Below are positions 1 through 64,000 of a stretch of 64,000 nucleotides of DNA, in pieces. The notes under the pieces are model-generated. The model made no database searches and had not been told where the DNA came from. It saw only the letters and a program-made list of their open reading frames with translations. Position numbers and translations under genes: made by a program. Source of the DNA: Scleroderma bovista (taxonomy: Eukaryota > Basidiomycota > Agaricomycetes > Boletales > Sclerodermataceae); contig JAYMGJ010000240.1 of NCBI GenBank assembly GCA_037178675.1, forward strand, positions 48,456-112,455, in the 5' to 3' direction. How positions within the stretch are numbered: the stretch's first letter is position 1; each line of letters opens with the position of its first letter.

Positions 1-3000
1 GTTGGTGTTGTGTTTGGGTTGTTGTTCTGACCCAAATCCACACTTTGACTCACAACGGTTCCAGAAAATCCTCCACAGCAGTCGTGCACATTAGCATCCC
101 GAACAGAGAATACATGGGATGTGGTAGAGTCATACATGGTCCCATGCAATCCATCATCTGCAGGACAATTCCTGTGTTCCCCCACCAGTACCACTGAAGA
201 TTATGAGCAAACTGCGCCACTGCCCACAAATGAGTTATGTGACTATGATGTTATCGACATCAGTGTTGATGGACCACACTATGGGCCCAACCGCAGGCCA
301 CAATATCCATCCCCTCCCCTTGTGTCATTGTCTCGGGGTGATGAAGAAATGGCTCATCAAACCCATGTTTGAGCTCAAGGTAAGTACACCCTGTCATGCA
401 TCCAACATTTCTAACCATTTCACAGAGCAGTGGCAGAGGTATTGGGATCATGACGATACTGGCTCCCACAGTGAAGGTAAGTCAATATTTCATCTGGCTG
501 CTCTCGGTATCAAATCTGTTTAGATGATTGGTGGCAGCATATGTACATGCTGGCTCATATGGACACTGTAACAGCAGAATTTGATACACTGTGGGACGAA
601 TGTGAGTGCTACAGTCCCTTTTTGCAACATATTACTTACAAAGACCTAGTTGAGGCTGTGCATGGATTTGGACTCTGATTTTACAAAGGCCACTGGCAGC
701 CATCGCCCACAAGGAAGGACTTGGATCAACCTTTGTTTTCAATGTATAATACATATGCAAACATGCTTATTGCAGAGATGTGGCAGTGGCACCAGTTACT
801 TACACATCAGGCAACATTGGCACATTTCTGCAATGGGCTCTGCCACAGGTCAGAGCTTGGGGCGGGAGAGTCAGATGACTCGATAGGTGATGGGCAGGAC
901 CTTGATGCATTGATAGACTTGGACCCTGATGCATTGTAAACACATTTCATTCCCTGTACATTGTTATGTGCCAAAAATATATGTTTCATGGTATGGAAAG
1001 CCCTGGCCAGTACAAAAATTATTTACGTGTCTTTCTTGGGCTTGGAGTGGGGATATCTGCATATGGTCTTGGGGGGCACTTTTCTTTCCTGTGTGGAGCA
1101 TCTCTTCTTTTCTGGATTGTGTCCACCTCCAGCATGTCCATTGCACAATTCATTGGGATCAGATAGTGCTGCAGATAGTTCCATAAGCAAAGGTTTGCAA
1201 TCACTTTGACACCACAGCTCACCCATCTGGTCGTGCAGTATGACACCCTGGGTAATTGCAACACTTGCATCTGTGGCTATGAAGTATTTATCCTGTTATA
1301 TTTTCAGGACTAGTATTCCGCACCTTTTCTCTTTACCCACGGCTTAGGCCTGGTTTGCACAGTGCCATTAGGGCCATTGCCTAGCTATAAGTTAGACTTT
1401 CTCCTAGAATTTGATTTATTTATGTTACCTATTTTCTTCCTCCATGCTGGAGCGGGCTGTAGTTGACCAGTTCCCATGGTTCCTCCTCCAGACATCGGTT
1501 GGTCTGGATTTTATTAGCTGATGGATTATTTTCAAATGTGTTACTTACTCCCATTCATGTTGCTGACTTTCTTTGACTGGCCAACTTTCCCAACATTGTG
1601 GGTACACTGACCTGCTGAAGCAGTACCTGCGGGAACCAATTCTAATGTAGAACAAGAGGACTTGGCTCCCACTGGCCTGATACCCATGGCCATATTATTA
1701 GCAGGATGTCCACCAGAGGAGCCACAAATTTCGCCATGATCTGAATAATATTTAGTGGATAATATCTGTTTACCTGTATCACATACTATCAGTGGGAATT
1801 GATCCCAGTGCAGCACCATTGGACTTGACACCTGCAGGTTTCTGACCCACAGCCATTGCATTTGATGAATGTCCAATGGAGGAGCCACACGATGTCACGC
1901 ACCAAACAGGTTTGGTACAGTGAACATGGAAGATGACACCTATATTGAATGATCCATATGTGAAGGATAAGCACAATGGACCCTCATCATAGCCATCTAT
2001 CGCACAAGAAGACTATCCTGATGTGAGAGATGAATGCCAATGCAGACAGTCATCTATCGCATGAGAACCACCAAGAAGCAGAAGAAACTGAAGGAATAAT
2101 GTCAATTGTGGTATGAGAAAGGATTGCACACATCTGCAGTCCAACTCCCATACCAGAATGATCAAAGAAGCCAAAGAATTGATGGAGAAATGAAGGAGAA
2201 AGAGAAGAAATGATTTTTAGCACCCAAATGTCATTTTTAGGCGCCCAGTGCTGGCATTCCAGTATTTTGAGTAGCTCCATCGTTTCTGAAGCTGTCAGGC
2301 ACGTGACTATATTGTCAGAGAGCCTAGAATGTGGTCTATCTGCCTGTCAAGTTCCAATGCAAATCTGTTCATTTCCCACAGAGATATTCCCCCCGCAATC
2401 CAGACGTTCGCTTCATCGCTCACTATGGAGTCCATATTTTCTCTGGATCATTTCTCCGCTATTGCTGCAGATCTCCACTATGTCCTGCTCTTAGGACAGC
2501 CTCTCCTAGAGTTCCTGTGCACTGCCTGGCACATATCTTCCCAGCCTGCTCCCTCAGTCCCTCTCATTCTCAGTCAGTGCATTCTCCTCGTCAGTCCTGC
2601 GTCAAGGACGTACTTTGGTCATCTTAGGTCTATTGTCAAGCTTGAAAAGTCTTCTCTGGTCGTCTCTGTGTCCCCTGAGCCCTCAGCCTATGGTCCCTTC
2701 CTCCCAGATACTTGCCATGTCCATCTTCCTCTGTCGTTCATCTCACTTCCCTGGATGCATTGAATTCAATACTCTATCTGCTTCCCTACTTTCAGACGAC
2801 ATTCCCCAGCACCATGACAGTTGTGCCCCCACTTTATAGTGCTATTAGGAAGAACCCTCTCTCATTCTTTCCCAGAAGAGAGCTTGTCAAGAGAGCCCAT
2901 GGTTGCGCCTCAGCAGTGCTAGAACAGAGTCCAGACCTCTATCCCCTTTGTCATCTATTGCTCCTGTACTCCAGGAGTATCCTGCATCATCATCTGCATC

Positions 3001-3150
3001 ACCCTGTTGGTGTAGATCCCCTTCCCCTGTCCTCAGCACATCCTCTCTGGACACTGTGGAGGTAAACCACCACTCGCACATTTTTGTAGTCCTTTGTTGG
3101 TGTTGTGTTTGGGTTATTACTCCAACCCAAATCCACACTTTGACTCACAC
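1..3150. mobile_element. Degenerate unit bounded by 55-bp direct repeats
   Basis: Positions 1-55 recur almost unchanged at 3096-3150. Each copy contains a small internal inverted repeat (TTTGGGTT...AACCCAAA). The 3 kb between holds only short interrupted reading frames, some separated by intron-like GT...AG stretches (for example about 379-424), and none matches a family I recognise. The right repeat abuts the C-terminal end of a broken KDZ transposase on the minus strand, so the repeats could belong to the tail of that element, with the window opening inside a second copy. The call as a transposon-derived unit is inference; the direct repeat itself is seen. Confidence 0.4.
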
Positions 3151-3750
3151 CAGTAAAGAGCTTCACATGCTTGGAGGTAGCGTTCTTCATCTACAAGATA
3201 TGTCACCATGCACTGAATCTTCACATTCAAGCAAATGACTTCTTCCTCAGCCCAGCACAACTTGAAGTATGTATTGAGAGCAAGTCAAGTGTTGGGTGAA
3301 GCCCATGGATGCATTGAGATGTCTTTCCTTGTGTCCCTGAGAAGGTTGAAGTCAGTCAGGAATGCATACTCAAAAACTTCATCGAATTCTAGCATGTGAC
3401 GGCCAAGGGCTTTGGCTGCAGCATTGTAACTTTGCTGCTCGAGGTCAGATAAGTTGAGACAGGCATGGTTGCCAACTTACTGAGATTTGCATACACTTCC
3501 ATTTCGTCATTGTATTCGAAATAGGATGCAATGGCCTGCCTTCTGTGACAAATCAATGCATATTGAATGGACGGGGCAAGGGTGTTGCTCTTGGAAAATG
3601 CCTGCTCGCAACCTTCGAGATCTTCAAGTCCAAGCCCTTCAATGTATGTCATGAGATTGTCCAGCTGTGTCAAGTCTGGGTCTACTCCAGTAGGGGGTCC
3701 AGTCAGGTCCAGATGAAGGTGGACGAAGGAAGAGGGCAGAGGGCTGGAAA
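3151..3750 (-). pseudogene. KDZ transposase C-terminal remnant
   Basis: Minus-strand translation gives a block resembling the C-terminal part of basidiomycete Kyakuja-Dileera-Zisupton transposases: LTQLDNLM, then GLGLEDLEGCE, AFSKSN, a stretch rich in AIASYFEYND, and further on FEYAFLTDFNLLRDTRKD and NVKIQCMVTYLVDEERYLQA. These blocks lie in the order expected for the family. An in-frame TGA interrupts the sequence near 3285, just after a short ASPNT stretch, and nothing recognisable as the catalytic N-terminal two thirds lies upstream. It is therefore a dead fragment. Recognition is from remembered family motifs, not a search. Confidence 0.7.
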
Positions 3751-3840
3751 AGGGATTAGTCTGGCCAGAGTTGGTGACCGCTTGGATTCAACGACAAGGA
3801 CGATGTGCATTGATCCCTTGTGTAGGTTCTGGTCAAGGTG

Positions 3841-3876
3841 ATGGAGACAGAGACAGAGACAGAGACAGACAGAGAC
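3841..3876. repeat. GACAGA microsatellite
   Basis: A short run of GACAGA/GAGACA units lies between the KDZ remnant and the Copia remnant. It is simple-sequence DNA with no other apparent role. Confidence 0.8.
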
Positions 3877-4257
3877 CAGAGTAGTGACTAAGTTGATTTC
3901 AGACTGAGGAGTACAGAATAATCTACAGAGTACTTATACTAAGTGCAAACTAGGGACAAGTATATATGGTGACAAGTAAACAGCCTAATGGCGGACAAAG
4001 GACAACCAGAGTAAGGGATAGATCAGGTCCAATGAAAATAAAGTCAGGTCCGATGAAAATAAACCAGGTCTGGTGAAAATGATACAAGGCAGGAGATATA
4101 TTGAGTATGTGGAGAACTCATGAACAGGCAGGGCAGATGGGGAAGTGTGGTAAGGACTGGATGCAGACTAGACCAAGGGTCATAGTTAGCAGAAGCATAT
4201 CTGCACAATGTTGAAGAAATACCTATATACATAGAGGAACTGCTACTCCAACTCACC

Positions 4258-4496
4258 TGTTGGGTGGAGTGCACAACCAGAGATGGTAGTGGTAGCTGGT
4301 TAAGAGCTGTAATATTATATAAGCAATGAACACTGTTTATATACAACAAACATTGTGACGTGTGACTGTGACGCATGACATGTGACATGTAACATCTACT
4401 CTAAAGAGGACTATTACTAAGTCTACACTAATATGGGTCACAGTCTTGTGCGCACTTCATCAACGGTTTACGCCGGGTGCACGTGCGACTTCAACA
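4258..4496 (-). mobile_element. Copia-type LTR (3' LTR, minus orientation)
   Basis: Read on the minus strand this 239-bp segment begins TGTTGAAG and ends CAACA, the inverted dinucleotide-plus ends of an LTR. It is directly preceded on that strand by a purine tract (GAGGGGGAG) that fits a polypurine tract, and by the end of a Copia RNase H reading frame. A TATATAAA box lies inside. Only one LTR of this type is visible, so the element is incomplete. Confidence 0.7.
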
Positions 4497-4706
4497 CTCC
4501 CCCTCGCTGTGCTGCATGTAGAGCACTTCAGCGAATAAGGTGCTAGATGCTGCCAGAGGGAAACTGTAAGCCTAGTTGAGCTCTGAACTTCGCGAACTTC
4601 TCATGGGGTAAGTTCTTGGTGAGCAGATCGGCGGGATTCTCAGCACCATCAATGAAGAATAATTCCACGTTACCTTTCACAACTGACTTGCGGATTCCGT
4701 GATAGC
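4497..4706 (-). pseudogene. Ty1/Copia polyprotein C-terminus (RNase H end)
   Basis: Minus-strand translation reads RYHGIRKSVVKGNVEL, then FFIDGAENPADLLTKNLP, HEKFAKFRAQLGLQ and a stop. This matches the usual end of Copia polyproteins, where the RNase H domain finishes with an 'LADxLTKxLP' block. The frame stops abruptly at 4706, where a non-autonomous LTR element begins. The sequence beyond that element (from 6318) does not resume Copia coding, so the upstream part has been lost, not merely split. Confidence 0.75.
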
Positions 4707-4708
4707 GG

Positions 4709-4987
4709 TGTAGAGACAGTCCTGTCTCTAGGTGTAGAATTGGTAGTACTGATACTGGACTCTTACCTTAGCTATGTAGGCTTGTACTTAGCTTACTAAG
4801 CAAAAAAAAGATCCTTCTCTTCAGTGTATATCTTTGAGCTCAGTCTTGGAGTGACTGAACCACCCTTCCACTCTCTAGTTTCTTAGTCTCCTTAGTCCTT
4901 GGGAGCCTTGCCAAACCTCCAGAAGTCCCTGGGTCGAATGCACCTCATCTGAGGGAGCAGCCACCCAAACACATTGTTATCTTTTCA
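4709..4987 (+). repeat. 5' LTR of the non-autonomous element
   Basis: The left copy of the 279-bp direct repeat opens with a 9-bp near-terminal palindrome (TAGAGACAG..CTGTCTCTA). Confidence 0.75.
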
Positions 4988-6038
4988 ACTGGAGCCCACC
5001 GCGAGGGATTTCTGTGTCTTGGCACTCCCTACCCTGTCCCTAGATCCCTCTTAACCAACTACAGTCACTCCTTAGCTTTTCCCATCATTTTTCCCAGAGT
5101 TTTCAGCATCTTCTCCTCCTCCCCCCCTTGAGTTTGGTGCATATCTCGCTCCCTTTTGCGCTGGATCTTTCGCTTTTCTGGACTCAAGATCTACTCGTCG
5201 AGGGCTTTCGAACGGTGCCGGGGTCATCGCGATTAGGTCAGCGGTTGCGGAGATATTCGCATTTTCGCAATTGGGTGGAGTTTGGGACTGATAGGTCGAT
5301 ATCTCGGGATCTAAGGCTCGTCCTGCTTCGTCCTTTCGTGTCCTAACCCCTCTGTACTATGGCAACACCATCCTATCACGCCGCGTCCATCCGTCCAGCC
5401 GTTCCCTCGCTATGCTGCGCTTCTCCTCCTCCCCCCCTCTTTCTGAGATTCGTCCATTCTGCCTCTGTTTCTCGACCGGCCCTTTCATCCTTTTAGTCTC
5501 TAGTTCTCTCGATCTCGTCGATTTCGTATACGTTTTTACGTCACGCGTTTCCCTTGCTGTTCCGGAGATATTCGCATTTTGGAGTCCAGAGAGGAGGGAG
5601 AATGATCCGCATCTATGTCGACGGTTTCTGCGCTGGTCCCTTATCGCTTCTAGGGCCAAGTACTACTCGATGAGGGCTTTCTAACGCCACCTTGATCGCC
5701 CCAATCGCCCCAGCCGTTCCGGAGATATCTCCAATTCTTCGCCCTTGTCCTCCTCCCCCTCCACTTTTTGCCTTTTTTAGGTGCTCTCTCCTATCCTCCT
5801 GCCTCAGGACTGCTTCTCCTGCCATTCCCCATCCTTGTTAGTCAACCTCTTGCCGTCCTTAGGTCTGGGGACCACTCTGATGACGTGCGGAGTGTTCGTG
5901 TTCCCAGGGTTATGTGAGTCTGTGCATTTTTGATGGACTGTTTGGTGTTTTGGAAGGTTTAGTGGGTCTTTGGTTATGGTTTGGTGTGGTTGGTGAGTGC
6001 CTGACTGGGGACAGTCAGTGTTTCAAGTGCCTGGGAGG

Positions 6039-6317
6039 TGTAGAGACAGTCCTGTCTCTAGGTGTAGAATTGGTAGTACTGATACTGGACTCTTACCTTA
6101 GCTATGTAGGCTTGTACTTAGCTTACTAAGCAAAAAAAAGATCCTTCTCTTCAGTGTATATCTTTGAGCTCAGTCTTGGAGTGACTGAACCACCCTTCCA
6201 CTCTCTAGTTTCCTAGTCTCCTTAGTCCCTGGGAGCCTTGCCAGACCTCCAGAAGTCCCTGGGTCGAATGCACCTCATCTGAGGGAGCAGCCACCCAAAC
6301 ACATTGTTATCTTTTCA
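6039..6317 (+). repeat. 3' LTR of the non-autonomous element
   Basis: The right copy has the same length as the left and differs by about three substitutions, implying low divergence since insertion. Confidence 0.75.
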
Positions 6318-7137
6318 GCGGCCATCTCGAAAACGCTGTATCTGATTTTGACTTCACATTTTGCTGTAGTACACGTGTCATGTGTCACGTGTTTTTTGAT
6401 GTTCGAATCCATGTACTAGAGATAGGCTCGGTTTAAAGCCGGTTTTAACCAGTTCCAAGCCAAATAAATTTGTATTTGGTTACAAATAGCTAGTAACTGC
6501 AAACTGGGGTTTGGTTTGGTTCTTTAATTTGAGGTAATGGTTTGGTTTGCAATTGCTGCATTGGGTTATGTAATAGCTGTCAAGGACCACAACTGGTTCG
6601 GGTTTAGCCGAACGCGGAAATACTAATTTCAAGGCACTGCAACCACCAGTCTGTTTTTGGTATTGTATTAGTCTCGTTCCCGACATTGAGGGTATCACGA
6701 GTGCACCTTATATTACACTGACAGTGACAGAAACTACATAGGATCTGGAACCGAGATTAGTATTGTATCTGATTCCTTCTTGTTCACGCAATTATAGATT
6801 GATGATTACCACCTGTGGGAAGAAGAGCTGGCAAAGTCTAGGCACCCTTGTACCTGGGTTGACCTGTGTTGAACACTAACACCATTACATACAGACCATG
6901 TCACTTCTCGTAGATAAACTCTCCTGTTCTATTGGTATTAACTGTTTCTTGTATCCACACAAGCATGCCACCTTCCTGGGCAAGGTGCCTGCCATCCATG
7001 GTAGTACACATTATCAGTAGATCTAGTATGGTATCATAAATCCATGGCTACCCAAATAATTGATAACTTGGGCAAATGCATTTGTTCAAGAGTAGAAAAA
7101 AAAAGGACAGATGTGTCCGTATACAAACACAGACACC
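6318..7137. other. Gene-free interval
   Basis: No reading frame of recognisable type is present. The stretch 6430-6620 is rich in repeated GGTTT/AACC motifs of low complexity. The right end probably includes the 3' untranslated region of the minus-strand 7-TM gene. Confidence 0.5.
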
Positions 7138-8343
7138 TCACACTGCATTGTCTTTGCAGTGCCATTCCTGCACGGAATACTGCTCCGGCACATGGTCATC
7201 ACCATCTGGCAAACATGCAGGCTGCTTTGAGAACACATTGGGTTCACCAACCTCCGCGCGCAACGGAATTAAGCGTGCATTCCTTCCCTGGCTAGACCGC
7301 TGGGTGTTCTCTGAGACCGTAGACTGGTGGGTACGGGCCCACTCAGACCCTGACGCCCAGATTGTTGCACACAAGACGCCAATGACAGAGACGTAACTGT
7401 TTATGAGCATGAACATGGTTCCCACAGCATAGGAACGGCTTGTGGTGATACAGATGAGTTGAGCGATATTCATAATCAGCGGGAAAATGAAGTTAGCGAC
7501 GGCAATAAAAAAAATTTGCCGGATTCGTTCCGTAACGGTATTGGCTACAGTGCGGTGACGGTGAGGAATGCCAGTGGCATCTTGGAAGCGAATAGGCACT
7601 TACACAGTTTGAACATGGAAGTTCTGGAATGCAACTTATACAGGAAGAAAGTGACACTGTACCTGGATTTATTTGATGAATAAGTGCTATTTTTCGGGCC
7701 AGTAATGAGAGGAGAAATCTTACATATTGTCTAAGATCTGCATTGACCACTCAGCGGTTATGTACGGGTTACGGAACCACGTAGCCTCCGCATGCTGCAC
7801 AAGGGACTGCAAGGAGTACGTGGACTGGACGAAGTTACGGAGATAGAGGGACTATCCATAGGCCGTCAGGGCTAAGAGGAATGGGATAACGTTTGCACAC
7901 ACCAAGGTGATGAGACGGCCGCATTTGATGCATGCGGGAAACGCAAAGACCTTGAAGAGCGTAAGCCTCGGTGTGATTCCGATGGGGTAGAGTGCGAGGA
8001 GGCGGGTGAGCAAAATCGAGTCGTAAAAAAGCGGGGGAAAAATCGCGAAGAAGATAGTAGCAACATATACACTCTCCGGAATCACATGGAACGGGTTGAG
8101 GATGGATTTGCCACTTGTAATGCCATTCAGAATGCACAAAACAGTAGCCACCAAAATGGCAATCACGTTCAGGCGGAATACAGAGCGCTTGCGCGACTGC
8201 GGCGTCGAAAAGACGAACAAGACGACCAGCAAGGTCAATAGACAGGCGGAGAATGCAGTAACCCCAACGACGAAGTTGAAGGATGGATGTATCTCGTCAA
8301 TGAACGTGGTGATGATCAACTGTGTGTCGGCGGACTGCGACAT
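7138..8343 (-). pseudogene. Agaricomycete 7-TM membrane protein with one in-frame stop
   Basis: Three exons (8343-7724, 7662-7604, 7544-7138) joined by GT-AG introns give a continuous frame of 362 codons counting the stop. It encodes a multi-pass protein: an N-terminal FNFVVG helix, an LLTLLVVLFVFS helix, a DSILLTRLLALYP segment typical of a large mushroom family, and late helices such as FFIAVANFIFPLIMN and VSVIGVLCATIWASGS. The frame is broken only by TAG at 7852-7854, codon 164, just after ALTAYG. Reading through it restores the expected SLYLRNF continuation. No alternative donor nearby would remove it. Function is unknown; the family resembles GPCR-like topology only. An upstream ATG at 8379 is also in frame. 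It is either a freshly dead gene or a readthrough candidate. Confidence 0.7.
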
Positions 8344-8779
8344 CCTGATAAGGGCACAAGTCTTGTATCCCAGAGTCAAAACCTGAGAAAATAAGTCGTT
8401 CCTCTAAGTACAGGTCAGCGGTACACTAGGGGAGACTCGGAGAGAGGTGAAGGAAGGCGGAGGTCATTGAGACGCGTTATCTACTCCCACGGCGAAGCCT
8501 GATGTACTTCCTTCCTAGCCGGACGGTCATGATCGGTTTCGACGGAATTCTTGGCTTCTGGCGTACCACGTTGGGTGATTGGCGCGTTACTGCGTTGGGA
8601 ACTGGCTTCTGGGGACCCTGTACACTGCCAACGGCGAAAGTAAATATAGGTGGACAACTAAAGATATCCTCGCTTTCATTTGTATCTATTTGTCCCTAAG
8701 TTCTAACACTATATGCCTTGTTTCTCTAGTCACCTTCTTAGTCATACAAATCCATAGGCTTCTCATCTTGTGAGTTTCA

Positions 8780-10272
8780 ATTGAGATCTTGTCTGGTAAG
8801 TTGCGTCGCGTTTTCACTATCTCGACCGTTGCTTCCTTGATTGCAGCTCGTGGGGGCCAGACTTTGTTCATCATCGCTAAATTCCTGCCCACACTCCCAC
8901 TGCTTCCCAGATCATCAGCAATATATTTACGCCTTCCAATTTCCATTCGATGGCCCCGCATTGACCGCATCGCGTTGTTGTGACCAAGGTAGGCGTTCTC
9001 AATATTTGCCATCCGACTGACATTCCCAGGTTAGAATTTAAGTCTTCCATGTAGGCGTTTGGGTCCAATGGCTTTGTAGGAACGTTTTCAGGACTTTTCA
9101 GGTGGCCTGGACGACACTGGTAAGTCATTATCTCGTGATCGCTGGGTCTTGTGGTATTTTTTGCAGCTACCCACGCTTCCTTGACTCGCGTCGACTCAAC
9201 GTCGCCGCCGCTCATTGTACTGCCATCACCATCTTTTCGTTTGCCCTGCCACCGCCACCACTTCCTCAACTGACCCCATCCCAATTCGTCCAAAGATATC
9301 GAAACGCTCGACTTGCAGTCTCAATCGCCGCATCCTGTGGTACGTACATATATGTTCCCATTGTCAATGTTAACTCGTTTTCATCAATCAGGAGGTCTTG
9401 CTGCATCGGTTTCAGGTTTGTCTGGTACGTATTGCACCTCCATCTTGTTTCAATGCATTCTGACATCATCTTCATGTCGTTTCAGCCGTACCCATATCAT
9501 TTCTAACGCTGTGCACGTCTGTGCACCAATCGACGCGCTAATACAGTTACCGATGCCATTCGACTGGTCTGCATGGCTTCTTCCACCTTGGCAAGTTTGG
9601 TGATTTTATCTTTTTTTTTCATTTTTCTGTTGAGCCTGTAGGCATTATTACGTCATTTTCCGTGCTGTGCACGTCCATGTGCACCCTCGACGTGTCCGGT
9701 GCTCCACCTGGAGTATGCGCTGCCTTGCGGCTTCGGCACCCAAGTACATGCCCGTACCATTTCCGTGGTCCTTCCTGATCATTTCAGTGCTGTGCGACAT
9801 GCTAGACACATCCGTCAGCCCCTTTGAAGTCACTGGACCCCTCTATGCACCATCTCGCACCTCCAGCACCCATATATGCACCCCTACCATCATTGCGGCC
9901 CGTTTCAAGCCCTCCGCCATCTCCTGCTTGCACTCGGGTGGCCTGCTCCAATTTGGCAGCCTCTCCTGTGCCTCTCACAACCCTTGTGGCTCGCCCCGCA
10001 TTTTGTGCACTTGCTCTGGCACCTCAGGTATGCTTTCTTCTTCATTTCTGACTCCTTTCAGCATGTCCGACTCCTGGGTTTCCTCGCGTTGCAGATCTGC
10101 GCTTGTGCTCCATGCTCTGGCCATATCCTTGCTCCTGACGGTCAGGGCATTTGGAGGCATGTCAGGCGTGGTCATCAAGTTGGGGCATGCTAGTGGATGT
10201 GAACATAGTTGTGAAGGTAGTATTACTATATATCGATGGTCAGAACAAGTCGAAATAGCTGGAAATAAGTGA
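8780..10272 (+). other. Unidentified spliced-looking region
   Basis: Several good intron signals occur in the same orientation: GTAAGTTGCG...GATTGCAG (8796-8846), GTAAGTCATT...TTTTGCAG (9120-9167), GTACGTACAT...CATCAG (9341-9391) and GTATGCTTTC...TTTCAG (10026-10061). They suggest a multi-exon plus-strand transcript. The longest frame (9667-10272) is rich in Ser, Pro and Cys and matches nothing I know. Motifs such as GCTGTGCACGTC recur at about 9511 and 9663, giving a loose repeat structure. It could be a decayed gene, a long non-coding RNA or a lineage-specific protein. No product can be assigned. Confidence 0.25.
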
Positions 10273-10319
10273 CGCATGACATAGCTATTTTTTCCTGCAC
10301 TTTACTCTGTGCCATTTAA

Positions 10320-10950
10320 GGCCCTGGGAGTGCTGGAGTGCACGCTAGTAAACCTTTGACTCGTCCTAATACTATTGCTTACTCTGTGCCACTCGTCGGA
10401 TACCCTCAGCGGTATGGCAAGAGAGGATCCACACTGGCTAGTACCAGTGTGGTGCTGCACGGGGACGAGAAAAGTGCTGGCGTGCTCCCGAAAGGGACAT
10501 TCTCGCCCGGCTGGCCTGTGGGAACAGCCTCGAGCGCTGTTGGCTTCGCTGACAAAGAAGCCTCCTTGTCCCCACCCGCCTTCACCCAGTTTTTCAGACC
10601 ATCCTTGCGTTGGGTCGCTGCCAGCTCACACGCTTCGGCCTACTCCCTTCGTATGTGGTAGATGGTAGTTCACCTAAACAGCCCCGGAAGGGCGGCGGTC
10701 GGGGTAGCGGTTTAAGCCCCCTGATGAGAGCTTTCGCAGGCTCGAAACCGCACACCCAAACCCGCCCCTTTACCTGTCCCTGTGTGTACTGTACGCGGCC
10801 CCGATCTTAGGAGAGGGGCGTCCGACGGACACGACAAACAGATTTGATCGCCCGGGATACCTTTCTTCGCACACAGACTATACACTACCCCCCTTCGGGG
10901 GGTAGTCTGGGCAACTGTTGTCGGCACCATTCGGCACCTCGGTTTTTTAC
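10320..10950 (+). ncRNA. Structured non-coding region around a hammerhead ribozyme
   Basis: This GC-rich stretch lacks a credible coding frame but is dense in perfect short hairpins: CCACACTGG/CCAGTGTGG (10429-10452), a CCC-GAAA-GGG stem near 10489-10498, GCCC/GGGC near 10682, GTCC/GGAC near 10829, and a 10-bp stem ACTACCCCCC/GGGGGGTAGT at about 10883-10905. The hammerhead ribozyme lies inside it. The density of paired elements suggests selection on RNA structure, as in ribozyme-bearing retroelement ends or viroid-like RNAs. The identity of the parent element is not known, and the limits given are approximate. Confidence 0.45.
10695..10751 (+). ncRNA. Type III hammerhead self-cleaving ribozyme
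   Basis: All invariant core positions are present in the right order. Stem III is GCGGT (10695-10699) paired with ACCGC (10747-10751). The cleavage triplet GTC ends at C10700. Stem I is GGGGT (10701-10705) with GCCCC (10716-10720) around a 10-nt loop. The core CTGATGA occupies 10721-10727. Stem II is GAGC (10728-10731) with GCTC (10740-10743), followed by GAAA (10744-10747), whose last A forms the A15.1-U16.1 pair. Stem III is the open helix, making it type III. Loop I (GCG, 10707-10709) and loop II (CGC, 10735-10737) could kiss, as in fast natural ribozymes; that contact is inference. Predicted cleavage is after 10700. Confidence 0.85.
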
Positions 10951-11349
10951 CTCACAACTAATGGAATGGCTGACGTAATCACACGCATTTAACAGAATTT
11001 CACGAAGTCCCTTCGCCCCCTTAAACTAACGTTCGCGCTGCTGCGACTCGCACACCAGCGTACGACGCCGATCACCCTGACCACCATCGACAACGAAAAT
11101 AACCATCACCACCACCACCAGCGGCATCGACCACATCACCTCACCGCGATTGCACCCACAAGTATGTTTTCTTTTTCGTTTACTAACTATCATCACAGGT
11201 CCTCTGCATGCACACAATGATGAGACATGGTATTTTGATTATACAATATCGGTCAAGTGATCGTACTCTCCGCAGTGACACCTAGTCTAAGCTAAACTTT
11301 CTTCCTAGAGGAGTGGCACCAGGGACATCCGTCATCATCGATGTACGAG

Positions 11350-13592
11350 TTATGTTTTCGACTTTATTTGGCGCAGAAGAAGCCTCCCAAGAGGAGGAAC
11401 ACTCGTTACGTTTAGGGGATCAGCGACGATGTATTTTCCACCCTCGATTTCCGGCGTGGAAGTTGCTAGCAAGGCAAGTGTGATCATCTTGATTTCTATT
11501 TACTGATTTAAGTGACGAAGGTCGCGTTATTTGTACCGATATACTTACCACTAACTGCTAGAATGCGTCCAGGACACGCCCATCTTCCGAAACCGAACGG
11601 CAAGTAACCTTGCCCAACTGTTGATGAGGCAGGTCCTTCCTCCCACCGACAGGGGTTAAATTCTGTGACCCCTTTGCCATACATTGTTTGGCTACGATGG
11701 ATAAGAGTGGTCAAAGGGTAAATGAGATTGTCTGCGCATGCACGGTAAGCAAGGTTCATACCATAACCAAGGACGGCAAACCTTTTGGAATGACGTGTTC
11801 ACCAAGTGGGACGTCGCGAGTTGTCGCTCGGACGACACTCAGTGTGTCTCCTTTCGTTCTAAAGACTTCGCGTATGAATGAATCTAGCGTCGTCGAACGA
11901 CGTAAGGCTTCGTATGATAGCCTTTGAATCCCATTGTTATCGATGCTGTCCGCAACGACAGACAGCTCTTCGCGTATGGCAGGTATGTATTCCTTTCGCG
12001 TAGACAACTCGAACACGACCCAGACTGCGACAGCTGCCGTCTGATGGACAGACGCAAAGATAAAGCTGCGTCGTCAGGCAGTTTAGGTGAGTGAAAATTG
12101 ACGCATGCAGGACAAATCAACATACCCAAGGACCAATGTGGACACCCACAATGTCGAAAGGATCGAAACATGACCTTGATCATCGGTGTACATCCTGGCG
12201 ATGTAGTGGACTAGCGGCTCCTGAGAGTGGGTCAGATCATACGCAACCGCTGTAGTAGGTACATTTACGTCATGTGTTTCTTCCTCGTCAAGCTCATCCA
12301 ACGTGCGTGTGTGTAGGGGTCGGTATTTGCGACCACGGATCTCCTTCCATATAATTGGAACGATGACACGGAAATATTTGAAGATGATAATCCCCGACAC
12401 CAATCTAACCCTAGGTATTCGCTTACTCCTTGGACGGGGCAAGGGAATCTACGGTGCGTACCATGTGACAACTTTCCAGAGCGTTGGATATGTCCGTGCG
12501 AAAGGCGAAGTGTTTTGGTACATCCCAGTCATGACCGCAATTGCATGTGCGGTTTCCTCTGTGACTTGTAGGTTGAGATCATTTACGTTATGCTGGAGGT
12601 GATAATTGTGATAGGTCATGAGTACCAAAGGTATTGTGGTGACTACTCGATGTGCTTACCTTTCCCAGAGCAGCGATCAGCATTGCCTCTGCGATGCAAC
12701 GATGCACATGTGCGAATAGATCGACGCCTTTTCCAGACAGTTGTGATTCGTTTATCATTTCTTTTGCGCAATTGTTGAAAGTAGGAAATACTGACATACA
12801 CACAAGGCAGCGTCAGCGCCCGGGACCATATCCTTCGAGGCTAGTACTTACTTTGATCTACTAGTTTATCTATTCTTGAGATGATCCCGCCGGCGACCAT
12901 CATGTGCACATTCTTGAAGAATCTTCCCTTGCTCAGGGGCATCAAAAACCACAGATTTAGGATCTACGGTTACATCGTATGTCAACACGTCATATCATTT
13001 ATTTTAGATTACTTACCCTTGCCGTTCCGTGTTCGAAGCTGAAGTCATGGTCATCTGCCAAGACATCTTTCGTGAGTTCTTCGTTAACAATATACTCGAG
13101 CTGTGTAGACGCTTTAGAACACGATTGAAGAGAAGGAGATCCGACACACTCTTCCTTTCCTCCGCACACCAATGACAGGCCCGTGTTTCAGTATTGCCGA
13201 TTCATAGGCTTCCTGAGGACGTGTGAACATTTCGTCCGCCTGGCCAGGTAGTAGTAAGTTAAATCCGAGATTAGGATAACATAACTCACAGGAATATCTA
13301 TTATTGGAGGATATCGATATGCTTGGCTGTTATTTGACAGCTGTTGGGTATAAAGTGAGGTTTTCTCCACATATTAGCAAATTACACTCACCTTGGAACG
13401 TTTCCGTTGTCGGATGAACAGAAAGAAAATGGCGAAAAGAATTAGGGTCCCCAAAATTGGTAGTCGGCGGGCGTATCGTGCCGGAAGTGTATGGAAGATG
13501 AGAAGCGAAGGCGTGTCGGAATAAGATGCGCAGTGATCAGCTGCAGCCAGTGTGGGGAAACGGGGCAATGATCCCGTGGCTGGAGACTCCAT
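11350..13592 (-). CDS. Cytochrome P450 monooxygenase
   Basis: About nine short introns split this gene. The first exon (13592-13392) carries an N-terminal membrane anchor (LPILGTLILFAIFFLFI) followed by a basic stretch (RQRKRSK). Later exons encode QEAYESAILKHGPVIGVRRK, an I-helix region reading FASVHQTAAVAVW, the K-helix ExxR as EVFR, and the heme-binding loop FGFGRWACPGR with the cysteine ligand. The last exon ends GRLLLRQIKSKT at a TAA (11350-11352). With introns removed all these motifs stay in frame, so the gene seems intact, of roughly normal length near 520 residues. The FASVHQT-type I helix resembles the fungal ER-bound clans related to CYP512/CYP5359 rather than classical AGxDT enzymes; the family is inference. 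Substrate unknown. The 3' side faces the ribozyme region, which lies antisense to its downstream flank. Confidence 0.85.
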
Positions 13593-14044
13593 TGACCTCT
13601 ACCTTGGTATTCTGATTGGAGGAACAGAACGAGATTTATCTGCTGGTATACCATCTTTCTTATACTTCCAGTTCGCCGCGTGTGCTCCCCTACAATGGCT
13701 AACGGCAGCATTTTTCTGGCGCAGCTGCGGAGAAAGCTAGTCTCGAATCAGGCGTTACAGTGCCCTCGGCATATGCCAGAGACCATAACGTATTGGAACG
13801 TTCCATAACAATCACTGATCTAGCCACAAGATCACGCTCAGTTCATCCGCCACGCAATAGACGCCTATTTTCCGATCCCCCCTGATTTTGACTATCACTA
13901 TTTCGGCTCCTTCGAGGCCACTATGGGCGAGTTTCTCCCCACATAGGAAAGTTCCCTGAGGGATCCAAAGGACGCTATGATGAGTTGGGGAGTCTGGGAG
14001 TGTCAAGGGGGATACCATTCATGTAAATTGTGGGCTGGTGCCAC
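13593..14044. other. Gene-free interval upstream of the P450
   Basis: No recognisable gene is present. The interval presumably holds the P450 promoter on its left edge. Short frames on either strand show no domain signature. Confidence 0.4.
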
Positions 14045-14225
14045 TGCATCGACCAACCTGCTCGTTAATTTTCCAACTTAATACAAGCGGTCTTGTATGG
14101 AATGCCGGAGCACAGTGCTTCTTTGGGGCGTGGTTGTCCGGCATTCTATACAAGACCGCTTGCATCGAGGCAAGTGATAATCGATAATCGATTGCTGTAA
14201 TCAACGAGGCAGGTTGGTCCGCCCC
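14045..14225. repeat. Long imperfect hairpin (MITE-like or small-RNA precursor)
   Basis: The core arms 14084-14109 and 14137-14162 are 26 nt each and pair along their full length with a single G-U wobble, around a 27-nt loop. Outer arms CGACCAACCTG (about 14050) and CAGGTTGG (about 14211) pair again, extending the fold to about 180 nt. No coding frame spans it. This is the architecture of a foldback MITE or of a microRNA-like precursor; the sequence does not decide between them. Confidence 0.65.
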
Positions 14226-14684
14226 GCAACTTACATAAATCGTACCCCTTTACACTCATCAACTACTAGTTGATGCGAACAGCCTTGCGACCTGTACATA
14301 CATCTCGATCAACTTGATTGGCACGCAGCTTTGCCATGCCATTATTTATTACTACTACATTTGGTGCCAACCGGGAGCTTTGAAATGGATTTAACAAACT
14401 GCTTCTGAGCTGTGATGGAATACTATGAAGCCGACGATGCCAATCGCACGCTATTTATTGTGTACAGCTGAGTGTACAATTTAGATATACTATGTAGTAA
14501 CCCGCACTATTAGTATGTGTTGGTCAGGAAATAGTCTAAGAATAGGAGGATAGATAATGAGGAGAGAGTGAGAACAAATTGACTGGCTACGCTCAAAGAG
14601 CTCGGGTATAAGAAAATGTTTGTCTTTCCGCAGAGACGCAGTGGTAAGACAACGCAGACTAAAGAAAAGAAGATGTGGAATATC

Positions 14685-14925
14685 GGCACCTTAGGCACCA
14701 GTTCTCGGTGGCAATAGAGGTCTCTCAGACGGGGTTTTTATGTCGTGAGAAACCCATCTGAGAGACCAACCATCCGCACCGGGATTTGCCGCCCCTATTC
14801 GGCTAGTCCCGAATAGTGTTCATTTCGTCGGCTTCACGCCGGCATAGCCTCTACGATCACTCTAGACCCTCTGCCGAGGCTCATCTGAGCCTCCTTGGCT
14901 TCTTGATTTTTATTAATAGTTGTTC
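14685..14925 (+). repeat. Left member of a diverged inverted repeat pair
   Basis: The block begins near a CACCTTAGGCACCAGTT motif and contains its own hairpin at 14719-14767 (GGTCTCTCAGA...TCTGAGAGACC). It then continues to GAGCCTCC and CTTGATTTTTATT motifs. The same succession occurs on the opposite strand at about 18855-19075. Identity is moderate, so the pair is old. Confidence 0.5.
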
Positions 14926-15086
14926 ACCGCTCTAGGTCACCTTGTCTAACAAGGTCACTCCCACCCGAAATGTGTCAACATATTTTGAACGTCCGCGATG
15001 TCATGAATTTCACTGTCCGTTGGTATTCATGCCATCTCCGATTCAATCACGATTGGTTAGCTGTACATCCATTCTTACTACGACCA

Positions 15087-15735
15087 CTATGTTAATGCCT
15101 GTTGTGTAATGGCTTCCTGCCATTTCTCTTTTGATCTTTTATCGAGTACATCAAGCCGTTCATCCTCAATCCATAAGTGTTCGCTGGGGTGATGGGTAAA
15201 TAAATGTTCATCGAAATCGCGCAATAGGTGCACGGTGTTTCTTCCGCGACTGTGTGATAATGCGACGTATGCGTTGAAAGGAGTCAGTTTGCCAGTCGGA
15301 GGAGTGCCGAGATCGATTATGCAATGCTCTATTGTTTGGGCTGGGGAACAATAGTCGGTGAACACGTATGCGGGCGTGACTGGAAGTTGTTGCCTGGTGA
15401 CTGTAACTTTGTTGCCACTAGATGTCACAACGCTGAATGTCCTCATCAGGGGCGTAATCGGAAGTACTCCCGTCTCTAATCCTGGCAGCGGGTCGGCTTT
15501 GGTGCATATCATTCGCACAAGAATGTAAAGAGGTGGGTATTGCAGCACCTTCGTGAGTGAGGGTACAGTGCTCATCTCCTCTCGAGCATCGAGAATAATA
15601 TCCACTATATGTCCGCGTGCTCCATTGGCAACATCAAGGTCTGTGGAAACGTTGAATGTCACCATTACTTCCATGCCAATCGCAATGTCCACTTCGTCAG
15701 CCAGTCCAGCCCATTCGCGACAGTTTCTTCCTCAT
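15087..15735 (-). pseudogene. Helitron helicase (Pif1-like) C-terminal fragment
   Basis: Minus-strand translation gives EWAGLADEVDIAIG, MEVMVTFNVSTDLDVANGAR, then FNAYVALSHSRGR and TVHLLRDFDEHLFTHHPSE before the stop. This is the end of the Pif1-like helicase of Agaricomycete Helitrons, including the late helicase motif around ALSHSRGR. Nothing of the Walker A/B part or the Rep nuclease lies upstream. A stop precedes the fragment and a divergent gene starts only some 20 bp away. It is a truncated, inactive remnant. Confidence 0.8.
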
Positions 15736-15757
15736 CCTGTTTTCAGTTTCGCTGAGC

Positions 15758-16693
15758 ATGCCCCACATTCCTGTGGATGGTATCGTCTCACCTGCTATTG
15801 TGTTTGTGGACAACAGTCATCTCGTCGATGAATTATTCGCATACAGCAACCTTCGCGACATTGCCTCCTTTGCAGCTTCCAGTGCATGCAATGCTACTGT
15901 TGTGCATCTTTACCTAGAAAAATGCCTAAAAGAAATCACTATACCATTCTTTGCAAAGAGCAATATTTTATTTGAGATATTGCGCTCTTGTGATGCTGTC
16001 ATTTCTGGATCCACCACTCTTCATTTCCTCCTAGCCAAATCTACCCCTTGGTCGCCTACGGATCTTGACATCTACGTGCCTCGCCGCCATGCGCATCACT
16101 TAGTGACCTTGCTCAACAATGAAGGGTATCAACTTGTCCACCAAGGAATTATTGACAACTCACCTTACTCCCATTCCAAAATCAACACCATACTAAATCT
16201 CTCCAACAGCATCCAAAGGCTCGATGTTGTGGTCTCCCAAAAAAGCATGGGTCTACCACCTATTTTTCACTTCCACAGCACCGCAGTTATGAATTTCATC
16301 TTGCCTGATCACATTTTCTGTGCTTACCTGGCTCTCATGTTCCGTGGCCTCTCAATGGTTAATCCAGGACCCTTATATGTGGGTCGCTGTGGTCGTAACA
16401 CTTTTAATGCTCTAAGGAAATACGCGGAACGGGGTTTTTGCTATATTAACCAGTGTGCTGAAGTGCATCAGTACAACATCTCATGCAAAACATCGCCACG
16501 TACACTGGCTGATGGACGAGGCATGTGGATGGATATAAAAAGACTCCCTCGTGTGTCTGTTTCCTCTAAAGACATTTTTGTGCGTTTCGGATGTATGGAT
16601 GTTTGTTGGATATTAGGAGGAATGGTTTGCAATACCAATACCGAGTGTGCTTTGTTGACTCCTCAGATCACTGTAATCAAGGATGCTTCATAA
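15758..16693 (+). CDS. Nucleotidyltransferase-like hypothetical protein
   Basis: An unspliced frame of 311 residues starts at the ATG at 15758 (MPHIPVDG). A longer frame from 15656 would overlap the helicase remnant and is less likely. The core reads ISGSTTLHFLL followed ~15 residues later by SPTDLDIYVPRRH, which has the shape of the nucleotidyltransferase fold: a GS turn, then a D-x-D metal-binding pair. Proteins with this signature are abundant and variable in mushroom genomes and their role is unknown. The gene sits between a divergent Helitron helicase fragment and a plus-strand Helitron 3' end 200 bp downstream, so it may be Helitron cargo. Catalytic activity is inference. Confidence 0.6.
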   Translation: MPHIPVDGIVSPAIVFVDNSHLVDELFAYSNLRDIASFAASSACNATVVHLYLEKCLKEITIPFFAKSNILFEILRSCDAVISGSTTLHFLLAKSTPWSPTDLDIYVPRRHAHHLVTLLNNEGYQLVHQGIIDNSPYSHSKINTILNLSNSIQRLDVVVSQKSMGLPPIFHFHSTAVMNFILPDHIFCAYLALMFRGLSMVNPGPLYVGRCGRNTFNALRKYAERGFCYINQCAEVHQYNISCKTSPRTLADGRGMWMDIKRLPRVSVSSKDIFVRFGCMDVCWILGGMVCNTNTECALLTPQITVIKDAS

Positions 16694-16861
16694 GTCTGCA
16701 CTAATTCACCTAAATACAAATCTGACACTCTCATGGAGGAATATGCTTGCCAGGCCAAGGTTCTTGGGGAGCAAGAATAGGCCTTATTAATTTGTGGAGA
16801 GTGAAATGGTTGGTAATCGGTAAATGACGATGTAACTGTACAGTGGGCCTTATGTGTTAGA

Positions 16862-16896
16862 CAAGGTGTTTGCCGTCTGCGGCGGCGCTGTTCTAG
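16862..16896 (+). mobile_element. Helitron 3' terminus
   Basis: A small hairpin (GCCG-TCTG-CGGC) is followed by nine bases and then CTAG (16893-16896), with a T next. This is the canonical Helitron right end: a hairpin about 10 nt before CTRR, inserted before T. A closely similar end occurs at 57236-57270, which supports a real family. Confidence 0.65.
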
Positions 16897-16899
16897 TAA

Positions 16900-18844
16900 G
16901 ATTACATAATCACAAAAAGTGTTGCTACTCCCAAAACACGACCGCATTTGGTCAATACCAGAACTGCAATATTCCCACCCTCCTTGTGAGTCTCCTCTGC
17001 CTTCCTGTGCCCCATCCCTGGTCCTCATGTACTGTACATAGTATCAGATATGTTATATCAGTATATAGGTCCATAAATGGAGCCTCAAATGAATGTGCCA
17101 GAGGCTCTGGATGGTTGGAAAAATAGTTAGGGGTAAAAGTAAAAAAGGCTTCGCATTTTTGATACATTGGACATATACACTTCTGAATTACATCCCCTTC
17201 AAGGGGCCATATGTACCTACAACATATACCAAGCACATTTGATGGGGTGGAGCCTCTGAAGTGCTGTGTCACATTCTCCTCCTCCTGGTATAACACCCTG
17301 GGAGGCTCTTACTGCGAGTGTTGGTACTTTTTGGATGGTTTGTAAGTGTATTAGTTTACTATTACCACTTGTCTATCACATAAACTGGGATACAGAGCGC
17401 TCTAAAGGTGAGCAGGAGGGCAAACACTACTTTTATGAAAATAGGGGCTTTATCAGTCCCCAGTGCAACCATCCATATTCTGACTATCTAGGAGGCTCTG
17501 TAATACTATATAGTAGTTGCCATATCACCACCAAGTTAATAGCTTGATGTGGAAGCACAGGAGAAGTGAAATGATATGATGGATGGCGTGGGAAAATGTC
17601 CGAAAAAATGCGGAGACTTTGAAAACATATCAAAAAAGTGACATAACACACCACACACAGCATTTGGTGCTCTACTGGTGGTGGTACTGAGGATCTGACC
17701 TATGATAGCATCTTACCATACAGGATATTGCATTAGTTAGCCTGACAGAACCTCTGGACTCCAAACTTAGTGTACAGATTGTGCAACCTGCAGCACTGAA
17801 ATGTAGCCATTGCACAAGGTGCTCTCTTGTGCCAAAATTTCGCTTTCTGAAGAGATTATGGTTTATACAAATACTGTGACACATGTAAAGAGTCTGTAAT
17901 GACACTAGAGAGTCAGTAGCACAATTCATAGACCACCAAATGCTGTGTGTGGTGTGTTATGTCACTTTTTTGATATGTTTTCAAAGTCTCCGCATTTTTT
18001 CGGACATTTTCCCACGCCATCCATCATATCATTTCACTTCTCCTGTGCTTCCACATCAAGCTATTAACTTGGTGGTGATATGGCAACTACTATATAGTAT
18101 TACAGAGCCTCCTAGATAGTCAGAATATGGATGGTTGCACTGGGGACTGATAAAGCCCCTATTTTCATAAAAGTAGTGTTTGCCCTCCTGCTCACCTTTA
18201 GAGCGCTCTGTATCCCAGTTTATGTGATAGACAAGTGGTAATAGTAAACTAATACACTTACAAACCATCCAAAAAGTACCAACACTCGCAGTAAGAGCCT
18301 CCCAGGGTGTTATACCAGGAGGAGGAGAATGTGACACAGCACTTCAGAGGCTCCACCCCATCGGAATGGAGTTGAACCACTGTCTCTCGAACTTCAGTCA
18401 AACGCTTTAACCCTTAAGCCACCAAAGCTTTAAATTAAAAAATAAAAATAAAGCGAATAATTTACTTTTATTCTAATGGTTTAATATCTCCGATTTACAA
18501 AGGCAAATGTGCTTGGTATATGTTGTAGGTACATATGGCCCCTTGAAGGGGATGTAATTCAGAAGTGTATATGTCCAATGTATCAAAAATGCGAAGCCTT
18601 TTTTACTTTTACCCCTAACTATTTTTCCAACCATCCAGAGCCTCTGGCACATTCATTTGAGGCTCCATTTATGGACCTATATACTGATATAACATATCTG
18701 ATACTATGTACAGTACATGGGGACCAGGGATGGGGCACAGGAAGGCAGAGGAGACTCACAAGGAGGGTGGGAATATTGCAGTTCTGGTATTGACCAAATG
18801 CGGTCGTGTTTTGGGAGTAGCAACACTTTTTGTGATTATGTAAT
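16900..18844. mobile_element. 1.9-kb near-perfect palindrome (foldback element)
   Basis: The left arm 16900-17669 and right arm 17934-18844 are reverse complements over about 770 bp with only about one substitution seen and one 142-bp insertion in the right arm. A 264-bp unique spacer separates them. The arms have no recognisable transposase; the mirrored short frames in them are the same sequence read twice. Outer ends read GATTACATAATC, itself nearly palindromic. I see no clear target duplication. The left end lies only three bases beyond a Helitron CTAG. Arms this alike imply recent formation or conversion. Confidence 0.8.
18363..18504 (-). mobile_element. tRNA-Phe-like (SINE-like) insert in the palindrome
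   Basis: This 142-bp segment is absent from the left arm of the palindrome. Read on the minus strand it starts near GCTTTGG, has a D arm GCTT..AAGC with an A-box-like GGCTTAAGGGTT, an anticodon loop CTGAAGT (anticodon GAA, Phe), and a T arm GTGG-TTCAACT-CCAT with the B box GGTTCAACTCC. The 3' acceptor strand does not pair, so it is not a working tRNA. An AT-rich stretch flanks it. A tRNA-derived SINE or pseudo-tRNA is the best explanation. Confidence 0.6.
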
Positions 18845-18854
18845 CCTACAGGAA

Positions 18855-19075
18855 GCACAGAAATAAAAACAAATCAAGTGGGGATTAAGCGGAGAATGCT
18901 GGGAGGCTCATGGAGGCTCACCAGAAAGAGATGGGAACCACTCTGTCTATTTCGGGATTTGAGTGGGAGTAGCGCCGAGGGTGGGTATCTCTTAAATGGG
19001 TTTCGCCCTACAAAGAAACCCCATCTGAAAGACCGTGGGAACATCCTTAAACTGGTGCCTAAGGTGAATATCGGC
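18855..19075 (-). repeat. Right member of the diverged inverted repeat pair
   Basis: In reverse complement this block shows the CACCTTAGGCACCAGTT motif, an internal hairpin (ATGGGTTTC...GAAACCCCAT near 18993-19028) and the GAGCCTCC and CTTGATTT motifs, in the same order as 14685-14925. The two blocks bracket the Helitron fragment, the nucleotidyltransferase-like gene and the palindrome. Confidence 0.5.
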
Positions 19076-19263
19076 TGGGGTCGTCTCTTCACTTACATAA
19101 ACACCCGAAATGCTCGAGCCGGAGCTTGGTCGGCCATTCAGTATCGCCGCCGCGCTGGCCCATCTGCTGTCCATCCAACACCAAGAGGTACGAATGTCTT
19201 CGACTTTTGGATACCTGTAATCGTTGACTTGTCTGTTTGTGGTGCTGTAGTTTCGGACACACA

Positions 19264-21420
19264 ATGGCGGTGGAAAGCAAACACGTGGACGCTCCAAAGG
19301 TTCTCAGCGTAGCTCGAATCGCCACGTTAGTTGGATCGATCGTAGTTGCACTTTGTTCTGGAACTAACTACGTTCGTCCCACTGTTATCAATGTCCTAGT
19401 GTGGCTCTTCTGACGTCCTAACAGATCTATTCGGGTAGGTGGAGATCAATCTGAGCCAAGTGCTTGCAGATCCCTGATTGTGACTGAGGTGCTTAGCTTA
19501 CGCTCCGCAACTCGGAGCTCGTCTTCACATCTCTCACACCCAGGTCAGCATCGTCGGGCTCGCTGGAAACTGTATGTCGTCTCTCTCCTCTGCGTTTGAG
19601 CGTTGTTCGAGCTTACGTCTTATAGTCGGTGTTTATATCTTTGGACCCGTATGTGGTCGCATTGTAGATGCCAAGGGAACTCGGATCCCTCTCATTGGGG
19701 CCTTCATATCCCTGCTAGTTGGATACACAGGAATAAAGTACATATATGACGATGGAATTGGCTCAGGGGCATCCATCTCGCCAGTGCATTTTGCCATGCT
19801 TGTTATGTGCTCGTTTTTAACTGGCCTTGGAGCAATCGGGGGCCTATCATCTGCCATAAATACCACGGCCAAAAGCTTCCCACAATCTTTGGTATGTGGT
19901 CTCTTCCATGCTTCCAGACAGCTGTTGCCGTTTACCACTTTCTGGGAAGAGCGTGTCAACCAGAGCTTATCTCATGCCTTGTCTTCACAGCACGCTACAG
20001 TGACGGCACTCGTTCTCTCAGGTTATGGGCTCTCCGCCTTCTTTTTCTCGACCGTTGCGCACACTTTCTTCACAGGCGATACGTCAGCTTTATTGAATTT
20101 ACTTGCCCTCGCTACCTCCATTCCCATGCTAGTGGCACTGTTCATCATGAGACCTATACCTCTCCCAACAACCTCTCCGAGTCTGAGGTCAAATGGAGAC
20201 CAAGACTACGAAACAATCTCGAGCGGGGAGACAATGTATTTCATTCCAGGGCTCGATATTGATTCGGTGGACAGACAAGAGCAGGAGAGTTGTACACCTC
20301 TCCTAGGCGATCGGTCCAGGAACGGTGGTGCTTGTGTAGGCCAGTCTTCCTCCGCAGCTGAAATGGGCCACTTCCACGCTGCGAGTCCCCCACGGGCTGA
20401 TAAACTGCCAAACGTATACGGAATCCAGCTCTTTATGACTCCCGACTTTTACATTTTTTTGACCATCGTGTCACTTTGTAAGTCTGCGAAATTCTCCCCT
20501 GGGTTCAGACCCTAATGAAACCCTGAAGTGGGCGGAACTGGCCTAATGTGTAGGATACCTTTGCAGCTGCCAGGACCATATCCCACTGATGAATTCGGGT
20601 GCAGATATTAACAATGTTGGCTCGATCTCCCTGGCTCTCTTGGCCAAATCGAACCCGGACTATGACCAAGTAGAAGCTTCTAAATGGCAGAGCGCACAGG
20701 TGTCGACTTTGAGTGTAGGTAACTTTGCTGGCCGAATACTGTGCGGTAGGTGTTCCCTTGTCCAATACATGTTCTCTCGCCCAACTGACACTTCACAGGA
20801 CTTATCTCGGACTTCATACGCACCAAACTGCACCTTCCCCGTGCATACAGCTTATGCATCGTGTCTTCGCTTTTCATAGTATCGCAGGTACTCGCAATTA
20901 GCGTTTCGCGGGTCGGCGCGTTATGGATCGCAACTGTATCGCTGGGACTCGCTTATGGAAGCCTCTACGGCGCACTACCAGCGATACTAATCGAGTGGTT
21001 CGGTCTAGGTGGGTGTACAATGCATTATGCTTTGTACGGAAATGCCTCACCATACCGATCCCCATGAATGAATGCGCCGGGGCCGCTATGTCCACGTTCG
21101 CAGCTCATTTATCTGAGAACTTTGGATACTTATGCATGGCGCCACTCATTGGCGGGAACCTCTTCTCGATCATGTTCGGGCGCAACCTCGATGCGCATAC
21201 CTCGAGTGCGGCCCCGAATGTGCCCCCTGGTTCTGGGAGCGGACATACATTGCGAGGGCTAATATCTCGCGACCTTCCGACAGAGCGTCAGTGCCTAGTT
21301 GGACGGGCGTGTTACGTATCGAGTCTGCGCGTCACGTTGATGGCGTGTATTGTTGCACTGGCGCTGAGCGCGTGGGCTGGGATTCGGGAGAGACGACGGA
21401 ATCTAAGGGCCCTCGAGTGA
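19264..21420 (+). CDS. Mch1-like MFS transporter, array copy 1
   Basis: First of four tandem paralogues. Exons in order encode an N-terminal helix (ARIATLVGSIVVALCSGTNY), a tiny IYS exon, YAPQLGARLHISHTQ, then GRIVDAKGTRIPLIGA, which is the loop 2-3 signature of this nodulin/Mch1-like MFS group. The HATVTALVLSGYG exon follows, then a long hydrophilic central loop (PLLGD motif) and PDFYIFLTIVSL, NNVGSISLAL, GLISDFIRTKLHLPRAY, IEWFGLG and the final AHLSENFGY...GGNLFSIMFGRNLDAHT block. The C-terminus carries CQ-like cysteines (RQCLVGRACYV) and a last helix. About 12 helices, plasma or organelle membrane, substrate unknown. The frame looks intact across about ten introns. Confidence 0.85.
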
Positions 21421-21479
21421 GTGCACGCCGTGCAAGGTCACCGGTGTCATTCGACGCCCGAGTAGAAACAATTTAAAGG

Positions 21480-22146
21480 TAACTGTATTCGCCTTACTCG
21501 TTATTTGTGGTTCAACTTATCACGAATCCTTTTTCCGTCCGGGGTCATACATACATATCAGCAGTCATTTGGTATTTAGTTAAGGGCATACAGAATATCA
21601 TTTTTCTGGGGGCTTTGAAAAGGGCATACGTGGAAATCGAGGAGACCCAATTCAATAGTGCCAATTTTCTAGCCGCTGGTATGAGGAGTGCGGTACCTGT
21701 AGCCTTGGAATGTGTACTATATGATACTAGTAGGAGATGGTACGTACCCTAATATGCAAGGGCGACGTAGCCTGTCTATGACATTTTGTAGTACTTGGTG
21801 GCAAACTGACAAACCAGGCACTGCAAAATTTCATAGACAGTCACCAGACTAACTAGGAGGGACTGAGATGATTGAGTCCTAGCTAGTCTGAACAACAAAT
21901 TTTGAGAGTTACCTACGAGAGATTCTGGGTCACCAGACTACCTAGTAGTCCTTCGCATCGAAGGAAACTTTGTGTATGTTTGTGAGAAGAACAACGTTAA
22001 CCAATTACGGACTTGAGCTAAGCCTCGCAAATGGCGCAGTCCTGTCTACCCCCAAGAACGTCTGGCGTGTAGTAGTGCTTGGGTTGAGCCGTATCATCTC
22101 ATTATTTCTTTCCCATTGCACTGGTGGTGCGTCCGTCGGGTTCGAG
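21480..22146. repeat. Intergenic hairpins between MFS copies 1 and 2
   Basis: Two foldbacks are visible: CTGTCTATGACATTTTGTAG (21771-21790) with its partner near 21821-21840, and AGACTAACTAGGA (about 21846) with TCCTAGCTAGTCT (about 21878). The motif GTCACCAGACTA recurs at 21840 and 21932. These look like remains of small non-coding transposons. No gene is seen; the promoter of copy 2 must lie at the right end. Confidence 0.5.
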
Positions 22147-24230
22147 ATGTTCTCAGCGATGGATGGTGAACGGAAGATCCCAAGTCTTCTAAGTGTACCC
22201 CGGATTGCCACCTTACTGGGTTCTATTCTCGTTGCTCTCTGCACTGGCACGAACTATGTATGTGCGACCGTCATCTGCAGACCACTTGGAGTCCTGACCT
22301 TCGCTGATATAGATCTATTCTGGTGGGTGGACGGTCACTGTGGACTTGATGGAAATTCCCTGAAGCACCGCCGTGCCTAGCCTATGCACCACAACTCGCA
22401 GCGCGCCTTCACATTTCACACACACAGATCAATGTCGTGGGTCTTGCCGCTAATGGTGACGTTTCTCAGTCTCGAGGGTAGGCATCCGTTTTGACACACC
22501 CCAGTTGGCGGAACCGTTTCTGCACCTCTACTTGGCCGCTTCGTAGACGCAAAAGGCGCCCGGATTCCCCTCATTGGAGCTTCCTTATGTCTTCTGGGTG
22601 GATACTCAGGATTACAGCGCATATATGATAATGGTATTGGAACCGATACATCCGTCTCACCAACTTCTTTTGCCATGCTTATAATATGTTTGCTACTCAC
22701 TGGTTTGGCAACTGGGGCTTCCTCAGCTGCCATCAATACCACAGCCAAGAGCTTCCCGAAATCGGCAGTGAGTTGTCTATTATTTCGCCCAGGACGGGTG
22801 TCCTGCGGGAAAGTGTATCGAGTTAGTTCTCCCTCATGCCATGTCTTTGCAGCACGCCACAACGACTGGCCTTGTTCTATCTGGCTACGGGCTCTCGGCC
22901 TTCCTATTTTCAGCCATTGCGCATACGTTCTTTCCTGGCGATACCTCAGCTTTGTTACACCTCCTCGCTCTTGGTACTTCCATACCCATACTAGCGGCAT
23001 TACTTGTTGTGCGACCCATACCTCTCCCTCCAACCTGCACGAGCCCAATGATGGATGGAAGCGAAGGATATGAACCAATTCCCACGGGAGATATTATACC
23101 TCTCAATACTGGAGCCGAATTTAACATGGTCAGTATACCATCACGGGAGAGCTGTACGCATCTTCCGGAGGACCAGCTCGAGGATGCAGGGCATCATCCA
23201 CCGGAACTGTCGCCCACTTTAGAAACGGGCTGGGTAACAAGTCGTAGTCACTCACGGGCTGATGGATCGCCAGATATACATGGAATCCAGCTCCTCATGA
23301 GTCCAGACTTTCACCTTATTCTAGCTATCACTTTACTTTGTAAGTTTAGTGAACCTACATCTGTGGCAACGACTTCTGATGACGTTTGAACTTCAGTGAG
23401 CGGAACTGGCATAATGTGTAAGGTCTTCTCCAATGTGTCGCTGCATGGTCACCGTTGACGAAATGGACGCAGACATTAACAACGTTGGGTCCATTGCCCT
23501 GGCTCTCTACGCCCAGTCGAACCCGGAGTACGACCATCTAGAAGCCTCCAAATGGCAAGTTGCGCAGGTTTCGACATTGAGCTTGGGCAACTGTGCTGGT
23601 CGAATCGTAATAGGTAGTGTTCTTCTTTTCCGTCTCTTTCCTTCCAAACTAATGCTTTATAGGACTAATCTCAGACTTCATGCGTTCCCATCTTCACATT
23701 CCGCGTGCATACTGCCTGTGCATCGTGTCTTCGGCATTCATAATATCCCAGGTGTTCACACTCAGTGTTTCGAACGTCGACGCGTTATGGATTGCAACTG
23801 TGTCGTTGGGATTTGCTTATGGGAGCTTGTGGGGATCGATGCCGGCTATCATGATCGAGTGGTTCGGTCTCGGTAAGTGCATATGCTCACTTTCGTATCG
23901 TGCACATGTAGGTTATTCACGGGATGCGCAGCCCATCTGGCAGAAAATTCAGGGTGGTCCGCGTTTGCTCCCCTCGTTGGCGGAAACCTCTTCTCGATCA
24001 TGTTAGGAAGGGATCTCGACGCGCATACGCCAATCCAAGTCTCAGCATCCTCCCAACTCCGGCGCACATGGACCGTGCTACCGCGGGCTGGCATGCCATC
24101 AGAGCACCAATGCATACTTGGTCGGCAATGTTATGTTTCGAGCATCCGAGTTACACTTGTGGCGTGTATTGTCGCGCTGGTGCTGAGTATGTGGGCTGGG
24201 ATCCGGGATGGACGGCGTCGTAAGTCGTGA
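22147..24230 (+). CDS. Mch1-like MFS transporter, array copy 2
   Basis: The exon plan matches copy 1. The start MFSAMDGERKIPSLL has a second in-frame ATG at 22159 that fits the paralogues better. Key blocks are LLSVPRIATLLGSILVALC, GRFVDAKGARIPLIGA, SAAINTTAKSFPKSA, HATTTGLVLSGYG, a central acidic and serine-rich loop, NNVGSIALALYAQSNPEYD, GLISDFMRSHLHIPRAY, IEWFGLG, and VGGNLFSIMLGRDLDAHT. The last helix ends in a short basic tail (GIRDGRRRKS). It appears intact. The second loop and the C-terminal cysteine pair (QCILGRQCYVSS) are conserved with its neighbours. Confidence 0.85.
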
Positions 24231-24641
24231 GTTGTGCGAGGGTATGGTGGGTCTTTTTGTGGCATATACAATAGAATTAATCCATGTAGAGTCTGAGGAT
24301 GTTTTTTTGCGACTTTGCATTATGTAATGGCAGTAGCTGCATAAATCGTTTCTTCATTCAATGATCCAATTGAAATGGGTTGTGCTTCTCCAGAACTCGT
24401 CATGATATCCCTTTCACAAATGCTACTAAAACACGGGCGTCGGGACTTCCATGGTCGTGACCAGTGCTATCCACCAGCCGCCTGACGTGCGGAATGGTGT
24501 TGAGAAGCTTGGTGTTACAGTATTCGGATTACTGCTATATTGACACACTCACGTCAAGCTCCAAGCCATGGTCCCGATTATCGCCCGAGGAGAAAGGACG
24601 GGTCAGCTTTGGCCAGTTCCCCTACTCACTTCTTGAACGCG

Positions 24642-27024
24642 ATGTCATTCCCGCCCATATTCAAGGATGCGGAGCACAAACTCTCGGATCTTCTCAGCAT
24701 ATCTAGAATTGCCTCGCTGCTGGGTTCTATCCTTGTTGCACTCTGTTCTGGTTCAAATTATGTATGTCTGTGCGAGTCAATTATCATCTGTGCATTTTTC
24801 CTTCTAATACTTATAAACACAGATTTATTCCAGTAGGTTCAGGTTTACGATGGAGTACCTGCGACATATTCTGAACAAAGTTGGTGGCCAGTCTACGCAC
24901 CGCAGCTCGGAGCTCGCTTGCACTTGACAAATACCCAGCTCAATATCGTGGGGCTTGCTGCCAATGGTGTGTAGTCTCTTTCTGACCCGACATTTAAGCC
25001 TATCTGTCAACGTACGCAGCTGGTACATATATTTCCGGCCCTATTATGGGCCGCGTTGTAGATGCGCATGGGCCTCGTATCCCACTCATCAAGGCTTTTA
25101 TCTTTTGCCTCGTGGGATACGGTGGAATAAAGCGCATGTTTGACGAGGGCGTTGGCGCAGGTGAAATCCTCTCCCCGCAGCAGTTTGCAATGCTTGTGTT
25201 GTATTCGTCGTTAACCGGTTTTGGGGGCGGTGGCGCCGCAGCCTCCGCGGTCAATACAACGGCCAAGAGTTTTCCTCAATCGACGGTATGTTTCATCTTT
25301 CCATTCCCCCCAAGGAAGAGCATGTTGGCGAGCACTGTGACTCAGATGCTGGCTGCTCTGCGGAAGGAGTGTATTTAGTGCAAATTATCTCATGACTCGT
25401 TTCCACAGCACGCGATAACGACTGCCCTTGTCGCCTCTGGTTACGGAATCTCGGCGTTCTTTTTTTCGACCATGGCGCGCACCTTCTTTCCGGGGGATCC
25501 ATCAGCCCTACTGCTTCTCCTGGCTCTCACCACATCCATGCCCATGCTGTTAGCACTATTTGTCGTGCGACCCATACCCCTTCCGTCAACTCATCAACCT
25601 CTGAAGGCAGACCAATACGAGGACCACGACTCAACTTCCAACGAAGTGGTTGTGCCTTCCATTCGTAGTGCCGGTGCAGTCGGCATGCTTACCAAAGCAG
25701 TGGGCATGATCGAAGGTGATGAACGTCAACCTCTCCTTGGAGCCTCTGTGCCTTCCATTCCTGAAATCCGTGCGGTCGACATAATTGAGGCGAATAGTGG
25801 CCAACTTGGAGCAGCCGTGTCTTCTGTTCGTAGTAACGATGCAGTCGGCATACTTACCAATGGGGTCAGTATGATGGGAACGGATAGTCGCCAACCTCTC
25901 CTCGGTACTCAGAGGGTTGCTAATTATCAGGGTGTCCCTCAATCATCAACCCTTGCAGAGATGGAGTTAGCCATTGGTCAGAGTCGTTCACAGACAGAAG
26001 GATTACCAGACATATATGGCATCAAGCTCCTCAGAAGTCCGGACTTTTACCTTCTCATCACCATTGTATCACTTCGTAAGTTTTGTCCAAGCTTGACTTT
26101 CCCTCTCTGACGACCTCTTGCAGTGGCAGGGACAGGATTAATGTGTCAGTTTTTTTGGTCGCAGAGGGGCGCTGCTGACACAGCGACAACGTCGATGCAG
26201 ACATTAATAATGCTGGCTTAATCACCCTGGCTCTGTACGTGAAGGCCAACCCAGCCTACAATGAAATAGAAGCCTCAGCATGGCAAACCGCACAAGTATC
26301 GATTCTGAGTATCAGCAACTGGGCTGGCCGGATACTAATCGGTAGTTTGTTATTTTCTCTATACATTATTCCCCCTGACAAACATTGTAGGCATAGTCTC
26401 GGACTTCATGCGAACTCATCTCCACCTGCCTCGTGTATACAGTTTGTGCATCGTGTCTTCACTGTTCATAATTTCCCAGATGGCAGTAATTAGTGTGTCG
26501 AGTATCTCCGGGCTGTGGATGGCAAGTGTTATGGTGGGAGTTGCATATGGCTGCCTCCTTGGGACACTTCCCTCGGTTGTCATAGATTGGTTTGGTCTGG
26601 GTGAGTGCAATAAATCCTTTGTCCGTATCGTGTACAGAAATCGCTCACGTACTGATCACCGCGATCTATTGACCGTTGTCATCGAATGTGAATAGCCCAT
26701 CAATCGGAAACCTTGGGATGGGTAATGCTATCACCACTCCCATCCGTGAACCTCTTTGCGATCATGTTTGGGCGAAACCTCGACGCACATACGCCGAGCC
26801 AGGACTCGGAATGGCCCGCGCTTACTCGACGTGCTATCCCTATGTTTAGCAAGTTGGTGTCGCAGGACATCCCATCGCGTCAGTGTCGCATCGGTCGAGA
26901 TTGTTATGTATCGAGTCTCCGAATCACACTCGTGGTATCTATGGTTTCTCTGATGTTGAGTGTGCTGGCTGTGATTCGGGATAGATGGCGGAACCGAGCG
27001 AGGGTGAGGAGTAATAACGAATAA
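24642..27024 (+). CDS. Mch1-like MFS transporter, array copy 3
   Basis: Same exon plan, starting MSFPPIFKDAEHKLSDLL. Family blocks are GRVVDAHGPRIPLIKA, AVNTTAKSFPQST, HAITTALVASGYG, INNAGLITLAL, GIVSDFMRTHLHLPRVY, IDWFGLG and NLFAIMFGRNLDAHT. The central loop is the longest of the array, because a module of about 35-45 residues (VPSIRSAGAVGMLTK ... ERQPLLG) is repeated roughly three times with drift. The final block has PLPSVNLF where the others have GGNLF. Otherwise it appears intact, with stop at 27022-27024. Confidence 0.85.
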
Positions 27025-27326
27025 CTTTGGGGGAGGGAGGTCGGACCCCCAGAGGGCGAAAGACGGGTCGGCGCAGTTGAAATCCATTGTACTGTATTTT
27101 CTGACTATCAACGTTGCGGTATGTCTGTGGTGGAAATTGTGTCATTTCCTGTCGCACCGTCTTTACATCCAAGTTGCGGTTGAAGAAATGTTGCACCAAA
27201 GTAGCGGTGACTGAATTTGCAAGTATGCACTATGCCAAAGACGGAATCTAGTAAACGCGGCCCCTCTTCGCTTCAGGTTGTATTCTCATATCCAAGTACT
27301 GCTCTGCTCTTCAGGCTTGCCTCGGG

Positions 27327-29375
27327 ATGGCCGACGTTAAACGCAGCATTCCGAGTCTCCTCAGCGTGCCCCGGGTCGCTACTTTATTGGGATCTATCCT
27401 GGTTGCTCTCTGTTCTGGTACCAATTATGTCCGTGCAAATTTCATGTACCCAATTCACTTGTTCTGACGCCCGCCAATTCAGATATTTTCCGGTGGGTAG
27501 ACCTTGATAAGTCCTCTTCCTGCAAGATCCCTGAACCACAACGATGCTCAGCCTATGCACCGCAACTTGGAACTCGCCTCAATATCTCACATACTCAGCT
27601 CAATGTCTTAGCGCTCGCAGGCCATGGTATGCACCATATCATATACCACCACTCCGAAGGCATCCTCATGTTTGTTCGTAGCCGGATTTTACATCTCTGG
27701 ACCGGTCTGGGGTCGCATTATTGATGCTCGTGGACCTCGAATTCCGCTCATCGGGGCTGCCGCGTGTGTTTTCATTGCGTACGCAGGAACGAAGCGCATA
27801 TATGACGATGGCATCGGTACCTCCACGTCACTCTCACCGGTGCTGTTTGCCTTGCTCGTTGTACTTGCGATGTTTATCGGCTTCGGGGCAAATGCAGGCC
27901 TGAATTCAGGCGTCAATACGACTGCCAAGAGTTTTCCGGAATCAGCTGTGCGTATCCTGCCACGTCGTAGGAGGGGCTACTAACGAATGGACTGATAGCA
28001 TGCTACCGTGATTGGTCTTGTCTTTGCTGGTCTGGGCCTCTCGGCGTTCTGTTTCTCGGCTATCGCGCACGTATTCTTTCCCGGAGATACATCTTCTCTG
28101 TTACACCTCCTTTCTCTGTCCACCTCTCTACCTATACTGTTCGCGTGGTTCATTGTGCGGCCCATCCCTCTTCCCGAAGCCCACCCCAAGGCGGACCAAT
28201 GCCAAGCTCATGAGCCGATTCAGAGTGGAGAACCTACACCTTATATCACTGAGACAGATGCCCGTACAACAAACATAGGAGAACCAGACTGTCGCACTCC
28301 TCTCCTGGGGAATCGGCATGAGACGCACGATCACTGTGTATCCGAGTCATCATCTGCTCTGGAGATAGGGCAAATCCGGGACCAGAGCACTGAAGCCGAG
28401 AGACCCGACATCCATGGAATCCAACTGTTCACTAGTCCGGACTTTTATATTATTATTTCTATTATGACACTTCGTAAGTCACCATCTCTTTGTGGATTGT
28501 TTTATGTTTGATTGCATCCTGGAGTGAGTGGAACCGGCCTGATGTGTGAGTTGCTCTCCGTTACTCGTGGTTAGATCTCCCCTGATGACCCGGTCCAGAT
28601 GTCAACAATATTGGATCGATCACCCTGGCTCTCTATGCCAAATCGAATCCATACTACAATCAAATAGAGGCTGCCAAATGGCAAGCCGCTCAAGTGTCGA
28701 CATTCAGTATCGGCAACTGCACTGGTCGATTCCTAATCGGTAACACACCTTTTCCGCTTACTCTCCCGTCCACTTAGCATTTCCCGCAGGCGTCATCTCA
28801 GACTTCACACGCACATACCTTCGCCTGCCTCGTGCATACTGCTTGTGTATCGTATCCTCAGCTTTCATAATCTCCCAAGCGTTCGCTATAGGTGTGTCGG
28901 ACGTAAGCGCGCTGTGGATACCAAGTGTTCTAGTGGGGCTTGCATATGGAAGTGTGTGGGGGGCATTCCCGCCAATCGTGATCGAGTGGTTTGGCCTGGG
29001 TGAGTGCACATAAGCTTCCACTCACGTACAGCTATTCATGACTCCCATGCAAAAGCACATTTATCGGAGAACTGGGGATGGGTCGCAATGTCTCCACTTG
29101 GTGGCGGCAACATTTTTTCGATCATGTTTGGACGCAATCTCGATGCGCATACGCCAAGTCAGGACGCAAAGGCTATTTTACCGGGCGTCAAGCGTGCCGT
29201 AGCGGCGTTGGGTATGATGGTGTCGCAGGGTGTTCCACCACAGCGACAATGCCTGGGCGGTCGGGAGTGTTATGTATCTAGTCTCTGGGTCACACTGATG
29301 GCGTGTGTGGTTGCGCTGGCACTCAGTGCGTGGGCTGGTATTAGGGATGGGCGGCGGAGTCGTATGAGAATTTAG
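27327..29375 (+). CDS. Mch1-like MFS transporter, array copy 4
   Basis: Last member of the array, starting MADVKRSIPSLLSVPRVAT. Blocks are GRIIDARGPRIPLIGA, SGVNTTAKSFPESA, HATVIGLVFAGLG, a central loop with CRTPLLGN, NNIGSITLALYAKSNPYYN, GVISDFTRTYLRLPRAY, IEWFGLG, GGGNIFSIMFGRNLDAHT and a basic C-terminus. All exon junctions match copies 1-3. No lesion is seen. Spacing between the array genes is roughly 0.3-0.7 kb, so each copy probably has its own promoter. The array looks like products of unequal crossing-over. Confidence 0.85.
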
Positions 29376-29592
29376 AGTAGGTTGCGGGCATGCATGAAAG
29401 GTTCAGCAACGATGATTCATGAAATATATATACTTGGTAACCTAGCAATGTGTTCACCGTTCAGGTATCTATGTCTTATGTCTGGTCAGCGTACGACGTG
29501 TATGGCACAATCTATACAATGGCTCTGGCAAAAAAATCTACCTTCTACACGAAAGAATACAGACAGAACACGGAAGACTCGGATAACTTAGC

Positions 29593-30493
29593 TCACAACG
29601 ACAAGGATGGCAGCACACAGTTCTGTACGAAGTATTCATGGAACCGTCCGTCTTTTGTTAGTTCGGGATGAAAAGTGGTCATCAAATGCTTGCCCTGGCG
29701 AACGGCTACTATTGTCCGGGGGTCATTGGGATCGAGCTGTAGCGGTGCGGTAGAGGACTTTGGAACGGTCCCAACAGGTAAACGAGCTACGACATGCATC
29801 GGCGGTGCATCTGGGGATGGGTGCAGTGCCAGGATGACCTGGGATGGGTGTGTCCATGGGTTTGATCCAAGTCAGATAAGAACAAAGACGTACGGGTGCA
29901 CGAATGAAGACGCCCGTGAATGGCCTCTCTGAGTTTTGCAACCCGTCGACTATCAGAGGCGCCTCGAAAGACTCGACCTAACCCGATGAGTCATAACATG
30001 CGCGGATGACATTTATAAGCCATACCTGGGAGCCCCACCCGTTTCTAGCCATTGTGACGGACATGCCGCCCAGAAGATCTTGTCCGCCTTTTTTGGTGTT
30101 CTCTACGACCTGGGCAAGGAGGATGGCACCTGCACATGTTCCCCAGATTGGCTTCGCCTTGGAAAACTGTCTCAATGGTTCCAAAAGGCCGGCCAATTTC
30201 GCCAATAGCGCAATGGTAGTTGATTCTACGAGAGGTTAGTGGAGGGTGACATAGAGGGACACGCCGTGCACCTCCGCCTGGAATAACGAGTGCGTCACAT
30301 TTTTCGAGATCGTCTGGTGTGCGGACCAAAGAGACGGTGACCTTTCTTGCAGATGGGATCTTTTGAAGAGCGGTCTGATGCTCGGCGAAAGCGCCCTGGA
30401 GAGCTGGATGCAGACTGAGCACGATATCTCCGACGAGAGACGCTACTCACCTAGGATTCCAACAGTAGTCTTGCAGGCCTGCATTTGGGACAT
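29593..30493 (-). CDS. SNO1: Pyridoxal 5'-phosphate synthase glutaminase subunit (PdxT/SNO)
   Basis: This class I glutamine amidotransferase releases ammonia from glutamine for PLP synthesis by its partner PdxS/SNZ, in the cytosol. The start is [14 protein letters not shown]; after an intron the frame gives [10 protein letters not shown], the conserved glutaminase N-terminal block. Next comes VIPGG|ES across a second intron, then the nucleophile region [11 protein letters not shown] (Cys in GTCAG), [26 protein letters not shown], and finally the catalytic His/Glu in [10 protein letters not shown]. All catalytic residues are present. It is transcribed divergently from HRP1 across 235 bp. No SNZ gene is in the window. 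Confidence 0.92.
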
Positions 30494-30728
30494 GGTGAGA
30501 TCAAGAAACAACAAAGAACACGCCAGCTACGATGCTCTCCGCGCAAGAACTCACAGTGGCAGATGAGGTCGGGAGACAGAAAACAAATTTGCCCCTCTGC
30601 AAATTTTCGAGTATGGGCGAGGCGGGCCGGGCGTGGGAAGAAAAGGGGCAGTCATCTGATTCTGCGATGACTAAGCGACGCGTTGCGTTTTTTCCGCTCC
30701 AACAACCACCATCTTCGACGACCTCGAC
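30494..30728. promoter_or_regulatory. Shared divergent promoter of SNO and HRP1
   Basis: Only 235 bp separate the two start codons, so both promoters must lie here or overlap the first exons. I see no clear TATA box in either direction, in keeping with housekeeping genes. Confidence 0.6.
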
Positions 30729-32843
30729 ATGGCTGAGCTCGACGCTGACCTCTACGGCGGTGAGTTGTTGGTTCCGCAGAAGAGCGCAGGAGTTGATATA
30801 ATCTAACAGACCTGTACGGAAACGACGAGTCGGACTTTACTGCTGCGGTCGAGGTAAACGAGACCAAGCCTGATGTTCAGCAGACGCCAGAGGTGCCATC
30901 CGAAATACCGGTGTTTACAACATCGAATCCCCCGGAATTCAAGCAGGAGCCCTCAGCAAATGCGCATGCTGCCCTTCGGCCGAAATCGGAACCTCTGTCC
31001 CAGCCCACGTATCAAGCAATACCGACCCATTCTAGCCCGACATCTTATTCGACAACCCCGCAACAAATTCCCACGTACCAACAGCCTCAGCCATCAGACC
31101 TGAAGGCGGATCGGCCTGAACGGAGTATCCGACCCTCAGAAATGAAAGATGAAGGGTGAGTTGTCGAGGTTGAGCTTACCCCTGATGCCATCAATTAGAC
31201 CCTGGGGTCGCTGCTGCTGCCGCAGCGTGTGGGAGTTTGGCTACTAGCTCTGTAGTCGGTCACATCGTCGTCTCGCCTAGCTACTCAGCTATCGACTAAG
31301 ACTAGGCTAGCTCTACCGTATCCACTTCCCTACCTCTAGCCTACGCTAGGCTAGCACAACGCTCCGACACAGTAGCGTCCTCTCATTTTCTCTCTGTCAT
31401 AACGTCTCCTGTCCTTTACAGATAACTAATAGCACCTTTGCTTTTGCATGTCTCTCTCCGACGTCGTCCTTCGACGTGCTGCGTCCGTACCTCAACTGTC
31501 CATGCTCTTGTGCTTGTGCGGTCCCGGCTTTACTATCTATAGCAAGATGTTCATTGGCGGTCTCAACTGGGATACAACCGATGGTACTTACATCGCCATT
31601 AATTTCTTGTACCGCTCAGTAGCACTAAATAGGCTTTTGTTTCACGTCATAGAGTCGCTCAGGAACTACTTTTCGCAGTTCGGTAAAGTAGATGCATGCA
31701 CGATCATGCGCGATGCTGCTGGTCGGTCACGGTGTTTTGCGTTCCTGACCTTTGAAGACCCTGCGAGCGTCAATGCAGTCATGGTCAGAGAACACTTTCT
31801 GGACGGAAAAATCGTACGTCCGCCCCTCGTGTTTTTGCAACATGGCTTTCCTTGGCGCTCATGGTCATCGTGTGCCTTCATTATCGATAGATTGACCCAA
31901 AACGAGCAATACCGCGCCAGGAACACCAGCGTGCTACCAAGCTATTCATTGGTGGCTTGCCTGGCAGCGTCACGTCTGAATCCATGAGGGACTTTTTCTC
32001 CCAGTTCGGCAAGGTTATTGACTCGACGGTCATGCTTGACCGTGAAACTGGACGAAGCAAAGGCTTCGGATTCGTGTCATTCGAAGATACAGATGTCACG
32101 CCCTTCCTGGGCTTTGGCAAGCTTGAGATTGATGGTAAACTTGTAAGCCGTCCTCGCACGGGACCACGTGGCTTCCACGCTGACCATTCGCGGGTTTTTT
32201 CTAGATTGATGTTAAATTAGCCCAACCCCGCTATCAGCGTGACCATTTCAACGAAGACGGGACTACTAATCAGTACACCAGGGGGACTGGATTTAATGCG
32301 CAGGGGGGTGGAAACTTTAACGCTGGTGCAGCGACGGGCACAGGTACCGTCAGCACTGGAATGCCTACCGGTGGGGCAATGCCCGCTGCTTCTGGGGGAA
32401 ACACCCCGTTCGACCCGCAAGCACTGGCCGCACTGTACACACGGATGTTCCAGCTCGCGGGTGGAGCTGGTATGATGGGCGGAATGGGCATGAACCCCAT
32501 GGGGATGGGTGGTATGGGCGGTGGAAACTTCGGGGGAGGGTTTGGAGGTGGCATGGCCGGCATGGGGCGAGGTATGGGCGGCATGGCCATGGCCAGTGGG
32601 ATGGGCGGTGGAAACGTGGGAAGCGGCATGAGCGGTGGTATGGCCGGCTCGGGAGGCGCTTCTGGTGCTGCTATGGGCAGAGGTGGTCAGGGCGCAAGCC
32701 CTCCCACTGGTCCGAATGGCTTGGGCCCAAACGTTCCACGGGGACCGCGAGGCGCACAAGGGGGTCCCGGAGGGCCTGCTGGTCCTGGCCCCCAGCGCGC
32801 TGGTCAGCGTGGACAACACAGCTATCACCCGTATGCCCGTTGA
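30729..32843 (+). CDS. HRP1: RNA-binding protein Hrp1/Nab4-like (cleavage factor IB)
   Basis: The start MAELDADLYG is followed by a low-complexity acidic and Pro/Gln-rich N-terminus. There are two RRM domains: RRM1 with RNP2 MFIGGLNWDT and RNP1-like RCFAFLTFED, and RRM2 with KLFIGGLPGSVT and the clear RNP1 KGFGFVSFED. The C-terminus is Gly/Met-rich with GMGGM-type repeats, then Gly/Pro/Arg. This is the layout of yeast Hrp1 and animal hnRNP A/DAZAP-like proteins, which bind UA-rich enhancement elements in pre-mRNA 3' ends and shuttle between nucleus and cytoplasm. In RRM1 the RNP1 has RCFAF instead of KGFGF. The second intron (31156-31542, 387 nt) is unusually long for this window. Confidence 0.88.
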
Positions 32844-33140
32844 CGATTGGTTTGGTTATTTCATTCAAAATTCTTGCGAGAGGTCCCTCGTTGTGATCTG
32901 GAGGCCTGTGTTGTTTCCATAGGTTATCATCGAAGGTGTGCTAGTTTTTATGTACTTCGTATGAGGACAAACACATTTTCGCCTTAACATACATAGTCGT
33001 AATGACACTTGACTACAAATAAGCGTCAACAACGTGGAGTATGTGCTAGTAGTAGAGAACCATCTCGTCAAGCGCTTGTTCACGGCCAACATCTTGTGCA
33101 TCTAGCTCAGCAGAGCGGCTGAGCTGTCGACGTGGTGAAC

Positions 33141-35567
33141 ATGCCCCCCAAAGTGGACCTCGTCGTCGTTTTCCGCGTCGCTCCACCTCAACCAGGCGTT
33201 GCGCCATCCAAGGAGCAAGTGCGTCAGAGTACTGCGAAATCCGAGCGGCAATATACTGCACTCATAGATACGCTCACAAGAGCGGGACTCAGAGCAGTCG
33301 GGAGGCGAGGGGAGAACCAAGACCAACTGCTCATTATGGTCACCTGCCCCCGGGGTGTGTTGACCAAGCTCGTACATTGCGAACGGTGAGTGTCTATGTG
33401 CTCCAAGGGTGGATATGTGGTCATACGCGTTCTGCAGATACTCGGATTTCCTCTACGGACTCCCGATGTCGAAACTTCCATCTGCGGACACAGACCTCGA
33501 TGCTACTCCTCTCTCGCCAGCCGATCGGATACGTCTCGTGCATGCTTATATCACTTCCACTCCGCAAGATGGAGGTCTCGGGATTGTACCAGGGTGCAAC
33601 GAATGGGACCTGGTTCAGTCCGTTATGGCACTTCACGATCACGACTTTAACGAGCATTGGATACGGCTATGGACAAGACACCGCATTGCATCCGTACAAC
33701 TCGAGAAAATCAGAGATCAGGTATACCTTCTGCCATCAAATCGTGATTGCGTTGTTCTAATTTTCACTTCCGTCAGTTCGGTGATTCAGTCGCTCTGTAC
33801 TTTTTTTTCCTCTCAGCGTATACACGTGCCCTTATCTTCCCAGCTGTCTTGGGCCTCGTGTTCTACTTCTTTGGGACCCCTTACTCGGCGCTGTATTCCT
33901 CGCTCCTTCTCATATGGTCTGTCGTGTTCGTGGAGTGGTGGAACCTGCAACAACGCATTCTCTCTGTGCGGTGGTGCACGCGAGGGTCGTTCCGGGTGGA
34001 GAAACGGAGGGCAGACTACATCCCAAGTCTCCCTTGGTGGAAGAAGGAGTTCCGCAAGATGGCGAGCATACCTACTATACTCCTTTTTGCAAGCATTCTG
34101 GCAACACTTTTGACGGCCATATTCGTACTGGAGGCATTCGTGACACAACTGTACAAAGGTCCAGGACACAAGATAATCGTGAGTGTTTCCCTCGTGGCAC
34201 CGTTCGTGAAATTTGCTGAGATGTGATCTTAGGCTTTCACTCCTACCATTTTGTTCATGGCTCTTGTGCCGAAGCTCCTGGGAATCTACAAGGGATACGC
34301 AATGCGGTTCACTGATAGGGAGAATCACGCACACCAGTCAAGCCACAACAGCTCATTAACCATCAAAGTATTCACTCTATCTGCCATGAATGCTTACCTC
34401 GGCCTTGCACTCTCCGCGTTTGTATATGTCCCTTTCGGAGAGAGCGTAATGCACTTTGTGCAGCACCATCTATTCTCCGGGAGCCTTCGCGCAGCCGTTA
34501 TGCTTGAGAAGTTCGGTACGAACCTTAACGACACTATCAAATTCAGAAGCAAGGGAGAGAACGTGGCAGGCAATGTATCGACGCTCAGTTTCTTCGAGGC
34601 TGATAGAGAGAATGCACGGCAAAAGTTGAATCCCTCGAGATTGCAGGAACAGATGTTTGCATTTACCGTGACGAATCAGGTGGTGAACAACTTTATGGAG
34701 ATCGGATTGCCTTATGTTTTACGGGCTGTTGATACTTTTCGAAGTGGGAAGAGCCCTCGTCATGGAAGGGCTCTAGGGAAGAAGAAACGAGTTGCATTTG
34801 AGGATGAACCCGTCGCGCAGACACAGAACCAGGGTCAGGGTCAAGAGAAACGCACTGAGGAACGCGAGTTCCTCGAAACCGTACGAAGCGAGGTGACTCG
34901 TCCAGAATACGACGTCTTTGGGGACTACGGCGAGATGGTCACGCAATTTGGCTACATTGCGCTCTGGTCGACGATCTGGCCGCTAGCACCTGTCATGGCG
35001 CTGCTGAACAACTATATCGAGGTGCGTTCAGATGCGTTCAAGATTGCCACGGTTGCACGACGGCCTATCCCTATTCGCACGGACACGATCGGGCCATGGC
35101 TTGAGTCCTTGTCATTCCTCGCATGGCTCTCTGCCCTCACGAATTCGGCGTTAGTGTACCTTTTCCGCCCCCCGGACCACCCCGCTGTCCTTGCCGGTGT
35201 GGACGTGACCGCGAGTGCCGATGTGCATCTACATCATGATCGTGGTAATGGGATAGCGGCGACGGAAGAGTTACTGGGCCACGCACTACTTGTCGCGCTT
35301 CTCGCGTCGCATGGATATCTGCTCCTGCGCGCTGCAGTAAGGCGCATACTTGAGCTGGCGATATGGCGAGGAAGCGAGGAAGCCAAGGAAGCTGAGAGAG
35401 CCGAGAGAGAGATGAAGGAGCAGTACCTGGGGCAGGTCACCTCGCCCACTAGTGATGCTAAAGTGAGTGTGGCCGAATCCTTTGTTCATGACAGCGATGA
35501 GTGGGAGGCATTTTGGGCTTCCGATGAGGGACTCGACGAGATTCAGAGACTGGTTAAGGACGCTTAA
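33141..35567 (+). CDS. Anoctamin/TMEM16 family protein (Ist2-like)
   Basis: Four exons (33141-33385, 33438-33720, 33777-34178, 34233-35567) give a continuous frame of 754 residues. A soluble N-terminal domain is followed by KIRDQFGDSVALYF and a series of membrane helices (LYFFFLSAYTRALIFP; LLLIWSVVFVEWW; IPTILLFASILATLL; FMALVPKLLGIYKG; LPYVLR; FGYIALWSTIWPLAPVMALLNNYIEVRSDAFK). The last block is the highly conserved anoctamin region with calcium-site acidic residues (E and D of NNYIEVRSD). Fungal members are lipid scramblases or ER-plasma membrane tethers. A charged cytosolic tail follows the last helices. The gene looks intact. Confidence 0.92.
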
Positions 35568-35844
35568 GTAAATCTGTCAACTCGTGTTGTGTTGCTATTC
35601 GCAGTCCCATTCCTCTTATGATATCGATTTGTTCATAGTCATGTTTGTGTGTTTTTTTTTGTGTACGTACCGTATCGTAGCTTTTGTTTTCGTGCTACTA
35701 GTTTAACATGCCTATTTGAGCTACATAGACCCTGACTCGGCTTTTTGCTGATCGGCGTATTTCTTCCCACGATTTGTCAGTTGGACGACAGTTCAACAGC
35801 CTAATAGTGTTCCTTAACCTCAGGGAGGTTGGTCAATCATACGC

Positions 35845-38459
35845 ATGCCTTTGCGGGGTGTTGGTCATTCGAGGCTGGTTGGCGATGAGGCACCCTACTT
35901 TGTCTCCTTGGCGGAGCTCGACATGTGGTTCACTCAGCCTCGTCGCAAGTTGACGGGCGTCTTACCCTACCAGCCTCGACCTCACATCGAAGGGCAATCT
36001 GGCGACAGAGGGAAGCTACTGGTGACGAACAATAATTTTTTGAGTTGTCGATGTGTGCTGAGATATTCCTCTATCAAAGGTCTGTCACGATTATAAAGTT
36101 GGTGATTTTTCTCGTCTGTTGCTTGCCATCAGATGATTTGATTCGTCACTCAGGGGGGGTATACCGAGTCGCCTTCGGGCCATTGCTATACGTTTAATTT
36201 CTGGTCTTTGTGTGATACATTTATCTAGTACGTCTTCCTTTATCCACAAACCCCCTGACTCTTAAACCGATCGGGGTGTACAGCTTTTCACACCATCGTG
36301 TCACCATACCCCCATCAGGCTGGATCAATGCTGCTCATAAACAAGGTGTGAAAATCTTAGGGACTCTGTAAGCTGGCAGTAGCCAACGCGCACCTCAATC
36401 TCGCTCATTCCTGGCTTTATCAGAATATTAGAACACTCAGAATCAAATTCGGATGGCATGAAACTTATGCTGGGAAATGCCCCCAACTTGTCTATGGGTT
36501 CGAGTGCTCAGACAGGAGGCATTCCCCTGTCTAGACACTACGCATCTCGCTTGGCTGAATTAGCATATCAGCGTGGCTTTGATGGATATTTACTCAACTT
36601 CGAGAGTAGCCTTCCGGGTGGCAGTGAGCAAGCACGGGCTTTAGCAGCGTGGATCGTACTATTGAGAGCTGAACTTCATACGAAGGTTGGATCTCATTCA
36701 GATGTCGTTTGGTGGGGTCCGCGATTTGAGTTCTACCTGGTTGCTGACTTCATTAAAGGTATGACAGCGTGACCATCAGTGGTCAGTTGAAATATCAAAA
36801 CAGACTTAATCACTACAATCTCCCCTTTTTCATCGCGTCAGATGCATTCTTCACGAATTACTTCGTAAGCCGTTGCTTGGGTGTGCATCATTTGGTTGAT
36901 TTGCTGCATAGTGGTCTCCACATTATCCGTCCATCGGAGCAAGTTACTTCCTGAATATTGATCCCATCCTGTTGGGTGGTCCAGATGTGTCCGACAATTC
37001 TTCGCCAAGAGTGAAAACCCTCGGTGCAGTTTTTGTCGGTGTTGATGTTTGGGGCCGCCACCAGTACGGCGGTGGAGGGCTCAACAGCTACAGAGCAATC
37101 ACCCATATTGATCCTCAGTCGCTTGGGCTCAGTGTCGCCTTCTTCGGACCGGGCTGGACCTGGGAATCCGAGCAAGACAACCCAGGTTGGAATTGGGAAC
37201 AGTGGTGGCAATTCGAGCGTCAGCTCTGGATTGGACCGTCTCGGCCCGACGAAGTTGTACCTGTACCCAAACCACCGCAGTGGCCGTATGGTGGACCTGA
37301 GCGGGATGAAGGGCCGTTCAAACCCATCCACGCATTCTTTGCACATGCTCCACCGCCCGACCCTCGCAAATTCTCATTTTACACTTGCTTCTCACCTGGT
37401 ATCGGGCATGCTTGGTTTGTCAACGGAGCCAACGTCTTGGAGACGAAACAGCTCTGGACGGATATCGACAAGCAGTGTTCCATTGGCAACCTTGTCTGGC
37501 CCCGACCTCTTCTGCACTGGGAAGCCGACAAGCCGACAGAGGACTTGCCTCTCGCATCTACTGGCTTTGATATGACAGACGGATGGAACGGAGGAAATGC
37601 ATTGAAGTTATCGGTTGTCTGTGGAGGCAGTTCTTCGCAAGACGCCTTCTTCCGGTGTGTTTGGATACCTGTGCAGTCCCTGGCAGTTACTATGCAGGAA
37701 TCGTACGAAGCCTGCGTTGTGTATAAGACCAATACTGGAGAGGGCTGTGACCTCGATCTCGCAATCAATGTCAAGTCGCTCTCTGCGGAAGGTAGCGTGT
37801 CGGTCGAGCCAGCCATTCTCACCGATCTGCAGCACGGGTGGTCTCAGCAGACCGTGAACTTCACCGTTACCTCACCGGGTCACACATCAGTTGCTGTGGG
37901 CCTCATATCTGGTTTCACTGCCGAAGATCCTACTATTCCATGCACTTTCGCGATATCCCTGGGACAGCTCGCAGTATACCCATCCCCGCTAGTCCCACCT
38001 GTTTCGGTTCCCTTGTCTTCTGTTTCCTGGGCAAGTTTTACACCTAGCTCTGCTATTTCAGCAGACTCCCTCGGCAACTTGGCTGGTGTATTAACTTGGG
38101 ACACGGCAATATCCCTTCCCTCCATGAATCAGATACCTCTGGAGGGGCGTGATCCAGAAGATCCTTCTCCTGCATGGATTTTAGACAACAACCAAATCAC
38201 TTCGTGTCCATCATTCATCTATTTCAATATCTATATCGCAGTGGGCCTAAACAGCACTGACGTGTTGGATCCATCATTGGCTATATTCATTGGCACAACT
38301 GGATTGGACGGGCGCGGGAATCGATTTTACGTGGAGCCACAATGTCTGCCTGAAGGGTTAGAGGGGAAAAAAGCAGCGAGGTTCTATGTCCAGGCTGTCA
38401 GCAACCGCGGGGAAGTTCTCCCTTGGGATAGATGTGCACATGTGGACTATACGGTGTGA
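35845..38459 (+). CDS. Cytosolic endo-beta-N-acetylglucosaminidase, GH85 (ENGase)
   Basis: At least six exons. The N-terminal exon starts MPLRGVGHSRLVGDEAPYF and ends GKLL; VCHDYK|GGYTE then crosses an intron. Next come YFSHHRVTIPPSGWINAAHK and GVKILGTL, followed by the active-site segment FDGYLLNFES, where Asn and Glu two residues apart are the GH85 catalytic pair. VWYDSVTISGQLKYQNRLN, WSPHYPS and VGVDVWGR follow. The C-terminal half is a beta-rich accessory region. The enzyme cleaves the chitobiose core of free or protein N-glycans. No signal peptide is seen, consistent with the cytosolic type. Its last codons and 3' flank are the left boundary of a tandem duplication. Confidence 0.92.
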
Positions 38460-39362
38460 GACTCCGCTTCGCAAGTCAGGTAAATTGGTTCTACGCGAGA
38501 AAACCGTTGAACCTGTTCATCAATTTGAATTGAATGCCTCCAAGTCGTGCTCGAGTACTACATGAAAACACAACCTATGATACCATGATGCTGTAACTAT
38601 AGTATTGTTTTGGTGATTGGAACACTCGCAAGCTCTACTTGTTAGAATTCGCGCGCTGAGTCGATCGGGGTGACCACGATTGGTGGATGGGTGCGAACCA
38701 GGTCCAAACGCGATGGATATACACAGTACGACTACGAACTATTTATCTTGTAGGTAGGGCTAATATATCAAAACTAATAAATGTAATCAGTCTTGTAAGT
38801 TTGCCACGTAGCGGCCATATATTCTGACACTACTACATATCTGTGAAGTTGGCTTCACTTGTTAACAAAGTATAAATCAACTTCATCATCCAATCAGAGC
38901 TATAGAGCCCTCAACTTGACGGAGAGTGTTAAGCTGGCCTTGAGCCGTACAAGTTGAGAGCTTTCCGCTTATATAATACGCATGATTACATACACAGAGG
39001 CATCTCCGTCCTCGACGCCCACCATTCTAGCCGCATCTGGGTGATATAATCCTCGCCTGCAACGCTGCGCCGGCAATCACCGCACGATTCTTAACATTGA
39101 GTACTGATGATGACCCGCATTCCGAGGTGCCGTTGCTCCCTGACTCATATGTGTCAACAATGCGCTTGTCAATCTTGCTACTCCTCTGTGGGTATTCAGG
39201 TACTGTACGCCGGATGTGCCCCGGTTAGCTTCTACAGACACACAGGGAAAGACATGCATCCATGGTGGCAAACCCGCAGCCCCAGGCAGTGTGAGTAGGG
39301 GTACTAAATTGTGCTGGTGGCCAGATCGGATGGTACCCATACCGGTGACCTGCACGGGTCAT

Positions 39363-40080
39363 CTACTCTCCCCTCTCTGCATCCGTTATGTTCGCCTTTT
39401 CCTTCTCCTCCGCCTTCTTCTTGCGCTTCCGCTTCAGGCCCTGACCGGGCCTCTTTACCACCACCTGATGCCCAGTAGTCGGACCACTCGTGTCCATCAC
39501 GTCTGCAGTTTCACCACCACTTCTTACCGGCGGTACGTGTAACGTGTAACTCTCTAAGGATGCGAGGGCCTCAGTAGAGTGGGGGGGGGATCGCCGAGGT
39601 CTGTGGGCACTTTCTTCGAGTATCTGACTTACGACACGGAGTGGTCCCATGACTTGGAGTTCTTAGGGTCGCTCGGGAGAGTCGAGAGGAGGATGGCGAC
39701 GGTGGTTGACTTAGGAATGGCGAATTCCGTATTGGCAACGTAAAGAACGGCCTCTTGGAGGCTCGTTCTGTGATCTGAGATCTTTTCGCCAAGCCCGAAT
39801 CATGATTCATGAACGATCGTGCTTCCGAATCCATCCTCTTCCAAAAGACATCTGCGGCGTCCCCAAGTGACAGTTTGGTGACTTTCCCTTCTACGATATC
39901 GAGCAGGTCAAACGCATTTTGAATTCGGAGGGCCCGATCGTGTCGCCTTTGGGGAACATGGCCGTCACGTGTGGGAAATCCGACGACGACGATATCGCTG
40001 GCGCTGCGGTTGTAGTGACTGAGGATTGTGTTGGACTCGAAGTCGAAGACATGGCCTATATTGGCCGAACCCCGCTATCA
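39363..40080 (-). pseudogene. Unidentified reading-frame remnant in unit A
   Basis: Minus-strand translation of about 40050-39560 gives a plausible coding stretch (HVFDFESNTILSHYN, ASDIVVVGF, IQNAFDLLDIVEGKV, SLGDAADVFWKRMDSE) across frame changes, then a lysine-rich tail near 39420. I do not recognise it. The corresponding stretch in unit B (about 42060-42500) is similarly degenerate. It could be a decayed gene copied along with the unit. Confidence 0.3.
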
Positions 40081-40315
40081 ATCCGCGACTTGGCCCAGGG
40101 CTGGACAATGAATAGTATGTCCTGAGGGTCTCTATTTTTATTTGTCAGATCCCACATATACCTGAAGCACTCCAGGACAGATCATGAAAAAATATATTGC
40201 GGAATCAAATGACCGAGCCCATAGGAATAACCAATTTTTTCCCCCCTCTAGATATAAAATGCAGGCAGAAGGAGGCGCCATACATCAAACATATCTTCGC
40301 CTCCTGGCTGTCAAA

Positions 40316-40689
40316 ATGGTCCGTTTACTTAGTGTCGCGTCCCTGCTGTTCTCTTCGTACATTGCTCTTGCAGCTGCCGAAGGTACGCCGCGCTTGCAGG
40401 CGAATGACGTGGTCGCGAGGCTTGTGGGGAGGGGTCTCGATTGTTCTGGTGGTATGATATTCAACTCCACTGACTCTCAACCTGCTCACCTTATGCACAG
40501 CTCGGGTGTGCAATGGTGGCAAGTCGTGCTGCGACGCAGGCACGCATTGTTGCTACGACAAAGACGGTGGTTGTAAGAATTCAATCACAAATAGTTTTTG
40601 TTGTTGCTTACAATGGCCCGCGTCATCCAGGCTGTGCTGATGGGCGCACTTGCTCAACTAACCATTGGGGTACCCCTGATTGCAAGTAA
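40316..40689 (+). CDS. Small secreted cysteine-rich protein, copy A
   Basis: Three exons (40316-40451, 40501-40593, 40631-40689) total 288 bp, 95 residues. The signal peptide is MVRLLSVASLLFSSYIALA. A short spacer (LQANDVVARLVGR) could be a propeptide, then a core holds ten cysteines including two CC pairs (SCCDAGTHCCYD) and ends in WGTPDCK. The second intron is only 37 nt; reading through it gives an early stop, while splicing restores frame and the last three cysteines, and the same structure holds in copy B. Small size, signal peptide and disulfide-rich core suggest an extracellular protein, perhaps effector- or defensin-like. That is inference. Confidence 0.75.
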
Positions 40690-42732
40690 CCATAGTGTCG
40701 CCAACCGAATCAGGCTGAATCAAAGTGGCAGTTTGGTGGGCATTCGACATGTCGAAGTGCACTGAACCAAGTTGGTACTGGGCAAATAGTCCTGCAATGT
40801 ATTTTTTTCTTCTGATTTTGTGTGTGTTCGAAATGTGTCTACGTCCGTAACGTTAGTCGTTTGTCTAGGACAACTATCAGCGAGTTCGATTCAGAAGGAT
40901 TGCACCCTTGGGAAGGTTATTCTGAAAGTACAGAAAAGAATGAGATGAGCGCCAGGATAACGCGCATTCGCCATCCTTGCATCTATCTGTACTTCTTTTC
41001 TACTGACGTCAATGTATGTGCCCATGACTCATCACCAACTTGCAGCGGTCACAGTGTGGCCCGTCGTCTTTGTTGTTGCACATGTGGATTATAAGGTGTG
41101 AGACTCCGCTTCGCAAGTCAGGTAAATTGTTTCTACGTGAGAAAATTGTTGAACTTGAATTGAATACCTCCAAGTCGTGCTCGAGAAAATACAACCTATG
41201 ATACCATGATGCTTTAATCATAGTATTGTTTTGGTGATTGGAACACTCACAAGCTCTACTTCATATCTGCGAAGTTGGCTTCACTTGTTAACAAAGTATA
41301 AATCAACTTCATCATCCAATCAGAGCTATCATGAGCCCTCAACTTGAGAGTGTTAAGCTGGCCTTGAACCGTGCACTTGCCGCTTATATAATACGCATGA
41401 CATCATAGTGGCTTACATACACAGAGGAATAACATCTCCGTCCTCGACGCCACCATCTAGCCTCCTCTTGTCCGAGTAGTCCGCATCTGGGTGATATAAT
41501 CCTCGCCTGCAACGCTGGGCCAGTAATTACCGCACGATTCTTAACATTGAGTACTGATGATGACCCGCATTCCGAGGTGCCGTTGCTCCCCAGTGGTATG
41601 TGTCAACAATGCGCTTGTTAATCCTGCTGCCCCTCTGTGGGTATTCAGGTACTGTACGTCAGATGTGACTCGGTGGTGTTGACACTGCAGATGTGACGAA
41701 CACGACTGGTCCGACTGCTGGGCATCAGGTGGTGGTAAAGAGGTCCGGTCAGGGCCTGAAGCGGAGGAGAAGGAGAAGGCGAACGCAACGGATGAAGAGA
41801 GGGGATAGTAGATGACCCGTGCAGATCACCGGTATGGGTACTATCCGATCTGGCCACCAGCACAATTTGGTACCCACACCCACACTGCCTGGGTGCGGGT
41901 TTGCCACCATGGATGCGTGTCTTGCCCTGTGTGTCTGGAGAAGCTAACTCCTTACCGGCGGTATGTGTAACGCTCTAAGGCTGCGAGGGCCTCTCAGTAG
42001 AGTGGGGGGGGGGGGAGCTAATCGCTGAGGTCTGTGGGCGCTTTTCTTCGAGTATTTGACCTACGACACGGCGTGGTCCCATGACTTGGGGTTCTTAGGG
42101 TCGCTCAGGAGAGTCAAGAGGAGGATGGCGACGGTGGTTGACTTAGGAATGGCGAATTCAGTATTGGCAACGTAAAGAACGGCCTCTTGGAAGCTCGTTC
42201 TGTGATCTGTGATCTTTTCTTCATGCCCGAATCATGAACGATTGTGCTTGCGAATCCATCTTCTTCCAAAAGACATCTGCGGCGTCTCCAAGTGACAGTT
42301 TGGTGACTTTCCCTTCCATGATATCGAGTAGGTCAAACGCATTTTGAATTCGGAGGGCCTGATCGTGTCGCCTTTGGGGAACATGGCCGCCGGGAAATCC
42401 TACGACGACGATATCGCTGTCGCTGCGGTTGTAGTGGCCGAGGATTGTGTTGGATTCGAAGTCGAAGACATGGCCTATATTGGCCGAACCCCGCTATCAA
42501 TCCACGACTTGGCCCAGGGCTGGACAATGAATAGTATGTCCTGAGGGTCGCTATTTTTATTTGTCAGATCCACATATACCTGAAGCACTCCAGGACAAAT
42601 CATGGAAAATATATTGCGGAATCAAATGACCGAGCCCATAGGAATAACCAATTTTGTTCCGCCTCTAGATATAAAATGCAGACAGAAGGAGGCGCCATTC
42701 ATCAAACATATCTTCGCTTCCTGGCTGTCAAA

Positions 42733-43106
42733 ATGGTCCGTTTACTTAGTGTCGCGTCCCTGCTATTCTCTTCGTACATTGCTTTTGCAGCTGCCGAAGG
42801 TACGCCGCGCTTGCAGGCGAATGACGTGGTCGCAAGGCTTGTGGAGAGGGCTCCCAATTGTTCTGGTGGTATGATATTCAACTCCACTGACTCTCAACCT
42901 GCTCACCTTATGTACAGTTCGTGTGTGCGATAATGGCAAGTCGTGCTGCGACGAAGGCACGCATTGTTGCTACGACAATGCCAGTGGTTGTAAGAATTCA
43001 GTCACAAATAGTTTTTGTTGTTGCTTACAATGGCCCGCGCCATCCAGGCTGTGTTGATGGGCTCATTTGCTCATATAACCGTTGGGGTACCCCTGTTTGC
43101 AAGTAA
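42733..43106 (+). CDS. Small secreted cysteine-rich protein, copy B
   Basis: Exact structural twin of copy A: exons 42733-42868, 42918-43010 and 43048-43106 with identical exon and intron lengths, 95 residues. The signal peptide is nearly unchanged (IAFA for IALA). The mature region keeps all ten cysteines but differs at many other positions (for example SCCDEGTHCCYDNASGC, and SYNRWGTPVCK at the end). Change concentrated in the mature part beside a near-constant signal peptide hints at diversifying selection. Confidence 0.75.
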
Positions 43107-43500
43107 CAATAGTGTCGCCAACCGAATCAGGCTGAATCGAAGTGGCAGTCTGGTGGGCATTCGACATGTCGAAGTGCATTGAACCAAGTTGGTACTGGGC
43201 AAATAGTCCTGCAATGTATTTTTTTCTTCTGATTTTGTATGTGTTCAAAATGTGCCTACCCTTCGTAACGTCAATAGTAGTCGTTGTCTAGGACAACTAT
43301 CAGTGAGTTCGATTCAGAAGGATCGCACCCTTGGGAAGGTCATTCTGAAAGCACAGAAAAGAATGGGATGAGCGCCAGGATAACGTGCATTCGCCATCCT
43401 TGCATCTATTTGCACTTCTTTTCTACTGAACTGTGACGTCAATGTATGTGCCCATGACTCATCACCAACTTGCAGTGGTCACAGTGGCCCGTCGGCTTTG

Positions 43501-44196
43501 CTGTCCACGTCATCGTTAATGGAGGGTTCACGGGCCTTGACCATGCAACCTGGTTGTCAACTTCAATCCGATGGGCATGTTATTCACAGTCCACTATATG
43601 GATTAGACGAGCAAGATAGATTTCCAAAGACAATATTGGCCCACCTACAATGCTGCGATGGAGTGAACAACCATGTCCCGTTCCGAGAAAGCGCGATCAA
43701 CGCACTGGATACAGAAACTAGAATCCAACACATAACATTGTTGGGAGCGCCATCCGCATTTGATCAATCGAGTCACATTTCTAGCGGGAGGTGACATAAG
43801 GGAGACGAGTCACCCAATTTTATTATCGTGGTAAACTTTGTTCAGGGAAAATTAGCATGGTCTGAGGGAGAAAACAGTTTGTCTTTACCTGTGACTTCCC
43901 TCTACTGCTTCAAGACGTGACGCTGGCTCGCTAGTAAAGTGCAAGTCGCCCTTCAAGTTGCCATGAGACTGATTAGACCACCCATCGTCCTTGCCCAAAA
44001 AATGCAAGAAGGTGTTCATCACCGACCGACCTGGAATGTCAAATCGCATGTGCTTTGAATGATGTCCTTGAGATATGTTCTCGTCGACAGCCAGTGGCAA
44101 ACGGTGGCAAGAATATTGAGCGTGGGAAATATTGACTTGACATACAAAACTGGGTCTCTTCCCTTTGAAACGTTTTTCGTCGGTTTCACGACGGAC
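43501..44196. other. Interval upstream of RNA14
   Basis: A single frame (43498-43794) and an antisense one (43885-44256) occur but neither has a recognisable domain. This is probably intergenic sequence with the RNA14 promoter at its right end. Confidence 0.4.
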
Positions 44197-47100
44197 ATGT
44201 CTGAACAACCAGTCATTAGGAACGACAACGGAACGCCGATAGATCTCGGTTCGCAAGACCCAAGCTACAATGGTGACAAGACCCAGCCAACCGAAGAGAT
44301 CTTGAATGCGCTGAATGCGCTAAACCCCAAAGCAATCTTGGAGGTCACTCAAAATGGCCACGAACCGTCCCTGATGCAAGACGAGTCTGTTCAAGAAACG
44401 GCAAAGGAACCGCCCTCTGAGTGGCATGTACTGCGCGGGAAGTTGCGTGACCATCCTCAAGACCCGGAAGGCTGGAACCAGCTTGTGGATATCGCTGAAA
44501 ATAATGGCGACCTTGAGCAAATTAAACAAACCTACGAAGCTTTGCTCGAGACGTATCCCAACACGGTATGAAGTCTTGTTCATTCCTCGACCGTAGTTTG
44601 ACAGTGCAATACCAAGTCGTCTGCCCAAATTGCTTATCTCAATCACTTCTTAAGCCCAGGACTGTTCCAGTACGCCGAAGAGTTATTCAAGAGATTCCTG
44701 AGAACGTCGCCCTCAGTTGATCTTTGGAAGTTCTATCTTACTTATGTCAGGTTCGTAGTGAGCGAAATCACGGTGCCACAACAGGATTTTTGATGCAATG
44801 TTGAAATCTACAGACGCGTGAATACATCGCCCAACAGCCGAGAAGCCGTCAGTCGGGCTTACGAATTTGCGCTCAACCGCATTGGACAAGATAAAGACAG
44901 CGGCGAAATATGGCACGATTACATCCAGTTCATCAAAGCTGGCGAGGTATGTCGTGTCCCAATTTCGTAGGCGTCAACTCACGTCATACTAGACAAGCAC
45001 TACCTGGGAAGAACAACAAAAGATGGACGCTCTTCGTAAGATTTATCATAGGGCCGTTCAGATCCCTCTTGAGAATGTGGAGAAGCTCTGGTCCGAACTC
45101 GAGACCTTTGAGAACGGGCTGAACAAAATTACGGTCCGTGCAATCTTTTCATCTATTGTATTTGATTATGCATACTTCTACAGGCTAAGAAGTTCATGTC
45201 TGATTTATCCCCGTCACACATGCAAGCAAGGACAGTACTTCGTCAATTACAAAGACATTTAGGTCCTTTATTCCCACCACCGCCCCCGTCTTCGTCTTCA
45301 AGGCCATCAATTTATCTACCGCCTACCCCCACTTTCAACGCTGCTGAAAGAGCTCTTGTCGGCGCATGGAAAACTTATTTGAAGTGGGAGGAAAACAACC
45401 CTCTCGAATTTGAAGAAAAAGACAAAGCGACGCTAGTTTCTCGGGTTCAACTCGTTTATCGCAAGGCGGTCATCCGAATGCGATACTACAGCGAGATTTG
45501 GTGAGTCTCTTCTGCAGGTTCTTTTTCCCACGTTTATCCTTGTCGGAAAAGGTATATGGCGTTTGTGTGGACGAATAGTGTTGGTAAGCAAGAGGAGGCG
45601 CTGAACACTTTGAAAGCCGGCATGGAGGCGAACCCGACTAGTTTCTTGCTCCATTTTGCGTATGCTGAGATGCAAGAGGCGCGCAAGGAATACACAGAAG
45701 TCAACAATGCGTTCGACAAAATTCTCGACCGCTTGCGTGTACAACTCGAGGAGCTTGAGACCCGGGTGAATTCAACGGGGCTATCGTTTTCGTCTGATGC
45801 TTCTGGACGCACTGTGCCTACGAGTGTTCCCAATTCAGCAGCGTCTGCGGTTACCGAAGGAAATGCATCGATCAACTCATCCTTCGCAACTCAGAGTGCT
45901 GATGAGAAACCTCCCAAGTCCAAAGAGCTGCAAGATCGTCGGTCTGAATATGGACTTGTCTGGATTATGTACATTCGTTATGCTCGTCGAGCTCACGACC
46001 TCAAAACATTCCGAGCTGTATTTGCAAGAGCCCGGAAGGACCGCTGGACGCCATGGGAGGTTTACGAGGCTGCAGGTGTGTGAGAAGACGACAAAACCAA
46101 GCTAAGGTTGACAAAGTTCTCCGACAGCGCTGATGGAGTATCATTGTAACAAGGATGGAGGACTCGGAGTTGCATCTCGTATTTTTGAGAAAGGTTTGGA
46201 AAGCTTCGGTGACGAGGTTGAATTTGTTTTGAGATATCTTGGTTTCTTGATATCCGTCAATGACGATAACAGTAAGCTGATATGCATTGGTGCTTATTTC
46301 ACATGGCGCTTATGAGAATTTCTTTTCAGACGCACGGGCGCTCTTTGAGCGTGTTATCCCTACGTTCAATCCTGAACGGGCACGGCCCCTGTGGGAAAGG
46401 TGGGCACGTTATGAGTATCAGTTTGGTGATCTCGAGGCTGCACAGAAACTTGAGAAGCGGATCTCCGAAGTTTATCCAACTGGTGCGTGGGTTCAACGGC
46501 AGATCAGAAGCCAAACCGGGCTGAGAGACCACGTTGCTCGGCAGATCCTCCCATCAAACGTTTTGCACAGCGCCACACATACCTGGGCACTGATGCCATT
46601 GCCGCAAGAGACCTCGGGTTTGCCATGGCTGGCCGCCAGCCAGCCAGTAATGCCATATCAGCAGCGGCAGCCTCAGTTCTTGAGAAACGCACAGAATCCC
46701 TGCAATCTCTGATGCATGTGCCTCAAAGTCAACCACCCAAGAGACAGGCGTCTCCAGACCTCAAGCGAAGAGAGGACTCTGTGAAGCCCGATTTTGGGCC
46801 TCCATCCAAACGTCAGAGACCATTGACACCTCCGCACAGAGACCGAGAGCGGTTTGATGGCCCGCCGCCACCCCGAAGACGTATGGCCAGCCCTGCTGGT
46901 TGGGAGAAAGAAAGAGACCGCGAACTTGGACACATCAAGAGGGACCGGGACGAAGACAAGCCGTCTCCTTTGCCTACGGTCTTATCCTGGTTTGTTGGAC
47001 AGTTACCTAATCCAGCCACTTTTGATGGTACATGTCACTCCATTTGTGTTACAATGGCATTTTCTCTTTGTATTGATCGTCGAATCTTTTGCGTTTTTTC

Positions 47101-47338
47101 ACACAGGTCCGATTTTCAGGGTCGATGACTTGATGATGCTGTTCCGGAATGCTGTAATTCCGAGTGCTACTCGGAGGGCGACGCCGCCGCCGCCGCCTCC
47201 GCCGCCTCGCTCAGGCATGTCAGTTCTATGATCCCTTGACGCCGGTTGCTAACACTTTGGACAGGTGGCAGCCGTCCCCCGCCAGATTATGGACCATACC
47301 AAGGACCTGGAGGTAGGGGTGGTGGTCGGCGATACTGA
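44197..47338 (+). CDS. RNA14: mRNA 3'-end processing protein Rna14/CstF-77
   Basis: Scaffold subunit of cleavage factor IA (CstF-77 in animals), acting in nuclear pre-mRNA cleavage and polyadenylation. The start is [15 protein letters not shown] helical repeats cover most of the protein: [87 protein letters not shown] and [14 protein letters not shown] helices, [13 protein letters not shown], and [21 protein letters not shown]. The C-terminus has a proline- and arginine-rich region and a short monkeytail-like segment ([26 protein letters not shown]) ending GGRGGGRRY. About ten introns. It is convergent with the next gene, 234 bp apart. Confidence 0.9.
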
Positions 47339-47572
47339 TCCGTATTTTTACATCTTGCCTTTTCTCTCTAATAGTTTTAACTGTGCATATCCCCATCGCC
47401 TATCAAAAACCCTCTTTATGAACAATTGAACTCATTTGCATTGCGGTTTGAATTTAGGGTGATGATTTCCGCTACAAGTTACTTATGAGAGTATAAAATA
47501 CAAGAGGTCGAATAAAGAAAATAATCTACGTCCCACCAAGAATGATTTTCACTAAGTAGTATTATGTTCACA

Positions 47573-50500
47573 CTAATAAGCAACGGGTGACGGGGCAGCA
47601 TTCACGTCACCACCACTGTCAGCAAAGTCATCCAAAAACTCGTCTAGCACGCCAAGTATCTCTCGGACCAGCGCGTCCCTGTTCCATTCTGCCCTGTGGC
47701 GCCAGACACATCCGAGGCACATCGCGCGCAGCTGTTCCAGCGTCTCGACCGACAGCTGATCGGTGCGCGTGGTGAGCTTGTGTTGGAGGGTAATCATCAG
47801 CTCTTCGTCTACGTGGAACTCAGGGAGGGGTGTAGGCGGTCGCGAAGGCTCTCGTGGCGGTGATACACACATCGGTTCCGCGCCCGAAGCTTGAGGAAGA
47901 TCGGTAGACGTAGAGGGTACAGGTGTGAGGGGGGGCGAAGGCTCTGGTTGAGCGGCGGCAGGGAACAACGGAGGCTGCAAATCATTGTGCACCTGCGGTC
48001 GAGGACTCAGAACAGGCGTGTGGGTATGAGATGATGAAGCGTGTGTGTCCCCATTGAGCAGATGCGAAATCGACATTGGCGGAGCCTTTTCTGGCACTGG
48101 CACCGACACTGGCTGTTGCTGCTGAGCTACATGCATGAACGAATCCAAAACACCATGTCTCAGCGCTGGAGCAGGATAGTCGACCATCATCGCGTCCGTC
48201 CATCCATTCACATTTGGCGCCGTCTGTTCGTGCTGCTGCTCCGAGGCGGGCATTGGTATCGGCTGACCATCATTCGCAAACCTAACAGAGACAGGTGGTC
48301 GTCCCTGTCCCTGCTGTGACGCAGCAGGAAGCCCAAGAAGGTCAATAGGATCATGGTCCTCGTCATCGCTGAGCGCAATCGTCCGCGCGCGTTTCTGTTG
48401 CCTCGGGCTCGCGCCGCTCTCCTCGGCCTTATCCTCGTCACCCGCACCAGCCTCGGGCGACCTACTCGGGCGCTCACCGTCACCCGCAGAACGCGCGCGC
48501 TTCAGCCTTCTCTCGAGCTGCAGCGGATCCGTAATCTGGATCTCGGGCTGCTGTCCATTATGCCGTGCACTTCTCCGGGTGCCCGGTGCATACGCCCCGT
48601 TCCCGCCGGCTCCATTAGCAGCCCCCCCGTTCTGTCCCGCACAAGCAGCACTCCTGCCCTTCTCCTTCTTCCGCTCTGCCCGCCTCTTCCGCTCCCTCCC
48701 TGCCATCCGCTCACACTCCAGTCTAAACTGCGCATCAAACAGCTCAAGCACGCTCATCTCTGCAGCAGTCGACATGGCCTGTGCCTTGTGCAGACGATCG
48801 CCGTCCTGGCGTGCACACACCGTCGCGTTATGTACGATTTTGCGAATGTCGACCAGAAAGTCTTGCGGGGTGAGATATTTGCCTTTGTAGAGGTCCGTGT
48901 GTATGCGTTCGAGGTCGGTGTCGTATAGCCGCACCGGCACAGGTGCTTCGGGTGGGACTGGGGCTGGAGCTTGAAGTTGAGCTTGGGCTTGGAACGGAGG
49001 CTGGGCCTGAGGCTGAGGCTGGAGCGGTACCTGCACCTGCACCGGAAGGGGAAGGGGAAGGGGCAGCTGCAACTGGCTCTGGCTCTGGCTCTGCAACAGC
49101 GGATCCATCTGCACATCCATATGATGGTCAGGAGCACCGTTAACCTCAGCGGGGCCCTGGACCTCCTGCATAACCGTCTCGTGCACCATCTCCACCACGC
49201 CATTCCCAGCCTGAATCGTCACATCGGACGCTACGATTTCGACTTCTCTCACGACACCAGCCGGACCGGCAGTGGCGGCGTCGGGGACATCACCTGCACC
49301 GGCAGCAGCACCGGCAGCAGCAGCACCAGCCGCGTCGGCACCAGCTGCGCCAGGGCGAACTTCACCCGCATCCAGACCATCAGGAAGCCCCACCCCAAAC
49401 ATAACCGCCTCGAAATCATACTCCTCCTATTACACACGCATCAGCACAGAGAACAACCAACACAGAAGGAACGCACCCTCGCATTCTTCGTAAACCGCTT
49501 AAACTTCCTCTTCAGCTCCGTCACGACAGGCCCCAGTCTGTACTTGAGCACCGTCATCACCCTCTTATCGCTCTCCTCCTGCACCGCAAGCTCCGCCGCA
49601 CTCGGCTGCCGCGGCTCCGGAGGCGGAGCGAGCGGCAGCGTCTCCAGCACGCGTCGGCGGCGTCGCATGCCATCTGCAAATGCGCTCGGCGGTCTGCGGA
49701 TGTCCGCGAGAAGAGGCGCAAAGTACGCAGAGATCTGTGTCGCGCAAGGGAGGGACATGGGTATGCGCGTGGCACGGGTGATACCGAACCATGCTTTGAC
49801 ATCGCGAGGGAGAGACGAGAAGGGTGCGTCGCATACAGCTAGGAGCAAGATGGGGTCTGTGGGGCTCAGCGAGTCGAGCATGGCGCGGACGGTCGAACGG
49901 ACTGTTTCGGAGAGGGCGGCGCACCAGCTTGAGAGGGCTGGGATGTACAGGACGGAGGGCTGGTGTCGTCGAGCTTCGACAAAGAGCTGCACGACGGCAG
50001 CTTCGGGCGTCTGTCGTACGTGTCGTTAGTATCGCGGCATGTATGCTGCGGTAAGCTTACTCACCCGCGTTGAGTCGCCCATCAACGTGCCCAGATCCAG
50101 GCTCTGTACATGATACCCCTCCAAGAAATGCAACAGCGCAGCACCGACGTATCCCTGGCCCGTCCCAGGCTGACCATGCAAGACTAGCCGTGGGCGATAC
50201 ACGCGCAACGTTTCCATTGCTGTTCCATCCACGTCAGACTCGTCTTCGTAGCAGCAGTGAAAGACACAACTCACACTGCATAAGCATCTCGCGCTCCAAT
50301 GCGCCTTCTTCACTATCCTCTTCCCACTGTGCCTCTTCCAGGGCAGTCCGCTTCTGCCGCGCAGGAAGCACCTTTCCGAGAGCATCCTTGACCTGGTCGA
50401 ATATCTCGCCCAGAAGAGGAACGAGTTGGCTCGGAAGCGGGGACGCAGCTGTCGCAGTAGACCTTGCCGAAGAGGGTACGAGTTCTATTACTACCGCATC

Positions 50501-52812
50501 AGAAGCGCACAAAAAAAAGGGACCACGATACGCACTCTTGACCGAAATCATGAAATCGCGCAACGTAACGCCGATCGTGTCAGGCTTGATCAACAGTCGA
50601 TCATTCGACGCATATATCTGGGGATACCGTCTCTGAATCGCATTCAGCGCCGCTTCTGTACACAGCGCCTGGGGCCAACTCGTCAGCACACGACAACGTC
50701 CCGAACACGAGCTGAACCCACCCGCAGATCAGCACCGCCGTACCCCTTGGTCAGCCTCGCAAGTCCCTTGACATTCTCCTCCGCCTTGGGTTCCTCGCCA
50801 CCGCCGCCAGCGCCCCACCCCTCCCACCCCTTGGTCATGATACCCAAAATCTTCTCCCTCGCCTCAAGACTCGGCAGCGGGAAATAAAACTCCCTATCGA
50901 ACCTGCCCGGCCGCCTCAACGCGGGATCGACCGCGTCCGGTCTATTCGTCGCACCGATCACGACGACCTGGCCGCGGCCGTCCATGCCGTCCATGAGGGC
51001 GAGCAGCGTCGACACGATCGATGCGTGGATCTGGTCTTGTTTGGAGGAGCGGACGGGTGCGAGGCCGTCGATTTCGTCGAAGAAGATGATGGAGGGCTGG
51101 GAGTGGCGGGCTTCTTCGAAGAGGAGGCGGAGTTGGCGTTCGGCTTCGCCTACCCATTTGGAGAGGCAGTCTGCGCCTTTGCGCATGAAGAAGGCTGTAT
51201 ATGCGCGTGAGTAAGTGGGTGTATGCGTGCGTGGGGGGAGGACGTACAGATGCCTTTGCCGTTGGAACGACAGCTCGCGGCAAGGGCGCGTGCGAGGAGG
51301 GTTTTACCTGTGCCTGGAGGACCGTGGAACAAGACACCACGGGGTGGAGTGAGACCGAAGTGTTGAAAGACCTCGGGGTAGAGTAGCGGGAGAACCGTCA
51401 TCTCCTTGAGCGCATGTATATCTAGAACGCCATCATGTCACTCCGCGTAGCGTGTTTGTCAAGAGCACGTACGGTCATCGAGTCCACCGACCTCGTCAAA
51501 GGTGACATTTTGGTTCACACCGAGTGGATCTGCATCGGCGAGGGCTGCACAGGGGGCAGATGTAGTATATGCGCACACGAGCACGAGAGTGACATACCTG
51601 CTTCGCCAATTTTGCCCAGGTTTGAAGGTGTCCCCGCCGTCGCCGTTGCAAAATCGCCGGGTAGCAATCCCGATCCAGCAGACATGGCACCTGCGCCAAG
51701 CAGAGCCGCGTCGCCAAAGTTCTTCCTAGGCGTGCGCAAGGGGGGTGCATCCGAGTCCTGTGCGTGGTGTCAGTCTCGAGCGAGGTATCCCACACCCCCA
51801 CACATACCGAATCGTCGGCAGGCATACCCATCCATCTGCTCAGTTCTGCCCCGGTCGCACTCCAGCCTGGACCACGCTTACTCCTCCCGCCTGTCCCTCC
51901 GCGTCCTCCGCCCCCTCTGTTCCTGGGCGCAGGTGGCGGCCTGATCTCTTCGAGAGGAGGCGGAATCGCGTAGTTTATCTTGGCGCGCTGTCTGAGGGAA
52001 TACGGGCGCCCGTCTGTCCCCGCCTCGAGATCCGGCTCACCCTCACCGTCCGCATCCGGGTCCTGCTCGCCCTCGGCATCTGCATCGAGGTCGACATCGG
52101 ACGAGGTGCGGGGTGCATTGTCGAGCGAGGCAGACGCATCGCTGGATGCGTCTGTGCCCTCGTCAGCATATGCATCGTCGATTTCTGCAGCAGCTGCCCG
52201 TCTTCGGTTTCGAGAAGCGGGTTTGTGCGACGATTGCGCCGTGGTTGCAGACGGGACGTATCGCTGTGGCTGGCGGGATATGCGCCCGCTGGATGTTTTT
52301 GGCGGGGGCGGGGGGAGTGGCTTGCGCCGTTCACGGAGACGGCGTTTGCCCGAGTCCTCCTCGTCGCTCACGATGAATCCGCCGAGGTCGTTTGGACGCT
52401 TTGATCGAGAAATGCGGGTGGTGCGTCTTGGCTGCTGGTCGTCGTCGTCGTCGTCATCATCGTCTGGGTCGATGCGGTGTGCTTTCCCGTTGACGCGGGC
52501 AGGTTGGTGGTGCACGGCCGCATTTCCCTTGTCGTTGTCGAAGAGAGTGGATGGATCAGGATTGAGCTCTGAATCGCTGGGAGGCTCGAAATAGTTCTTC
52601 GGTTTGACTCGCCGTCCTCTCGATGTCTGTGTGAATGGGTCTTCCGCAGGCTGTTCGTCGTCGTTGGGGTGAGGTCCCTCTTCCATTGGCTCGCTGTCGT
52701 GGTATTCTGAGCCCGATGCGTTGATGGGCGAGTGCGTTGTAGCGCGGGTGGAGCGACGAGTGGATGGCATGGTGCGGGGTGGCGGTAGCTTGATGGTGAG
52801 ACGGTGGTGCAT
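47573..52812 (-). CDS. YTA7: AAA-ATPase/bromodomain chromatin protein, Yta7/ATAD2-like
   Basis: The N-terminus (from ATG 52812 or 52770) is acidic and low-complexity with poly-Asp and [11 protein letters not shown] stretches, ending [22 protein letters not shown]1 is complete: [12 protein letters not shown], Walker [31 protein letters not shown], Walker [13 protein letters not shown], sensor [24 protein letters not shown]2 has a degenerate Walker A ([11 protein letters not shown]), as is usual in this family, and [12 protein letters not shown] bromodomain-like region follows ([31 protein letters not shown]), then a long disordered tail. Family members evict or regulate histones H3/H4 on chromatin. 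Multiple short introns; no lesion seen. Confidence 0.92.
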
Positions 52813-53746
52813 AGACCAAACACCGTCGCTGTCCTGTGCGGTGAGTTGCTCGTCTTAGTTCTTTGTCGTCGTCGTCGTCGTCGGCAGTGAGACAAAGAAG
52901 AAAACTCGTGGTTGTTTGTGTGTGTTTGGTGCACAGCCACCCTCGCCACGCCCCCTCCCACGTCGTCCGTCCGTCCTCTCGCCCACCCCGTCCCCCGTCC
53001 ACCCCATCCTGCCCCATCTCCCTCCCTCCCAGACGCCCCGAGTGTGTGCATCCACGCACGTTGCCATGTCAGAGTGTTGTGCTTGCGCAGATGCCCGGGA
53101 TGAGCAAGGGCAGAAAAAAATGCAGGAATCCAAAGTCGTCGCCCTCGTTGGTGGTGGAAGTCGACTGCAAAGCCGTGCGTTTGTGCGATTTTTGCGTGCA
53201 TTGAAGTCGCTCGAATATTGTCTCGAATTCGAATTTGCCCCGCTGGACCCGTCACAGTCACACTCGCGTGACACGGTCACGCATTAGTCAGCATTCCCCT
53301 GTACTCGCGTTCCTAGTTTCATTCCCGTCCCCTGTTCATATCCGCATAATTGCTTTTGGAAAACGTCATATCGATGGGCCAACTTGCTGGACAACACCTC
53401 CTAGTGGCATTTTACTTTAAACCCGCTCTTATGAACAGCAACGGGGGTCGTGCCCGTGCTACTTCCACGTCTGCGGGGATGTCATAGTTTCCCGAAGGCA
53501 ACCCTCAAAATTTGAAGCAAATGCTAGTCCATCTTTATGATTGTGAACACGAAAGAGCGCACATAATACTAATACTACATAGTTTGCTGACCAGACTCAA
53601 TAAAGACACGAACGAATGCAGTCGGCGCTATATCGCCACGAGGACTCGAAAGAAGATGCCCATTTCCACTCAGCACCCGTGGATTCCAGCCTTGTCCCAA
53701 TCCTCTCCCCTCTCCAAAACTGCCACCTCACCACAGAAAATATACA
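52813..53746. other. Gene-free interval upstream of YTA7
   Basis: GC-rich, CT-biased sequence (52900-53040) fits a promoter with a pyrimidine tract. The several frames here are compositionally biased and have no domain signature. Nothing else is supported. Confidence 0.4.
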
Positions 53747-54019
53747 TCAGTACACATCATCATGCACTGTCAAAGTCAACTCAGCGATGGAATTCATCAT
53801 GACGGAGCCGTCAACTGACCTTAATGAGCCCGCTCGGCACGTGTAGACATATTTGTGCCCCAACACCGTGGAGAATGACGAGAGAGGTTCCTTGTCGCTC
53901 GTGTCGTCCACACTCAGATCAGCGGGGAAATGCTCTGGGTCTGTCGGAAGGGCACCAAAAGAGCCAAAGACAGAAGTGAAGAAGGAGACGAAAGCGACTG
54001 GCAGAGGAACAGGGTGCAT
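53747..54019 (-). CDS. Small possible secreted protein
   Basis: Ninety residues from the ATG at 54019: MHPVPLPVAFVSFFTSVFGSFGA looks like a signal peptide or signal anchor, then an acidic stretch (FPADLSVDDTSDKEP), VLGHKYVYTCRAGS, and an end at DDVY. A TATAAG box lies about 95 nt upstream on the same strand (54112), which supports a promoter. No family is recognised. An intron beginning near GTCAGTTGAC cannot be excluded, which would change the C-terminus. Confidence 0.45.
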   Translation of the reverse strand: MHPVPLPVAFVSFFTSVFGSFGALPTDPEHFPADLSVDDTSDKEPLSSFSTVLGHKYVYTCRAGSLRSVDGSVMMNSIAELTLTVHDDVY

Positions 54020-54489
54020 TGTAGAATAGGACTTTGGTTGGGGGGGTATGGGGCAGACAAGCTGGGGTGTGGTTGGGGATCCTGGCAAGTTGGGCCGTCC
54101 CCCTTCCCCATCTTATACCCTTCGTTCCGTTGCCGTATTCCTGCGTTACGCGACTCTCCATTACGACAACAACGGACGCCACCCCCACGTCTTGCCCATA
54201 GTTCCTCCGTCGGATTTCTCCGGGGCCGTGTTTAGCTATGTACATACGTCGCCTCGCGAGTTGCGTCGAGGTCTCACGCGCTAATCGAAACGCTGTTTCA
54301 GCGCTTGCGTTTTGCAGAAATACGAATGAGCGGAGATTGCTCCTAGCAACGGGGGTCGATTGCCTGTTAGTACTACCCTGCATTCACACGTCCGCGGAGA
54401 TGGACCATGCACGGCAGGCACATCCGAAGAAAAAAGACTTCTTTTAGGGGTTGCTGTTATCTACGATGCCATAGTAGGTACAATGTCGC

Positions 54490-54762
54490 TCAACAGTGAC
54501 GAGTGACAGCCAATAGACGGAACTCAAACCGAGCCTTACGTTCCAGGAGAGTTCCAGGGGACTTTTGATCAGCATCACAACGCTCGAACAGCGGTGCAGC
54601 GCTACTAGATATGCACAATACTGCGGATGCGGCCCATTTCCGACTTACACGCTGCAGTCTAAACCGAAGAAAGAGATCACCATCACCGCAGTTCTCCCAT
54701 TCAATTGTGAACAAGAGCTTCTGGGCAGCGCTGGCTGCCGTGACCCATACAGCCAACATCAC
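54490..54762 (-). other. Unassigned reading frame with hydrophobic start
   Basis: The frame starts MMLAVWVTAASAAQKLLF and runs 90 codons without similarity I know. It may be a stray fragment of the membrane-protein family seen at 58141-59340, or chance. Confidence 0.2.
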
Positions 54763-54916
54763 GATGCGGCGGCGTCAGAATACACACGCGCTGCCAGGAG
54801 CTCGCCTGAGCTCGTCTGAATAAACCGGCATCCAAGAAGGTTCGCGTGCTATATGTGGCGTCATGGGCGCCTGGATCAAAATCGACACCTTGGTGGGAAC
54901 TTGGGCAAGGCATCGA

Positions 54917-55600
54917 CTCTAGTGGCACATGGTTCACGAGGCTGGGAAGCTTTGAGGCTAGTGAAGTAACGTTTTGACCTTCGCTGGGCTCCATCGGGCT
55001 TAGGCTTAGAATTTAGCCTTCATTAAGTCTAGTAGGATACCTAGTTAAGACGTCACAGCTCAGAGTCTATAAACTACCTTAAGTGTGACCAGATATCGAT
55101 GTTCCATTCCTCAATAGGCTGGGTAAAAATACCCCACATAGGGACCAGATCATCGATTGAGTGTCCTCATCGATAGACTTCAATGCTACTCACATCCAAG
55201 TCAGCAGGCCGTATGTACGTACTATGCAAACCGACAAGGAAATGGCAGACCGTATCGTGTCTCCCACTCCGATATCCAAACACCAGAAATGTCCCCGGGA
55301 CCCTACATACCTATCTGTGTCTTAGCATGATTTAACGACGGGCAGTTGTCCGTCCGTAGCAGCACTAGTGGCACATGGCCCCCGGGAGATGAGCCGCTTG
55401 AAAGCTTCGAGGCTAGTGATCGATGCGTTCCGACCATCGCTGGGCTTCATCGGGCTTGGGCTTAGTTTAAAACATCTACATGTGTAACAGCTCGTCCGGA
55501 TCGAAGCCATAGATCATCATGTGACCGGATATCAATATTCCATTCCTGATCAATAGGCTGGGTAAAATCCCTCACATAGGAATCGGGGTAGCCCTCCCAG
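54917..55600 (-). repeat. Two tandem ~235-bp segments
   Basis: The succession CTAGTGGCACATGG, GAGGCTAGTGA, CGCTGGGCT(T/C)CATCGGGCTT, GATATC and CATTCCT..AATAGGCTGGGTAAAA occurs twice, at about 54917-55145 and 55358-55580, offset by about 440 bp. Translated on the minus strand, the units give related short peptides (MEPSEGQN and MKPSDGRN). These are duplicated remnants, possibly exons of the decayed membrane-protein family next door. Confidence 0.55.
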
Positions 55601-55609
55601 AGCAATATT

Positions 55610-56409
55610 TCACCAGCGCTGCAAGTGGCACGAAAATGAGATCCCCGAAGAGGGAAACATGGCACATAATACCTCCCCCCCCTTCAGAAGGGAGCTTCTG
55701 ACCAGACACAATCGACGCGCTGTCTTCCGATTGCACACCGTGGTATGTATCGATGTCGACATCCTTATTTTCGTGGATAAACCCGAGTCACCGAGGGAAA
55801 TATCCGCTGCAACGAACAGACGCCTATTAATAGGAAACGACACCTGTTGCTCTCTTGCGGCTTCAAGATCCTCTGCAATGACCGCGAAGGCTTGCGACCT
55901 GAGGGACACCAACGGTGGATGAGAACGCAAATCAGGGGTGGAATACCTTTTAGAGTTGGAGTCGTGGCGCCGACCACAGGACTGATGATGCCCTGTAATC
56001 AGAGCTTGCATAGAAGTTGAACCAGGTTTGACGTCGGACCGTGAGATTGCTAGAAGAATATTGGGGCGGCCTTTTTGATGGTACTCGCTGTATAGCGGCG
56101 AGTGAAAACCCTGTTTGAAGCAGCTTGAAAGCACGCTGGTGACTGGATCCATCGCAGTCCTTGTTCATTTTGCTAGCTTGAGCCCGTGGATGCAATGTCC
56201 ATTGCGAATTCATGGATGCAGACCAAGGAATTTTCCAGAGGAAGAAGCCAGCAGGACGCAGAGACCATGATGTAGATCGTGGAACAAAAAACGATGAAGC
56301 ACGCAGCGAGGGGCACTGTAGGCATCGTGAAATTACTGAAGGACATACTATCAAAATCAGTGTAGTCGGACACAGCACGGAACTGGAGGGGTGCAATTGT
56401 GCACTGCAC
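55610..56409 (-). pseudogene. Decayed paralogue of the 58-59 kb membrane protein
   Basis: The order of pieces mirrors the intact copy: an N-terminal hydrophobic stretch (VPLAACFIVFCSTIYIMVSA), then SSNLTVRRQTW, then after a frame change GATTPTLKG, an intron, and RKPSRSLQRILKPQE. The intact copy has SNITIRPTTF, ATPAPKG, and RKFRRSLRRIWKPRE at the same places. The need to change frame between the second and third pieces, and the missing second and third membrane helices, mark it as a pseudogene. Confidence 0.5.
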
Positions 56410-57235
56410 GGCTACTAAGGCGACGTGCTTGTGTACTATAAGGGCTCTAAAATTAGTTGCTATCAGTAAGTCGAGCTCGAGAGGGAAACCGAAAACCTAA
56501 GGAACAGACCTTGGAATAGAAAAATGTTCTCACTGCCGCTACACACGTTAATTGCTATCTACTCTTCTCGCAACCTGGGCTGCCCATAGGACCTACCTCC
56601 GATGGGGTCCTCAAAGATGGGGTGCCGGTCAAGAGGGGCCTCCGATTGTTCGCGTTGCTAGTAGCCCGGATGTCCACACGGGAAAAATTCAACACAAAAT
56701 CTCTGATATGGTCCAGCCGGCACAGGTAGGTCGTATGGCAGCGAGAAAATGACTACTGGCAGGCATTCGTCGAGCGCCGTTGCGTCGCCGTTGCACGTAG
56801 CTAGATGCGATGGAAAGTAGGACTGTTAGATGTCCAGACACAGCAGTTCTAGATCCTCCTTGCGTTAGGATTGGATGCATTTCATCTACCCGCTGTAGAA
56901 GCATACAAAAATATGTAGTACAGTGGGCCAGAGCATGCGCCGTCTCCCACTGTACTTCTTTCGTCGTGTAGGAGAGCTCAAGGACGTGTGGAGTTGAGCT
57001 TGCGATATTTCGCTATCCTGGACTGTGTAATGGACAGAGGGGAATAGATTCTTCCTGCACGCTTGCACGTGAAAATTGTAGACGCCCGTGATATTCATTA
57101 TTTTGATCTCCGTTTCGTTCCTTCTCGCACTGCTCCGATGTTGTCGCATTTTAGTCCAGGTTACAGCGTAATTAAACTGCGATTATGGTGATTCTAATTC
57201 TACTATCTTTTGACGGGCCATTGACAGGGGAGTTT

Positions 57236-57270
57236 GAAGGTGTTCGCCGTCAGCGGAGGCCTTTTTCTAG
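57236..57270 (+). mobile_element. Helitron 3' terminus (second copy)
   Basis: AAGGTGTTCGCCGTCAGCGG forms a small CCG/CGG hairpin, followed by ten bases and CTAG (57267-57270), then T. It aligns closely with the end at 16862-16896. The matching 5' TC end was not located, and no helicase is nearby, so a non-autonomous Helitron is likely. Confidence 0.6.
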
Positions 57271-58140
57271 TTGATTGATATCAGCATTTTAGAGAACCAG
57301 CAATTCCAATCGTGACATGCGTGGTCCATAGTCAGAGTGAGTGACTAGATTGCTATATACATACTACTCGTAGATGGGGTCTCGATAGAATTCTTTTTAC
57401 ATAACACCCATTGGGATCGAGGTGAGGAGGTATGCATTACGCGAAAACAGCTGGGTGACTATCCTCAAATACTTCCTGTGAAGGAACCATCCTTGCTGAC
57501 ATCAAGTCATGTTCGTTGATGGCGGATATTACCCCAAGGCCCCAGCCTATGACAAGTGGCCTGTGCATACTATCGGAACGCACTATGCCCACGTCCACAT
57601 TTTTCGTCTACGATGTTGGTGCGAAGAAAGGGGTTGCTACGTTGTCAACTTGAAGAGATGGAGCCTGTGTGGAAGCGTTTGATGCTCTTGGCGTGGTCAT
57701 CGAGTGCTGTCGGATGCCTCGGGAGTGTTTTAGACCTGTGCATGCGCAACTCGTTACTGACAAACTCGGTACGACTCATTGTCCGGGATGATCTGCAAGT
57801 TGAGAAGGGAGATCACATTGTGTAAGGTCCGTAGGTACTACATGCTGCAAAGCCAGTCCAAATATCAATACACGGTAATGGTCCAGGAGAAAATACAAAA
57901 TGTAAAGGAAGAAACTTTGGTCCATGCCTAGTGAAACAGATGCATGTCTTGAAAAATACAGTTCCTAAGAAGACAGTGACATGTCCGGAGTCGTAGATGA
58001 GAGAGAACTTTGCATCAACTTTCTGTCAGGCTTGGACGGTCTTCACAATTCTGCGGCACCGATTCAGCCACGTCCTGGTCGTCCCAGCGATTGTACGTCT
58101 GTTCTGGGGACACCCAAATTTACGATCTTCACGTAGTGTC
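57271..58140. other. Gene-free interval
   Basis: A plus-strand frame at 57556-57825 shows no known domain. Nothing else is supported here. Confidence 0.35.
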
Positions 58141-59340
58141 TCACCGGTGCTTGCAAGAACATAAGATCTCCAAGAAATACAAACCGGTCGGAAGCCAAAC
58201 ATACCTTTGCTTGCGACCCTTGGTAAAGCGTATCCCTTCCAGAAGGTGGAAACTAGCAGATGCTATCGACGTGCCGTCTGGTGAACTACTCGATTCGGAT
58301 TGTAACTCTGTCGCCATCGACGTAGACATCAATGATTCCGTAGATGAGCTGCTGCCACTGGAAATGGTCGCCGCCACGGATAGGTGGCTAGCAAAAACAT
58401 CCGCTACTTTAGTCTCGCGCGGTTTCCAGATCCTCCGCAGTGACCTTCGGAACTTGCGACCTGAAGACATGGTGGGGTTAAAAGGGCAAGACAAATACGA
58501 ATCGAGGAAAGAATACCTTTTGGAGCTGGGGTCGCAGTGTCGTCATCGGTCATCGCGACGCTGATTTCTGATAGTGGTGATGCCTCAGACTCAAGAACTT
58601 TATAGAATGTGGTTGGGCGGATCGTGATGTTGCTGGGAGAATGTTCAAGAGAGCCTTTGGTGCTATCCGCTGTCACAGTAAGAACGAATGAGATCCTTGT
58701 TACAACGAGCATAATGCACTGAAGCCTTACCATCAGACATGTGCTCGTCGCTTGCCACACAAGTCTCGTCGTCAGAAACCTCACCATCACTCGCCTCGCT
58801 ATCCTGAGTCTGGAGGTACGATGATAATTCCAAGCTGATTAAAACTGGAGGGACGGGGACGGAAACGGAAACGGGGGGAATTTCCTCGTGTCGTCCCTCA
58901 CTGGTACTCTGGAGTTGTGCTTGTGACGATTCCGAGAGAGTCTTGAGAGATAGTTGCTGGCCTTCAGGAACCATGCGAGAGACAACGTTTCTGAACGTCA
59001 ATAGTAGGATACGCTTAAAGAGGTGATGAGTGTTACTCTCCCCAAAAAACATGTCTATTCCCAGCAAGAGGAGGAGCGTGGTGAAAGTTTCACAGAGGTG
59101 GATGAAATCGATTATGGTTTCAACCAGAAACATTGTTGCAGGTTTGCGAAGACCAGCACAGGTGACCGCAATGGGGAAGAAGATAGCAGAAAGCAGCGCA
59201 AGGAGAATCGTGGTCATTATAATGTGACCAAGAGATCGCACACAAGTGCGTAGAACATACGAAGGGTCGATGTGAGATATAGTAGAGAGGACGACAGCGA
59301 GGGCGAAGGGAGCACAAAACAAAGGGGAAAATCCTTTCAT
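58141..59340 (-). CDS. Lineage-specific membrane protein
   Basis: Exons 59340-58731, 58669-58517 and 58460-58141 join in frame; a fourth short exon is possible. Three hydrophobic segments near the N-terminus (SPLFCAPFALAVVLSTI; IIMTTILLALLSAIFFPIAV; FTTLLLLLGIDMFF) suggest membrane insertion. The rest is soluble, with a proline/valine run (PPVSVSVPVPPVLI), an acidic stretch (SEASDGEVSDDE) and a serine-rich tail (SGSSSSTES). I do not recognise the family. A frameshifted paralogue lies 2-3 kb to the left, so this is part of a local duplication. Confidence 0.5.
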
Positions 59341-59818
59341 TGCGAAATAGTCGCGATGTTGCGTGTAAGTGTCGAGAGAGCGATGTGGTAGCACCTGGTA
59401 GAGAAGAAGATACCTGCACAGCGTACCTAGGGGAATTTTATCTCTTTTTGTTTAGGAGGTAGTAGTAGCAATACTTACATAATCGACAAACTTGGTACAA
59501 ATAACTGCTCACCTTGACTCCGAGATTCTGACATCACGTGTAGTGACTTTGGACCTGGTGCAGAGTGCTGATTTTCGTTGGATAGCAACTGCCTCACATA
59601 TGCACGTAGCGGATGCATGTCCAGGCAGAACTGAATCATTCATAACGTGGGTCTTTTATTTGTGAAGACCATCCTTCCATAGATCAGACAAGGAATGATC
59701 TAAGGTGTTAGTAGATTGATCGATCCCCTGGAGTCCTCCGTCAATAGGTGGCTTATATTACGGAAGGAATGCGATACAAAGACCACAAACGAAAATTTTT
59801 CTGCCACGCGTTAATTCC

Positions 59819-60718
59819 TCATATTTCACTACTCTTCTCGCAATTCAGACTATCCTCACACCTTTCCACTGATGGGTCCCCAAAGGTAGGGACTATGCGA
59901 GCCCGGATGTCTGCAAAGGGGAAATTCAATGCTCTTTTCACAAGATCTTTGAGACGGTCCAGACGCCCCCGAGAGGCTGGCATATGAGGCACGTTGTTGT
60001 ATGGCACCGTGGAAAGGTCCGTGAACCATTCATCAATTGCCTTTCCGTCTCGATTGCTCATGTAGCGGGGGGGGAGAGGGCAGGGATTCTACAGGTCCAG
60101 ACGACGAAGAACACACGTTAGTTCCAGAAAACGTCGCGGTTCTCTCATCGTCATGGCTTTGTATAGGTTCAATCAGTTTACTCCCAAAGCCATCATCACA
60201 GTTGCTTCTTGATGGGATGTCCAGCAAAACAAATTCCCGAACGATTGGCGTATTGCAAGGAACTCGTGGGCTCCCTATCTCGGGCTGAACCAATGATCCT
60301 TCCGAATGCGTCACCCGTGAGCAGAGCATGAAGCTAGTGCGGCGAATTGAACATGGGGAGTGAAATCCTAGGGAGCAGGGACGTCATTCGCATCTTCGAA
60401 GTTCATATCGGGTTGTCGACCGCTGGGCGTTCGAGAATTCTCACCTTCTGCGATCTCGTCTTCACTTCTTTTGACCCGGTTTGAGAATCCATCCATGGAT
60501 TCTTCATAGCAAAATTCATCTGTTTGATTGCTATACTGACCACGTATCGAGGATATTGGAGTGAACTTCTCCGGTGAGCCATTCGTCCATGTCAAACTTG
60601 GCTGGCTGGAACAATCAGTCACCGGTAGGGGATCACACGAAACCTCCTTAGTGTTGAAGCGTATGTCACTGCGGAAACTGGTTATTTGAGCTTCATTACC
60701 ACGGACACAGCATACCAT
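59819..60718 (-). CDS. Hypothetical protein
   Basis: Three successive minus-strand frames (60718-60368, 60329-60033, 60061-59819) could be exons of one gene ending ...LNCEKSSEI. They are hydrophilic, rich in Ser, Pro and Asp, with no known domain. The piece FADIRARIVPTFGDPS has a decayed relative near 56570-56700, so this segment was duplicated together with the membrane-protein gene. The start is unresolved; a 61386-61123 frame with a membrane segment (VVGFLVLLFGLL) might be an upstream exon. Confidence 0.3.
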
Positions 60719-60940
60719 CCCCGATTACATCATGCGTTCTTTGACCACCATGCGCCCTCGAGGTCATACCGATTCGGACGAGTTACTGGCAAGGAGTTGT
60801 CTGACGAAACATCATCGGCGCCAGAGAGTCTGCTACTAAAAATGATTACTTGGGAAAGTGGTCATTTAATGGGCACGAGGATCAGCATACCATTCCTGAT
60901 TCCATAATGCATTCTTTGACCACCACGCACCCTCGAAACT
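60676..60940. repeat. Tandem ~178-bp repeat
   Basis: CAGCATACCAT..CCTGATT and GTTCTTTGACCACCA occur at 60708-60760 and again at 60883-60936 with about 85% identity. Confidence 0.6.
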
Positions 60941-61389
60941 GCGCCGGGTACGGCAGGTCTGCCATCTTCGACGGGTGCTCGACTTCAGCTATGTGTATTT
61001 AAGGTAAAGCAACAACGATTAAGTGACAATGGCGAAGACTGATGGACAACCCTGGACTTTGTTGTGCTTGAGGGCAGGTGGACATTCGACTGATATACGA
61101 TGACTCATCTGAGTCATTGCCCTCAGAACTGAGAACGACTTTTTGGTGGACTGTCGACTGGCCGCGATGAATACTCGCCCGCTGAGAGAGTACCCTTTAT
61201 ATTTCGATTTGTACGGGAGGGACTCCGAAGTAGACCAAATAATAGTACTAGAAATCCTACCACTCGCGGGGCATACGCTTTAACCATGCCAATATGTGGT
61301 CTACCGACATGAACCTCGTGGAACCAAGGACGAGCACAACCGTGCTCGAGAGCGTTAAGAGAATTTGGGGAGTTTCGTGAATTCATCCT

Positions 61390-62594
61390 GTGGTTGAAGT
61401 GGCCCGGCTGGAGAGAGAGAGGTCATTCGTGAAGGCGATAGTAACGAGATATGAATGGTGCCGGTCTGCCATTCGCAGCCTAGCTAGTATCTACATATAC
61501 AGTGAGGTAATACTACATGCTCTGGAGGTTAATCACTTCCCTAAAGTCGTTATGTTGTGTATACCTGTGTGTCTGTGCTCACCCTATCACTTCCTCCAGA
61601 TAACAGGTTCATCTGGGCTCAACAACTTGATGTCAATAATAACATTCTGTGTAGCCAGCCTCGTTCCACAACCTTCAGACCACGTAGAGTTACCTTGTCA
61701 TTGTGCCCAGTTCAGGGTCTTCAGCACTTGGCCCAATCAGATGGCAGATAGGACCCTGATGGTGCCAGCTACAGCCAACAAAGCGGAGAAAGCTACGACT
61801 GTCTGGGTTTCTCATCTACTAGTCGACAGGTATAAAAGATGACAGTCGTCTTGTTTGTTACAAGTGCTGCGAGGATTATAGTGAAGTGCCCCCCTGGAAC
61901 CTTCTCTTGTCGCACTGACTCTTGGATGCATTAGACTCATGAATCAAGAATGCAATAAAGGAATACAGAATATGCTTTCGCAAGTCATTTTGCGAATCGT
62001 ACTCTGTATTTATGGATAGCACATTGGTCTCAGTTCACCTCATGCCCGACAACATTGGATTGGATGGCAGAGCGTCGTATTAGCCTGTAAGTTCATTGGG
62101 ACCAACCAGCACAGAAAAAACGTACGGAAGTTGCCATGGGGAGATCGCAGTCAACCTGGACTCAAAGGTGGTGGCACGCAGTTCTGCCAGGTGTACTGTC
62201 TACCTTCATTCTCCGATGCGCAGTGCCGTATTGTACGTGACGCGAAGCCCAATTGCAACAAATCAGGGAAATCAACTGAATTTCAGGCTAGTTCCTATCG
62301 TAATTTCTGGGATATGATTTTAAAACCTCCCAAGTCAAATACTATGAGGGGGCTGCGGTTTCGCTCTGCTAGTTCCGTAGGTTATACTTTCTATCCATAA
62401 AATTTAACCGGCGATCACATCAATATCGGTCCCCTGATGCCTGCTATACTCTTTCTGCGCAGCACGCCCCGTAATTTCTGAACGGGCATGGCGAGCAGGA
62501 GGGGTCATGCTCTAGAAATCGTATAAAAGACGGTGAATCATAGCCAAGTTTTCCCCCAAGCTAGAATTCGCCCTTCTAACCAACTCAAAACATC
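61390..62594. other. Accessory interval with two TATA boxes
   Basis: TATAAAA boxes lie at about 61832 and 62523. The second is well placed for the secreted-protein gene at 62595. After the first, a cysteine-containing frame (62131-62400: TQFCQVYCLPSF, DAQCRIV, PNCNKSG) may be the remnant of another small secreted protein, but no signal peptide or clean gene model is seen. Confidence 0.35.
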
Positions 62595-63136
62595 ATGTTC
62601 AACAAAGTCATTTTATCTGCTGCTGCTGCTTCATTGTTTGCTGCATACGCGTCTGCGATATGTCCAGGGTACGACTACGGTGTTGCCCAGTCCAACACCG
62701 GTGTTTGTAAGCATCAACCTGACTTGGAGACTCTGTGCTAAGCCATATACCAGTTCAAGTATTTGATGGGTCTTGCAACGTCATCCAGCAGGTGAACTCG
62801 CAAAACCCATGCAATGGAGGCGTACTTGACTGTACCTCTGCGCCGAACTTCACCGCTCTGCACCTGGATGGGGTCAAGTAACTACTTGTTCTTTTTCTGT
62901 TTCATAGCTCATTGCCAATGTAATTTATAGATACGCCTGTAGCCCCGCCACGAACGGCGATTCTTGCAACGGTCATGCCATTCAAGTTTGCGTAAGTATA
63001 TCTATAGTCCAATGTTTTGTGCAGGTTCTGACAAGATTTCTAGTGCCATAACGAGAAAAAATCCGACGACACCAAGAGCCCGAAGAACCCGAAACAACCT
63101 ACCCCGAAACCGAACTCGAAATTTCGTAGGTTCTAA
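62595..63136 (+). CDS. Small secreted cysteine-rich protein
   Basis: Four exons with clean GT-AG introns give about 130 residues. The signal peptide is MFNKVILSAAAASLFAAYASA, followed by ICPGYDYGVAQSN, then GSCNVIQQ, NPCNGGVLDCTS, YACSPATNGDSCNGHAIQVCC and a lysine- and proline-rich tail (KSPKNPKQPTPKPNS) ending at TAA 63134-63136. Eight cysteines in a C...C...C..C...C..C...CC pattern recall a family of small secreted proteins widespread in Agaricomycetes; the basic tail after the last pair is unusual. A TATAAAA box lies about 70 bp upstream. Function unknown. Confidence 0.75.
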
Positions 63137-63829
63137 ACAGGAGTAGTCCACAGTTGCAAGGTTTGCAGTACCAATGAAAGACCTGTACTGTTTCTTTGAT
63201 GGACTTTCTCCACACACTGCACACCTTTTTGTCATTTATATTGCGCATAGATGGCGTGCTGTTATACTCGAATACTACTCGAAGTCTGAGTTTTTTTTTT
63301 GCTCATTGCAAAATTTATGTTTTCAACAACCGTCTAAATCGCGAGACAACCCGATCCCAGACAACACCCCGATCCTGAAATAACCGATATGAGCGAAGTT
63401 TGGGATCGTTCACGCGTGAAAGCATAGAGTCCATAATAGAACAGAACAAAAGTGAAGTAATGACGTTCCAAACACAAGCATTGTTTGGTTGTGGGCCCCA
63501 GGTGCACGGGCCAGTCGAATGCCGAGAAGGCACACCACACTACTGTGATGGATACACAATGGGTACGGCCATCCACTCCACTCCTACTATTGTGCTTATG
63601 CCTATGTCTTTTTCCTAATTTATATTTTGATTATCTTGTCTTTCACTTCCAACCTTGTGTCTTTACTATCCAGTGCGCCTCTCGGTTGTCACAACTTTTT
63701 CAAATCTTCACTACGAGCTCGCGTAGTTTATTTGCCATGATGCACAAACAGTAGAGCAAATGTTTTGTGGCATGTAATACAGAGAAAAGTATGTGACTGT
63801 ACTAGAGTAGCACTCATCTCTCTCAAGTC

Positions 63830-63904
63830 TAAAAATAAAAAAAAAAAAATAAAAAATAATAAAAAAAATCACTAAAACCAATTAAAAAAAAAAAAAAAAA
63901 AAGG

Positions 63905-64000
<96 letters not shown>
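63830..64000. other. Near-pure poly-A end of the window
   Basis: From about 63830 the sequence becomes A-rich, and from 63880 almost only A. No gene is present. It may be a genuine A-tract or an assembly or scaffold-edge artefact. Confidence 0.8.

Follow-up and report, generated by a model that had tools for sequence, protein, structure and literature searches.

Introduction

Hammerhead ribozymes located in dispersed genomic repeats have so far been explained by retroelements and circular RNA. Among these carriers are the plant retrozymes, which are reported to possess LTRs, two ribozymes, a primer-binding site and 4-bp target duplications (PMC4918200). Among fungi, hammerheads have been described from interspersed repeats of Yarrowia (PMC3088659), and five Rfam matches to the type III hammerhead are listed for Pleurotus ostreatus (PMC5040776). 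A fungal hammerhead, even one of type III from an agaricomycete, is therefore not new.

A second group of elements is relevant to the locus analyzed here. Helraiser, an experimentally studied Helitron, is described as inserting without target duplication, as having a 3' hairpin terminator, and as preferring insertion between A and T without an absolute requirement for it; among the flanking bases, those 3' of the insertion show the most marked preference (PMC4778049). Helitrons with different ends have been described from fungi as well. One group of them is reported as having no established insertion preference, and the non-canonical Helitrons of Fusarium are described with an asymmetric terminal inverted repeat of 12-16 bp (PMC5148889).

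In this study, we analyzed a stretch of 64,000 nucleotides from Scleroderma bovista (hereafter the window), in which a type III hammerhead motif was found inside a short mobile element.

Results

The hammerhead motif

A scan of both strands for hammerheads of types I and III, in which G.U pairs and long loops were permitted, found a single site in the window (Table 1). The motif at 10695-10751 (plus strand) is arranged in the order GCGGT, C10700, GGGG-loop-CCCC, CTGATGA, GAGC-loop-GCTC, GAAA and CCGC. It thus possesses the conserved core CUGANGA...GAAA, the GUC cleavage triplet (N-U-H), three helices and the type III order. Helix III of the window copy has 5 bp, the U16.1-A15.1 pair counted, and helix I has four Watson-Crick pairs and a possible U.G pair. 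The type III anatomy, the coordinates and the helix lengths proposed in an earlier sequence-only reading are borne out by the motif scan and by the cmscan alignment.

Table 1. Positions of the ribozyme and element features in the window
Feature	Position	Strand	Basis or remark
Mobile element, 531 bp, TCTGTGCC...TCTGGGCA, without coding evidence	10383..10913	+	Common ends; empty allele in C415
Type III hammerhead motif	10695..10751	+	Motif scan; cmscan, 28.9 bits
Helix III, 5' strand	10690..10699	+	Partner 10747-10757; shorter in the window copy than in the commoner form
C17, predicted cleavage site (cut 3' of the base)	10700..10700	+	Alignment of copies
Helix I, GGGG/CCCC, 12-nt loop	10701..10720	+	
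Core CUGAUGA	10721..10727	+	
Helix II, GAGC/GCUC, 4 bp, 8-nt loop	10728..10743	+	
Core GAAA, final A = A15.1	10744..10747	+	
Competing hairpin GCGGUUU/AAACCGC (10707-10713 with 10745-10751)	10707..10751	+	Pair probability
CACAGA, the 5' terminal TCTGTG in inverted form, 36 nt before the 3' end	10872..10877	+	
3'-subterminal hairpin, perfect 10-bp stem, 3-nt loop, 7 nt from the 3' end	10884..10906	+	
Downstream target, resembling the first 8 bases of the element	10914..10921	+	

The window has no match to Rfam Hammerhead_3 (RF00008) at the gathering threshold. The motif scores 28.9 bits against a gathering score of 48.5 (E 0.0012 for 1.6 kb and 4227 families) and so falls short of the above-threshold covariance-model hit that the earlier reading had named as a check, although the alignment of the model to the motif is sensible. 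Searching the whole genome with RF00008 alone gives the motif an E value of 0.009 and yields another match of 21.7 bits at C84:91849. At a loose setting (E<=10), matches to RF00008 are also present in 7 of 14 control genomes, all of them under the family cut-off. Six further loci were scanned with the model: three carrying the commoner form of the ribozyme described below (L013, L017 and L022) score 26.8 bits (E 0.036), and L062, L064 and L087 give nothing at E<=0.5.

The loose scan produced two matches, one of type I and one of type III, in 1198 first-order Markov windows, which is about 0.002 per window, and about one chance occurrence of the loose motif is expected in the genome of 51.8 Mb. 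For the strict motif, with Watson-Crick pairs only and short loops, the chance expectation calculated from base frequencies is 1.2e-7 per 64 kb and 9e-5 per 51.8 Mb. We do not regard the sub-threshold Rfam score as decisive, given that no part of the conserved core is missing and that the strict motif would hardly arise by chance. Judged from its sequence, the window motif is confirmed as a genuine type III hammerhead motif, and it is predicted to be self-cleaving. A total of 66 core-pattern matches were found in the genome, 36 of which belong to the element family described below; the other 30 look like background, since a reversed control pattern gives 60.

The carrier element

The motif is part of a dispersed repeat. 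When the genome that contains the window (51.8 Mb) was searched, the repeat spanned 10400 to about 10916; with a longer query, its 5' border fell sharply at 10383 and its 3' border at 10913-10917. At least 39 copies are present, with 86-100% identity across the matched portion. Since 40 of 100 candidates were scored, the copy numbers are minima, and some copies are alleles. One additional copy, on contig C441, is without a whole ribozyme. The 5'-end pattern has 51 genome matches at 0-1 mismatch and 61 at up to two (18 for the reversed control), and the 3'-end pattern has 33 exact matches and 52 at up to one mismatch (3 for the control). Each unit contains one ribozyme, placed away from the element ends. 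No head-to-tail neighbouring units were seen among the listed 5' and 3' ends, compared by eye, no direct repeats of 14 nt or more were reported within the element, and the open frame 10320-10658 that overlaps it has no Pfam match.

The carrier is a genuine, young mobile element; its youth is suggested by the absence of the window insertion from the other allele and by the near-identity of some copies. The earlier reading had placed either an undescribed ribozyme-bearing element or a non-coding RNA beside a P450 gene. The ribozyme-bearing element stands, and a lone non-coding RNA of the P450 locus is ruled out, as the element is multi-copy and mobile with sharp ends. The fungal nuclear setting was likewise correct, and so was the neighbouring P450 gene, which has an exon at 11756-12073 on the minus strand that matches PF00067.

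Several apparent variants of the element were rejected. A 13-kb candidate for an autonomous form on C532 is actually a copy split by a 12.7-kb insert, and a longer form on C250 is explained by a 1-kb insert with an 8-bp overlap. Those sites with a 5' or 3' end alone that were read look truncated or interrupted, and similar 3' ends at C365, C426, C677, C109 and C309 are part of unrelated repeats. The 12.7-kb insert (L047 446 to L048 3203) has CACCAC...GTGGTG ends without long direct repeats there and splits its copy beside the ribozyme.

Elsewhere in the window, an anoctamin exon (34233-35564) places the host among the Boletales, close to Scleroderma: its identity is 86% with Scleroderma yunnanense, 76% with Pisolithus tinctorius and 97% with one further match. 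A tRNA match at 18357-18428 on the minus strand (43.6 bits) has some mispairs. Contigs C240 and C415, and contigs C84, C46 and C297, are allelic or near-identical, and two haplotypes are seemingly present in places of the assembly.

Conservation and folding of the ribozyme

Base 10754 is G in 24 of the 29 aligned copies, the commoner form. Helix III of this form is therefore GGGCG-GCGGU with ACCGC-A-CGCCC, that is, ten pairs and one bulged A, which adds five pairs relative to the window copy. The cleavage-site position 10700 is C in 26/29 aligned copies (A in one, G in one, a gap in one), and the core reads CUGACGA in 24/29, against CUGAUGA in the window copy. Among the 42 loci used to count conservation, 37 span the core completely, and 29 of those 37 retain it intact if A, C or T is allowed at 10700.

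Non-CpG changes are found in 1 of 347 core cells versus 292 of 15503 cells outside the ribozyme. This advantage of the core disappears once CpG sites are included (0.032 changes per cell versus 0.025 elsewhere), and the ribozyme is not exceptional among the 463 windows of 68 nt along the element, 83 of which have a non-CpG rate equal to or below its own. The core-conservation signal is at most suggestive because the copies are related. No covariation above shuffles was detected in the helices of 20 distinct ribozymes, which are too alike to be informative (258 of 500 shuffles pair as well). Two old divergent relatives, 68-70% identical, were also found (L017 2885-3120 and L087 279-421). In both, the core is broken and helix III is absent, yet most of the core-to-GAAA stretch, which was chosen post hoc, is retained (33 of 35 bases in one of them).

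A competing hairpin overlaps the ribozyme and has a pair probability of 0.93-1.00 in the full element. In folds of 73 nt, the hammerhead-like three-way shape appears in three of five copies, and L055 and L029 fold otherwise. When constrained to the hammerhead, the window copy trails the free ensemble by 2.3 kcal/mol in 73 nt and by 4.9 kcal/mol in 10640-10760. For RNA that extends to 10790 or more, the deficit is 11.6-13.5 kcal/mol in the window copy and 8.3-11.9 kcal/mol in L014, with tertiary contacts given no credit in any of these values. For transcripts past 10760, another fold is predicted by the model to beat the hammerhead by 8.3-13.5 kcal/mol. If the ribozyme works, it most likely acts while the RNA is being made.

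These results bear on the possibility that the hammerhead likeness is fortuitous or long dead, and that the competing hairpin is the real RNA or DNA structure, amplified by a transposon. The dominance of the competing fold in context, the Rfam score under the cut-off, the lack of covariation, the broken cores of both divergent relatives, which are also without helix III, and the expectation of about one loose motif per genome all agree with it. The strict motif, however, is expected only 9e-5 times per genome, the commoner form has five extra helix III pairs, and the core is intact in 29/37 copies. We consider this explanation unlikely, though by no means negligible.

Insertion sites and element ends

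The empty allele of the window insertion is present in C415, with flanks 99.6% identical over 3290 bases and 99.9% over 1505. C415 reads TTGCTTAC directly joined to ACTGTTG, where the window has exactly 531 bp between C10382 and A10914; the insertion is therefore polymorphic, seamless and unambiguous. Searching with the joined flanks of 14 other copies from the target-site set (40 of 68 candidates scored) gave three clean sites and none for 10 of the 14. Uninterrupted paralogous repeat sites for L011, L012 and L014 show the junction without duplication or loss. The empty site for L027 was left uncounted owing to a 10-bp difference beside the junction.

Target sites were counted at 30 of 35 examined loci. 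L030, L037 and L038 were dropped for having no recognisable 3' end, and L023 and L025 because their flank is the same as that of L020. The two sides of the insertion agree over 1, 2, 3 and 4 bp in 4, 2, 0 and 1 cases, respectively. No 4-bp target-site duplication is thus apparent, with one of 30 sites agreeing over 4 bp and the empty sites being seamless. The consensus directly 3' of the element is W-C-T-N-T-N-N-C. This target agrees with the element start TCTGTGCC at 3.53 of 8 positions on average, versus 2.03 (sd 0.23) at random window sites, a value reached by 0 of 20000 random samples. Junctions between A and T occur at 8/30 sites versus 6.5% expected; the remaining 22 are not of this kind.

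The element starts with TC (TCTGTGCC) and its 3' end is TCTGGGCA, i.e. GGGCA and not CTRR, with the empty sites putting GCA within the insert. The 3' hairpin pattern has 28 genome matches at up to three mismatches and none for the reversed control. The loop of this hairpin is TTC in most listed copies and GAA in a few (L022, L023 and L027); as GAA is the reverse complement of TTC, the palindrome appears flipped in those few. The inverted pair CACAGA/TCTGTG is short (6 nt) and may be due to chance.

A total of 57 Helitron_like_N matches were found in the genome as candidates for a RepHel helper, none of them linked to the element ends in a comparison that covered the 5' end of one resident Helitron family. 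The resident canonical Helitrons start with TCTTCTATATT after an A, unlike the element. The resident family itself (L041, L042, L043, L067 and L068) starts with TCTTCTATATTAAAG after an A, and its top three loci have open frames of 1358-1597 aa and 97-99% mutual identity over about 3.3-3.6 kb. In the window, the open frame 15087-15731 on the minus strand has no Pfam match; we take it to resemble the end of a Pif1/Helitron helicase.

Discussion

Proposed mode of movement and role of the ribozyme

Our preferred reading, to which we give a probability of about 0.45, is that the element is a young transposon, non-coding and non-autonomous, that carries a type III hammerhead and is moved as DNA by a rolling-circle transposase, and that its ribozyme cuts RNA transcribed across it. 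As to class, a non-autonomous rolling-circle transposon of Helitron-like kind is probably a closer match to the element than a retrozyme or a Penelope-like element is. Fixed ends in dispersed copies, seamless insertion, the downstream target motif and the 3' hairpin speak for this class; the missing CTRR end, the weak preference for junctions between A and T and the lack of a coding partner among the candidates compared speak against a plain Helitron. In rolling-circle transposition the same nuclease nicks the element start and the target, and because one nuclease nicks both, the likeness of the element start to the downstream target is what the mechanism predicts. The element would be mobilised in trans by an HUH, Helitron-like transposase, which would nick directly before TCTGTGCC on the element and directly before WCTNT on the target and would stop at the 3' hairpin.

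The ribozyme would act on transcripts that run through the element. It would cut 3' of C10700 during transcription, ahead of the folding of downstream sequence onto the ribozyme. Such cleavage would break read-through transcripts or divide the RNA of the element, and the ribozyme would play no part in setting the ends of the moving DNA. Perhaps its service to a rolling-circle transposon is to cut host transcripts that read into the element. That a rolling-circle DNA transposon acquired and retained a functional type III hammerhead, which would serve a DNA-type element rather than produce circular RNA for reverse transcription, is a tentative idea that we hold to be possible but doubtful.

The main rival for the class of the element is a circular double-stranded DNA inserted by a tyrosine recombinase, with a Crypton or a DIRS/Ngaro-like element as helper and the ribozyme as cargo. 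Seamless insertion and the likeness of the 5' end to the downstream target would also fit site-specific recombination, but the shared motif is loose and a subterminal hairpin would be unexpected. We judge this origin rather improbable.

A retrozyme or Penelope-like retroelement, in which hammerhead-cleaved RNA forms a circle and is integrated after reverse transcription, would be the customary explanation, since hammerheads in dispersed repeats are usually reported to be of this kind (PMC4918200, PMC4918198). Here, however, each unit has a single ribozyme that lies away from its ends, whereas retrozymes are described with two in their LTRs; head-to-tail units are absent among the listed ends; and no target duplication corresponds to the 4-bp duplications given for retrozymes (PMC4918200). 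We find it improbable for this element. An endogenised viroid-like or ambivirus-like RNA is very improbable: such RNAs include carriers of type III hammerheads, and fungi are reported to harbour viroid-like RNAs (PMC13343976), but there is no second ribozyme in the window, no coding match, and many copies with fixed ends, and one exact 28-nt ribozyme pattern, a narrow test, has 0 matches in viral_contigs. The relatives suggested by the sequence-only reading (viroid-like RNA, retrozyme, Penelope-like element and ambivirus-like RNA) are thus unsupported, given a single ribozyme per unit, no head-to-tail neighbours and no duplication.

Seamless insertion together with a single ribozyme away from the ends does not fit the account by retroelements and circular RNA, and it raises the question of what use a self-cleaving RNA is to a DNA-type transposon. 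As the element looks young, its transcription, cleavage and movement are directly testable in a culturable ectomycorrhizal fungus.

Comparison with known systems

The motif shares the whole core, three helices, the GUC triplet and the type III order with the RF00008 hammerheads. It differs from them in its sub-threshold score, long loop I, bulged A in helix III and strong competing fold. With the hammerheads of Yarrowia and Pleurotus it has in common the fungal nuclear location, and further the placement in repeats (Yarrowia) or the agaricomycete type III form (Pleurotus); the comparison is by description, not by sequence, and element ends, insertion sites and mobilisation are not described in the portions of those reports consulted (PMC3088659, PMC5040776). 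Plant retrozymes, as described, are likewise short non-coding dispersed elements with a type III hammerhead (PMC4918200); this element differs from them in its single ribozyme and seamless insertion. No description of a hammerhead in a Helitron-like or duplication-free element was found in the open-licence PMC literature, mostly at the level of titles and abstract openings.

The element differs from Helitrons in being without a CTRR end, in the 8/30 frequency of insertion between A and T, in having no RepHel partner found, and in carrying a ribozyme. Compared with Helitron2 and the non-canonical fungal Helitrons, its inverted repeat has 6 nt versus the 12-16 bp reported in Fusarium (PMC5148889). 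The features that it shares with Helitrons, as these are described, are the lack of duplication, the TC start, the 3'-subterminal hairpin, some preference for insertion between A and T, and a target preference on the 3' side (PMC4778049, PMC4289320, PMC5148889), and its 3' hairpin stands at the position of the Helitron terminator.
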